From Apostichopus japonicus (taxonomy: Eukaryota; Echinodermata; Holothuroidea; Aspidochirotida; Stichopodidae), in NCBI RefSeq assembly GCF_037975245.1, contig NC_092562.1:11600001-11664000 (forward strand): DNA of 64,000 bases. Direction: 5' to 3'. How positions within the stretch are numbered: the stretch's first letter is position 1; each line of letters starts with the position of its first letter. The notes under the pieces were generated by a model. The model did not search any database. It saw only the letters and a list, made by a program, of their open reading frames with translations, and was not told the origin of the DNA. Made by a program: the position numbers and the translations under genes. Of the stretch, positions 1 through 64,000 are shown piece by piece.

Positions 1-330
1 TTTGCGTATTTACACAAAATACGTTTAGCCTACGTTGCCGTATTTATAAACAAAACTATCATTGTTCATTCTTTGTCGACGGACTAATTCTTGTAGAATG
101 ACGCACCTCATCATAACAATGTGATTGTAGGGAACCTGTCGAAACCAAAGAAAATGATTTAGGCCGTCGATGATAGGCATCGAGGAATGCATGTAACGAC
201 TTGAATTAGAAATGCAAATGACTTAGGTATACTGACATCTCGAGCTGAGGCACGAAAAGTTTGTCAAGGTAACAGTAAAACTAACCAGGTGCGTATCCAG
301 GGGGGGGGGCGTTGGGGGCGCGCGCCCCCC

Positions 331-490
331 GGGTAAGAAAAAGAGAAGAGAAAAAAAGAGAAGAAAAAAGGAAAAAAGAGGGGAAAAAAGAGGAGGAGGA
401 GAGGAACGAAGGGAAAAGAAAAAGAAGAAAGTGAGAAAAAGGAGAAAAAGAGGGAGTAAAGGCAAAACGCGAAGACACCGGGAAGAGAAA
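331..490. repeat. Purine-rich (GA/GGA/GAAA) low-complexity tract
   Basis: About 160 bases are almost purely A and G on the plus strand, directly after a run of G and a GC-rich segment. The long Phe/Ser/Leu-rich minus-strand reading frames here are only the pyrimidine complement of this tract and are not genes. Confidence 0.85.
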
Positions 491-1347
491 GAAGCACAGT
501 GACATCATTACAGCGCTGAAGGGTAGCCAGTGACGGATCAATGATTTCGTAAAAGTGTGACTCACCCTACCCCTTACACCGACAACTCCATTTTTTGACG
601 TTTCAATTTTCCTCTCTCACTAATGATCTATATATATATAAACTATATATGGTGTATCATAACGCGTGTGTAGAATTGTGCTATGAAACCAACTGTGGCT
701 GGTCTCGAACTCGACCGTGTCGTCGGGGAACATGACTCATTTTGGGATGGGGGCGACCGCCCGCCCCCCCCCCCATTCAGCATTTTTTTAAATGATATCG
801 CTAAGAAATTTCAAAATAGAAAGTGCTTAGAGGCAACTTACAAGGCCTGGGAAGTGTCATTTCCAGCGATCTGGGAGACATTTTCGGCCAAAATTTGCTT
901 GTACGCTTCGCGCCAACCTATGGTGGCGCTACGCTTAGATAATTTGCCTACAGGCTTCGCCCCTCCCTTGGCAAATTCCTCGCTACGCGCCTGTTCGAAT
1001 TTGTAACGCAAACAGCAGATATCACATCATATCAGTGAGCATGAAAATGGCGTTCCAGGATGAAAAGCCTCAAAACTGTCCGACTTGCCTGAAAAAATAA
1101 CCAAAAATTTTCGCGCGCAAAGCGCGAGTTCAACGTGTTCATGTCAATATCATATAAGCAAGCATCGGTTATTACATCGCATGCCATCATGTACCATACG
1201 ATCCGTTAAAATTGCGCAGTATACCGCGGGATGCTAATGTAAACAACGACATGTCTCATGTAGATGTATAAAAAGCAGGGAGGTCCAATTATGTCAAAAC
1301 TCTCTTTTACATTAGTAATGGCGAATTAGGGCCTGCACCCCGCCTCG

Positions 1348-1727
1348 AAGTGGCGGAGCGTCCACATGGTCAGGGGGGGGGCGGATGCCCCCCCTGACGG
1401 ACTCAAATGGACTGCTGACGCCTTTTTCAGCTCTTTACCACTTTTTACTTATTCTAGATTATTGACTTTTTTATTGCGCTCTCATCTACTTATTGACATT
1501 TGTCACATTTTGTTGGTGTAATTTGGCGATGACACCTTATTCTTCGTTTATCTGCAAATTAGTTAGGCCCGGAAAGGGTCATTTCCGGCGATCTAGGGAG
1601 TATCTTTACTCAAAAATTTTCTTACGCTACGCGCCAACCAGTGGTGGCGCTCCGCTTAGATAGTGTCGAAAGCGCCCCTTCAGACCATTCTCGCCACTCC
1701 TGACAAATACCCATAGCTTCGCCACTG
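1348..1727 (-). mobile_element. hAT-like miniature element, copy A
   Basis: Ends are AGTGGCGGAGC at the left and TTCGCCACTG at the right, near-inverted copies. The flanking 8-mers CCGCCTCG (1340-1347) and CCGCCGCG (1728-1735) agree at 7 of 8 positions, the duplication size of hAT insertions. The body matches 46694-47094 in the opposite orientation: both hold the motif around GGTGGCGCTCCGCTTAGATA and the sentence CATTTGAGTCCGTCAGG. No coding capacity. Confidence 0.7.
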
Positions 1728-2255
1728 CCGCCGCGCCTCCTACGGCTATGTGTGTAGTGTTCGGTTTCGGAAATATGTGCTATTTTTTCATTTCCTTCAA
1801 CCAAGTTTTATAATAGCCGTCATAACAGGTTTTAATATTTCTACACAAATAAATTAACTGTGTCTGAATTTTCGAAAATTTCTGACCAACATTCTACATC
1901 ACACTTCCCTCTACTCGTGCAATTTTGACCGGTCTGTTAGGGGTTGAAGGGAGTTTTTTCTATATTGGTTGTCCATAGATGAAATTTTGTACAACATTAT
2001 GGGTATGTTTTGAAGTGAGTTTATTCACGAGAAATGTGAATTTTCAAATTCTGAACAAATATGGGGCTTAAAACCTTGAAAAGTGGGGCTGACGGGTATT
2101 GTGGGCCGCGACGTAGAATCACCTACAAAAGCAAAGACCCACATGAGATGCGATCAGGTCGAACATGATGTGTGCCGGGTTGACAATCATCAAAAAGGTT
2201 ATGGATGGAAAAAAAAAACTATTAGGAAATACTTGGTTCTCAGGCAAAAAGTGTA

Positions 2256-2417
2256 CATCTGGTTGGTCATTTCAAGCCCGAGAAGTGCCGTTTCCGGTGA
2301 TCTGGGGGGGTTTCAAAACAAGAAATTTTCTTGTACGCTGCGCGCCAACCGATGGTGGCGCTCCGCTTAGATAGTAATTCGCGCCCCCCGGGTTTGAAAA
2401 TCCTGGATACGCGCCTG
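2256..2417. repeat. Copy of the dispersed 'GCGCCAACC...GGTGGCGCTCCGC' repeat
   Basis: This segment shares an ordered set of words with copies near 855-1000, 1580-1690, 34990-35070, 45430-45605 (reversed) and 46740-46860 (reversed): a CATTTCCGGCGATCTGGG-like word, then AAAATTTTCTTGTACGC, then GCGCCAACC(g)ATGGTGGCGCTCCGCTTAGATAGT. It also supplies the uninterrupted version of the site into which the 45610-46502 element inserted. Confidence 0.75.
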
Positions 2418-2594
2418 CTAACGTACAATATATTTTGACATTTGCGGAAAAGATGACGTTACCTTGGAAACCAAAGCGAACATTTAGAGGTTAAGTGTAT
2501 GATAAAGCATGACAAACGAATATTGTCGGTCCCGTAATCCTCCACTTTACAGAAGGTAGGCTACATTAAGTACTAAGCCAACTATCTACCTTAC

Positions 2595-2768
2595 CTGCCA
2601 GACTGACCCTTCATCCGTCTTAGTAATCAACGCATATATCATGTATATGGGAAACGCAGCGAAGGAAGATAGCGAAATGATCCAGCCAAATATCTGTGCA
2701 GATACTGGAAACACGTATCCATTGTACTCGATGGGAGTGAAGAACACAAAATTGGTTAGGGAGACAAG
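2595..2768 (-). CDS. SLC6 exon 12 (TM12)
   Basis: The acceptor is TCTCCATTGCAG. It encodes [40 protein letters not shown] and [18 protein letters not shown], and ends in phase 0 at CAG|GTAAGG. There is no stop codon before the donor, so at least one more exon must encode the C-terminal tail. Confidence 0.9.
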
Positions 2769-5700
2769 CTGCAATGGAGATATAAATAAACAAATAACAT
2801 GCCACATAAGCTAATGCTGTAAATTTACATTCAGTATACCACTCACACACCACAGAATAAACAAATCCTTTTGCAGGGGATAACTTGTGTACAGTCACTT
2901 AAAATGTAGGGATAATATCTAATTTAACTTAGTTTGAATACATTTTGTTGCATACTTACATGGAAGGACCTTGGGTTATTATAATTAATTATGTAAATTT
3001 TTATTCTGTATGGTTGGCCTACTAATAATGTCAGTTTGATTCCATTCATATATTTGATTGCAGGGGGAAATAGTTGCCCTTACCTTAGAGAAATTTTGGT
3101 AAATGAAGAATTGAAGAATGTTTCGGTTGTATCGCACGTACCGTTATTTATTTTTGGAGATATAAATGAGCAATTTATATTGATTTGTATTTGATATAAA
3201 TAAGCAATTTATATTAATTTTTATTTTGTAAATGTCGGCCGACGAAGGAGAGAGATGGGTTTGGAGGGGCGGGATATGGGGTCGGTTTGATTCTCTTCCG
3301 CGGGACCCCAGCTATTATTATTATGTTTTATCTGCTTCACTATAATGGTTACCAATTGACTCCATGTGAAAGTTATGTCAGAAGCGCACAAAACTTTAAA
3401 ATGAAGTTACTGCAGCTAAGTGAATCAGAAAGAAAATGTCATTTTATAATTTGAACACCACAACCTTTTTTTTATATATGTAATCATTCATCCTTCGTGC
3501 ACCAATGTCAATAGAACTTACCATTAAAACGAAAGGTGCCAGAAAGCCGATGCAGATTTTCCAATACATTCCCGGTTTCGACCCCATCATCACTTTGACG
3601 TCATCACTGAACCTGGAAAAACCTAAAATGGTTGTGACAAACAGACGTCATGTGAAAAGCACAACATATAACAGAACGGGTCGATTGTAAGTTGTATTCA
3701 ACATGATGCTTGGACGGAGTTACAATCGTAAGTACTTATATGTTATGTATAGTTCCCTGTTCCCAAGGCGGTTTTAGAGAGGTTATGTTGATGAGAGAGA
3801 GGGGGGGGGAGGGGTATCGATATTTTCACATTATGGTGAAGTAAACTATCTTTGTGTGTTTTTCATTTTCACATTGTCTGCCATCGTAAGTATTCCCCCA
3901 TTTTAAATTATGCGTTTTGTTTCGCGCAGTAAGTTACACTTGTATGTGAAGCCATTACTGTAGGCTACATAACATATTTTCATGATATCTCTTCGTCACC
4001 ATGATAATACGCCCTCATTCAGTAACACAATTCTATTATGACAATGCATAGGGAGGACAACTTGCCCGTAATTCATTTGAGTATCAGATCTAATGATTTA
4101 AAACAAATTGCCTGTAATGAGATTAAGTTGAACTGTCGCGTAACTTCGAGGAAGGTAATAAAATACTTTTGTCTTAGCTGTGGATTTATAACACGACTGT
4201 CTTCGTTATGGAAATATATGAGGCAAACAAGTCGATTACACATCACATGAGAATTGTCTTAAAATTTATATGTTATCCAAATTTGTATTGATCTTGTTCA
4301 TGTATTTCTAATCTTTACATTTGTTGCTATGGTTGCAAATCGTAAATCAAAAGAAAAATGGCAACCCTCTCACCCGAACCTTTGTGCAGGCAGGGATTTG
4401 TAACCCCCTGGTGTATGTGCTCAACTGACGGCGCTGTGCAACAACTCCGGGCTCTAAACACGAGTGCAGAAATCGTTCTAGTTGGTCTTCAATCAGTTAA
4501 GCGGCAATCTTTAATGTACGAAATGGCTATATGTACGTATCGAAATGACTGTTTCTCGCTATGAGATATGAGAGGACAACAGTGTTCTTTCCTGTTCGCG
4601 GGAACTTGGGTTAACCTTCTATGCAAGTGTGCTCGTTTATCCGACAGCTGTGACGCCAGAAAAAGTACCGCATACCCCACTTCCCCCCCCCCCCCCCGCA
4701 CCTAACCAGATTTAGTTGGGTTCAGAAAGGGTATTGAAATGGTTTTGTTCCCTACCGTATATGTAATATACTGCCAACGGAACAATAGCTGAAAAAATCG
4801 TCAGCGAAAACTTAGCAGTGTACCAGTCCACCAGTTTAAACAGATATAAACCATTCTAGAAGAGAAACAGACAAAATAACAAGAGCAGTTTGAAAAGAAT
4901 TACATTGGTCTACTAGTATCTCATCTTGATAAGCATTTTCGTTACGTTCTTCTATAAAGGACTCACTACTTAACCAAACTGTTATTTTAACGTAAGAAGT
5001 GCTTGTGGGAGGGAAAGAGAAGGGAAGGTAGGCAAATTATAAACACCGTTTCTTCACCGAATGGTCAATGAATAAATGTCGTATCTCCAGGTTATGTGGG
5101 GATGACATAAAAGAGACCTCATACACCAAAAGCAAACTCTAAGATTAATTTGTGTACGTTTAAGACATAATGTCGCGACAGGTTAAAGTAACGCAGCAAT
5201 CATAGGAGAGAATTTAAGTTTGTGTTACCTTGGTAACCATGGCGGAACTCAGTAAGAATCCTCCCAAACAGACTGCAATCGTGACCCGAGATCTCCAGTA
5301 TTTCAGCTTCGAAGGTAAGGAGTCCATTATAGCCGTGATGATAGTTTCCACCAAAATAAACTTGCAAAAGAAATATGACATTCAACGGCTATTAAATCAA
5401 GTTCATGTTTATGACTTTCAGATAATCGACAACAAGGAAATCGTAATATGAAGTATATATATACTTTTTGTTTCGAAGTTTTATAACCGATAACACGTAT
5501 ATGGTCTATAATGATAAAGTGACATATACATTGTCAAAAGAAGCTCGAGAACCTATCAATTCTGTGACTGAAAATGTGAGCAAATTATCAAGTAATAGAA
5601 AGTATATTACAAATCAAGGAAACAAAGAGATGATTATAAAAGATACTTTTTCCTGTTCTTAATGTTCCTCACCTCACTGTCGACACCCAGAGTAAACAAC

Positions 5701-6920
5701 ATGATGAAGAAGAAGAAAGACCAAATTTGAGAACCTGGCATTCTGGCGAGAGCTTCAGGGTATGCTATAAAGGCTAACCCAATTCCTGAATCAAAGAAAG
5801 AGAAATAAGATTAACAACATGTATATGTCAACATGTTATTAGACCTTCATCTCTGGCACGGCTGAAGTGTGATCAAGTGGCAGCTACTATAATACAAGCC
5901 CAATAAAAGCCCAATTAACTTACAGGTAAAGATGATAGGTCTGTAAAGATATATACTGTCTGCAGTTATCATATTAACACAGTCTGAATATCTTATACGA
6001 TCATGTTGCAAAGCCAAGTCAATGACTGCTTTAATTTACGTCATAATTCACTCAAACAACCTATAATACTGGAAGTAAAAATCTGATTAAAATGATATCC
6101 CCCCCCCCCTCCCCATGATGTGCTTAGAGGAAATGCTACCTACCACTGTCAACTACATCTGCCAATTCCTGGTTGCTCTCACTTGCCATAAAACCTAGAG
6201 CTGAGAATATTGCAAATCCAGCGAAAACGCTAGTGGCGCAGTTTATAGTCACCACGTAAATGGTATCTCTGTGTAATTAATAGAAAATGAAAGAAAGGAT
6301 AAGAGAGAAAGAAAGAAACCATCTACGTCATTATGTCGAACGTGAAATTCGTACTTTTTATAGCTTTAGAAAGTACCAAATATATTATTCAGAAAGTACG
6401 GAAGTACGACATTCAGTAAGTCCCCCTGTGATGTAGAAATTCTTTGACACGATCATAACGAGTGGTTATTTAATTCTGTTATAGGGACTAAAAAATTTTT
6501 TAGGTAAGATGGGGTAAGATCATTTTATAATTTTGTATATCCATTATCATTCTGTTTTGCTTTATATATCTATTAGAAGTCTTCCAACCTAATTCATCAA
6601 ATAGCAAGGTCGATCTGTCATGGTAAGAAGCATTTAAATTTATCCTTGCAGCACTCTTCTGTACCATTACAGTTCGTGTCTTGCTCTCAGCTTTGCACGC
6701 TCCCCATACGAGACAACAATAATCTAAAAATGGTAAAATATATCCCTTATAGATGAAAATAGAAGTATCAGTATCTGACAATGGTTTTATTCTCATAAGA
6801 AGGGCACGTCTATAGAACTAATCGTGTGACATACGTAAGTAACTTGCTCATTCCATAGTAAAATTACAATCAATTCTAACACCTGGAATTTTACAACTAT
6901 TCTAATACAATATATATATA

Positions 6921-6969
<49 letters not shown>

Positions 6970-8019
6970 TTATATATATATTTATATATATATAATAATA
7001 TATATGATAGAATTAGAACCAAATATAGACCATGACTATATACAGGAAGCGGATGAAGGAGCAACTGATAGTTGTTAGGGGTTCCAAGTTTGTACATATA
7101 TTCATATATATAAATATAGCTATATATAAATAGATATATATATATATACTATACTCCTTGATTTTTATTGCAATATTCTGTCTGACAGTGGAGAGAGGAG
7201 GGCTGAGCCCTCTGAATTTATTTTGGAGGGGGCTGGTTGCGCCCCCGTTGCCGAGCGTCTGGACGTTACCTTAATAGCATCTCTATCATGATGAGAGTGG
7301 ATGGGTATTCCTGGATTTTAAATTAAACCCTTACAGGAGGAGGGGTTGTGGATAGGGGTAGGAGGACGTTGAAATGGTGAACTGTACAAATCATAAAGAC
7401 GACGCTAATACCTGAAACAGTTGTTATGGAAATCGTTGTAGCTAGCAAGGGTCATTTTTGTTCCAATCGAAATCCCCAACGAGAAGCAGATTTGAGAGGC
7501 AGCGTCTCGCCAAGGCTATTAGTAGAGATAAGAAAATGGATATACGTTACAAATCACGAAATTCCGTGCATGCAGAATGAATATTTTTAACACGATAAAA
7601 CTGACCCTTCTATTGCACGGCTTATCGCTTGCGGTCTTTTTGGAACGCTAAAAGTATATATCAGTTTGACGTGCAATATAATATATACAGTTAAATATTT
7701 ATACTGGTAGCTTAGACATGGAAATTTGGGTACCATATGGTAGCCACTGACAAAATTTATGAATTTTATATTTATATATATATATATGCCTACAGTGGAG
7801 TTACGACCTTCCTTACCGGTTTCGAACCTCTGGACATACAATCAGCGTCCGTAGCCTAGTGGTTAGGGTGTCCGCATATAAAGCGGGACGCCCGGGTTCG
7901 AACACCGGTGGAGGCTGGAAATTTTTTTTACTGTTCTTGATTTTCCAACTCATTACGATTTTATTTTCAATATATTTATAAATATATATATTTATTTATT
8001 TATATATATATATATATAC

Positions 8020-8076
<57 letters not shown>

Positions 8077-11000
8077 TATGGTGACAAACCTTTATTGCCA
8101 GCAAATCTTCAAATTTCGGAACAATATAGAACTTTATTCCTTCCCATGCGCCGGGAAGGGTAATTCCTTTAACAACCAGAATGGTGAGAAACACATAGGG
8201 AAGCAGTGCTGTAACGTATACTACCTATATGTAGGATGAACAGAAACGCATTTTACATAGATTTTAATGTATGAATGGCATTGGTCAATTAATAATAACA
8301 CTGTCCTGACGTAAGCGTATACGCTTTGGAGTAAACAGATCAATCTATCTTCACTTGCCCATGTGAATTTTTCCAACTGTTGATGAATTCGTTATCATAT
8401 AAATGAAATATTTTGAGAATATAATGTTGGCTTAACGTATTTTTGATAATAGTGACTTTTTGACACAACCGTAAGCTACAGTTTCAACGCACTTTTTCCG
8501 ACTTTTACCGTACCTTTGTCAAAGTTGGTTGCACAGAGGTATGGTTATTGTGCGGCGTTTGTAAATGATTATGTAGTTCATACCTCTTGTAATATTTTAG
8601 AAAAATAATTAACTTCATTAAGTACTTCATAGACGATAATATCAATTTACCTTTCCCAATGATTTGATCCCCTTTGCTACACATAGGTACACAGCAAACC
8701 AAGATAAGCAAAGACATCCTAGTAAATGCCAGTTCATTCCACCAAATTCTCCCATAGTACTCGGCAATCCATGAACTTTGTGACTGTATAGGTGGAAATA
8801 TTTGCAGATAATGGATTGGCTAAAAAAAAAAACGTTTATTGCTTTTGTACTTTAGTGCACATGATTTCAAAAGTGAGGGGTGTGACCCTGTGGTCCATAA
8901 AGATGACTCCCATGCAGGGGATCTGGAGGTTCTCCCTCAGGAGAAATAAATTTTTAGACGTCCTGGGGTATATTTAGACTATAATGTGGGTCTAGAATCA
9001 CCCCCCCCCCCCTCCGACTGACGACAGAAGGTGAGAAGGGGCATCACCCCATCTTGCATAAGCCACTGGCAAATTTAACCTGCATACGACATCTTTGGAG
9101 TGAGATGGATGGACTTGTATAGCATTTAGTCAGGTCTCGTTGTCTCGTAACAAAGGTAATCAACAAAGTGTTAACATCATTGTTAAATGTAAATCTTTGT
9201 TATATTTAAAAAAAAAAAAAAAAAATTTTTAGATAACTTGTCACAGAGTGGCACACTTTGGCATGCTTGTCACACTGTGACTGTTAATCACCCTAAATCA
9301 GCGTTTTTTGTGTTAGGTCGGGGATTTATGATATGTTACCAAATTTATCGAGTCTAATTCAAGATATGAAATATAGCCATTCATCAAATTAGGTAATATC
9401 ATGAATTCTTCCACCAAATAGCTGTAACTTTCAATTCAATGTTAAAGAAAATCTAAAATTATGAAAAAGGTTTACCCAAATAGTTTTTCCTATGTATATT
9501 ACTATTATTCATATGCAAAAGTAAATCGTAAACATTGAAAATGCTATTTTGTCAGTATTTGAAGGAAACCTTGAATATAGTCAGCAATCGCATTGATACG
9601 GGATTTTAGTATTGAAAATCAAAGAATCACCGAAATCAACGGAAAATAGCTGCTGTTCTTATAAAGAAATCATGTAGATGTTCCCTTAAAAAACTTACAT
9701 CCAAAACTCCTCCGAGGCTCGGACACTACTTTCTGTATTTCCCAGTTCTTGTGTTGTATTAAAGAGATCATCAAAGCAATACGGTGTGTTCCACTCGTTA
9801 TCACACGTAGTCCAAGGGAGGTGTGGAAAAGAGAGGGATTTCACAGCAAAGTAGATGGTCCATGAAATAATCACATTATAGTAGATATAAAGGAAAGTAG
9901 TTATCATAATAACGCCAATTCCAATACCTACAATGTAAAGAGAGGTGAAGAAATGTTGCGAACGTGACTTAATAAAGAAAGGGAAGTTTTGTGAACGTAC
10001 ATCCTTTAGGCCTAGGAAAATCAACTGTTCCCCCTTTATGATTGTCCCGAGAAAAACTGAAGCATTGAATTCCTTTATTCTATTTTATGTGTGGAAAGTT
10101 TAACAATATGAAAAGGAGGCTGTATATCCTCTGGAAAAAGAGGTACTTTTAAATAAATGTAACCCCCGAAAGTGCCCCGACTTTTCACCGTACGCTCACG
10201 GTACGTTTTCACCCGTGGAGCTGTCACCGGCTCCCTGTCAATAATTTGTACGGACGGACGGACGGACGGACGGACGGACGGACGGACGGACGGACGGACG
10301 GACGGACGGACGGACGGACGGACGGACGGACGGACGGACGGACGGACGGACGGACGGACGGACGGACGGACGGACGGACGGACGGACGGACGGACGGACG
10401 GACGGACGGACGGACGGACGGACGGACGGACGGACGGACGGACGGACGGACGGACGGACGGATATCTTTAAACGTAAACTTATCTGTGATAATATATGAT
10501 ATGAGTCCGAGCGTGGATGGGTCCGGCCAGTACTGAAAGTAATACTTTTATGTGTTGAATAACATGAAGAGGGCGCTCTCATTTCGGTCCCATTAGAGTT
10601 CCTCATTATAAAGGAACACTAGGTCCCATCTAGTTCCACGAAACTGCAGATCATACCGGTACCAGTATAATACACATATTCCTCCGTATAGTTATTAAAG
10701 AAGGGATATTTTGTACAGATATAACGCATTTATATATAATATATTACATATATAACAGCCTTTTGTTCGTTCGGCTAAACTGCACAAGCGGATCAAGTGG
10801 AACTGGTTAATCACCAAGCATGTCTTTATGCATGGACACCCACCATGATCACTCTTTAGTGACCACTTGCGTGATACCAGTGAAATATCAGGGTAGTATT
10901 TCCCGTATGGTGATACTTTGAGATCTGTGCACAGTACCGATCACGCGCATAAAAACTATAAAGTTTACGACTTTTTGATCAGGGGTCCCCTAACTGAGGT

Positions 11001-13461
11001 GCATCAACCCACAGCGGGTGCGTGAGTCCATCCCGGGGATTCGTGAGACGTTTCTGAAAGTCAAAACTCGAGTACGTTTTGTTGAACTAACATCTGATAT
11101 ATCATATAATTTAGTAATGACAAAAGTCGTACCTATCTACAAACTCTTTTCGCGTTCCTTACGCATATGTTGCCATAGTAGTACCGTACCGTGCATGTGA
11201 TAAATAACTGAATTATGAAAACAGACACAGGCCGCATGACTTTGGTGAAGTTGGTGTACGCATGACAATACTATCGTCAAGATAAAGAGCTGATCTGATC
11301 TTGAAGTTCCAAAATAAATATTTGTTCGTCTTTTTTTTTCTCATTACAATATTACACTATGAAATTGATCTTTTACGAAGCACTATTATGCGTATTATAG
11401 TATAAGAATGACTCAGATCGTGTCTCGAAAAGTTGGGGGTTCGTGGACAACTCTGACATCCACAGGGGGTTCGTGGGGATAAAGTTAGGGAAACCCTGCT
11501 TTAGATAAAGTTTGTGGCAGGTTTCAGAACCTAATGCAGAGGTAATAGACTGCATAACTAGGAAACATAGTTATAGCTTGGCTAAGTGAGTTTAATTACT
11601 CAATAGAACACAATCTGTTTGATAACTACACTGCAAACATATACATGTAATATAGGCATAAACATATTTGTAAATTAAACCCCAAGTTAGTGATAATAGC
11701 CAAGAAAGTATTACCCCGTTTGATAACATGATTCCAAATATCAGAGAGTACCGTATACCATTCCGTCGTCTGTGTGTAACGTCATAACTGTTTTTACTTA
11801 TATTTTGATATTCCCTTTATATTTTCTTATCCATAGTAAATGTTGTTGTTACTGACATTTCAAACTACTAAGTACCAAAGTTAAAAGTGAATAATAATAT
11901 TAATAATAATAACAACAACAACATGGAAGTATTAGTAACTCTTTATTTTTTTTATCTTTTGCACTTGCTCGCGTCTTCTCGTTCACTATGAATACTATGA
12001 TCAGTAGTCACGTCCAAGTTCCGATTCGTAAAATAAATGCACAAACTGGATGTATCCTGTTCCATTTTCTCCTTTCAAAAAAGATTTATGAATAATTAAA
12101 AAATAAACAAAGTATCACTAAACATTGTAACTTGCAGACAGCGCAACGTTTACTATTTCAACTTCATATTCATTTCAAATATCATATGGGTTGGACAAAA
12201 TGTTACCTTTAAACAGGGGACAGAAATTCCAGATAGTGAGGGGACCATGGCCTGCGAACTGTCCAAGACAAATCTCCATGAAAAACAGCGGGAGTCCGCA
12301 AAGGAAAAACATGATGATGTAAGGAAGAAGAAATGCCCCTGCCAATAGGAAACAAAAATGCTATACAAATTATGTAATTTGTAATTATATCGGGATTTAT
12401 CTTTTAGTTTAAGAAAAATGATGAATTGTTAATTTCCACGTAAAGCCAGCTTACTAATTCAGCAAATGAAAATGTTTCAAATGAAATGACGTGAATCTCA
12501 TCACTTTGAAAATGTGTGACAAAATTGTTAACATATATACTTACTTATTTATGTGTTTTGTGCTGTCACTTTGTACTAATCAAATGTAAAGGTTATAAAA
12601 TGTCAAATTGCTTATAACTTCTATGTGAGCGACAAGAAAAAAAACATGCTTGAAAAGTTTGCACAAATTTGTTCAAATGCAGTAAGTTAGATTGATTAAT
12701 TTTCTTCTTTGAAGAAAAACAATTTATCCTTTATACGTCTCTTCGACGTTTCCATATTTATAGCAAGGCGTTTTGAAGTAACTTGAACCTCGGCCATTTA
12801 GACCTACCCCATATAATGTTACGCCTCCATAGTTATACAAGTTGAGGGGCCTCTCCCTTCCCCTCCCCCTCCGCGATGTTGAAAAATTATGGTTCTGCTC
12901 CATCAATGTTTTACATATATGGACACACTTAACGACAATGTTAGATCATTCAACTGGATCCAAAATGAGCATCAGACAACCGAATTGTCTAATTCTCGGT
13001 TTTTGCTCGAATTTCTGACCTGAAAAGTCAAAACTCGGATGAAATACTGTAATTTGTAAAAGAAGAAATTTTGACAAGCAAATAAATAGCATATAGCATT
13101 TGCATCAACAAAACTAAAACTCTTTGGAAGAGTTTCTCCCACCCCGCTCTCCCCCTGACCCTCGCTTTTCAAGTGATATTGATTCTTACGTCACTGATAC
13201 AAATGGACCGTTTTTGGTTTATTGAGAGAACAGAAATACCTAGAAGAAGAAGAACAAATTTCAAGTGCTATGTCACTACAACGCAATTACCCAATGATAT
13301 ATGGCATAAGGTAATACAGACAAAAATGATAGCCTACCTCCTCCGTTTTCATAGCATAGATAGGGAAATCTCCAGGCATTGCCAAGTCCAACTGCGGATC
13401 CTATGCACGCCAAGAGGAACTCAACTTGAGATCCCCACGTTTGTCTCATTTTGTCTTCCAT
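2595..13461 (-). CDS. SLC6-family Na+/Cl- dependent neurotransmitter or amino-acid transporter (12 exons, lacks the tail exon)
   Basis: Twelve exons on the minus strand join in phase with GT..AG junctions into 534 codons: 13338-13461, 12207-12338, 9699-9927, 8651-8783, 8090-8224, 7412-7515, 6144-6268, 5673-5785, 5229-5360, 4756-4855, 3522-3622, 2595-2768. Family hallmarks appear in order: TM1 [22 protein letters not shown]2 [19 protein letters not shown], the EL2 cysteine pair [10 protein letters not shown] with an NTT sequon, TM5 [10 protein letters not shown]6 SLGISIG..ASYN, TM7 [16 protein letters not shown]8 [11 protein letters not shown] and LGVDSE, then TM9-TM12. TM1 has Gly where monoamine transporters carry Asp, so amino-acid, glycine or GABA-type substrates are more likely than monoamines; the exact substrate is not determined. 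It should act in the plasma membrane. The exon after WQ (donor at 2594) encoding the cytoplasmic tail was not recognised and may lie left of the window. Introns hold a SINE, a LINE scrap, a (CGGA)n tract and a hAT element. Confidence 0.93.
3522..3622 (-). CDS. SLC6 exon 11 (intracellular loop, TM11)
   Basis: The acceptor CCATTTTAG restores phase with exon 10 ([13 protein letters not shown]). It continues [20 protein letters not shown] and ends LM at ATG|GTAAGT. The ..F..D+..M.G..PG.YW..CW/I.. signature is typical. Confidence 0.92.
4756..4855 (-). CDS. SLC6 exon 10 (TM10)
   Basis: It encodes [18 protein letters not shown], then [15 protein letters not shown], ending in phase 1. LF.L.DWY... 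followed by ..YIYG is the usual TM10 pattern. Confidence 0.9.
5229..5360 (-). CDS. SLC6 exon 9 (TM8-TM9 loop, TM9)
   Basis: It encodes [40 protein letters not shown] and MVTK. The E..IT.IMD helix and TM9 match the family. Phase 0 at both ends; the acceptor is TTTGCAAG. Confidence 0.92.
5673..5785 (-). CDS. SLC6 exon 8 (TM8)
   Basis: It encodes [47 protein letters not shown] and LG(V/L)DS are near-invariant family motifs of the Na2 site. The acceptor is TGATTCAG and the donor GTGAG|GTGAGG, phase 0. Confidence 0.93.
6144..6268 (-). CDS. SLC6 exon 7 (TM7)
   Basis: It encodes [40 protein letters not shown] and S, ending in phase 1 at AGTG|GTAGGT. The Asn/Ser residues of TM7 involved in Na+ and Cl- binding in this family are retained. 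Confidence 0.92.
6500..6796 (-). pseudogene. LINE reverse-transcriptase C-terminal fragment (CR1/Jockey-type)
   Basis: A 98-codon minus-strand frame has the thumb-region pattern of non-LTR retrotransposons: [18 protein letters not shown], then VQKSAARI and [15 protein letters not shown]. The catalytic domain is absent, so it is a 5'-truncated relic. It sits in SLC6 intron 6 in the same orientation as the gene. Confidence 0.75.
6906..6999. repeat. (TA)n microsatellite
   Basis: Nearly uninterrupted TA dinucleotides with a few TTTA interruptions, in an SLC6 intron; a smaller TA-rich stretch follows at about 7096-7150. Confidence 0.9.
7412..7515 (-). CDS. SLC6 exon 6 (TM6)
   Basis: It encodes [18 protein letters not shown], then [16 protein letters not shown]. 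It has the unwound SLG...G segment that contacts substrate and Na+ in the family, followed by ASYN..HNNC. The acceptor is CTAATAG and the donor TTTCAG|GTATTA (phase 2). Confidence 0.92.
7789..7963 (+). mobile_element. tRNA-derived SINE, family 1, copy 1
   Basis: This is about 175 bp with a leader (CCTACAGTGGAGTTACGACC ...), a tRNA-like body (7844-7916) and a tail ending TTCCAACTCATTACGATTTT. The body has an A box TAGCCTAGTGG (7852-7862), a B box GGTTCGAACAC (7895-7905) and near-complementary 7-nt ends (AGCGTCC / GGAGGCT). Leader, body and tail are all repeated at 58823-58998, which makes this a SINE and not a lone tRNA gene. Both copies sit in TA-rich DNA. It lies in SLC6 intron 5, antisense to the gene. 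Confidence 0.8.
7985..8080. repeat. (TA)n microsatellite
   Basis: TATATA tract with TTTA interruptions immediately 3' (in gene orientation) of SLC6 exon 5. The Tyr-Ile repeat frames here are artefacts. Confidence 0.9.
8090..8224 (-). CDS. SLC6 exon 5 (TM5)
   Basis: It encodes [38 protein letters not shown] and EDLLAIK, phase 0 at both ends; the donor AAG|GTTTGT is slightly weak. TM5 of SLC6 proteins typically ends ..G.TLPGA. Long (TA)n tracts abut it downstream in the intron. Confidence 0.92.
8651..8783 (-). CDS. SLC6 exon 4 (end of EL2, TM4)
   Basis: The acceptor CCACCTATACAG gives phase 2 to 1 with exon 3. It encodes [20 protein letters not shown], then TM4 [20 protein letters not shown], and ends in phase 0 at AAAG|GTAAAT. 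Confidence 0.9.
9699..9927 (-). CDS. SLC6 exon 3 (TM3 and extracellular loop 2)
   Basis: TM3 contains [14 protein letters not shown]; the loop has [15 protein letters not shown], the conserved disulphide pair, and the sequon NTT, ending EEFW. The acceptor is ACATTGTAG and the donor GGAT|GTAAGT (phase 2). Confidence 0.93.
10251..10462. repeat. (CGGA)n tetranucleotide array, about 53 units
   Basis: Perfect CGGA repeats for about 212 bases inside SLC6 intron 2. The Asp-Gly-Arg-Thr repeat frames on the plus strand and Arg-Pro-Ser-Val frames on the minus strand are translation artefacts of this array. Confidence 0.97.
10980..11498. mobile_element. hAT-like miniature element, 'CAGGGGT' family, copy 1
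   Basis: It starts CAGGGGTCCCCTAACT and ends AGTTAGGGAAACCCTG, hAT-type inverted ends. The flanking 8-mers TTTTTGAT and CTTTAGAT agree at 6 of 8 positions. The body aligns over most of its length with 37840-38341 (shared GTGAGACGTTTCTGAAAGTC, CATCTGATATATCATATAAT). There is no transposase frame. It lies in SLC6 intron 2. Confidence 0.85.
12207..12338 (-). CDS. SLC6 exon 2 (TM2)
   Basis: It starts after TTGGCAG and encodes [29 protein letters not shown], ending [10 protein letters not shown] with a phase-1 donor (g|gtaaca). It fits exon 1 (YENGG+G) and exon 3 (G+IGIGV). This is a diagnostic SLC6 TM2 segment. Confidence 0.93.
13338..13461 (-). CDS. SLC6 exon 1 (N terminus and TM1)
   Basis: It encodes [10 protein letters not shown] followed by TM1 with [19 protein letters not shown] and ends in phase 1 at the donor in gga g|gtaggc. 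An in-frame TGA lies 11 codons upstream (13492-13494) with no AG between it and the ATG, so this ATG is a plausible start. The cytoplasmic N-tail would then be only about 10 residues, short for the family. The alternative is an upstream exon spliced to an AG just inside (after GGAAG or ATGAG). Confidence 0.88.
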
Positions 13462-13499
13462 ATTAAGAGGGTTGGTATATAGTTGTAGCAGTCAACGGC

Positions 13500-14560
13500 A
13501 GGAATACGTTTGGTGATAACTTTTTTCTGTAAAAAAAGCCGGAAAAAGAAGGATTACATCAGCGAATAATAATGAAATACGATTATTTAGTCGACAGTGA
13601 CAAATTTGTCTAGAACTACCGCCTGATGCCGAAGCTACTTGTTATATATATATATTTATGTGTGTGTGTGTGGGTGGGTGGCGCCCTTTTGTAGTATGTA
13701 GTATAGGACTAAACTGGATAAAACTGGCTTTTATATACTTCAGTTTAATTGTAAAAAAGAAATAAGAATATTCTTGTAGTAACCAACCGAACTGCAAAGA
13801 ATATCGTATTCCCTTCGAGAGACATCAAGCTTGAAGGCTTGATCAAGTCTAAATAGCACAGTTCTTTATTTAAAAAATATGTAAAAAATTATATAAAGGA
13901 TATTTTCCCCCGATAAACCGGCCGCGTAAAAGAAAACCCGGTTTGCACCAACAATAGTTCCAAATGACACATTTTCTGGCATCGTATAGCCTTTGCACCA
14001 ATCTTATAGTCCGTATGAAGTTAAGAAATTGGCTGGTAACTTTTTGGAGGGTAGAATCTTTATCTGGTTTCGGAATGAGGGTAATAATTGCGACTGGATT
14101 AGGAAAGAGAGAGATGGATATGATTGTAGGAATAATTTAAAGAGTCAACTACATAGATCCCGAAATGATGCCACAACTTTTTTCTTTTTTTTTTATAAAA
14201 ATTAGCTGAAAGGCCATCCCTGCCAGGAGATCTGTCATTATTAACAGAGTTAAGTGAAATACTGCAATCCGCGAACGTAAGTTACATGTCGCAGCTATTA
14301 GAGTCATCGTAATTTAAAATGCTTCGGGTGCAAATAAAAGAAAAATCGTATGCGGGTTACAGTGACTGCTCTTATATAAATTTTCATGAAATGAGAGATT
14401 TATGAAGGAATGGTCAGATTAAATGCCTGGAGAATGTCACGCGTCGGATACTGAATGAACGATATGACGTAAAATCAGGGGAAAAACTAATGGGTATTGC
14501 AAACCTGGGGTGATATTAGAGGTTCATGTCTAATTTTCGAATCTGGGATTTCTCTCCCTC
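13500..14560. other. Upstream flank of the SLC6 gene; no gene recognised
   Basis: The DNA is AT-rich, with a short TA/TG tract at 13644-13675. No TATA-plus-start arrangement or conserved frame was seen. A 5' UTR exon of SLC6 ending in an AG at about 13528-13530 (TTTTTTACAG) is possible. Confidence 0.4.
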
Positions 14561-14584
14561 CATATGACGATTAGGGACAGCCCA

Positions 14585-15185
14585 GTCAGTCATAAAAGAA
14601 ATACGTTCTTTCCGAGCACGAAAATTTGTTTTTGTAGTTCAAACGAAATACCCAACATAGTAACAGGACCAAGTGTGACATTCAAAGCTAGGTCAGTAAT
14701 TAATATAGGGGGATTATTAATATACGGACCCAAGGGCGTAATATTACACTTTGAAATATTGATAGCAAGCCCAGAGCCCGATCTAAAGTCATTCAACACA
14801 CTAAGGATTTCCTTTAAGGAATCCCTACTATCATCAGGAAAAACGAAGTGTCGTCTGCATATTTTGATAATTTCATTTCACTATTCCCTAACATAATACT
14901 TTTATATTGATATTTGAGATAACCTTGAAAGCAGGAACTTCCACACAAAGTATTAAAAGATAAGGACTCAAGGAACATCCCTTTCCAACCACCCTCTTCG
15001 AAATTGAAGAATCCAGTTGAATAATGGCCATTATTACAGACACGTGCATTGCCTCTCTTATAAATACAATATAATCCACTCTCTAAGACTATTATCAAAA
15101 CTAAAAAAAACGACAGAGTATATTCAATAAAATTCCATTCCAACTTATCAACAGCTTTTTTTCAAAATGAGTAAGCCTGAAATGT
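14585..15185 (-). pseudogene. Decayed L1/Tx1-type LINE reverse transcriptase
   Basis: Reading frames broken by shifts spell successive RT motifs on the minus strand: KAVDKLEWNFIEY (motif A region), KGCSLSPYLLILCVE (RQGCPLSP-like), KYADDTSFFL with the catalytic YADD, then LNDFRSGSGLAINISK and LGPYINNPP. The order and spacing match L1/Tx1-clade RTs. Several frameshifts and stops make it inactive. Confidence 0.8.
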
Positions 15186-15349
15186 TGTGAAACACTGAAA
15201 CGAACGTCCGGGCAGCACAGTCGGTTCTGGATCAAATGAACTTTAAGATCAATATTCCGCACAAACTCCAACGATAAGGAAGAAACATCAGTGATGTAAC
15301 CTCTAATGACCTCGCTCACCACCAAAATCACTAGGAGAAAAGTCACGCG

Positions 15350-16364
15350 CCAATCATGTGACTATTGTCATCATTCGCTTGTCCTCGCCTCGAACCCACC
15401 CACTCCTGACTTTCACAGTCACCTAATGTCAGGATAAACTTTCTTTGTCTTCCCATAGAAACTCCCTTCCCTCAGCCTCACCCCCCCCCCTCCCCCTATA
15501 CTGACCGTATAAATCCTGAGCATTCCGAAACTTATTACAGGATTCCACATGTGACCTTTTTTTTGAAAATAAGGAAGACTGCATGTTTTGAATGAAAATT
15601 GGTTATACATTGTTAAAAGGTAGCAAATGGTGGAGTGTAGGGCCGAGCGGTCAGGGTGAGGGTAGGAGGGGTACATGGAAATTATGGTGGGACTACCCTT
15701 ACTTATTATACAATATATTCCCACCAAAAACATACACCCACATAATAACTTTTCCAATTGGGTTAAGAAGTTAAGAAAAGAGTTGTTCCTAGTACGTTTA
15801 TAATCGCAACAGCAGAAGCATTAAATTGATCACAAAGAAATAAAACAAATGCATACACCATGAATAACAAATAGGATCATATTTGGTATTGTTTGATTTT
15901 ATTAATATAAAATCACTTGCCTTTCTTGTCTCAGGCTGTATGACAAAGAATAGTGAAACAAAAGACGAGTTGATTGTCGTGACTCGTCAGCAAAATATTA
16001 ACGTTATTCATAACAAGAGAAAGAGTGAAACACATTTGACTACAATTTAAACATTCATTCATATCATTCATGAGTAATACATTGGGCATCATATGTAGGG
16101 ATGTAACCATGTTTTTAAAAAGAGTGGTGTGCGGCCCTGAGGTCGTTGAAACTTAAGAACTACCTGTAGGGGTATGTGGGTTGTACCCCAGAAAAAAAGT
16201 TGCATACTTAGAGAGAAATTAGATCTATATATAGGTCTATAACACTGAAATAAGCTGTTGCCAACCACCGAAACTTGTATGATATAGTGGCGCTATTTGA
16301 AATGTATTAAGTCTCAAGAGAGAACACATTTTTGTATCAATACCTATGAGATGAAGCCTTATAG
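15350..16364. other. Intergenic, no gene recognised
   Basis: It contains a poly-C/CT tract near 15480-15497 and short unconserved frames only. Nothing else could be supported. Confidence 0.5.
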
Positions 16365-17353
16365 TGTAGCGCCCCCAACGGGGTTTTAAATTGCCGAGCG
16401 GCCGTGGGTTCGATAGGGCCGCTGTCGGCCACCCTATGTCAGGATGAATGTGGGGCAACTACAAGTTGAGACAACCTGAACCAATAAAAATACGAACAAA
16501 TAAATTGCTTTTTAAGCTTCTAATACATTTAATACAAAACCTTTGCCTTCTCCACTTGGGCAGGTGTCTATAAAAGCCAAATTAAATAATACATGAGGTC
16601 AACGCAGTGACCTCCAAAAATATTTAATTAATTACATACAAATCCACATAAATCACAGCTTATAATTTACATAAATGACAACGATACGTACCTGCGAAGT
16701 CCGTGGCCAAACGTATAATTACGAGTCCTAAATCTGCAATACGTAGGCGTTGCCTCGGGGAAAATTCAACCCGAATTAAGGTCACCCCCGCGCCACAAAT
16801 ATAAGAATAACCCCGCAGGGTGCGGCGATAATATCGACCGTGTTCCCAACCTTTTAATAAATTTAGGTGTGATAATTTAAAGGGATTCTGACAAACGGGG
16901 AAATACGCCCACAATATTATAAGAAATAGGACTCGGACTTGCCTAAACTATAAAAGAACATTTAACTTACTTAACGAACTGACCAACGGACCTCACTAGG
17001 TAGCAGCAAACACCAAAAAATAGAACACACTCTTGGAACCCAAAATGGCAAGTGCCCTAACTTAACACAAAAACTGAATCGAAACATTGGAACTTCGCGT
17101 GGCTCGAACATTCCACATAGCTACGGAGGGACCAGACTATTGTCACGAGAGCTGGACAGCTGAGAGGGAGACGGAAACAAAAGGTATAAATTAGCATATG
17201 AAACTACAACAATTCACTTTACATATAAAAAGATATTAGATAAAACAGACCCCCAGAGAACAATAAAACAATACCCACAAACAGGACAACTAGTCCAACA
17301 GTAATGCCACCTATGTACGGAGGCGTTTACGTGACGCTCCCCTGGGCGTCACA
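16365..17353. mobile_element. Solo LTR of a retrotransposon (about 989 bp)
   Basis: The segment runs from TGTAGCGCCCCCAACGGGG to CCCTGGGCGTCACA, so it begins TG and ends CA. It is flanked on both sides by the 4-mer ATAG (16361-16364 and 17354-17357), a target-site size usual for Gypsy-type elements. There is no gag/pol frame and no second copy in the window, which fits a solo LTR. Orientation is uncertain: the reverse strand also starts TG and ends CA. Confidence 0.6.
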
Positions 17354-17812
17354 ATAGGATTTCCATCTTACAGATGCTTTACGGCTAGGGAGGGATAGAA
17401 ACGGGGTGAGCTAATTGGTCAGAAGGAGAGAGGGAAGCAGGAAGGGGTAAAAAAAGAAGAAGAATGAGCACAACAGTTTCAAACCAGCTGATGTTTCCAG
17501 TTCAACCCTCTCCCACACGCATATATATATAATGTGCAATTAAGAAAAACGTCAGGACGTTGTTGTGAATTAAAACTTATTCATTTAAAATTATTTAACT
17601 TGAAGTCACATAGCATTGAGATCCGTTTCATACAATTCCCTTTATAAACCATTATATCTTTCCGTTTGAATGGTGTACACAGTGACATTAAACTTACTAA
17701 GCAAGATAACAATTGAAGGTGAAAGGCTTATATATCACAATATTTTACAGTTTCTTTGACTTAGCACGTTTACTTGCTTTATCTTCGGAAGTAAGCTCAT
17801 TAATAGTTGAAT

Positions 17813-17824
17813 TGCGCATGCGCG
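17813..17824. promoter_or_regulatory. NRF1-type palindrome TGCGCATGCGCG
   Basis: It is an exact match to the YGCGCAYGCGCR consensus of NRF1, common in TATA-less animal promoters. It lies about 240 bp upstream of a good donor (ATATCG|GTAAGTTG at 18059/18060), so it probably marks the core promoter of the plus-strand gene at 18757. Confidence 0.6.
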
Positions 17825-17829
17825 AAGAA

Positions 17830-18059
17830 AGTTGCGCAAAAAAAAACCCAACAGAAAGTAATGCGCGTATGATTGTGACACAAAATGATGAGCAACAGCA
17901 ACTGGTGAATAGTTTAGCGCGTATTGCAATATAGGGTCAAGCGTACGCGCGTTGTCATAGATACTGTACACAACATATCTTGGCATATACCGAACGTAAC
18001 TAACTACTGCAGGCGTATTGAGTCTAACGATTGCCGTCGGGAATATCAAGGGCATATCG
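17830..18059 (+). other. Probable 5' UTR exon of the 18757-21408 gene
   Basis: Inferred from the donor ATATCG|GTAAGT at 18059, the NRF1 motif just upstream, and a spliced-looking acceptor (TTTCCTTTGTAG, 18734) 22 bases before the coding ATG. The transcription start is not determined. Confidence 0.4.
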
Positions 18060-18734
18060 GTAAGTTGTCTTCTGCAGTCTTACATTATATGTGTTTTTAA
18101 TTGAATGGTTAGAACTTGTAGTATCCCACACAGATACACTAACGAGGAATCATCTGTTTAAAATTATGTTAGTTATAGAGCATAAGTGCGTAGGAAATGC
18201 GTAAGAAGAGTACAATGTATAACTTGTTGCTCTATGAGTGTGTGTCGTTTTTGTATGCGAGTCACACGGACTAGGCCTATATGATATAGGGTTGAAACCG
18301 GGTATGAAAGGTCACCGTCGAAGGGGGGGGGGGCGGGGTGGTGAAGCGGTAGAAAATGAACATTGCATTTGATTGGAATAGGGAATGTATGGATAGGCCA
18401 ATATGAGCAATGCCGTCTTTCTTTGTTATATATTAATAGACGTGAAACTTCAAATTTCAACGAGGGAAGTGGTCGAAGTTGCTAACTAGTTTGCAAGAGA
18501 TGCACATTATTATTTTTTCTAGGAATGACAAGGCCTATTGGTTTGCTTTTTAGGATCATTCGAGATTTTAATGGATCGCAACTAAACTGTGGGGATCGAT
18601 GGGTCAACACCACCACTGGAATCACATCTCACACCATAACTCGTTTTAATAATTATATTTTAGTTATCGTGAGAAGCGATTAACCTTGTCTCCAAAGAAC
18701 ATACCATTTTATGTTTGGTTACTTTCCTTTGTAG

Positions 18735-19767
18735 ATATCCACCTTGATCGAGCAACATGGGTTTCAAGAACAAGAAGAATCGTGTTCATCCAACCGGAAA
18801 CAATAAGAAGCAACAACGGAAAGAGAGAAAGAGGAGAAGATTAGCTCGACTAATCCAGAGGATCAACCCTTTCTCTTGTTGCACTGGGGACGGTGAACCC
18901 AAAAATGTCGACAACCAAGAGCCCAGCGTTGTCGAGGACGGCTGTACCTATCAGAAGCTTACGAAACCCACAGGAAGCCTTCATTGCCCTTTACCTGCAC
19001 AGATGGATTCTGGCATCATTAAAACATCACCACTAGTGAAGCTATCTGTAAAGCCCAACAAATACCCACGTTTTGCTAGGTCCCCTGTACATCCCAGCAA
19101 AGCCCCTACCAATATGACGTTACCAGCTACCAGCAGCAGCCGTGTATCCGTTACATCCTCCGTTGGATCAGACCTGTCCTCCGACGATGACTCTTTCTAT
19201 CCACCTAAGAGTCATTCTAAATATCTTCTTCCCGTTGATGGTCCCTCAATCCCGGTGAGTCATTCAAGTCGCACGGAGCGGCAACTTCCACTTCAGATGC
19301 ACCAGTCCAACGCGTCAAAATCTTTCCAAATGACTAATTATCGACCAACATCAGTTGCGATACCAGGAGATTTATTCCAACACAGAGCTACAGTATGCCC
19401 GCCAATTGGACCTGCAGATGTGCACCAAAGATTACCTTACTGTAGAATGGTTCAGAAGTCATTGGCAAATAGCAGTGATTGGGAAGAGTCACGTCACGCC
19501 TCGCGAGTAGTTGTTGGGAAGGAAAGCGAGATTTCGGATGACTTTGACGATAGTTTTGAACCAGCGCAGTTCTCTTCAGGGTTCCTACAAACACGTGACA
19601 AGAGATCAATCAAGTCATACGGCGAGCAAGGCCCGGTTACTAGGCAACCAGAGACTGACTGCTTGAATGAACAAACTGATCCATCAGATGAAGAAAGCGA
19701 CGATGATAACAATCATCGGCAGGAGAACCAACTGTATGATCTAGAACCATGTTCTAGCCCCGAAAAG
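18735..19767 (+). CDS. Exon 2 of the 595-residue gene (first coding exon)
   Basis: The acceptor is TTTCCTTTGTAG; the ATG at 18757 is in AGCAACATGG, a fair Kozak context. Coding runs 337 codons to the donor GAAAAG|GTATAC in phase 0. The sequence is largely disordered (Ser, Pro, Asp rich). Confidence 0.85.
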
Positions 19768-21408
19768 GTATACCTGATAAATACATTGATCTTGTTTGTT
19801 TTTGCACATTATACTGACTAATGAAATCAGAAGAAATGGTATTATCATTTCGCTGCAACAAACTGAAATAGCGTATATTGTCCAGGCGTTCACATTGTAC
19901 TATACCTACTTTCATGTAGGAAGTGTAAATCTCATGGAGGGGGGGGGGGGTCATGTGCCCCCTGCCCCACCACATAGGCTACGATCCTGAATTTAGTGCA
20001 AAAATATTAAATTCTACATATGTTTATGGAGTAATGCTTCTGGCAACAGTGCTTTGTGAATCTGCGCTGAAGCAAAGACTTCTGTCTAAAAGTTAGACAA
20101 TATTCGTAAACCCGGAAATGAAATAGCTTACAGTTTTATTTATGTTGGGATAATACTGTTAACAGAGATCTGGAACAGTCTTTGTTCTTTCTGTTGATTA
20201 TGTGTAAGAAACTTCAGACAATGTAAAGTCATTAGAGGAACGCTGGTCTTCATAACGTATGTATATATTGTAACATTGATTAGTTATACGTAGCCCAAGT
20301 TTACTAAACATAATGAGAGAAACTCTTCTTTAGATGTATTTGACCGTGACTGTACATAACAGAATCACGATAAGTCCAGTTTAGCTGATAAAGCTAGTCG
20401 TTGTCTAGTTAGTCTCAAGAATTTGGATATCAAAGTATCTGCATGGAGAAAGATGAATGAATTTCACGTATAGCGATCGTTTTTTTTTTTCATTTGTCGC
20501 CCACGTGGAAAACACATCATGTGCAATCGAGTAATATACAGTAATAATAAAGCTATATATTAGATTTTTTTTTCTAAAAGATTTTTTCAAGACCCCTGTT
20601 TTTTTCTGGGTTTTTTTCGTCCTCTTTTCAGGACGTGGAATACTTTCCAGGAGAAGAAGAACGTTATCTCCCGCTGATTAAGACCAGCTTACGTTGTCTT
20701 CGTGGATGGCTTCTCCCAATCAGCATACAGCAATGTACCGTTCAGCCAGAACCACCGGCTTTACTTGAAGATGACAAGCCTATCAAGTCATGTGCCATCA
20801 ACCACACCCTCCTCGCAATCTCCTACTACTCTAATAACCTGCAGAGTGGTATCTCGTTTCGAGGTGAACAGTGCCCATACTTTCTTGATGCAATGTTTCG
20901 TTCTGTGATCGAAAATGGTAACACCGTTCATTTGGAGAATTATGCCCACCAACATAAAGTGAGGGCAGTGGAGGCCTTAACGTTATTAAAGACCAAATAC
21001 GATGCCTGGAACCTCGAATGGGATACAAGCAGCACACTGAACCACAAACCAGTGAGTACGCTGTCAAAAACGGAAGATATTTCTGATGGTGTGCCAATGG
21101 AAATCTATTGTCCACAGTCTACCGAATTATCCCTAGCCTATCACATATCAAAGATCGATGTGAACGCATGCGAGGCCTTGTTGTACACATTTAACGGGCA
21201 GTCGATGGTCTTCGTTCCAACTGGTGACGGTCGAATTCTTCTAATGGACCAACACGCTCATGTTGACATGGATGGTGGCGCTATCGTTGCCGTTTGTCCC
21301 AATAGCATAACGCCCATTCAAGATATGCTGAACGACTACCGTTTGGAATACCATAAGTCAAACAACAAAATGGGCCGCGGAATAAAGTTCTCATACATGA
21401 GGACATGA
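18757..21408 (+). CDS. Uncharacterised 595-residue protein with a possible C76/tegument-like cysteine-peptidase domain
   Basis: Two coding exons (18757-19767 and 20632-21408) join in phase 0. Residues 1-45 are strongly basic (KNKKNR ... KERKRRRLARL), like a nuclear or nucleolar signal. About 46-330 is Ser/Pro-rich and low complexity, ending in an acidic stretch (DEESDDDNN). The C-terminal ~258 residues are globular: a Cys in KSCAINHTLLAISYY, a helix FLDAMFRSVIENGNTVHLE, and about 150 residues later a strand pair ending ILLMDQHAHVDMDGGAIVAV. A Cys followed by a hydrophobic helix, then G-x-x-(x)-I-L-hydrophobic-D-x-H, is the layout of C76 / herpes-tegument-type ubiquitin peptidases. The usual upstream Gln cannot be placed with confidence. 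No family member was recognised by sequence, so the enzymatic role is a hypothesis. Confidence 0.8.
20632..21408 (+). CDS. Exon 3 of the 595-residue gene (globular C-terminal domain)
   Basis: A long pyrimidine tract precedes CTCTTTTCAG. The exon encodes DVEYFPGEEERYLPLIKTSL and onward to SYMRT-stop (TGA, 21406-21408), 258 residues with no break. Candidate active-site residues are Cys in SCAINH and the D-Q-H pair in LMDQHAH. Confidence 0.85.
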   Translation, partial: DVEYFPGEEERYLPLIKTSLRCLRGWLLPISIQQCTVQPEPPALLEDDKPIKSCAINHTLLAISYYSNNLQSGISFRGEQCPYFLDAMFRSVIENGNTVHLENYAHQHKVRAVEALTLLKTKYDAWNLEWDTSSTLNHKPVSTLSKTEDISDGVPMEIYCPQSTELSLAYHISKIDVNACEALLYTFNGQSMVFVPTGDGRILLMDQHAHVDMDGGAIVAVCPNSITPIQDMLNDYRLEYHKSNNKMGRGIKFSYMRT

Positions 21409-22950
21409 ACATCATATATAGATCAACTTATTTTATACTAACTTTTATACAAAAACAAAAACAAAAAACCAACAAAATCACGAAAATAATGAAGATATAT
21501 TTAGAAACTTGAGAAAATTAAAGTGTGTAAATTGTGGCAAAAAACAAATAGTAAATCTGATGCAGTAGAGGATCGATTCATCGTGAAATGGCAGGCATGA
21601 ATAATGGATAGGAATTATCTTTCGAATTGACTGACGATTTTTAACGTTAAAATTCAGCTTTATCAACTGTACAAGCTCTCAATATGACGGTCTTGAAGAT
21701 GGATGAAGAAAGCAGTGACACTGATCGCAAAAGAAATGGAAAAAGAAATAGAAAGAGAATGATATATCTTTATAATGGTGGCTCAACAGCAGCTGTTTAC
21801 AACGGAACCGCGATAGCATACCGATACCGATACCGCGCTACATGATGGAAAGAAACAGAAGGATGATCGGAACTGATATTAGAAACTGGAATGAGACAAA
21901 CCTAGATCAACAACAGTATCCTGGCGTATGAACCAAGGTGATTGGTAGGGGGGGGGTGGATTGTGATTTACAGAGCTACCTTCATGTATGTTGCTTTAAG
22001 GCTCTGAACTATTAGGGATATTAGGGTGTACAAATAGTGTAATTAGATATAGCCTCTTCATTTTTTTTTTTTTTAGGGGGGGGGTCTTTTTTCTTGCCTT
22101 TTTTTCCCCCTACTTTTTTCCGGATTTTTTTCTATGCAACTTTTTTTTTGCACTATTTTTTTATATATATTTTTTTATGGAGTGGGGAACTATGGGTTTT
22201 GGGGGTGAGTAGATAGAGAATTGGGGTGGGTGGAGGTAGAATGTAAACGGGGAGGGAGGGGCAAGCACTACCATGAGTTCAGCGCCAGGGTACTTACAGA
22301 TTTCATACCAAATGCCATTCCAGTAGCCATCCACCTATATATATATATATACGTTGAGCTTACGCTAAGACACAGCCGGTTCCACCACCAGCCGTTGACC
22401 AAACTTGATCAAGAACTGTATTAACTCGTCAAAAGTCAGAAACATTTTCATCATATGAACTCATGCCATGCAAAGACCTGTCAATTGTTCACAAGTAAAT
22501 AAAGAAATGAAATAGCGCCACAACATAGCATTAGTTTTTGTGCCTTTATGATTATGGACAACGGTGTTGTAATACGTATAATCTCTGCTTTATTGTTTTA
22601 GTCTTTCTTCGCATGTTTATCTTTACCCTCTTCTTTATTTTGAGCAATTAAAAGAAAATCAAGTTAGACACTATAAATTACTTTGATAGTGGCAGTACAA
22701 AATCTGCAGCAAACAGTACACCCACCCCCTCTCTTATCACCTCTTATCAAAGTACACATTTCATGCTATCAAAATCTACCGATCTCAAAAAATAGGAGTC
22801 TTATTTTTTCCGGCCGGGCGGGATTCGCCCCTGGGTCGCTGAAGCGCCTTACGACGGAAACAGCATTATACAAAACATATCGTATCGTAACATGAATGGG
22901 AGCGGTATCACAAACCTGCCTCGTTATCCTCTGAACACTTATCGAAAAGA
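21409..22950. other. 3' flank and intergenic DNA; no gene recognised
   Basis: AT-rich, with a poly-T/poly-G block at 22060-22180 and a short repeated CCGATA word at 21818-21836. A poly(A) site for the preceding gene could not be chosen. Nothing else is supported. Confidence 0.5.
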
Positions 22951-22979
22951 GAAGGCTTGAAATAAGCCGGTGTTCATCC

Positions 22980-23062
22980 GCAACCTAATACGGATAGGGT
23001 CGCAAATTAGCTAATTTAAGGCTTCCTGATCCTTGGGTCTCTAAACTGAACTAAACTAACAA
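22980..23062 (+). mobile_element. 3' tail of a CR1-like LINE
   Basis: GCTTCCTGATCCTTGGGTCTC is followed by CTAAACTGAACTAAACTAAC, the same ending (CCTGATCC then ACTAA repeats) as the LINE at 23580-23967. Only the tail is recognisable. Confidence 0.5.
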
Positions 23063-23579
23063 TAGGGCGCGAGCATAGCCGAGCAACAACAACAACAATA
23101 TCATTTAGCAATGCTGGCATTGAAACCAGTGTCAATTATATCTATACTATGGCGTTAAGCGGCCATCGAACTAAAGTCAAAGATAATTCGAATATCTTTG
23201 CTACAGTAGCCCTAGTCCTAACGATTATGACAGAGACGTTACTGAAAGCTTCGACTCCCCAAAAGAGGGAATGTTCAATGTTTGGCGACTGCATGTTCAC
23301 ACCCAACTTCATAAATGAATTAATTGAACCGCGAAACGTTTTGAACCTGGTGTGTCATTCCTGAGTCGAACCTATTGTGCTATAACCTAGGCCCGTGGTC
23401 GTCTGCCTTAAATCTAAGTTAGAATTTTAACTTTTATAACAGTACAGAACAACCGGGTAACGTTTCGAGATAATTGTTGGTTATTTCCTTTTGACGTTTT
23501 CATTAAATCGTTCCCCTCTTTACACTTTCTTCACCTATAGATCGTATGCCTTTGTAACATCTCACCACACTATAGGAGG

Positions 23580-23967
23580 TTACGTGTGGACTTGATCCAG
23601 GTTTTCAAGATTGTGTATGGTTTGGACAATTTATCCTTCACCGACTTTTTCATGTTTGCAAACAGCAGTTGTACTAGAGGTCATTGTCTTAAACTTCAAA
23701 AGTCGCATAGTAGGATTAATATTCGGCATAACTTTTTCTCTAATAGGGTTGTGAATGAGTGGAATAGTTTGCCTGAGAAAGTTGTACTTGCAAGTAGTGT
23801 CAATGGGTTTAAGAATGCTTTGGACAAGCACTTTAAGCATTGTAATCGGGTCTGAGTGTTTGTGTCTTCAGTTTTTTCCCTCTCTTTATAGGGTCCTTGG
23901 TGGGGACTTAAGTGTCCCTCCTGATCCTTTTTTCTACTAAACTAAACTAAACTAAACTAAACTAACA
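23580..23967 (+). pseudogene. 5'-truncated CR1-like LINE with (ACTAA)n tail
   Basis: An 89-codon frame has the C-terminal RT-extension pattern RVDLIQVFKIVYGLDN, then CTRGHCLKL, HNFFSNRVVNEWNSLPEKVV and FKNALDKHF, typical of CR1/Rex-like elements. About 80 bp after the stop, the element ends in six ACTAA units (23935-23967), the microsatellite terminus used by this clade. RT catalytic motifs are missing. Confidence 0.8.
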
Positions 23968-24124
23968 TACGTTCATAAACTCAGGCTCTGTCGATCTCCT
24001 TCGAGTTCATTGGGACGCCGGCAAAATCCCATGAAAAAAGTTGGCAGATTATGGCATTAGATACTGGCCATGTCTGTATAAATTGCTTTGTCAATTTTTA
24101 AAAACGCACACGGCGCAGGTTGGC

Positions 24125-24226
24125 ATGTCTAACTCTAAGGCAATCTTAGACAAACTTGAATTTAAGCTTGTTGCAAAGGAATTTGCAGTATTTTCTGAAA
24201 AACGTCATATCTGCTGGCAATTAGTG
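24125..24226 (+). CDS. ATG10: ATG10 exon 1
   Basis: It encodes MSNSKAILDKLEFKLVAKEF and AVFSEKRHICWQLV, ending in phase 0 at GTG|GTAAAA. The KEF ... W pattern suits the ATG10 N terminus. The frame is open upstream to an ATG at 24041; I prefer 24125 because the family N terminus is short, but a longer product is possible. Confidence 0.7.
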
Positions 24227-27200
24227 GTAAAAAATTTTAACCTGTCGTTTAAACTAGGTCTCACTTATGCTAGGCCTAATACTACTTACTAGTAGGCCTA
24301 GGCTAGTCGTACGTGAAGATCATTCTTCGCATAACTGGTACTAACTATGGCCTCTATAGCCATCAGGAATTTTATGGTTTGGTAGTGGCTGACATGTGAT
24401 ATGCATGAAATTGTCAATTTTTAACAGTAGAAGTCAATGTGAAATTTCATGTGCAGACGTACGACTAGTCAAGATTGTTTCTATGGTCAAGGTTATTGTT
24501 AAGACTTGGCTGTGCGGTTGAAACATGAGTAATATGGTGATCAATTCTGTGCTAGGCGTAGTAGGCTACTACAGTAGTAGTAGTAGTACTACATCATACC
24601 TGCTTAGAAGTTGTTTAAAGGAATTGTCTGGTGGAAGATTTTGATACATTGTCCTTGTAGTTTTTATTTTTCTCTTTCTAACCATGTAAAAATTGTCCCC
24701 CTTCGACGTTTTCTTCTTGTAGAAATCTGGCTTTCAAATTCACCAGTTTCTCACCAAAAGTACCGTTTGTTCGAACGCTTCAATATGGTGATTGACGTAG
24801 TGCTTGCAGATAGGCAAAACAGGCGACTTGAAGTTAGCACTCCCAATTCCGCAGCAAATAAACTCACGTGTAAGCACATTGGGTTGCCTCATATATATAA
24901 CGTACATACTTGCGAACGTATATACTCAATGCTCAGTTGGTGTACTTGTATAGCGTTACACATAGTACACTCACGCTCAAACCACAGTTCATTAACTGTT
25001 CTTCGAAATCGCTGAAATAAAATTCACGGATCAAATTAACAGTAAAAGGAAACTTGTAAAGTATTCGTTAAACCGAAAGATGAAACTTGGCGGAATCGAT
25101 GTCATAGCAGAACTGTCCGATTTTAAACGTTAGAGTAGCCTATACACGCGAACATTCTTCGGGCTGGAGCTGGATACCGTGATGTATAAACAACGAAGAG
25201 CCTGCTGTTAAAACTTATCTTGTGTTACACAAAGACCACGAAACCACATATCTACTACATATATGACGGCTTAAGGAGTTTTTTAAATCATATCTAATTT
25301 ATAAGAAATTTCACCGGAAATTATTGAAGAAATTGATCGAATCGTTGTCAGAGCAGAATGTAGCAATGAGAAGCTTAAGCTTCGCAGAACTGTCCGATTG
25401 TCAACGTTTGAGTATAGCCTACATGCGAACATTTTTCGCGTTGGAGCTGGATAGCGCGATGTATAGCCGGAACAACTCAGAGTCTGCTGTTAAAATTTAC
25501 CTTGTGTTACACAAAGACCACGGAACCACTGATCAAGTACATGGCGGCTTAAGGAGTTTTTGAAACATATCTAATTTTTGAGAAATTTCACCGGAGATTA
25601 AGGAAGAAATATATTGGTATACAAACGCTGTTTTTGTTGTGATTACCGTATAGGTACTGTGCGGAGGGTGGGTTATGACGCAATCTGATATGGCAGAGCT
25701 GACGTCACGTATTGTACTGTTCAAATCATATTTGAAATGTCTATCCATAACGATTAAAAAATCGTTTCTCTGTCAAACGCAACATTAGCGTTCTCATACT
25801 TTGACAACATGTTTGGAAAATTATTTACTATTTTTTAAGGTAACTTCTTTGGGCCACCAGACAATCCTTTTAAGCATTCGGCCTAATATATAACTCCAAT
25901 GTCTTTTTCTAGGCCTAGTGCTAATGGAGCAAGACTAGTAATATATAGACCTAGGCCTACCCCCAATTTTCTGCGTCAAGTCTCATTTTCACAAGCCATG
26001 TTTGATATTTAATTATAATGCAAACAATCTCACAGTCACACTGCATGTGCCCAATACTTAACCCCTCCATTGAAACTTTGACTTCCATTGAAAATATAAA
26101 ATTACCAGTTTCCTTATGTGGTTAATATCACTTAAATCATTCAATATTTCTAATTTTGTGATTAGCAGTCAGAGGTACCTGGTTTACCTTTCCTAGCTTT
26201 CAAGCAAAGGCTACATTCGAGAGAAGAGAAAAGCACCAATCAAGAACATTCTCGAGAAGAAGAGGATGAAGAGGATGATGATGCAGAGAGAGAACTTGAG
26301 GATGATCAGGTTCTTATAAAAATTATTTTTTAATAAGATGATAGTAAGAGCTTTGACTAACATTAAACCGCCTTTTATACTTGAATAGGCCTGATGATTT
26401 TTATTCCTCCCATAGCCACATTTCAATGCACAAGCAATCTGTATTTATGTGCCATTGCATGTAGGTTGTTGTGTATCTGTCAAATGTTTCAATACAGCTC
26501 TAACATATGTGGTAAAGTGATGGCTAGGGCACATTTCTAGTTCACTGGCACCTAATACCAACAACATAATTAAGCCATTGAAGATGGTCATCAAATGGCA
26601 AAAATACTGTTAACAAAGCTAGTGATCAGAAATAAAAAAAAATATAAAAAAAATTTCAATTCAACAAAGATAATGACAGATAATAGATCAGAAATGACAG
26701 GACATAAGAAACCTCAAAAATGAGGAAAAGAGACATTTAAGAAAGGGATATAAAGAGATGAAGGGAGATTACATAACTGCAAAAAAAAAAACAGTTTAAC
26801 ATGAAGAAGGACTTTATCCTAGGGAAAGGTCTAATCATTCTATAAACTGTATAATATATGTTTTGGAGAGACTAGAAGCTCTACTGTGTATCCAAAACAG
26901 ACAGCAGTAAAATTTGAAATACAATATTCTAATAATGTTCATATTTTGCTATCAGTTTCATGACAGTTTCATGGACAAATAATCTCTGACTATTACAATA
27001 TATTTATCTTCACGTACAGTAACATAGTATCATTTGACTGTGATTTTGTTTAGAAGCTTCAAGCTATAGTATGCTCCAAGACATATATTCAGTTGTAGTG
27101 TATAAGCCAATTTCTGTTTCAACGTTTGTAAATTGGTCAAAATATGGGTAATACCGTTTTAAAATAAAACTGTTAGCAAACTGCTTATCCACTAGAGAGC

Positions 27201-30200
27201 CTGTGTAAGAGAATGTGTAAAAGTAAGTTGGCCTGATGTTTCGATCCTAGCAGGATCTTCTTCAAAGGCTAAATGACAAGTAACAGTAACAGAAGGGACA
27301 AAAATACACACAGAATACAGACAGGTTAATTAGAATGGTGAACACAAAGAGATAGACGTAAGGGGATTAGTAGACAAAGGATGGAGAGAAGAAAGAAAGA
27401 AACCAACATGGGAAGAGGAGAGGTGGGAGATAAACAGTAGAGGGACAATGAGAGGATTAAAGGAAGGGGGTAGGGAATAAAAATGTGTCCTTATCATGTT
27501 TTTCATTTCACTTGCAGGCCACCTTAGTTACTGAGAGATGTGATACTATCAGTATGGAGTACCATGTTGTTTACAGTGAGAGCTACCAAGTACCTGTGCT
27601 TTACTTCAATGCTTTTCATTCAGGTAAATTGGACTTTCTTAATTAATAACAAACAAGACAAAATACAAAAAAAATAAAATGAGAGAATGTGATATGAAAT
27701 TGATAGGGAGGCCTCATCTTATGGTTAAAACCCATCCCCATATATTTTGTTGCCAACCTCAGATGTGGTTGACAGATTATAAATAATGTTTGGCTGGTAA
27801 AACTGTTCTTACTGTACATAGATCGCAAAATGGATCACAGTACTAGTTTGTTTGTGATGTCAACATGGCGCATGCTCTTTTAAAAGCATAACTGTACTTC
27901 TGTAATCTACTTAATGACACTTTCTGAACTAGATTGGAATGAGAAAATAATTAAAAATTATAAATAATCCCCATATATTTTGTTGCCAACCTCAGATGTG
28001 GTTGACAGATTATAAATAATGTTTGGCTGGTAAAACTGTTCTTACTGTACATAGATCGCAAAATGGATCACAGTACTAGTTTGTTTGTGATGTCAACATG
28101 GCGCATGCTCTTTTAAAAACATAAATGTACTTCTGTAATCTACTTAATGACACTTTTTGAACTAGATAGGAATGAGAAAATAATTAAAATTGCTCTAATT
28201 GCTGGGAAAGGAACTTGTTATTCGAAAATAGTTTTGAAAATATAAGCCTATTTAATATGTATACGTGAAGTCTGATGAAATGTCGATGAGGCAGTGGTAC
28301 CTCTCTCTATGTTATCCCTTGGCCAACTGGCTTTGTTGTTTACATATTATGATCAAATTATCCTAAAATAAGTGAAACACAAACTTGACAAAGGACATTT
28401 ATGAATAAAATATCAAGACACACATTTGATTGATTCTAGCAAAATCCCCAAACTGGTTTGGTAGTGTTCCAATCCTCTTACCCAAATTGGATTGTTGGAA
28501 TAGAAACCGTCCAAACAATTGTCCCATCGTATTGTTTATGAATAGCAAAGAGTATGTTGTGCATCAAAGTACAGATGCTCTAAGTGTCCATATTTCACTC
28601 AATTATTATGTGATAAAGTGCTTGAGCTCCTGTCTTTCTTACAGTTTGATTGTATTGACTATTGAGCAGCAATCATTTCAAAGTCAATATCAACTAATTT
28701 TTTTCTTTTTTCACGTAGATGGTAAACTTCTTTCACTGAATGAAATCTGGGACAGGGTACCGAGTCTACATCGACAGAGGATTGAGCACGATAAATGGAC
28801 GGTAATCACACAGCAGGTAAGAACTTATATTAATATAAGATATCTATTACACCTCAGAATAATTGAAGTAAATTGATCAAAATTATAGAGAAATTGAACT
28901 TTGGTCTAAAATTGACAGATCCATTTGAACCATACTCACTTATCTGGTGAATGGACTGTGCATTGTCAGTTCAAGTGTCTTTGCAATTTCATTACTGTCA
29001 GTAATTCATACATGATTAATCATATTCATTTTAATACTGAGATCTTCAGTTACCTTGGAATTTGAACTTTTTTGTTCACAGCTTAAGAATTTGGAAGATT
29101 GCTACATATAACATAATGCCTTGAATAAATTAAACATCTTTGCATTTGAAATTTAAAATCCTATGTAACTTTAATGATTTAGGAACATTTAAAAACATGT
29201 TACCCTACTGTTCCATTCTTAAGTGTCTGCTAAAGACTAGAGGATGTGGTACTCAATCGTTCTTCCACATTCCTGTTAAATCCATGCCCTATGCACACTA
29301 AAGTAATATTAAGGTTGCAAAACTTCTCTTATTTGTGAAATAAATAAGGTAAACCTCACCACAACAATTGTCTGTTTGCTCACTCACTGATTACATTGTT
29401 TTAGCGCAGCTATTTCTGCTATGTTGGTCGCTTTTTTCTGAGGACTAATTTTAACAATTCCCATGATATGATGCCATTTATGGTTTCATTTCTTCATTTA
29501 TATAATATGTCATAAGTAAATTTTCAACATTTCATAACCTGCACACCCAATTTCTCCCTTCCCTCCCTCCTTCCATGCACTCAGGAAAAGGTATTGGTTC
29601 GTTCCATGTGAGTCAATGAATAGTATCTGCAATGTTTATTCTTTTTTGGTACAATTTTTTTATTTGAAGGAACATCCCATATTTGGGAGACCCTTCTTTC
29701 AACTCCATCCTTGCCATACTGAAGACCTTATGAAGCAAGTGCTCCCTAACAGTTCCAAGTCCAAGTAAGTGAGATGATACCCTGTTTTCGATGTCATGTT
29801 GTTGTTCTTCTGTGTGATTTGTAATTGTTTATCTAAGGTGGTTTAATAGACTCCATTAAATCACCAAATAACTAAACAAAATATCCAATAGTAGACAAAT
29901 GTACCTTTAACAGAGAGTAACAGAATACAAATACAGTAATATATCAATTACAACTATTCTCACAACTGATTTATTGGCAGCCATTTGTAGTCTGCGGTTT
30001 TGTCTCATAGCTTGTTATATCTGTTTAAAGCTGGATGCAGCTCTTATTCTTGCATAGATATTTTGTTGGACATTGTACGTAAACAAAAATTATTTATCTA
30101 ATGAACCACACAATTGTGCTCCATGTCCATAAATCTAACGGTTTACAGTAGCTGCTGGAGTCATGTGAGCTTGAGATCTGCTATGGCAATTAGAATTCCC

Positions 30201-30695
30201 TTGGACCCACACCAGGTCAAATTTATTGTCCAGGCTGGAACTCTCTACCAGGGGAATTCCCTTGAAACCAGCACCCATGAGAAATCTGGCACATGAAGTA
30301 GTTTGACTTTAGTCACATAATCATGTTGCCTTCAAGGATGTCATTTCTTATGACATATTTGAGGCTATACTTTTGTGGTATTTCACTTGTAATCTTAACA
30401 AGAAGTAAGGAAATTAAAATGCAACGTTGCATCGTTTTCCTTTTACTCTATTTGAAGAGAAGTTTAAGTTGTGAAAAGTACCTATTTCAATATTTAGATC
30501 AGTGTAGTTATTTTTCAAACATTTGTCCGACTTTTGTTAATTACACTTGCTAATTTTTCTATGGTTGTTTGACGTAATCATTGCATTCTCCTTCATAACA
30601 GGAGCAACTACATTGTGACATGGCTTAGCTCAGTGGGGCCATTAGTTGGACTTCATCTACCCCTGGTATTCTCAGAGCTCTGTGGGGACGGTTGA
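24125..30695 (+). CDS. ATG10: ATG10, E2-like enzyme for ATG12 conjugation
   Basis: Six exons join in phase (24125-24226, 26169-26309, 27518-27623, 28719-28816, 29670-29764, 30602-30695). ATG10 accepts ATG12 from ATG7 and transfers it to ATG5 during autophagosome formation in the cytosol. Diagnostic segments: EYHVVYSESYQVPVLYFNAF, DGKLLSLNEIWDRV, WTVITQQEHPIFGRPFFQLH, PCHTEDLM with the catalytic Cys in HPC, and NYIVTWLSSVGPLVGLHLPL. The total, about 211 residues, is close to animal ATG10. An acidic linker (REEEDEEDDDAERELEDDQ) replaces the variable middle. Intron 1 carries a TTAA-flanked transposon, intron 2 a Penelope fragment, and intron 3 a 233-bp tandem duplication. Confidence 0.95.
24619..25869. 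mobile_element. Non-autonomous DNA transposon with TTAA target site (Kolobok/piggyBac-like size)
   Basis: The left end AGGAATTGTCTGGTGG and right end CCACCAGACAATCCTT are inverted copies. TTAA lies directly outside both (24615-24618 and 25870-25873). About 1.25 kb, no transposase frame. Internally, 25095-25330 and 25385-25610 are diverged direct copies of each other (shared GCAGAACTGTCCGATT, CTTGTGTTACACAAAGACCA). It lies in ATG10 intron 1. Confidence 0.65.
26169..26309 (+). CDS. ATG10: ATG10 exon 2 (acidic linker)
   Basis: The acceptor is TTAGCAG. It encodes SEVPGLPFLAFKQRLHS and an acidic stretch ending ELEDDQ, 47 codons, phase 0. The donor CAG|GTTCTT is weak at +3. Support comes from frame and phase with its neighbours. 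Confidence 0.75.
27209..27490 (-). mobile_element. 3' fragment of a Penelope-like element
   Basis: It shares about 260 bp with 41285-41570 (GTGTAAAAGTAAG, CGATCCTAGCAGGATCTTCT, AAGAAAGAAACCAACA, TAGAGGGACAA), which is the non-coding 3' part of the element at 41285-42310. It lies in ATG10 intron 2. Confidence 0.7.
27518..27623 (+). CDS. ATG10: ATG10 exon 3
   Basis: The acceptor is CACTTGCAG. It encodes ATLVTERCDTISMEYHVVYS and ESYQVPVLYFNAFHS; YHV.YS.SYQVPVLYF is nearly invariant in animal ATG10. Phase-1 donor TTCAG|GTAAAT. Confidence 0.95.
27736..28190. repeat. Tandem duplication, period 233 bp
   Basis: The block starting CCCCATATATTTTGTTGCC at 27736 recurs at 27969 with very few differences, ending around AATGAGAAAATAATTAAAA. 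The low divergence suggests a recent event, inside ATG10 intron 3. Confidence 0.9.
28719..28816 (+). CDS. ATG10: ATG10 exon 4
   Basis: It encodes (D)GKLLSLNEIWDRVPSLHR and QRIEHDKWTVITQQ; the phase-0 donor is CAG|GTAAGA. DG..L....IW..V......W.TITQQ is the family pattern. Confidence 0.95.
29670..29764 (+). CDS. ATG10: ATG10 exon 5 (catalytic cysteine)
   Basis: It encodes EHPIFGRPFFQLHPCHTEDL and MKQVLPNSSKS, phase-2 donor AA|GTAAGT. The Cys of HPC is the thioester-forming residue in the family. Confidence 0.95.
30602..30695 (+). CDS. ATG10: ATG10 exon 6 (C terminus)
   Basis: The acceptor is TTCATAACAG. It encodes SNYIVTWLSSVGPLVGLHLP and LVFSELCGDG, stop TGA at 30693-30695. NYI..WLS.VGP.VGL.LPL is characteristic. 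Confidence 0.95.
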
Positions 30696-30920
30696 GATGA
30701 GGTCCCTCGAGAGGGCACTCATGACACCTTCGGGCCAAGTCTGAGAAACCCTCTCTACCTGCTGAAATGTTTCTCCTGTCGATATCGCAGGGACTAACAA
30801 CTATCCAGTTAGACTGTAACTGTTGCTAAACAGCTCTCTGCACCAGTCCATTGGATTGACTGATATATACATCTGCTATCTACTACAACAGTGGATGTAT
30901 GTTGTATCGATCATATCTCT

Positions 30921-31872
30921 ACACCTCAGGATTAACTGGTGTCTGTCAGATGTCTGCACCACAGGATTAAGTGATGTACACAGATGTCTGCACCACAGAA
31001 TTAGCTGGTGTTCATCAGATGTCTGCACCACAGGATTAAGTGATGTACATGAGATGTCTGCACCACAGGACTAACTGGTGTCTGTCAGATGTCTGCACCT
31101 CAGGATTAACTGGTGTCTGTCAGATGTCTGCACCTCAGGATTAACTGGTGTCTGTCAGATGTCTGCATCACAGGATTAAGTGATGTACATGAGATGTCTG
31201 CACCACAGGATTAACTGGTGTTCATCAGATGTCTGCACCTCAGGATTAACTGGTGTCTGTCAGATGTCTGCACCACAGGATTAAGTGATGTACATGAGAT
31301 GTCTGCACCACAGGACTAACTAATGTCTGTCAGATGTCTGCACCTCAGGATTAACTGGTGTCTGTCAGATGTCTGCACCTCAGGATTAACTGGTGTCTGT
31401 CAGATGTCTGCCTTACAAGATTAAGTGATGTACATCAGATGCGTGCACCACAGAATAAGCTGGTATCTATTAGATCTATGCACCTTGAGATTAACTGGTG
31501 TACATCAGATCTCTGCACCACAGGATTAACTGGTGTCTGCCAGATGTCTGCACCACTGGATTTAAGTGACGTATATCAGATGTCTGAACCATAGGATTTA
31601 CTGGCATTAATCAAATATCTGCATCTATTTAAGTGATGCAAAGATGGCTGTACTACAGGATTAACTGGTGTCCATCAGATGTCTGCACCTCAGGATTAAC
31701 TGGTGTCTGTCAGATGTCTGCACTACAGGATTAACTGGTGTACACGAGATGTCTGTGACAGAAGATAAAGTGATGTACATCAAATGTGTGCACCACAGAA
31801 TTAGTTTTCATCCATTGGATCTCTGCACTTGGGCCTCGGGGTTAACTGGTATCCGTCATATGTCTGGCCCAC
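30921..31872. repeat. 35-bp minisatellite just downstream of ATG10
   Basis: About 27 imperfect copies of a 35-bp unit (core GGATTAACTGGTGTCTGTCA then GATGTCTGCACCTCA). Two unit variants alternate in places: 'ACTGGTGTCTGTCAGATG' and 'AGTGATGTACATGAGATG'. It starts about 225 bp after the ATG10 stop, so it may fall in the 3' UTR. The reading frames over it are repeat artefacts. Confidence 0.92.
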
Positions 31873-31899
31873 AAAACAACTCTGTTAACATCCCTTTTT

Positions 31900-32498
31900 G
31901 ACTGCAGATCTAGATGATATGCTAGACACACTGATTTTGTATGTTCAATAGTGTTAAATGATATGCATTTTTCATTCTGTCTACTGCAGACATGTAAAAG
32001 GTTCTTATAGGAAGAATTTAAGTGAATCTTAGATCCTTCTGATAATTAGTTGATACAATTAGTTTTTAAAAGGCCAGCTTGTCACTTTATGTGGTGACAA
32101 TAGATGACTGATATTTTTAGGTAATGTATAGTGTCAACAGTACATTGGTATTGATTCTGTTTCAATGATTTTATTTGATACAAAATCTCTTTTAAGAAAA
32201 GAAGATGCTTTAACTTATGTTATCACTATGTTATACCCAGTATTTCAAAAAATAAAAATCCAAAGAGGGCTGTATAGTAATCTACAGACATTGAGTTTAT
32301 ACATAAAATGAAGGGATTTTTTTAGATGTTCATTGTAGCCTGAAATAGTGTTGCTTTCTGCTAGTTTTCAAACTTTTCCAGTAACTTTACAATCAGGAAT
32401 GACATAACATGAGAACAACATGAACGTTAATTGCAATTAGCATTTGTTTTTAGGAATGTCTAGATTAAGAACAAAAATATAAAATTAAAATAAGAGAA
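31900..32498. other. AT-rich intergenic DNA, no gene recognised
   Basis: No conserved frame or element end seen. It may contain the ATG10 poly(A) site, but several AATAAA-like words make the choice arbitrary. Confidence 0.4.
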
Positions 32499-33022
32499 AA
32501 AGTAGGGTAACTACTGAATGTTTGTTAATGCTTGGAATGAGTGAGTGCATATTATACAACACCTAATTATATTTCGGCCATTTGATTTGTCAATTGCTCG
32601 TCTATTTCATGCAAAATCCGCTCTATTGCACTCTATGAAATAGAACCATGTGTTATACTTTTTTGATAGCACTTTTTTCAATGGTAAGAGAGCAGAGAAA
32701 CCTGTCTGTTCAAAACAATCTGTCGCATGAGTGCATTTTACATCCAATTATATCCAAATTTGAAGGTGTTGTATGAAACAAATAATGAATGGTTTCCATT
32801 CGTGCAATAGTGCAAATATTTCATGAGTTGAAAGATGTAATTTATTCCATTCAACTCGGCTGCGCCTCGTTGAATGGAATAAATTACATCTTTCAACTCA
32901 TGAAATATTTGCACTATTGCACTCATAACCATTTATTATTTGTATAGTATACCTAGAAAATCTTGTAAAGTAGGGTAACTACTGTAAGTTTGTTTATGCT
33001 TGGAGTGAGTGCATACCAATCA
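32499..33022. repeat. Direct repeat pair flanking a long palindrome
   Basis: AAAGTAGGGTAACTACTG ... TTTGTTAATGCTTGGAATGA at about 32499-32555 is repeated with small changes at about 32967-33022. The palindromic element (32778-32943) lies between them. The pair could be a local duplication or the ends of a larger repeat. Confidence 0.7.
32778..32943. repeat. Long palindromic (hairpin) element with 53-bp perfect arms
   Basis: Arms 32803-32855 and 32869-32921 are exact inverted copies (TGCAATAGTGCAAATATTTC ... TTATTCCATTCAAC) around a 13-nt loop TCGGCTGCGCCTC. Outer arms continue imperfectly (ACAAATAATGAATGGTT versus AACCATTTATTATTTGT). No coding. It is a foldback miniature element by structure. 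Confidence 0.92.
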
Positions 33023-33289
33023 ATTTGAAGAAGAAGAAGAAGGAAAAGAAGTGTTGTGCAATGGTTTAATCCCAACATTCTAAATTACAAGTATCATTAA
33101 ATAAATATTATTAAAAACAAAATCAAGTCTCTGAGGGTTTGTTTGTGAAACAAAAATATGGACGCTGTTTAGGTTCTGCAGGTTCCATTCTGATCAGATA
33201 TGTATATACAATTACAAAGCTGTCATTGTCTCCAGTCTCTCATAGCTTGGGGAAACAACCTTGAGAGGATAGGGACCGATGGTATCCCC

Positions 33290-33705
33290 CTCTCCCCTCC
33301 CCCCTCCCTGAAAAAACCCACTTGTTCATGTCTATACATTGTCATGTACAAGGGGGGTAGTAGGAAGATTCCAAGAGGTGGGGGGGGGCACAACATCAGA
33401 GGGGAACTTTCTCATTCCACAACCACCACTCGTTATGCTATAAACCGACATACACACCGGCCATATCACTTCAATATATATGATGTGTTAGTTTATTGTT
33501 AACCGTGCTACAAAAAGATATGGGATATGCCATTATAATATAGCATGCACAGACTAAAAATAAATAATTAAAATAAAATATTAAATTAACAAAGACAGTT
33601 CTTCATCAAAAGGGCACATTTTATATGCCAGTAGTGCACATTTGCTATTTTGGAAAAATGTGGGGGGCATGTGCCCCCCCCACCCTCAGCTCCTACCCCT
33701 GGTCA
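33290..33705. other. GC-tract-bounded miniature-element-like block
   Basis: Poly-G/poly-C ends surround ordinary DNA: AGGGGGGTAGTAGGAAG near 33350 and CCCACCCTCAGCTCCTACCCC near 33680. The ends resemble inverted GGGGTAGGAG words, but no target-site duplication was established. Confidence 0.3.
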
Positions 33706-34850
33706 TTTACAATACAAAAGAATAGTCACTTCTTGTCACCTAAGCATTTTGTCATTCTGAAACTTTTTGAATTATGAAATTTGTTAGAAATCATATGAAA
33801 TTGTTTGTAGCTCCCAAAAAAAAGAATAAAAAAATACTGACTAATTAAAAGGAGGAACTGTATTCATGTGTAAACTGGTAATTCACTATGTTCCTGGTCA
33901 GCATCACTACCACATTAACTGGTACGTCCAAGCATCTGTACGATAATTGAACCCTTCAGTACAAAGGGGTTTTCCTGCCACTTTATAATACGTTCTTTTG
34001 TTATACTTTCTTGAAAGTGACTAGGCATTTTATTTCCAGGTACCGCAACCAAACAAGCAAACCAACGAAAAAGCTGTTGGCCACAAACTTGTATTGGTAA
34101 CATATGATGACAAGACAAATAATGTATGGTGTCATTTTGGTATCTGCTTGGCTTTATTTGCTTTAGTTCGTTCCACACGAAAATGAATCATGTAACTTGA
34201 AAATGAAACCACCGAATGCGTTGTAGATTTGAGAACTTTGTTAATCATGAGTCGATGATTGCGATTTCTCTTTTAAAATGGCGCTTGTCGATAGTTGAGA
34301 CGTCGTTCAGTAAATAGGCGTCCTTCACACACAATTCTCCACTTCTCCGGCTCCTTGGTTCCCAGTTCACCTAGTTTGAAAGAATCAGTGCACATGCGTC
34401 ATAGAGAAAATTATTTAAAAAAAAACTCAAATAAAACCTCCAAGGCATCCGTATAAGGAAAGTCCCTTTTACTAGTTTCGAAGAAGTTAAGTCCAGCTTG
34501 CTATTATTAATTCCTCATCGGTTTCGCCTTTGAGAGTCTCTTGTGACAGAATTCGATAGGGGTGGGGGGGGGGGGGAGTGATATGAGGACAGAATCACGT
34601 CACTATAATGTGTCCATTTTAGTAGGGTTTGTGAATTGGGTATTTAAAAGCCAAAATTAGAAAAAAATTGCTTCTTTTTTTTAGTATTGTTTGAGAGTCC
34701 ATCTATGCCCGAATCCATTCAGAATTAGCCTTGTTTCAGCCAAAAATGTTGTCTTTTTTCGGTTTCATTTCATTTTTTCCAGGCTAAGTTGGCTTTAAAC
34801 TATTGCGACTATCTACCAGCCTAGCCTGGACATAATATCAGACTAGTGCA

Positions 34851-35466
34851 CAAGGGCGGCGGAACCGGGGGGGCACAGGGGGCACGTGCCCCCCCCCCAC
34901 TTTTCCTCAGGTTAAAAATGTGCCTTTTTTCTACATAAAAATTGAGGTGTCTCAAGTTAGCAAGAGGCCAGGGAACCAGAATGAACACTCAAAATTTTCT
35001 TGTACGCTCCGCGCCAACTGATGGTGGCGCTCCGCTCAGATAGTCGTGCACATAACTTTGCAAATCCTGGCTACGCCCTGACTTTTAATGAATTTCTGTG
35101 GGTCAAACTCAAAGCTATTTCGAATGGAAAAATTTGTTAAGATATTAACAATGAATAAACTCTAATTCGGAAGATTCCTACATTAGCAACTAGCATGATT
35201 TCACCTCATTTTGTCTCAAAAGAAAACTTGTTCCTTGTTTTCCAATTTGCACATTGGATATTGCAGTGCTAGTAAGCATATTTTCCTTGAGGGGGGGGGG
35301 GGGGGGCGTTGATGGAGTGATGTGTATACGCAAATAAGATAATACAATAAGAGTTATAAAGGGTACTAAATATAAGGCTGTATCAGTCCAATCGAATTTC
35401 TGCAAAGTGCCCTTTGATGTCGGTGCCCCCCCCCCCCCCAGATTAAAAGTGCTTCCGCCGCCCTTG
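34851..35466. mobile_element. hAT-like miniature element with perfect 8-bp target-site duplication
   Basis: It starts CAAGGGCGGCGGAACC and ends GCTTCCGCCGCCCTTG (inverted, one mismatch). The 8-mer CTAGTGCA lies immediately on both sides (34843-34850 and 35467-35474). Inside is the shared core CTTGTACGCTCCGCGCCAAC ... GGTGGCGCTCCGCTCAGATA and poly-G/C blocks. No transposase. Confidence 0.85.
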
Positions 35467-35474
35467 CTAGTGCA

Positions 35475-37831
35475 TGAAAACAAAAGAGATATTTTTGCAA
35501 AAAAGGTTTTTTTTCTCTTGCCATCAACAATTTCATATCGATCGATAATGAATGTCATATTTGTCTTGAATGGACTGGCTGCCATGATGAGGCATTATTA
35601 TTGGGAGATTTTAACAAGTATTATATTAATTAAACTATATCTTGCTTCAGTGAACAGAATCAACGCGTAGCCCAGTATAAATAGCGATAAATAGACAAAG
35701 ACCCATGACGTTATGTAATATATGCTGCGTAGGCAACTGATTCCATGCAGCATTGTTTGATCTATGCTATATACGTAAGTTATATTGTTGCTTTGTGATT
35801 TGGAATTCTCCCATATCAGCGAAAACGTTCCACGGATAACCTCTATTGCACTTTAAAATATTTCATCAGCATAAATTGTCCGCAAACTGATTTGCTAATT
35901 CAATAAAACTCCTTCATGATCGCTCTTTTTGCATATGTTATTGTCAGTTATTTTATTTCTTTTACCTTCAAAAAAGGGTTTACGTGCATCTCCTGAATTT
36001 AGATAGTTCACTTGGACCTCATATTAAAAACTGGGCATGTCAAGACTTAAAGGTTTGTGATTCAGGAATGCGGGTCAATATTGTTGATTCGTAACTTAAA
36101 ACAGGTATGAACGATACATAGGTATATAGCACGGCACAGGACGGGTAGGACTAATCAGGGATGTGCCCACGCTGGGCGGCACTGGGCGGCCACGCTCAGC
36201 ACTAAAAATTACCGCCCAGCACTGTCTTAAAAATCGTGACTCCCGCCCAGCACTATTTTCATCTAAAATCCCGACATTCCTAACAATATATTCAACATAA
36301 ATTGGGCCTAGCCTATGCCAAAATCATATACAGACTAATAATGCATCAGTTAACGCATGCGAGAAACATTACTTACGACTCTCAAATCGATCCCTTAAAA
36401 TCTCTTGAAAGCAACTAGGCTAATAACTTTTACCAGGTACGTAATATATTTCACTAAACAAAATTGTCAGCAAACTAGTACTTGTGTATGTGCTTAAAAA
36501 GCTACACAAGTGGCAGTATTTGTTGGCACTTGTGTAGCTCACACAAAGACATTATTACATTAGCATGAAGTTATCAATTGCAATGTCAGATATTGCTAAA
36601 TTAGGTATAGCTGGCTACTTACATGAGTTCGAAAAGAGTGACAGAGCGCAATACTGGCTCATTTTGAAATTTGAACTTACGATGCATGTATGAAGTATTT
36701 ATACCATATATACTGAACCAGAACCAAAATGCGACATTTGAAACCATCTGTGTATGGAGAGCAACGTAAAACAATCTTGCCATATTCAAGTAAAGAAGGT
36801 TAAAGGCCATATATAATCAGGCTATGTAGCACTATATGTTTATATAGTCAAAGACTACGGTACATGTTTCCCTTGATATACCTATAATGACAATTGCTTT
36901 TGCTCAGTTTAATGTCACCATATAGAAACGTGTGTGATGTCAGTATTTTAAAACCTGTCATAGAGCCATGATCTTTAGCATATCGAGCAATTATTATGTT
37001 ATGTAGTCTCTTAGTTAATTCAAATCCACTGGCCAATTCTCCCACCCCTCGTAGCTCAATATGATCAAGCAGCTATAAGGAAAATTGATGGTACAAACCT
37101 ATAGCAATTTAGTCATGTTATAGCTTGCGCTTGCCGCCAAAACATTCTATCAAATATTTAGACCATAAATTATAGTTTATAGTTTAGTGTGTCTATCAAC
37201 CATCGTTCGCACTGACCAGTATAGGGACACCGCGTAGGAAAGGGTTTCGTGCGTAGTACTCTCCGTTATAGGATGGATGTAAATGCACTATAAAGAAACA
37301 ATCTCCAGTTAATGTTACCTCTCTCCCATTTCTTATTGATTTTTCAGTTCTTTAGTAATTATAAAAGCAAACTAGCCGAGCCACCCCCCCATTCCCCACC
37401 TTTACCACCACCACGTTCAGACTCTTACGTACAGTGCTGGATTAACCTAGTAGCAAAAGTAGCACATGCTACGGACCCTGCATTATCAAAGAACCGGTGC
37501 TAAATGCTTGCAAGCTATCGTACAATTCCGATTCAGTGACTCTGCACTCATATAGTACTATGCTATGCTGACTTGAACTTTTATGAACCACTTTGTGTTT
37601 AAGGTTAGCGATTTAAGCCAATATCACCTCCAATTGGGATTATGATTTAACACAGTCGTTATTTTTATTAATGGAAGTGTGCTATCTATGTGATACATTT
37701 ACGACACATAAATACAAAGGTATATTTGAAACTGAAGTCATAGACGCTGCACAAAGATGAATATGGAAAGCGCCTGAGCTGAATGCTACAGGCCCCCTCA
37801 CAACCTTAAACCGGCGTCCCTGCTTATGAAG
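35475..37831. other. Intergenic DNA without a recognised gene
   Basis: It contains a block around 36168-36250 with several GCCCAGCAC/GGGCGGC words after CAGGGATGTGCCC (36157), which looks like a hAT-type terminus, and a small hairpin at 36500-36539. No gene could be supported. Confidence 0.4.
36500..36539. repeat. Short hairpin with 13-bp perfect arms
   Basis: AGCTACACAAGTG (36500-36512) and CACTTGTGTAGCT (36527-36539) are perfect inverted copies around a 14-nt loop. Not followed by a T tract and not obviously part of a gene. Confidence 0.7.
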
Positions 37832-37839
37832 CTTTAACT

Positions 37840-38341
37840 CAGGGGTTCCCTAACTGGGGTACATGAACCCCCAGGGGGTACGTGAGTCCATCCCAGGGGG
37901 TTCGTGAGACGTTTCTGAAAGTCAAAACTAGAGTACTCTTTGTTGAACTAAAATCTGATATATCATATAATTTAATAATGTACGAAAGCGTACCTATCGA
38001 CAAACTATGTTCGCGTCCCATACGCATAATGTTGCAATAGTAGTACAGTACCGTGCATGTGATTAAAAAAAAAACAGGAGCATCCGTCTCATCGTGTGTG
38101 ATGGGTGATCGATGCGTGATACAATTCGTGATCTGATCTTGATGTCACAAAATAAATATTTGTTCATCTCTTGTTTTTCCATTACAATATTACACTATGA
38201 AATTGATCTTTTACGAAGCACTGTTATGCGTATTATAGTATAATAATGACTCAGATCGTTTCTCGAAAAGTTGGGGGTTCGTGGACAACTCTGACATCCA
38301 CAGGGGTTCCGGGGGGGGGGGATAAAGTTAAGGAAACCCTG
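37840..38341. mobile_element. hAT-like miniature element, 'CAGGGGT' family, copy 2
   Basis: 502 bp, starting CAGGGGTTCCCTAACT and ending AGTTAAGGAAACCCTG. A perfect 8-bp duplication CTTTAACT flanks it (37832-37839, 38342-38349). Same family as 10980-11498. No transposase frame, so it would depend on a transposase supplied elsewhere. Confidence 0.93.
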
Positions 38342-39139
38342 CTTTAACTGATTCAATACTCACTTCACCAACGAATTAGTTTGCAGAATTAGTACATGTG
38401 CAGCATATATAGTACATTTTACAATCAGTATATATCGTCTAGCAGCGAGAAGCCTATTGCCGCATTATTATAATGAATCTATGACGTCATCAGGAGGGTA
38501 ATCCAGAGGATGTGTGACGTACAAAGAGCTCTCTTTATTTCTATGGTGACGTAACATCAACAGTTTTAAATTTGATTTAGGTGTAACCCAACGTTGTACG
38601 AAATTTGTATGAACGTGGATGCATTCTGTTTGTACTACAGAGCAGGGCAGCTTTGTTTTCTTCCTGGAATTGACGGTATAAAATTATATATAAATTATTA
38701 GATTGAATTTGTCGGTTTATTATATTACGGTTTATTCTTGAATTTTGTTCCTATTTATAGTGACAATGAATTGCATATTTTGTAATCAAGCAAGGCGTGA
38801 TATAGCCTATACGTACGTTTTGTCTTTGTCGTTGGATTCTAATTTTTTTTATAATTTTTCTTTTTATGTATAGTGAACTTTTCATCCAACCATGCATAAC
38901 GTCAAATATGCTTATTTGACTAAAAATATAGTTACCAATTGAGCACTTCAATTAGAATTAACGTATTATAATCACCTTTTCTAATGTGGACTGTATTCCG
39001 AACGACATATCTGTCTTACATGACGTTTGGCGCGAAGTACCGTAGTTGTATATATACCTCAGAGAAAGTCCGTCTGCTCCGTCCCCCCCCCCCCCACTCC
39101 TCCTCCTACTCTCTTCAAGGATATTCCGTCCGGTCAGCC

Positions 39140-39617
39140 GGTTACATCTCTATGTTCCGACGTCTCTATGTTCCGACGTCTCTATGTTCCGACAATATAT
39201 TCGGACTCATATTTTTTTGGACCAAGATTTTTTCGATCCGAATTTTTTCGGACCAACATTTTTTTGGACTAAAATTTTTTGGGACCAACATTTTTTGTGA
39301 CCAACATGTTTTCTGACCAAATTTGTTCGGACCAAAATTTTTGGGGACCAAAATTAAGTACCCCAACAAAAATTGGGTCCGAAAAAATGGGGGTCCAAAA
39401 AAATTGAGTCCCCCAAAAACATTGGGTCCGAAAAAATTTGGGTCCAAAAAATTTGAGTCCCCCCAAAAAAATTGGTCCTAAAAAATTGGGGTCACAAAAC
39501 TAGTTTTCTTGGTACAAAGAAACTTTTGGATAAAAAAAAAATTGCTCCGAATTTGTTCTTTTTGTCGGAACATAGAGACGTCGGAACATAGAGACGTCGG
39601 AACATAGGGATGTCACC
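39140..39617. mobile_element. Foldback element with tandem-repeat inverted ends and an inverted interior array
   Basis: Left end 39140-39195 and right end 39562-39617 are inverted copies of about 56 bp, each made of three units of TCTCTATGTTCCGACG. The direct repeat GGTCAGCC lies outside both (39132-39139, 39618-39625). The interior has about nine degenerate units GGACCAA(n)ATTTTTT on the left half and their complement (GGTCC.AAAAAATT) on the right half, so the whole element can fold back. No protein is encoded; Phe-Gly-Pro repeat frames are artefacts. Confidence 0.9.
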
Positions 39618-39625
39618 GGTCAGCC

Positions 39626-41284
39626 AAAATATCATTTTCTCTTTTTGAGTATAGTGCCACTATACATGCATGGTATAAGTCTCTCTTCCATTGGATTGTG
39701 GTACCGAAAGTAGTAATGTGAATTAAAATGGCAAGCCCGCTTCGATCGTATGAATTTGTGAAATATTCATTGCAAAGGTGAAGTTCATCCGTGACCATAT
39801 GCACAGGAAGGTTTTAAATGAACTACTACTAGCACTGCTTCCTAATTCTGGTGCTGGGGGGGGGGGGGTCCGTTATTATATTTTCACCGATAGACCATCC
39901 CATAGTTAAAACACAGATGGTAATATGACACCGTTGCCTTTTATGTGTCCATCTGGTAGTTTCTTAAACACTAAAACGGTTTCTCCTGATCGAAGACTAC
40001 ATGTGATCATCGAATAACAATACAAATCTATAAAGGGTAACTACGGTAACAATTGTTTTGGGCGTTTTAGCTTTTTGCTCTACATGACGTTACAATTTAA
40101 TATCTTTTGGCAATATGCAGGCTCTATCTTGGATGAGTGTTAACATTTTATCTAACGGTATTTACGGTATATAGTGAAGTAGCCTACATAATTATAGTCA
40201 ATGGACAATCCATATATTTCAGCACTCAAATGTGCCATCGAAACTGTTGTTTACCTAAAGTTATATATAGCTTTCTCTTCCATGAAGTGTCATACATATT
40301 GTTATACGCCTATCGTGTGAAATGAATTTCTCAAAAGGTCCTTCCTTCAAGTTCACAGATGGGGTGTTAATCGCAGGTGCATGCGCGAGAATGGAAACAA
40401 TGTTGCATTGTTGAAAGCGGTAAAGGGTATAATATACTATACAATGCATTCGGTCGGTCGGTCGGTTCTTGGTATTGATACAACAGTTTACTGAGAAATC
40501 ATGTTACCTCGTTCGGCCCAGTTTGTATATATGGATCCGCATTCCATGCAAGTGGAAACGGGTGAGTGTCGTATTTTGGGCGTCGTTACTTTCTTTTGTC
40601 GAGGTATAAACCATACTTCACGACACTTCACATCACGACATGAACTCTGTGTTTTTTGTATACACCCACAGTGGCACAAGCACTGGTTTGATGTCTCCCT
40701 GACGTGGAAATTCAAAATTATCATCCCTTTCTCCAACAGACTGTGGAATTTCATCAGATTCTGAGCCATCTGTCTCAATCTCGAGACAGTCGAGAGGAAA
40801 ATAGGACACTGCCATCAGTGCCATGGCTGTCTAATTTCGTGTTGTAGCGCGCCCCAATGCTGCGCAGAAGTGTTATTTTGTGGACCGATCTGCGCTGCAA
40901 TAATGTACGTCTTCAAATTTGCATACGAAAGGCCAATGCACTCAATGACACACAACTGTCTTCAAATACCGCGAAAATTTCGAATTGATGGATTTTAGCA
41001 ACGGAAACATTCATGAACGAGTCATGATTGGCCTTAGGTGTTTAAAATATAACTAGATCTTCGTTTTTAAGTGTCGCCAGAAACACAATCTATAATAAAC
41101 ATCATTACTGGTCTATTGGTCTTCAAGACTTGATTCAAATATAAACATGACATCATTGAGCCAGATTGTGCTTCAATTTGTTGTTGTTCCTTAGTTTTGC
41201 AACGTTTATTTCTTTAATGGAATGGAAAGTACTGTAAGATGTTTCAGATTCTTGGTGGCACTATGACATCACATACTCACAAAA
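39626..41284. other. Intergenic DNA, no confident gene
   Basis: A minus-strand frame at 40633-40824 (MALMAVSYFPLDCLEIETDG, then SESDEIPQSVGERDDNFEF) has protein-like composition but matches no family I recognise and lacks clear splice support. Otherwise nothing was seen except a four-unit CGGT repeat near 40450. Confidence 0.35.
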
Positions 41285-42310
41285 TGTGTAAAAGTAAGAG
41301 GGCCTGACGTCTCGATCCTATAGCAGGATCTTCTTCAGAGGCTGAATGACAAGTTACAGTAACAGAAGGGACAAATCACACACATATTACATAGGTTAAT
41401 GAGCAGGGTGAACACAGAAGAGATATAAGTTAGAGGGTTAGTAGACAAGGGATGGAGAGAAGAAAGAAACCAACAGGAGGAAGAGGATAGGTAGGATATA
41501 AATTATAGAGGGACAAAGAGAGGATTAAGGGATGAGGGTAGGGAGTAAATTAGAGAAGGAAAAAGACAGAAAAGTGTGGAGAGCAAAAAAGGCGGAAGAG
41601 AGCTATACGAGAAGAGGGGATGACAGATGAGGAAAACAAGGAGAGATGGAAGGGGAGGGGGGGGGGGAACCGCAGGAAAGGTTAGTCATGTCCTTCCTGA
41701 TATGTTGAGCCCATGAGGTTGAATGGTGCGAAGGCGTTGCATCCACAGTCTCTCTCTGCTGCTTCGTACTCGGTAAGAACGGCTACCTAAGATTTCAATC
41801 CCCTGAAGGGACATGTCATTAATGATATGGGTGGGAAGGTTTCAGTGTTCTCCAACCGGGGTCGCAGTCTTCATGGTGTTGACTATGGATCTGTGACCAT
41901 ATAACCGCTTCTTGACTGTGGATTTAGTTTCTCCAATGTACTGGATGCTGCAAACTCTACAAGAAATCAGATAGATGACATTAGAGGTTGTGCAAGTGAT
42001 GTGACCCTTAGTCTTGTGTGTGTGTTGTGGCTGGTGATGGAATTGGATTCAACCATGTGGTGGCTTCATCTCGAAGTACGATTACATTTGAAAGTACTAT
42101 GCTGAATGGCGTGTAGGGTTAGAAGTAAGAGGTGGAACAGCAGCACGCACAAGAAGGTCCCGTAGGTTGCGTGGACGTCTGTAGGCGATGGTGGGTTTTT
42201 CATGTAGATGATCTGAATATAGGGAGCGGATTCTCTGAATGGCTTTTGTTTAAAATTTCGCGGTATTTGAAGAGTTTTGAGTCGGCGTATATAGGGCAAC
42301 ATGCATGGTG
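41285..42310 (-). pseudogene. Penelope-like element: GIY-YIG endonuclease part and 3' region
   Basis: On the minus strand, 42030-41670 encodes [20 protein letters not shown], then [20 protein letters not shown], then [15 protein letters not shown], and further on QGIEILGSRSYRVRS and LWMQRLRTIQPHGLNI. This is the GIY-YIG domain and C terminus of a Penelope-type protein. Upstream (about 42200-42100) RPRNLRDLLVRAAVPPLTS matches the linker after RT. At least one frameshift (around 41830) separates segments. The non-coding 3' part (41660-41285) recurs at 27209-27490. The RT catalytic region is missing. Confidence 0.85.
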
Positions 42311-42999
42311 AGAAAAATCTAGCCTCTTCGGTAAACCTATAACCTAACCTTGGGGGATTTTGAATATGCCTCGACCCTCCCCCGACCTTTCAAATCCTGT
42401 ACATGCCACTGACCAGCGGTTTCAATCTTCACCATTTTACTGTTTAGCTTTAATCATTTTTTTTTCTTACAATTGGCCTTTATATTAACGATGATGACCT
42501 TTGAAAGAAAAGTTCTTTGCTTGACATATTTGACTTAATTGTTAGACTAATTTACTTAGGGATATATACACCCGATTGCTTGTTACTATATGTTTGATCC
42601 TTTACGTGAAACAAGGAAAGCAAGGTACGTGACGTATACAGAGACGTTCTATAGATACAAGACATATTGTCCCAATGATTGATTGATAACAAACATATCG
42701 AACACCTCAATATACATATAGCAAAGTCATCATCAAAGAACGATGACTGAAAACGCGGCAATAAAATAAAAAAACAAAAAGAAAAAAGAAGAAAAGAGAG
42801 GGCAAATAGGTCTGTTTAGGACTATTGTCCAGTTTTACACTCGGCATATAGGCTATACTCTCATGGTGGTATGCCACATTGTATACCACAATAAGAGTAT
42901 TGTATACATACGCCGCCTTTTGCTATCGTAATGTTGGGTAGTATATATGCCGGTTGAATACATGTGCACATACACCATCTTTGTATTGCGGAGGGAGGG
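42310..42999. other. Intergenic DNA, nothing recognised
   Basis: Only short unconserved frames; an A-rich purine stretch at 42765-42800. Confidence 0.4.
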
Positions 43000-43720
43000 C
43001 ATAGACGTAGGAGCCCAATTTGAATTTTGGGGCTGTAACGACTTGCCCGAAAAATATAACCAAATTTGTTTACGCGCTTCGCGCGCGTTCAACATGCTAA
43101 TGTGCATATCATATAGGCATGCATCGGTTATTACATCGCATGCCAATAACATACATTCATTCATACTTAGTAAAGATTCCTAAATCCTATTGGTCCATTC
43201 AGGTCAGCTGACCGTGGTTAATCCTGTGAGTAACGCACGGTAAAATTACGGGGCATCACTTTAATAAATCTTTGGTTATATGTAACCAAAAATGTTTTGT
43301 TTTATGATTTTTCCCTTACACAAATGGTAGTGTGTGAATGAACGGGGTTAATCAACGGTCTAGCGTGCGTTACTCACATGATTAATGCACTCCGGGTGTT
43401 AATGCTATCGCTGGATGCACTCGGGCTCCGCCCTCATGCATCGCTTGCATTATCCCCCGATCGTGCATTAATCCTGTGAGTAACGCACGCTAGACCGTTG
43501 ATTAACCCCTTAATCATTTGCCGTGTTATTACCCTTCCATATTGGTTAGAATTATTGGGAAGTCGTTACAATAACAATGATGATAATAATATCAGTTTAA
43601 CCATTGAACAACACATTGCAAATCGTTTTTCTTTCAGTAGGTGCCCGAAAAAATCTCAGCATATTGCCCAAATTTTTGGTTGGGGGCTGCATCCCCAGTC
43701 CCCTGCCTCCTACGTCTATG
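43000..43720. mobile_element. DNA-transposon-like repeat with 14-bp inverted ends, host to a palindromic insertion
   Basis: CATAGACGTAGGAG (43000-43013) and CTCCTACGTCTATG (43707-43720) are exact inverted copies. The interior at 43020-43150 matches 1068-1195 (shared CATCGGTTATTACATCGCAT). The flanks are G-rich, so a target-site duplication cannot be defined safely. A second palindromic element lies inside (43344-43509). Confidence 0.6.
43344..43509. repeat. Long inverted-repeat element with about 47-bp arms
   Basis: GGGGTTAATCAACGGTCTAG ... TTACTCACATGATTAATGCA at the left is matched by the inverse at the right (GTGCATTAATCCTGTGAGTA ... CCGTTGATTAACCCC) with two or three mismatches. The centre has CACTCGGGCTCCGCCCTC, similar in style to the loop of the 32.8 kb palindrome. 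A partial related copy (TAATCCTGTGAGTAACGCAC) lies at 43219. Confidence 0.9.
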
Positions 43721-45430
43721 GGGAGGGGGGGGGTCCCTTAGTAGTTGCAAAACGGTACTCTATTTTGAAACTTTGTTGAGGATTCTTCAACTGTTTAAGT
43801 TCTACCGCGCAATTATGTTGTACTGTATATACATGTACTGCACACTAAGTTTTGGTATTATTCTCTCCGCCGGTGGGGGCTGTGCCCATGGTTGAAAATG
43901 GTTATCTTTATCTGTAGCTACCTTGGAAAGTAACGAAATTAGTGTGTATGTCAAAGGAGCTCAAGTGGTACGACACATATATATAAAGATGTAGACCTAA
44001 TTGTTGTTGGAAATAAATTTGGAGATTGGCTAAATTTTTAGATTGCATCGTACGTCATGAATCTGTGAACCATGAAGGGTATATTGAAGTAATAATTCTC
44101 CGCATTGATTTGATCTTGAAATCACGTTATTATTTCCTATTCATAGTTCATTTCTTTGTGCATGGTGTTTGTTATTATACAGACCTACCAATTTCCCTCA
44201 TTTTCTTGTGGTTATTACAAACCACATAAAAGATCAATGACGTACGGTTAATGCATGCGAAATCATTGAACTCATGCAGAGCAAATACTAACAGCAAGGT
44301 CACTGCTATGAACTCAGACTGATAGGCCTATACACTATTGCAAATGTCCGATTGTTAAGTTTTAGGTTTAAAAGTTTAAAAGTTTAAAAGTTATATTGCT
44401 TCATTCATGCACATCTGGAATCGTTATGGCAGTGCATGATGTCACCAGACATCTGTAAGTTGGTGTTTTGTGTTGGGGTCTTGGGGATGGGGGGGGGGGG
44501 GTATGCAGGTGGTGTAAGCTGGCGCTATAGGTGCGAGCGCGGAGCACGAAGCCTTCCTAGGCGTGGGCCCAGGGGACCGTCACAGTGCGAGTGCAAAGAG
44601 GGCATACTACCCGGCTGAAGCTTTGCATTTTCCTCAAGTTGTTTCTATAAGTTATATCAGCTTAAAATCAACAGAATTTTGGTTACTCATCAGTAAATAA
44701 AAAGTTGCAATATTTATAATATAAAGTATAGCAGAAGCAGTGATGTTGCTAGGGGGTGGGGGTACCCCTGCTCAGTGACTTGCACTGGATTTTAAATATT
44801 GTGGGCCAAATTCAAACTTTCCTCTACTGTTTACTATGAGAGCCTGATCATATGTGGTTGGGCCATATATAGGCAAAAGAAAGATTTAATAAAGGAGGGT
44901 GGAATGCGCAAGCGCACTGGGGTCATTCAAGTCGAATCCTATGAAGGGGGTATGGGGATTTCCCCCCCCCCCCCCCGCCCATTATAAACTCTGAAATTCA
45001 AATTGCATTCTGTGGCATATTAAGATTATAATTTAGGTCTGTTGTAAAGTAGATCAAAACGCAAGTTCCCCGGACATGATTAGGGTCATGATCTTTTATG
45101 GAATGTGCCAGAGGGGAATGAAGGATTTTATAATGGAGGGAGCTACATTGGGGTCATTGAAGCCAATCCACTGAATGGGGATTTGGGGTCCAGAAAAAAA
45201 ATTAGATATCAAATGGTGCATTCTGAGGCAAATTTAGACTTTAAATCAGGTCCATAAAGTAGCCCTTAAAACGCAAGCTTTGCTAAGAAATACTTTGTGT
45301 AAGGTAGCATTGGGTGGGGGCAGTAATTATATGGTCTCCCAGCTGAATGCAAAACAAATCCCCTACTGAACCGTTTCCCCCTGACTGACAATGTACCCTC
45401 TGACTGAACAATTCCCCCTCTCCGACTGAA
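43721..45430. other. Intergenic DNA with poly-G/C tracts; no gene
   Basis: It contains G or C runs at 43727, 44490, 44960 and 45458 and a three-unit TTTAAAAG repeat near 44365. No conserved frame. Confidence 0.4.
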
Positions 45431-46620
45431 CAATTTCCCCGAATGAACCTTGGGTTGGGGGGGGGGGGGTTATACAGGCGCGGCGGAACGGAAAAATTAT
45501 TGGGGGGGGGGCTAATGTGTGGAGACTATCTAAGCGGAGCGCCACCATCGGTTGGCGCGGAGCGTATAAGAAAATTTGGGGTTTTTTCAAACCCCCAGAT
45601 GGCCGGAAATATGGAAAGCCATTTTAACATTTAATCGGGAATTTTAGATATCTGAAATTGTTTCTTATTTTCAGATATCTGAAATTGAATTCGAGATATC
45701 TGAAATTGAATTCGAGATATCTAAAATAGATTTCGAGATATCTGAAATTCTAATTCAGATATCTGAAATTGAATTCGAGATATCTGAAATTGAATTCGAG
45801 ATATCCGAAATTGAATTCGAGATATCTGAAATTCTATTTCAGATATCTTAAATTTAATTCGAGATATCTGAAATTGAATTCGAGATATCTGAAATTGAAT
45901 TCAAGATATCTGCAATTCTAATTCGAGATATCTGAAATTGAATTCGAGATATCTGCAATTGAATTCGAGATATCTGAAATGCATATGCATAAATTTCCGA
46001 TTAAATGTTAAAATGGCACGTATGGAAAGCCATTTAACATTTAATCGGGAAATTTCAGATATCTGTAATTGAATTCGAGATATCTGAAATTGAATTCGAG
46101 ATATCTAAAATTCTATTTCAGATATCTGAAATTGAATTCGAGATATCTGAAAATGAATTCGAGATATCTGAAATTTTATTTCAGATATCTGAAATTGAAT
46201 TCGAGATATCTGAAATTGAATTCGAGATATCCAAAATTCTATTTCAGATATCTCAAATTGAATTCGAGATATCCGAAATTGAATTCGAGATATCTGAAAT
46301 TGAATTCGAGATATCTCGAATTCAATTTCAGATATCTGAAATTCCCTGGTATTTCGAGATATCTGAAATTGATTTTAAGATATCTGCAATTATTTGTAGA
46401 TATCTTAAATAAATTGGAGATATCTGTAATTTAATTTGAGATATCTGAAATTATTTCGAGATATCTGAAATTCCTTATTAAATGTTAAAACGGCTTTCCA
46501 TACGGAAACGGCACTTCCCGAGTGTTTTATGCTGCGAATACCTAGCCCTAAAATATGGGTCTCAAGCCTGCAATTTCTCAGATTGCACGTAAAAGTCTGT
46601 AAAAACATTGTAATTTGTAT
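45430..46620 (-). repeat. Dispersed repeat copy split by the 45610-46502 insertion
   Basis: The left part (to 45609) carries the reversed core GACTATCTAAGCGGAGCGCC ... GGTTGGCGCGGAGCG and ends CAGATGGCCGGAAA. The right part resumes CGGAAACGGCACTTCCCGAG. The uninterrupted counterpart is the reverse of 2280-2310 (CACCGGAAACGGCACTTCTC). Confidence 0.7.
45610..46502. mobile_element. GATATC-array element with inverted ends and 6-bp target-site duplication
   Basis: The outer ends are TATGGAAAGCC and GGCTTTCCATA, extended by (A)TTTTAACATTTAATCGGGAA and its inverse. The direct repeat CGGAAA lies outside both (45604-45609, 46503-46508). The interior is about 40 copies of a 21-bp unit, GAATTCGAGATATCTGAAATT, with interspersed CAGATATCTG palindromes. 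An internal junction near 46018-46021 splits it into two units, each with the same ends, so it may be a tandem or nested pair. Asn-Ser-Arg-Tyr-Leu-Lys repeat frames are artefacts. Confidence 0.88.
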
Positions 46621-46693
46621 ATTCGATGGTGTTTTAAGAGAGTAGCTATTACTCGTAGTGTACTCGCAAAGACGTTTTTGAGTGTAGTAAGGG

Positions 46694-47094
46694 CAGTGGC
46701 GGAGCTAGGGGTATTGGCCAGGGGGGCAAGAATGGTCTGTAGGGGCGCTTTCGACACTATCTAAGCGGAGCGCCACCACAGGTTGGCGCGGAGCGTACAG
46801 AAATTTTTTTGAGTAAAGTTAGTCCCTAGATTGCAGGAAATGACCCTTTCCGGGCCTTGCTAATTTGCAGATAAACGGAGAATAAATAGGTGTCGTCGGC
46901 ATTTTGTCGGAAAATTACACCAACAGAATATGACAAATGTCAATAGGTATATGAGAGCGCAATAAAATAGTCAATAATCACGAATAAGTTAAAAGTAGTG
47001 AAAAGCTGGAAAGGGCGCCAGCAGTCCATTTGAGTCCGTCAGGAGGGGGGGGGGGATCCGCCCCCTGACTGTATATATGGACGCTCCGCCACTA
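46694..47094 (+). mobile_element. hAT-like miniature element, copy B, with 8-bp target-site duplication
   Basis: It starts CAGTGGCGGAGCTAGGGG and ends GACGCTCCGCCACTA; AGTAAGGG flanks both sides (46686-46693, 47095-47102). It matches copy A (1348-1727) in reverse. No transposase frame. Confidence 0.88.
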
Positions 47095-47369
47095 AGTAAG
47101 GGGATGTTGGAGAACTGGCTGAAATGAGGCAAGTCATTGGCCTAAGACGAAGTTGTGTTACGCTTACCGGTACTCACACTAACTGCTTCCACTTTTCACG
47201 GGGCGTGAAGACGCGGTTGGGGTGACAATGTGGTCTATAGCCAGGGGACGGTCCGAGGGACCAGGGTCCCCCAGCAATTACTAAAATTATTACACCTATA
47301 TAGTATACGTGTGCATCGGACAGATCGACAAGTATGCATTGAAAAATGGGCAGATGCACGTTTCGGAGC

Positions 47370-47500
47370 CTTGGTAAATATTGGGGGGGGGGGGCTTATC
47401 ATGCATTTGCCCCCTCAACTTTTTCATTGGGGGGGGGGGGCTGAGCCCCCCAAGCCCCCGGTTCCGCCGCCACTGGGGTTATACGCACGCCACTGTCCCT
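47370..47500. other. GC-tract transposon end(s)
   Basis: Two G runs frame ATCATGCATTTGCCCCCTC, followed by GGTTCCGCCGCCACTGG and then ACGCACGCCACTG. These look like abutting termini of two hAT-type elements (compare CAAGGGCGGCGGAACC at 34851). The matching opposite ends were not found. Confidence 0.4.
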
Positions 47501-47619
47501 GCTCCCCAAAATTGTCTTTTTCTTTTCTTAGAAAATAGGTTCTGCCTGCTACGCCCATCCCCCTCCCGGATAAGGAAAGCGTTGGCCCCCCTTAAAAGGA
47601 AGTCTAGGTGCGCCCTTGT

Positions 47620-49143
47620 TGGAATAAAAGAGTGCTATATCTTCCTGTCTTTTTTTGTCTGGGCACGTAACATTCGACGGGCATGTTCCAATAACCCCTC
47701 CACTTCTTCCTTCTCAACATCACTGTATTTAGGATGTTTGGCTTAAATGAAGATATAATATAGAAATCGCACCGAATGTAGAATATTTATTTTATTTTAA
47801 AAATTAATTACTCTTGAATACTGCTTAAAGTTGTATGCGTATTTGTTTTTCTGAGAAACCGATAAGGAATATCACCACGAAACGAGCTTGGCCATTCAAA
47901 ATACTATCGTTGGCGGTTAACTTCAGAAGAAACGTCATACTCTTTTGTTATGCTAATGAGTTGTAACTTCATCCCTGAATTTTGCTGAGTAATGTTCAGC
48001 GAAACGTATGACCAACCAGCAACTGAATTTCGCCACCTACATGAACTTCCTTGCAGTGGATTGTAAGCGCGACAAATTTCTGTGGTAAGCACACAATCAC
48101 AACACTACTACACGTTCGTAGCCTATGCTCGCAGTCAAGTAACAGATGTGTACAACCATTGCCCTATCGCGCGTACTGTGGTGTTACCAAGTAAGTGATG
48201 CAGGCCCGTATGAACACTTTTTGACTTATTCGGAACCTAACTGCAACGATAAGTTATGCTAAGTCTATGCTCTTGTAATTTCTTGTTAGTTGAAAGGACG
48301 CCATCGTTTGAATGTTGGCAATATTAGAACTTCATAAAGGTTTTTACCGTTCTTTCATCGAAACATTGTAAGGTAATTTGTCTTGTAATTCGTGTAAATT
48401 GTATGTAGGCCTAGGCCCTAGTAATTACACTAACAAGTATCAACAGTTAAGCCTAACTAATTTACCTAGGCCTATAATATATAAGTCATAACATGGGCCT
48501 AAGTTACATCATGTTACACCATGACTTAGGCGTAGGATAGTTTTGGCTTAAATTATTTAGCTAAACGTCATTCCTCTCATAAGTAAGGGGTGTTTTGTAT
48601 TTGTATAGAATCAAAAACATTCGTTGTTTTGACATTCTCAAATCATTTGAGAACGACACTTCACATCCCTAACCTATTTTAGTTAGGTGAATTAATATTT
48701 ATATTATCATTAATCCTTAACCTACGAATGCCAATCTTTTACCATTGTTAACTTGACGCCTACCTATTATCAAATGGTAGCATATATTCCGGAACAAACA
48801 ACTGGCAATGAATGGGACATGATCTGTCAGGCCTAGCAAATGCTAGACTTGAGTCACACGTAATTGGCTAAACCTTGAAATGGGACGGGTACAAACTTAG
48901 GCCTGGGGCCTAGAGTTAGACCAGTGCAGCCTAGTAACATAGACCTAGCATATGGTAACTTACAGTACATTCCAGGTGGCAGCATTGTAATGAGTGACTG
49001 CATTTTACAGTAAGTATTTTTGATTGGTCATTGCCAGTGATATTCCTGACTTGAGTCCAGTTGTCGACTTGAAACACTGTAGACAGTATTATGTCTATAG
49101 GGCATAGATTGATGAAATTGTGACAGACACATCATTTTTATGT
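47620..49143. other. Intergenic DNA, no confident gene
   Basis: No conserved frame. From about 48400 onward AGGCCTAGGCC-like words are frequent. A TTACCAA|GTAAGTG donor-like site at about 48190 could end a UTR exon of a downstream plus-strand gene, but there is no independent support. Confidence 0.35.
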
Positions 49144-49153
49144 GATGGATGGC

Positions 49154-50648
49154 TTACCAGTCAAAACGTCCCTTTACCAAAACGTCCCCGTACCAAAACG
49201 TCCCCGCTTTTGGTCAAAACGTCCCCGTTGGTCAAAACGTCCCCGTCTATCACATTTATTCACAGTTGTGAATATATATTAATTTTAAGTTATAATTTGG
49301 CTAAGTAATCGGCATACAAATTGGATTACAGTCGCTAAATAAATCCTGTAGGACTATATCGTTTAATTATATTTGGTATGAAAAAGGTATACGCTATATG
49401 TTTTCCAGTGAATTAACGAATTAAGGAAAACAAAAAATATTATGCAAGAGGAATTCAAAAGAATTTGGATGCGTATACTATACAATATATATATATCTAG
49501 ATATAATATTTTAAATTGAGTGAAATCACTTATCGTTTATTTTTACGAAGTAAAATTTTGTCACGGGTACGTGCCCCTGTTGATATTTAATAAATAATAA
49601 TAATAAATACTACTTATAAAGCGCCTCCCAAAAATCTCGAAGCGCTGTACAGTGAAAAGAAAGTCAAAAACAGATAAACCAGGCTAAGACACCAAAAGAT
49701 GCAAACTCAAAAAGATGCGAAATACAATATACAGAAAAAACAGCTAAGAGGATAAGACTATAGTAACCTACAAAAATAAAACAGGCTAAAAAGCAACCTA
49801 GTAACCAAATAAAAAGAAGGAAATACTGTGACAGTTAAAAACAGCTAAAAAGGTAAGTTTTCAAATCTTTCTTAAAACGGTTAAGATGAGGTGCTTCACG
49901 AAGGTCCCAAGGCAAATTGTTCCAGACTTCGGGAGCTGCAGCGCTGAAACATCTGTCTCCGTAGAATCTAGTGTTGCACCTGCGAGGACGACAAAGGAGG
50001 GTTTCGGACGACGAGCGGAGACGACGTTGTGGTGAGTAGGAAGCGACGAGGTCCGTCAGATAACTAGGGGCCATACCGTGAATAGCTTTGAAGGCAAGAA
50101 GGGCAACTTTGTAATGAATGCGAAGATGGAGGGGCAGCCAGTGCAGATCACGGAGGATTGGAGTAATATGGTCGTGCTTCTTGGAACGTGTGACAAGACG
50201 GGCGGCCGAGTTCTGAATGAGCTGAAGTTTGGAAAGTTCAGTGGATGGAATGCCGTACAGGAGGCTGTTGCAGTAGTCCAAGCGGGATGTAATGAATGCA
50301 TGGACGAGTGATATTTGACCTTTTGAAGTATAGAATATATCGTTCGATTACCTTTAGTGTGGTAACGTTAAATGTTTTACTCAAAAATTATACTCAAAAA
50401 TGTTTCCGCCCTCATAACAGTCAATTCCCACTCCTAAAAACTGTGTTTTCAACCTAAACTATACTTATCCTTACTCTTTGATTTGAACTAAAAACATCCA
50501 CACTTGCATTCCAACTGATTATAAAAGCGGGGACGTTTTGACTCACGGGGACGTTTTGACTGCGGGGACGTTCTGGTAAAAAGCGGGGACGTTTTGGTCT
50601 TAAAAAAAGCGGGGACGTTTTGGTAAAGGGACGTTTTGACTGGATACC
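49154..50648. mobile_element. Foldback/MULE-like element with ends of repeated CAAAACGTCCCC
   Basis: The left end (49157-49245) carries five spaced copies of CAAAACGTCCC(CG). The right end (50528-50643) carries the inverse, CGGGGACGTTTTG, five or six times. The outermost 33 bases (CCAGTCAAAACGTCCC ... and its inverse) are identical. GATGGATGGC flanks both sides (49144-49153, 50649-50658), a 9-10 bp duplication as in Mutator-like or foldback elements. A truncated LINE lies inside. No transposase frame. Confidence 0.88.
49589..50308 (-). pseudogene. 5'-truncated LINE inserted in the foldback element
   Basis: The minus-strand frame 50281-49835 is the RT C-terminal region: [56 protein letters not shown], then WNNLPWDLR and LKTYLFSCF. 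Its 3' end has the usual AGCGCTTCGAGATTTTTGGG ... GGCGCTTTATAAGT tail and TTATTATTATTTATTA. TGATATTT flanks it on both sides (49581-49588, 50309-50316), so this is a genuine 720-bp insertion with its own duplication. Confidence 0.9.
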
Positions 50649-50658
50649 GATGGATGGC

Positions 50659-53010
50659 AGTTTGGCATTATCTTGATGTTGTTAGTCTAGCCAGCCTACT
50701 AACATTAACAGCTACAGTAGGCTAATGTAGTAACGATAGTGACGTCCAATGTTACTCAGCTTAGCCTTCTCTAACTTACTCACATCATTCATGGCAAGGC
50801 TAGTGCTAGCCTGTAATTTAGGCTATGAACTTTTGATGTTAGTAGGCCTAGCACTACTACTAATAAGGCTAGTTAGGCAAATGGATCTACTGTATCTTTA
50901 ATTAAAACCCAGACCTAGGATAATTTGCATGTCCAATTAGTTGACTAGGCAAATGTAGCCAATTTACCTGTTTTTCTACTCATCTTTGCAATGAATTGAG
51001 TTACATCCAATGTTGTGCTACTACTGTATTGTATTGGCAAACCATAACAGTTCCTTGAATTAATCACATTGTTAAAATCTTCAGAAGTGCACAGACCCAT
51101 TTGATGTTACTGATGAAACACAAAGAAAATGTACAACCGGGAAAGTTTTCATATTTACAGCATCAATTTTGCGATCTTGAAGTTACTTCCACAGTAGAAT
51201 TTGTATACACATATTTTTCTCCAAATGGACATTCAAATCACACTATTATTTGACAGTGCTGATTATTGTACATGGGACATGAATGTCAGGTGACTACCAC
51301 AAAGATATGCTTGGTGATTGACTCACAGTGTCACTTTTACATACAGTTCCGTCCACTTAAAAAAATAAAATAATACAGAACAGGCCTTAAAAGTCTATGG
51401 ACATCTAGGAACAACATTGTCCTTATCATTCCAATAGGCATTAGAAATCTTGAAACTATCTGCAACTGCCATCATAATAAAATCAAAGATTGACCATTTT
51501 ACAATGGCTTTGAAATATTTTATTGTCTTCTTTGTAATAAGGGGTTAACTTATTAAGGGCTAAAATAAGAAATTTAGATGAGCGCAACACTCTACGTCAT
51601 AGAACTTGCACATATTTAATGAGTTTCCCCAGATTTATCCATTTTGACTTTCAAATTTGTATAACTTGAAAATGAAAAGAGTTTTTCAAAATATGACTAC
51701 AGATTTTGAATGATATTATCACACAACGAATGTATTGAATATGGGCCAATTGGATAGGCGTCACTTACAGTAGACTTCTAAGGGACACTGCACTTAAAGG
51801 TCCTGAGTAAAGATGGTTTAACTTTAAAATTTGGTTATATATGCTTCAAAGGACCGCTCAGATTCAATAAGAACACCTGTGTTCGTAACCCCATGTATAA
51901 ACATTGATCATTTTAGGGCTCCTATTTGTAAAGTTCAGTGTGAAATTACTTTCCAAAAAGTGGATCTGAGAAACTGTAATATTGTGAATTGGGTTTGGTT
52001 CATTAATATTTCATTGGTTTACTGAAAGGAGAGGTAATAAAGAGTGCATTTTTTTACAGGTTTTCATTTTAAACTGACATGTTGGTATTTCCCCCATTGG
52101 CAATTTAACTTGACCAGGTCTTCCAAAGCATTTTCACATTATTTGTCCATTGACAGAATACGATAAGAAGTCGTACAAAAGGTTGTACTCTCATGGAACC
52201 TGTAGTCTCCCGGGAGCGACTGCTTGAATTGTGCACACTGGGGTACATGTGGGTTTTACAAGTTACCAATGACCTGGGTTACAGTACAGTTCCAAAGTAA
52301 CCTAACGCTTAAGCTTCTTGGAATGCATTATTCGCGGAACACTTTCTTGCCCTCATTTCCAGTCTCTAGGATTGCAATCATTGCAATAAATCGTTTATGT
52401 GAGAGTGCGTTCCAAGCATCGAATGCAGTTTAGGCTGTTCATCTTCGCAGAAGTCCATTGTTTGTTCTGCGCAAGCAATAGCTGTACTCCTAGTCAATGC
52501 TATTCATCTTGTCACAAGATAAATCCAATCGGAGTGAAGTGTCAAAATCAGACATAAAAGTTCAAAAGCTGGAATTGACAGTCCTAACCAAGAATTAAAA
52601 ACTTGCATACATGTCAGGACTGTAAAAGTGATAGCAAGAACACATGGCTTCTGCCCTCATTGAGTCAATGTATCGTTTTGTGAATAAAGTGTGACGAGGT
52701 GGCCTGCACAGTAATGTTAAGACTTTATTCAGAATTGTATGATATGGCTGCAGTACAATCCAGCTAAATAGGTAACGTTACTAGGAGGGTTTTATGTGCA
52801 TGGTTATGTAGATGGTATCCTGTTGAAGCCCCTGGACTTTGGAACATACTTCCCACTCACATTATAAGCTCCTGATGTCAACTCTTTCAAAAGGAAACTA
52901 ATGACATATCTCTTCATTGAGCATTTTCTAGACTCTTAGTGTCGCTGAACATTGCTTGACTTTGGATTTTAGGCGCAATAAATTTTTAAATTTTTTTATG
53001 GATTGAACAG
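50659..53010. other. Intergenic or intronic DNA, no gene recognised
   Basis: AT-rich unique-looking sequence. No splice-supported conserved frame was found. Confidence 0.4.
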
Positions 53011-53152
53011 AAGAGGTACAAGTTGCAAGACTTTGCAGATATACCTTTTTACACTCAAAATCCTCTTAACAGTGTGGAGGAACCTTTAGTTCAACATATT
53101 GTTAACCAAATTGGCCAGCGTAACAAATCGTATACCAGAATAGGAAGCAAAG
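53011..53152 (+). CDS. Candidate exon of an unknown protein
   Basis: Between GGATTGAACAG and AAAG|GTACCT the frame reads KRYKLQDFADIPFYTQNPLN, then SVEEPLVQHIVNQIGQRNKS and YTRIGSK, a protein-like mix of residues. It would end in phase 1, which does not join directly to the terminal exon at 62943 (phase 0), so other exons would be needed. The frame also reads on to a stop at 53323-53325 through a hydrophobic stretch, so it could be a single 100-residue ORF or chance. Confidence 0.35.
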
Positions 53153-53329
53153 GTACCTTACTGTTGTTTTTAATAATATTCTGTATATTAATAATGAAGA
53201 TATTCCCTTATTCTTCTGGTTGGTATCCATTGTTTGGTGGAACTCAATTGACTGTATTATGCGCTTTCCTCTTTGCAGCATTTCTTGTGATTTGTGTGCA
53301 GATTGTTAGAGCATGTAATTTTTAGTTCA

Positions 53330-55676
53330 CAGGAATTTGTTTGCTTGTGAGTGCACTGTACCTTTTTCTAATTGACCTATGTTGTTAACCACTCTGGAAA
53401 CAGTTTACCTACATTCCATTACAGAGGTCACCTTTTTCTGTGTTTCCTTTTCTTGTTGCTATAATAGACAGTTCATATTATAAGGGCTATGGGCACAACT
53501 TCTGTGTGGAGGTGTTTCAAACTCTTTTTCCCAAACAGGTCAGAGGAACGACCTCTGATTTAATTCAACTCCTAAATGCATTATGTTTACATAAACTGGG
53601 CTATTGTAGACCTAAAAATTTGAATTTTTTGAAAAAGGAGGATTAAGGAAAATAGATGGCCCGAAGCTGCATTCCAAAATGTGCTGCATTGCAAATTGTA
53701 ACTTGCACTGTTCGTTCAAGGGTACTCTGAAGTACAGAACTTAATATCAGCTAGAATAAGCCTCATTAGTTTGTACAATAATGCCTTTGGTTAACCCCAA
53801 ATAAATCAATTTATAAGTATAAATTAAATGTAAAAATTGAACAACATATTTTGTGTCCACATTACTGTATATAGAGCGAGAGTGCTGAGGTTGTGGGGAG
53901 ATAGGTAAACTCGTCACTTGGTAACTACAGAAAGCTGTCAAGTTTTGAGATATATATGCATACTGTACATGTATGTCAATTGGTGATACAAGTACATGTT
54001 AGAAATGACCAGCTCTGGTTTTTGGTCACAGCTGTGTATTATAATCCGAAATCCTGTACATACTGTATACAACATTTATACAGTACAAGTGTAGCTAGAT
54101 GCAGTAGACACAACATTCTAGTTTTCTTGGCTGATACAGTACATGTATACTGTACTCCAAGGCACATTTATTGAGTTCTAGATGATTGACTTAAAGTCCT
54201 GGAATATCTAGACTCTTTGATCTAGATTTGAAGTCGAAAAATTTCATAATTGTATGGACTTATGTTAACATATAGAGTACAACTTTTTTTTTCTTCAAAA
54301 GAAAAGCATCATGGCAGTACTGTAATTAATTTTTTGAATGTGCTTTGAACGCAATGACCGTATGCATGTTTCTTTGTATTTCACATTATAACATTTAAGT
54401 CATCCTACATACATACTGGATATATATATATATATATGGTTAATAAATTGGCACGTTGTATACTGCAGCTGTACAAGTTTGGAATATTTATTATACAGAA
54501 TTTTGACACTGTATCCAGGCAACCTTTGGTCCTGATGTTTTCAGATATATATAAATCCAGACTTAACTGTACTTCACTGTAATCTTACAGTTGTGCTATT
54601 GAGTCTATGATTGGTCCTTGTCCTGAGTTCATTGCAGGAAGAACTTCAGGTATGAAACATATTTGGAATGAAAATAAACCTGCAGTAGTTTCACTTTTGG
54701 CTCTTCTGTTGATTTAATGGAAATCCTTCATGAATTCCTCCTGAGATCCTTGCTTATAAATGCAACTTTGATATGCTGAGCGTGTGGATTCAAAGTGGTG
54801 AGTTTTTAAGTGGATTAGGAGTGGCTAACCATTGATAACATTCTACCATGCATGGTCTGCATTTATTCTCCTAACTAAATGGAAACGGGTAACTTTACCT
54901 CTATAGTAGATCTTTATTTACGTCATGGAAGTAGATGGTCACATAAGTTTGCATTTTAAGGGAGGTACTGTATGTATGTCTCCCTTTTTCATTAATTAAT
55001 TAAATATATCATTACTTGGCAGTGGATGAGAAAAGTATTGATGAGCTGTAATTTCTCCTGATAATTGTTCTAGTGTTTATAAGAGACTCTTTTGAAAGAA
55101 AGAACATGTATAATTCTTTTCAACCTATATTCAAATTAACTGATCATTAGTCAAACATTTTCTCTTAATGTGCAGCGTTTTGAGTTTGGTCGGAACCCCC
55201 CCCCCCCCCCAAGTATAATGAGTATTTCCTAAAATAAGATTGCAATGTTTTAAACCAAACCATTAACGACAGACTTTACAATTTTTTCTCTAAATGAAAT
55301 ATACCTGATTGAGTAATGAATGAATATGATTCAATCCTCAACAGTTGTCTGCGGACACTTTTCATTTACTAAAACATATGTTACAAGCCACAAGGACATT
55401 TCCAAATTTTCAAAAAGTTTTGCCTTCACTACTTGATATGAAATTTGTTGATATGAAATTTCACTATAAAGCAAACTATCAGGTTTCTTTGTCATGGGAT
55501 TTTATAAGTACGTACTATCATTGTAATATTTTATTAATTTCAACGCGGACAGCTGCTATTGAAGTAAATTACAGTGTATATTTTGTGCATCACAAATTAC
55601 ATTTTTTTTTTACAGTACAGTATTTGTCTGTATGAAAAAAAAGGATGGCTTAGTTACTTGTGTAGGCTCTTGTAAT
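53330..55676. other. Intronic or intergenic DNA, nothing firm
   Basis: It contains a short (TA)n at 54418-54437 and a poly-C run at 55197-55211. No conserved frame. Confidence 0.4.
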
Positions 55677-55920
55677 GGGAGGGAGTGTTAGCTTAGTGGT
55701 TAACGTCGGTGCCTTTCAATCATAAGGTCCCGAGTTCGAGTCACTCCAAGATTAATGTATGTCATCCAGGTACAGACTTGTTGACAATTGACAATTCAAA
55801 ATCATGGACGTTAAAATATGACTCTAAGGGACTGACTTCGGTCAGCTTGCGGCTTTTGATAAGCCAATGATGGCTTCTTCCCGAGTTCCTGCTTGCAGGA
55901 GGATAAAAAAAAAAAAAATA
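55677..55920 (+). mobile_element. tRNA-derived SINE, family 2, with poly(A) tail
   Basis: The tRNA-like head has an A box TAGCTTAGTGG (55689-55699), a B box AGTTCGAGTC (55733-55742) and pairing ends GGAGTG/CACTCC. It is followed by about 150 bp of body (GACTTCGGTCAGCTTGCGGC, GATAAGCCAATGATGGCTTC, CGAGTTCCTGCTTGCAGGAG) and a 14-A tail. No second copy in the window. Confidence 0.8.
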
Positions 55921-55924
55921 AATA

Positions 55925-58822
55925 TATATATATATTGCACGTAAGACTTGACAATAAACTGACAGTTTCACTGTAGAGGGAGGGTGCCATCAGTTCTGGG
56001 ATTGTTACATCCCATCTCTGCAGATAAGCTGATATTAAAGAGATTTAAAGTTTATTGCCCCCTTATGTTTGTACTTCTTTTCTGCATTGTCATCAATGCT
56101 AATAGGTACTTTGGATAGTACAGTCAGCTATCAATGCTGTATTTCTCTGTAACTGTTGACTCAGTGTAATGGTGATATGGCTGTGTAGCATGCCTGTGGA
56201 AAGTCAATATATTGTAGGTAGGGTATATAAAACCACTCAACCAGATTATCAAAATTAATACATTTTGACTAATTATATAGAAGAAACCGAGCCTGAAACT
56301 AGATCGTTAAACTGACCCTATCACCCCAATCCTGTTGAAGGTAATCTATAACTTTTCCATAAAATGCTCAATTTAATACAACTTTCAAAGTTAGTGCCTT
56401 CAGATTCTGCTCTGTTAGAGTAAAAGTTTCAGTTTGGAAGAGTGGTGTGTTGAAAAGGGAAGGGGGGAGGGGGCAAGGGCAAATCTTGTTTTTCAGTTAG
56501 CAATTAGACCATTGCTTGGGACCTGCAGAGATGTGCAACAAATGTTTTTATCCTCATACAGTATTTTTTTGCAGATCATTTAATTAATGTAGAACTACTT
56601 ATACACCTTATTTTTTGATATTCTTAATATGTAACATTCATTGATTGCAACAGTGGTATTGTGGTATTGTTTGTGAGTATTCTACTTCAATATTGTTCCA
56701 GTGCTGCATTCCTCCTTTATAAAATCCTGCATCTGGCCCTAATATTCCTTTAAGGCTTTTGAGGAAAATGGGTTGGGGTGGGGGTGGAGGCCTGGGGAAT
56801 GGGGGGATTTTAATTACATGCTATATTTGGTTAAATGTGACTAGACAAGATCTCCTGAAGATACTGTACATCATAAAAGCAACATATGGTTATAAATAAA
56901 TAATGTTTAAAATACAGTTTCATAAATTCAGCTGCTTTATCTCTTAGTATTCTGTGACTGTCGTAATGGCTGTGTTCACCACTGGGGAATGATAGATAAA
57001 CTTTGTTATCACAGTAGTTAGTGACAGATAAGCAGAACAAAAAAGGGTTGGTTTGAAAAAATTTTTGTGTCGTTTGAATTACAGCATTCACAAGTTTCTA
57101 AAACAAGCCACCCATTCATGTTGCAAGACATTTAAGTATTAGAGAGTGTACTGAAGGTAGCATTCAAATTATTATACATTGTGTTTTTGTAAGATTCATG
57201 GAACACTGCATTTGTCTGGATTTGAAAGTCATACAAATTATATCGGCTCAGATATATATATTTAATGTTGAGTGGTTATCAAGTGTGGACTTTGCTTAGC
57301 TGGGAGTGTACTTTGCTCTACAGTACTAGTTGAGTTCACTGTCTGTGTGTGGGTGCATTGTGTTTCTAAGCTACGTGGTATTTGTTGTGCAATATTATTT
57401 TAAGGAGAAATAAACCCTACACTTTTTTTTTCTAGATTACCATTTTGCAGTACCCTCTTTTCAACAGAAGTAACACAAATGTGTTTGAAAACATTTCTTT
57501 CAACCTTGCAAATTGATTTAAGTGTCATCCACGGCATTCTCCATTTTGCTTGAATTCTGACAGTTCCCGCTTGTTTCGTGACGTATAAGTGAGCCACATA
57601 TCGCATTTCAACACATACATTTCCTATGCGCCATGCATGATAACTAAGGGCAAAATTTTTCGAAACACTTTCCGAACTTCAGAGTTTAAAACAAAAGAGA
57701 ACATGGATGCATTTGGACCTGGCTGCTATCAAATCGAGCCTGACCACACAGTAGAGGAACTGAGACAATGAGACCTAGAGCTTGCTAAACAGATCGCATC
57801 CGTGGCCGACATTGGCAGTTACTATATGATTCTAGTACAACAAACACTAGTAACAGTTCTGCGACGTAGGGGCAAGCCTGATGCTTTTGTGCCAGTTGTA
57901 CTTTTTCTTTTCGCTGGAAACCGTTTCCTGTCAGGAATAACTTTTATACAACCAAATGCTTGGCACTCCGGCACTTTGCACCAATTTCCAAACAACCATA
58001 TATCTGAGAGCAAGTGTATACAATTCATATGCAGAGAGTGGAATTGTATAACTTACGATGTGGCTGGCTGACGTAATTTTTGAAGCGCCCTCATTATATT
58101 ATTGAGCCTGCCAACACAGAAGGTGTGAAAACATGCATTAAGAAACTTCTGGAAATTCAAAGGGAAAGGTAGAGTCGACTTGTTATTTCACAGAGGGTGT
58201 AAAAATATTAGTCTCTACAGTATGAGGTCACTGCAAAACCCCAGGGTTTTGTTTCTCCTTTAATGTCATACTTTACATTCCTGTTGAAACATGAACAGAG
58301 ATTGATTTGGAATTCCTTAAAAGTTTGACATTTTCCCTCTTTGGACTTGAGTCGACCTTTCGTTTAAAGACAGACAGACAGATAGATAGACAGACAGAAA
58401 GAATCATTGGATGCCACATTCATGTTCTCTTTCAATTAATTAAGGTGTCCTCTTGTGTACTGAACAATGTTAAGTCATGTATTGTATGCATACATTTTTA
58501 TTGGCAGGATCAGTAACATAGTAATTAGCTACTTGCCTTGCAAATTCTGATTCATGCATTGTGTTGGTAATGATATATATATTACGATTATCCTTGTTTG
58601 GTATAAAATTTATCACTCGAGTACTGCTGCATAGTTTGTCATTGTTTAATAAAAAAGAAAAAAAGAATCATTCCCAAAGTTCTGTAATTCCATTTATATT
58701 TATTAAGTTCTGTACTTCATGGTCTATTTTAGAGAAGGATGAGTACAATAGGAAATGAGAAACAAAATGACACATACTTCATTAATTGTGTTATAATATA
58801 TTGTTCGATACAGGTGACAAAC
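55925..58822. other. Intronic or intergenic DNA, no confident gene
   Basis: A plus-strand frame at 57700-58071, interrupted by one stop (MDAFGPGCYQIEPDHTVEEL, then LELAKQIASVADIGSYYM), has protein-like composition but no family match. A CAGA/TAGA tract lies at 58368-58398. Confidence 0.35.
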
Positions 58823-58998
58823 GCCTACAGTGGAATTACGATCTTCCTTACCGGTTTCGAACCTCTGGACATACAATCAGCGTCCATAGCCTAGTGGTTA
58901 GGGTGTCCGCGTACAGAGCGGGAGGCCCGTGGTTCGAATCCCGGTGGAGGCTGAAAGTTTTTTCACTGTTCTTGATTTTCCAACTCATTACGATTTTC
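58823..58998 (+). mobile_element. tRNA-derived SINE, family 1, copy 2
   Basis: Same leader, tRNA-like body (58879-58952) and tail as 7789-7963. It has an A box TAGCCTAGTGG and a B box GGTTCGAATCC that matches consensus exactly. The anticodon loop differs between copies (GTACAGA here, ATATAAA in copy 1), as expected for a non-functional tRNA relic. A (TA)n tract follows the tail. Confidence 0.85.
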
Positions 58999-60472
58999 AT
59001 TAATATATATATATATTAGACCTATTACAAAATATGATGGAAGTGGGCATTGTTGTATTGTAGTACATACAGTATGGGAACAGAATACTCACTGTATAGT
59101 ATCTCAGATCTTATGAAAGTGTAGAGAGAAGTGCTGTGTCATTGGAAGTCTGCATGATCATACCGTGAATGCACAGACTGTTAAGTGTACTGGTGTATGC
59201 ATGGTCGCTTGTAATAGTGTAGAGTGATGGGTGTACAAATACTACAGTAATACTTGAGCAAATTAGTAGCACATAGCATCACAGTGACACTCTGTTTGAA
59301 CAGTATCAGCTGAAAACCTTTTCTAAATATGTTGAGGTTTTACTTATCTTGTCCAATCTGTACTCCTACAAGTAGCCACTCACTTGACCTCTCTCTGTTG
59401 GTCTCTTTTTCTTTTGCAGCATTTACAGTTATATACTAGTACTGGAAGATACTTGTTTAAAAGTTTTGTATTTTCATGATAATTTTATCAAGATTGTTTG
59501 AGATCAGGTGCATTGTATCTACATATTCTAGTTCAGATTTACATGCATCACCATGTATGGAATTAAAATGTCCACACTTTATGACCATGAACACTGTGAA
59601 CTGCAAGCAACCTCCAAAACAAACAAAAAACCAAAAACCCAAAAAAATTGCAACATCACTGTTTGTACTGAACTATTCTGTTCTTTGCCGCTTTTGTATC
59701 TTTGAGCATGACTAAGCACTTTTCATCCAGGCATACATGTATAAATTAATTATCAAAAATTCCCTTCCAATAGCTTTCATGGGCATTGGTGTGTGCATCT
59801 GTGTGTACTTTCGTTTCTTATATTTACTGTATGTTATTGCAGCAATCATGCCTGCAGGGGTATGGTGGGGTAGCTAGGTCATTGATAGTTGAAAGACTGT
59901 AATTGACATATATTTCACAGTTCATAGTTTGCATACAGCACTGTAGGTGTCTATAAAGCCATGTTATTTGTGGTTTGTATCATGAGTCTTACATTTCTAG
60001 CTGTTGCAACGGTTATGTTTGATCTGTTTATAGCTCCATGGTTTGATCAACACGTTTGAGGACTGTCCCCTTGCTGACATTTTGGCAATGGGAGAATGAT
60101 GGCGATATGATGGTCTTGTTTTCACCCTGAGGAGGAAATAAAAGCTGACCCAGGACACGTTCATATTTGAGAAGGGGAGGTGGATCAACTTTGAACAAAA
60201 GAGTGATATGCTGGCACAAAGAGGTCATGATGATTGTTTAGTCGAGTAGCTAGTTTATATACAGTACTTAGCAAAATTCTGACTGAACTTCTCCTGACTT
60301 TGGCAACTATGCATAGGTACTATTTATAAGTGACTGATCACCAAGTATCATATAAAATTAGAGAGAAAAGAAGACAAACACGAAACTGTTCCTGGAAGGC
60401 CTCTGATTGCATTCCTGTTAACTAAAATACTGCATACAGTAATGTTCATTAAACATAGCGACTAGAATCAAA

Positions 60473-60775
60473 TCAACATGTGTCAAAGTTAGAGAGCCTT
60501 AATTCTTGTAGGATCTCCATCCCAGGTAGACCAGTTATAAGTTGATGACTCAAAGGCTGAAGGCCAGAATGGAGTATATACCTTAAATCTTGTTGTTGTG
60601 TGCTGGCAAATACATTAAATTGTAAACCATAAATAACAGGATTATGACTGAGCTGTATAGAGCTTAGAATGCGACTGATCAAAAGGAAATTCAGAACTGG
60701 GGAAATAGAAAATCTCCTGTTGATATGAAAGATGTCACATTTTTTTTTTGTACATTGACAGTAGTAGCAGACCAA
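60473..60775 (-). pseudogene. Possible relic of a class A GPCR TM7 segment
   Basis: A 100-codon frame contains LISRILSSIQLSHNPVIYGL followed by QFNVFASTQQQDLRYIL. NPVIY fits the NPxxY motif at the end of TM7, with a polar helix-8-like stretch after it. The rest of the receptor is not visible, so chance is quite possible. Confidence 0.2.
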
Positions 60776-61259
60776 TTGACATTTCTCCCATCACAGAATA
60801 TCAAATTGATCATCGCAACATGTCTTCTTAAAGTTCCTTGAACTGTTTATTTGATTGATTCACTGACATTTTTTTTTCTGGGACATTGTTGTTGCAGCTA
60901 AAATTAGAAATATAAATTTGTTTATTGTGACTGTCAGCTACCATGAACTTTAGTCAGATTAAATGGTATTGGTTATAGTCTCACTACAGTGTGTACTAAT
61001 TAATGTAATTGATTTAATACTTTCTGTACTACACGGCCATGTTAATTTCCTTGTTTCGCATGGTTGACACGTATGTAGAGACCATACTGCCTTATACGTC
61101 ATTGCATGGAAGAGTACACATAATTTTATTTTATTTTTTTATTTATTTGTTTGCCACAAAAGTACAAAGTGGAAATATAATGGAAATATCATAATGGAAA
61201 TATCTTTTCAAGTGTGTCTTATATATAGTTGTTTATATGTACCGTGATATATATATATT

Positions 61260-61278
61260 CCCCCCCCCCCCCCCCCCC
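61260..61278. repeat. Poly-C homopolymer (19 C)
   Basis: Uninterrupted run of C after a short (TA)n; the longest of many G/C homopolymers in this window. Confidence 0.95.
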
Positions 61279-62942
61279 TGTGCATGAGTCATTGTGTCAG
61301 ATTATCAGTGTAATCAAAGACTCTCAAATTGAGCAATTTTCCCTTCACACCTGAACTGTACAAACATCCAGATACTGTAGCACTACTCACCTTAAAGATC
61401 TATATATATACAGTAGTAGCATGTTTACACTGTATATTTGTAATGGTTTAGTGACTTGACAAGTTAGTCCAGTACAGTATATACTGACATAGTTTTCTGA
61501 TGCCATGGTAAATATCTTCCATCCATGGGGTAGAAATCAATAGCACAAACACTTAGGTGAAGGACTTTCATTCACATACAGTAATTAACTACTTTGGCTA
61601 ATAGCTATTCAGTGTGACTTGTTCATTGTGTTGTGTGTTGACAGAGCTAAACAGATCTGTCTTTAGGTTGTATGGTTTTGGATTGCTAACCTGAATTAAC
61701 TGAGATCAGGCTTTAATCTTACAAAAACATCCTTTGAAGTTTCTGCAGAATCTTCTTTGCAAAGGAGTCTAAATTACGCCTTGAGCTCCAACTATTCGCT
61801 CTGGTTCTAATTCACTATTACACAAACACTTCAAACAAGTCAGTGTATAGCTAGTGATTTACAGTATAATATGAAGAATAGCAAGTGAGTTCTTCTATTG
61901 AAATACCAACAAAGGGGATTTATAATGTTGTGCCGTATCACATCACAAAATGCCATACAGAATGGGCAACTTGGTAAATACAAAACTTGTGCAAAGATAA
62001 TCTTGTGTGTTTGAATTTACATAGCAGGTTTGAATGCTGTCAGTATTGTCTCATTATAGAATACTATACAGTAGTTTATGTTTACAGAGACTGCTTTACA
62101 CATACACGTAGAGTATCTATAAAGCACTTGTACAGCAAGTTCCCTCATTTGGCTTAGCATTATTGCGATTTGATACCTTATAAACTTTTATTATTATTTA
62201 ATATCATGACATGAAATCATACAAGTAATAATGATGGTGGAGTTGATACAGTAGGCATGGGATGATAATGCTGCACACAGTTTTACTGTACTGTAATTAC
62301 CTCATGGTAAAAGTCAGAAGGTGTTGGTACAGTAAGTTTTAAAGATACCTGTAGGTCTGTGCCAGCTGAAAATTAGCAGTGTTTTAATTAATTTGTCCAT
62401 GTTGATTGCGATTCCAGTGAAACTACCTGTAAAAGTAAATCAGTTACACCTATTGAGAGACACTGTCACTACAAGTATAGTTGTCTGCTTGTGTTTTTTA
62501 TCAGCCTTCATACTGTGCAACGTGTTGTAATTACAGTATTCCTTATTGTCGTCAACACTGGGTGAAATCCAAACGCACTATTATACGTTGATCATCTTCT
62601 TTTATCCTCTCATTGCATTTAGGGGATCATGTTCATTTTAACTTTGACAATATTTCTTGAGAGTAAAGAATGTCTCTTTGTTTTATGCTGTACCTGTCAT
62701 CATCCCTATCTGTTTTATGTGTTAAAACTTAAAAATAAAATACATCACAAAACACCACTTGAATATATGCAAACTTTTCTTGATATATAAGCTCTATTTT
62801 GTTTTCTCCATTGGACATATATATTTGAATGGTATTATCAAGGTGTACTGTATTCATCCCATGGGTGCTCGACTCCTTGATTTTAATGATAATTACAAGG
62901 TTTCATTAGTTTTTTTCATTCCTCTGTCTTCTTTTTGTTCAG

Positions 62943-63098
62943 GTGACTATCGGAAATAAAGAAACTCATGTTGACCTTGGTACAGCTCAGTTAGATTTGC
63001 CAGTGAGTCAGCAAAATGAAGAATTTGATGACTCTGTGTGTGTACGTATTGTAAGCAAACCCAGAGAATCATTCTGGCTGATAGACGCCGTTGAGTAA
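62943..63098 (+). CDS. 3'-terminal coding exon of an unidentified gene
   Basis: A very strong acceptor (TCTTCTTTTTGTTCAG) is followed by a 51-codon frame, VTIGNKETHVDLGTAQLDLP, VSQQNEEFDDSVCVRIVSKP, RESFWLIDAVE and a TAA stop. Composition is clearly protein-like and the phase is 0. The G.....VDLG.AQLDLPVS run looks like a beta-sandwich strand segment, but I do not recognise the family. The preceding exon was not identified. Confidence 0.7.
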   Translation: MTIGNKETHVDLGTAQLDLPVSQQNEEFDDSVCVRIVSKPRESFWLIDAVE

Positions 63099-64000
63099 AC
63101 GAGTGTGCGCCAAGGTTCACTGCCCTGGAAGGATTGGATGGAAAATATCACACTGTAGTGCAGGCATTTTACAACGGTTATAATGCAGTTTGGCAGTAAC
63201 TAGTAAGGTACTGTATCTATTACTTTATGATAAAAGAAACTTAATTTCATTCTTGCATAAATTAGCTTCGTTGATTGAAGTGGCCTCGTCTGATCAAACA
63301 TCTCACAACCTGCTATGAGTGTAAATGATTTACAAGTCAAGATTACCTAGAGATACAACTAATGGTTTTCACAGTACGTGTAGGTACGTACAATAAGTAC
63401 TCTACTGTAATGCTTTAGAATTCATTCAAAATCCACAGACCTCACAAGGCTCATCTTATTATGTACATGAATAGAGTTGAACCGCTGATGTTCACAAGAT
63501 ATAGGTATGGTGCATAGGTTTTAAGATAATGACATAGATTGAATTTCATGATTTCAGTTTCCTTTTTGGTCAGAATACCTGTAGTACTTAAAGTTAGTCA
63601 GTACAGTATAGCGTATCATAATTATGTTGAATTAATGAAATATATGTTATCTAGAGCTGACTCGGTGAGATGTATTATATAGTTAAAATTGCCGTGAAAC
63701 CTGTCAAATCTTGATGACTAAGGGCTCGTTTAAAATACTTCTCCAGCTGGAGTCATCCCCAATCTATCACACCCAAAGGATTCCCATGTCTTTCAAATAA
63801 GTTATCCGTCTTGCCGCCACCAGTATGAGAACCCATAGCGTGTCTGTCAGCAAATATTTGTGCTTGTCTTCAGCGAAGGAAGGGCAAAATAATTAGGGGG
63901 CCAAAACAATTCTAATGAAGCGTGTACAGAGGAAGGGATCAAAAGGAGCATTAAGTGACCGGGAAACGTACCTACTTCGTTTCCTTGGATTAAAGTACAT
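63099..64000. other. 3' UTR and downstream DNA; no further gene seen
   Basis: Probably contains the 3' UTR of the terminal exon at 62943-63098. No conserved frame or element end was found up to the window edge. Confidence 0.4.

Follow-up and report, generated by a model that had tools for sequence, protein, structure and literature searches.

Does the gene at positions 18757-21408 of the window, the stretch of 64,000 nucleotides analysed here (contig C2, 11600001-11664000), encode a cysteine protease of the tegument-like kind, and how does it relate to the enzymes of that kind already described? Viral tegument-like deubiquitinases (VTDs) are characterized by a Cys...Asp-x-His order that mirrors the classic triad, their Asp-x-His motif is called invariable, and those characterized so far cut ubiquitin (PMC9741609). 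They were reported from Helitrons, insects, nematodes, cnidarians, fungi, protists and a few bacteria; Drosophila ms(3)76Ca and five C. elegans genes are host genes located outside transposons, and it was proposed that VTDs spread with transposons and were domesticated several times (PMC9741609). The fly and nematode VTD genes are reported to be expressed in the male germline. Since VTDs are known from animal genes, the idea of a tegument-like protease in animals has precedents, and the statement of the preliminary description that no animal gene family with this architecture had been described was wrong as far as the layout is concerned (PMC9741609). In the sections available to us of the VTD and tegument-like literature, including PMC9741609, PMC10643670, PMC10318531 and PMC4067079, we found no description of the sequence family of the window. 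The words "echinoderm" and "sea urchin" are absent from the main text of PMC9741609, and sea urchin Helentron proteins have been reported (PMC4067079). In this sense, novelty may lie in the sequence family and the architecture of its proteins. We favor, with a probability of about 55%, that it constitutes a host-encoded family of papain-like Asp-x-His cysteine proteases, probably directed to ubiquitin and VTD-like.

A two-exon gene and its paralogues

The two-exon gene at 18757-21408 is real. The longest open frame reaches 357 codons vs 165 at most in 200 single-base shuffles of 17501-23000, and this length together with the five paralogues places the gene above chance. The three-base periodicity of exon 1 was reached by 40 of 2830 random stretches of the same length elsewhere in the window, and that of exon 2 by 25 of 2834. 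The start codon lies in the context AACATGG (A at -3, G at +4), with an in-frame TGA four codons (12 bases) 5' of the ATG. Joining both exons at their phase-0 junction, as the splice sites in the sequence predict, gives a protein of 595 residues. A basic N terminus, a disordered Ser/acid-rich middle and a C-terminal domain had been claimed for it, and the exon model and the composition agree: residues 1-45 have a pI of 11.8, residues 46-337 are rich in Ser, Thr, Pro, Asp and Glu (GRAVY -0.89), and residues 338-595 have a GRAVY of -0.28. Neither exon gave a significant match to any model of the Pfam, NCBIfam and PHROGs libraries; weak matches at E 0.03 or worse were taken as chance.

A search of the genome (671.6 Mb, 35 contigs) with the window domain gave six places at E <= 0.001, the window included; the C-terminal domain therefore has five or more paralogues, a lower bound that comes from this one search. 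Domain identity to the window ranges from about 30 to 54%. Three paralogues share its contig within 0.46 Mb: the copies at 11.57 Mb (54%) and 11.49 Mb (53%), which are L002 and L003, and L004 at 11.16 Mb (44%); the other two, L005 and L006, lie on C5 (32%) and C16 (31%). Exon 1, including the basic N terminus, is also matched by L002 and L003, and in L004 the basic N terminus was found as a separate stretch upstream of the domain, with 76% identity over 51 residues. Searching the surroundings of the C5 and C16 copies (10-kb stretches) at E up to 0.001 did not detect this N terminus. At all six places the domain is part of a stop-free open frame. In 14 of the 15 family pairs pS is 0.70-0.84, near saturation, and pN is 0.27-0.52 (NG86, several dS values being infinite), and the young pair L002/L003 has a dN/dS of 0.20 by the same method. 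With their stop-free frames and pN below pS, the six copies look like maintained protein-coding genes. This is a small, partly clustered family of host genes with the protein under constraint.

The L002 reading frame runs on through the presumed intron without a stop (154-2271, 707 codons), hence this copy may be translated with the intron retained as well as in spliced form.

Table 1. Features of the window and of related loci; positions are those of the window unless a locus is named.
Feature	Position	Strand	Basis or remark
Sodium:neurotransmitter symporter, two exons	12175-12360, 13276-13491	minus	PF00209, E 4.7e-16 and 1.9e-18
Possible 5' UTR intron (CG/GTAAGT ... TTTGTAG/AT)	18059..18734	+	splice-like sites by eye
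Coding exon 1 (337 codons, residues 1-337)	18757..19767	+	open frame, upstream in-frame stop, GT donor
Predicted intron GT...AG, phase 0	19768..20631	+	between linker and candidate catalytic domain
Coding exon 2 and stop (residues 338-595)	20632..21408	+	whole candidate protease domain
Gln371, candidate oxyanion-hole residue, 20 before Cys391	20731..20733	+	6/6 alignment rows by eye; putative role
Cys391, candidate nucleophile	20791..20793	+	5/6 rows; Ser in L006
His395, invariant	20803..20805	+	6/6 rows
Asp543-Gln-His545, candidate catalytic Asp-x-His	21247..21255	+	Asp 6/6, His 6/6
His547, second invariant His of D-x-H-x-H	21259..21261	+	6/6 rows
Helitron-type VTD domains without stops	L007 1480-2082; L008 1498-2004; L009 1384-1986 (minus)		PF04843 search
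VTD copies with stops in or beside the match	L010, L011, L012, L013, L014		PF04843 search

Candidate catalytic residues and the comparison with VTDs

The preliminary description had singled out the Cys of SCAINH, an Asp-x-His about 150 residues later and a GGAIVAV after it, and we located each of them: Cys391 sits in KSCAINHTLL, and Asp543-x-His545 lies within ILLMDQHAH, 152 residues past the Cys, followed by GGAIVAV. The motif by itself was discarded as telling, because the bare pattern of Cys and Asp-x-His at similar spacing appears in 3651 of 20000 domain shuffles (18%); a stricter version, defined after viewing the sequence, appears in 62 of 20000. It is conservation across the paralogues that raises the motif above chance. 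That description had tied its proposal to the conservation of these residues, and among the paralogues of the same genome Asp543 and His545 are kept in 6/6 rows and Cys391 in 5/6; as they are kept at domain identities down to 30%, the Cys...Asp-x-His idea survives on this point. Asp536 and Asp568 are likewise invariant in the six family rows, and the invariance of Gln371 is seen in the longer of the family alignments. An oxyanion-hole Gln before the Cys is kept in papain-like enzymes. A simple propensity plot, too crude to use, gave strand and not helix after Cys391.

In L006 (1504-2049) a Ser replaces the candidate catalytic Cys and Asp-x-His-x-His is intact; this copy is a candidate inactive member of the family.

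The resemblance to C76/tegument peptidases that had been proposed holds for the order of the residues and for their spacing, since 152 falls inside the published VTD range of 121-169; the searches gave no significant sequence link. The spacing is 129 in DrT1-VTD2 (C322, D451) and 121 in Wc-VTD1 (C319 and D440 in the text, the figure legend having C313A) (PMC9741609), and 169 in SnVTD, as worked out from the mutants C104A and H275A (PMC10643670). Neither the window domain nor the family gave a match to PF04843 or any other significant Pfam match, and the sequence search of the PDB gave no significant match to any VTD. Comparing the family with VTDs, hhalign returned a probability of at most 0.15%, and HMMER at most 0.1 bits vs 2.5 bits reached by family shuffles against the VTD model. 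No relative was found in the viral contigs scanned with the domain, the family alignment and the Helitron VTD alignment. The best PDB matches, to an ATP synthase epsilon chain (E 0.15-1.2) and, with the profile, to an insecticidal toxin chain (E 0.15, 35 columns), were rejected as chance.

Searching the genome with PF04843 gave eight places, seven of them above the cut-off, and none is the window family. Among these, L007 and L008 match at E 7e-12 and 1e-12, respectively. The L008 domain is adjoined by a PIF1 helicase frame; that of L007 shares its frame with DUF6570 and matches the structure of a zebrafish Helitron VTD (8ADD, E 1.8e-17). At the level of sequence, the Helitron VTDs of this genome are distinct from the window family. 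A recognizable Helitron copy at the window gene was ruled out, with no PF04843 match there vs eight places elsewhere. Furthermore, no enzyme of rolling-circle transposons (Rep, PIF1 helicase, endonuclease) was recognized among the window's 254 open frames with 60 or more residues, inspected by eye, ten of which were scanned with Pfam.

A home-made, unconstrained local profile-profile alignment of the six-member family with Helitron VTD rows (L007, L008, 8add) paired, over 156 columns, Cys391 with the VTD Cys, Asp543-x-His545 with the VTD Asp-x-His and GGAI with GKAI. Its score of 21.9 compares with 14.7 +/- 2.4 and 15.0 +/- 2.5 when the columns of one or the other side are shuffled, and 5/1000 and 12/1000 of these shuffles reach it (z 2.7-3.2, about 3 SD above shuffles); reversed profiles scored 13.8, and omission of any single row gave 19.0-24.8. 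With three more VTD fragments added the score was 22.4, reached by 2/1000 and 15/1000 shuffles, and in this extended alignment gaps break the stretch around Asp-x-His. Four other gap settings kept all three residues in two cases, only the Cys in one and only Asp-x-His in one, the partial results coming with stiffer gap costs. Gln371 was reached in one gap setting, paired with a VTD Ser and not with the VTD Gln, and the invariant G-N of the family is unpaired with the G-D of VTDs. The position of His547 is occupied in Helitron VTDs by Arg in four and Lys in one of five covering rows. Taken with these limits, the alignment is suggestive of kinship with VTDs.

Proposed mechanism and competing explanations

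In the reading that we favor, Cys391 would be the nucleophile, activated by His545, and Asp543, two residues before this His, would orient it as in VTDs, with Gln371 as a possible oxyanion residue. The triad would cut after the C-terminal Gly-Gly of ubiquitin or a ubiquitin-like protein, as VTDs do; since the characterized VTDs cut ubiquitin, ubiquitin or a relative would be the likeliest substrate (PMC9741609). The basic N terminus and the disordered linker would place the enzyme in the cell, and the basic stretch before FSCC, with the long linker, suggests targeting to the nucleus, the nucleolus or a membrane. The candidate domain may have been captured long ago from a transposon, and its location within a single exon would fit this. 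We infer the papain-like fold, the catalysis and the ubiquitin target of the window protein. A bolder reading, to which we give somewhat less than even odds, is an animal family of Asp-x-His cysteine proteases not yet described, neither Helitron VTD nor Pfam family and partly clustered, which is marked by D-x-H-x-H with its second invariant His, shares a conserved basic N terminus among four copies and may act on a ubiquitin-like substrate of its own.

The same layout may instead belong to a different Asp-x-His thiol protease, akin to UFSP2 or ATG4 and acting on ubiquitin-like proteins, or to a separate papain-like lineage that arrived at it without VTD ancestry. In favor are the absence of a significant VTD match for the family and the Asp-x-His triad common to UFSP2 and ATG4 (PMC9741609). 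We consider this unlikely, as none of the six members matches a Pfam peptidase at E up to 5, the sole match being DUF6924 in one member (E 0.22). Moreover, GWGC, a motif characteristic of the UFSP2 and ATG4 families, is missing around Cys391. The invariant residues may be read in another way: His545, His547, His395, Asp536 and Asp568 are kept in 6/6 rows vs 5/6 for Cys391, and D-x-H-x-H is similar to the motif by which amidohydrolase-like and PHP enzymes bind metal, so that, in a protein that is not a cysteine protease, it could bind metal or serve a structural role within a different fold. This explanation stays alive because of the second invariant His547, unlike the Arg or Lys of Helitron VTDs. 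However, that metal motif stands at the opening of the amidohydrolase and PHP barrels, and in the window protein only about 50 residues follow it; there is no Pfam match to those families and Cys391 is kept in five of six members, and we regard a metal or structural site as rather improbable. A scaffold that keeps the fold, with some or all members no longer cutting, would account for the Ser of L006 and has a precedent in insects, where inactive VTD genes form a large group (PMC9741609), but Cys, Asp and His are retained in the window gene and in 4/5 paralogues, and we regard such a scaffold as very unlikely.

Genomic neighborhood and relation to known systems

The symporter exons lie upstream of the protease gene. 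The window from 2.4 to 13.7 kb, these exons included, has counterparts at 11.583-11.594 Mb, in collinear order and with 66-98% identity. In this nearby duplicate, 657 bases are followed by sequence matching window 21839-22611, so that window 13698-21839 (8.1 kb, with the gene) is opposed by 0.66 kb at C2 11593895-11594553; the comparison covered a joined 184 kb with about 1.4% N. As the duplicate joins the flanks across the 657 bases, it has neither the protease gene nor the 8 kb around it, and the two segmental copies thus differ by the gain or loss of the entire gene. Inspected by eye, the 657 bases could come from a LINE. The window also holds two tandem repeats, one at 10075-10618, open in several frames (GRTDGRTD on the + strand and SVRPSVRP on the - strand), and one at 45648-46434 with EFEIS/FQIS-like units, open on both strands.

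A divergent, constrained and partly clustered family, in a genome that also has stop-free Helitron VTD domains, would point to one more domestication event, in a different animal lineage, and would offer new specificities for linkages or modifiers. Since the residues are conserved, a small protein and a handful of point mutants would be enough to test the enzyme claim.

Among known systems, Helitron VTDs (DrT1-VTD2 8ADD, L007, L008) resemble the window protein in having a Cys, an Asp-x-His about 120-170 residues later, a strand of small residues and an ending stretch. They show no significant sequence similarity to the window family, carry D-S-H-S-R/K in place of D-x-H-x-H and, in L008, lie beside a PIF1 helicase frame, whereas the window holds a two-exon gene with no transposon enzyme recognized among its frames. 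Drosophila ms(3)76Ca and the five C. elegans VTDs are, like the window gene, host genes whose domain has all predicted catalytic residues; compared by description, each of them encodes a VTD domain alone, whereas in the window a basic and disordered part of 337 residues comes first (PMC9741609). The protease of the herpesvirus large tegument protein (C76, PF04843) shares the Cys...Asp-x-His order with the window family, which gives no match to PF04843. UFSP2 (C78) and ATG4 (C54) share the Asp-x-His triad (PMC9741609), but none of the six members matches their Pfam families, and their GWGC motif is missing around Cys391.
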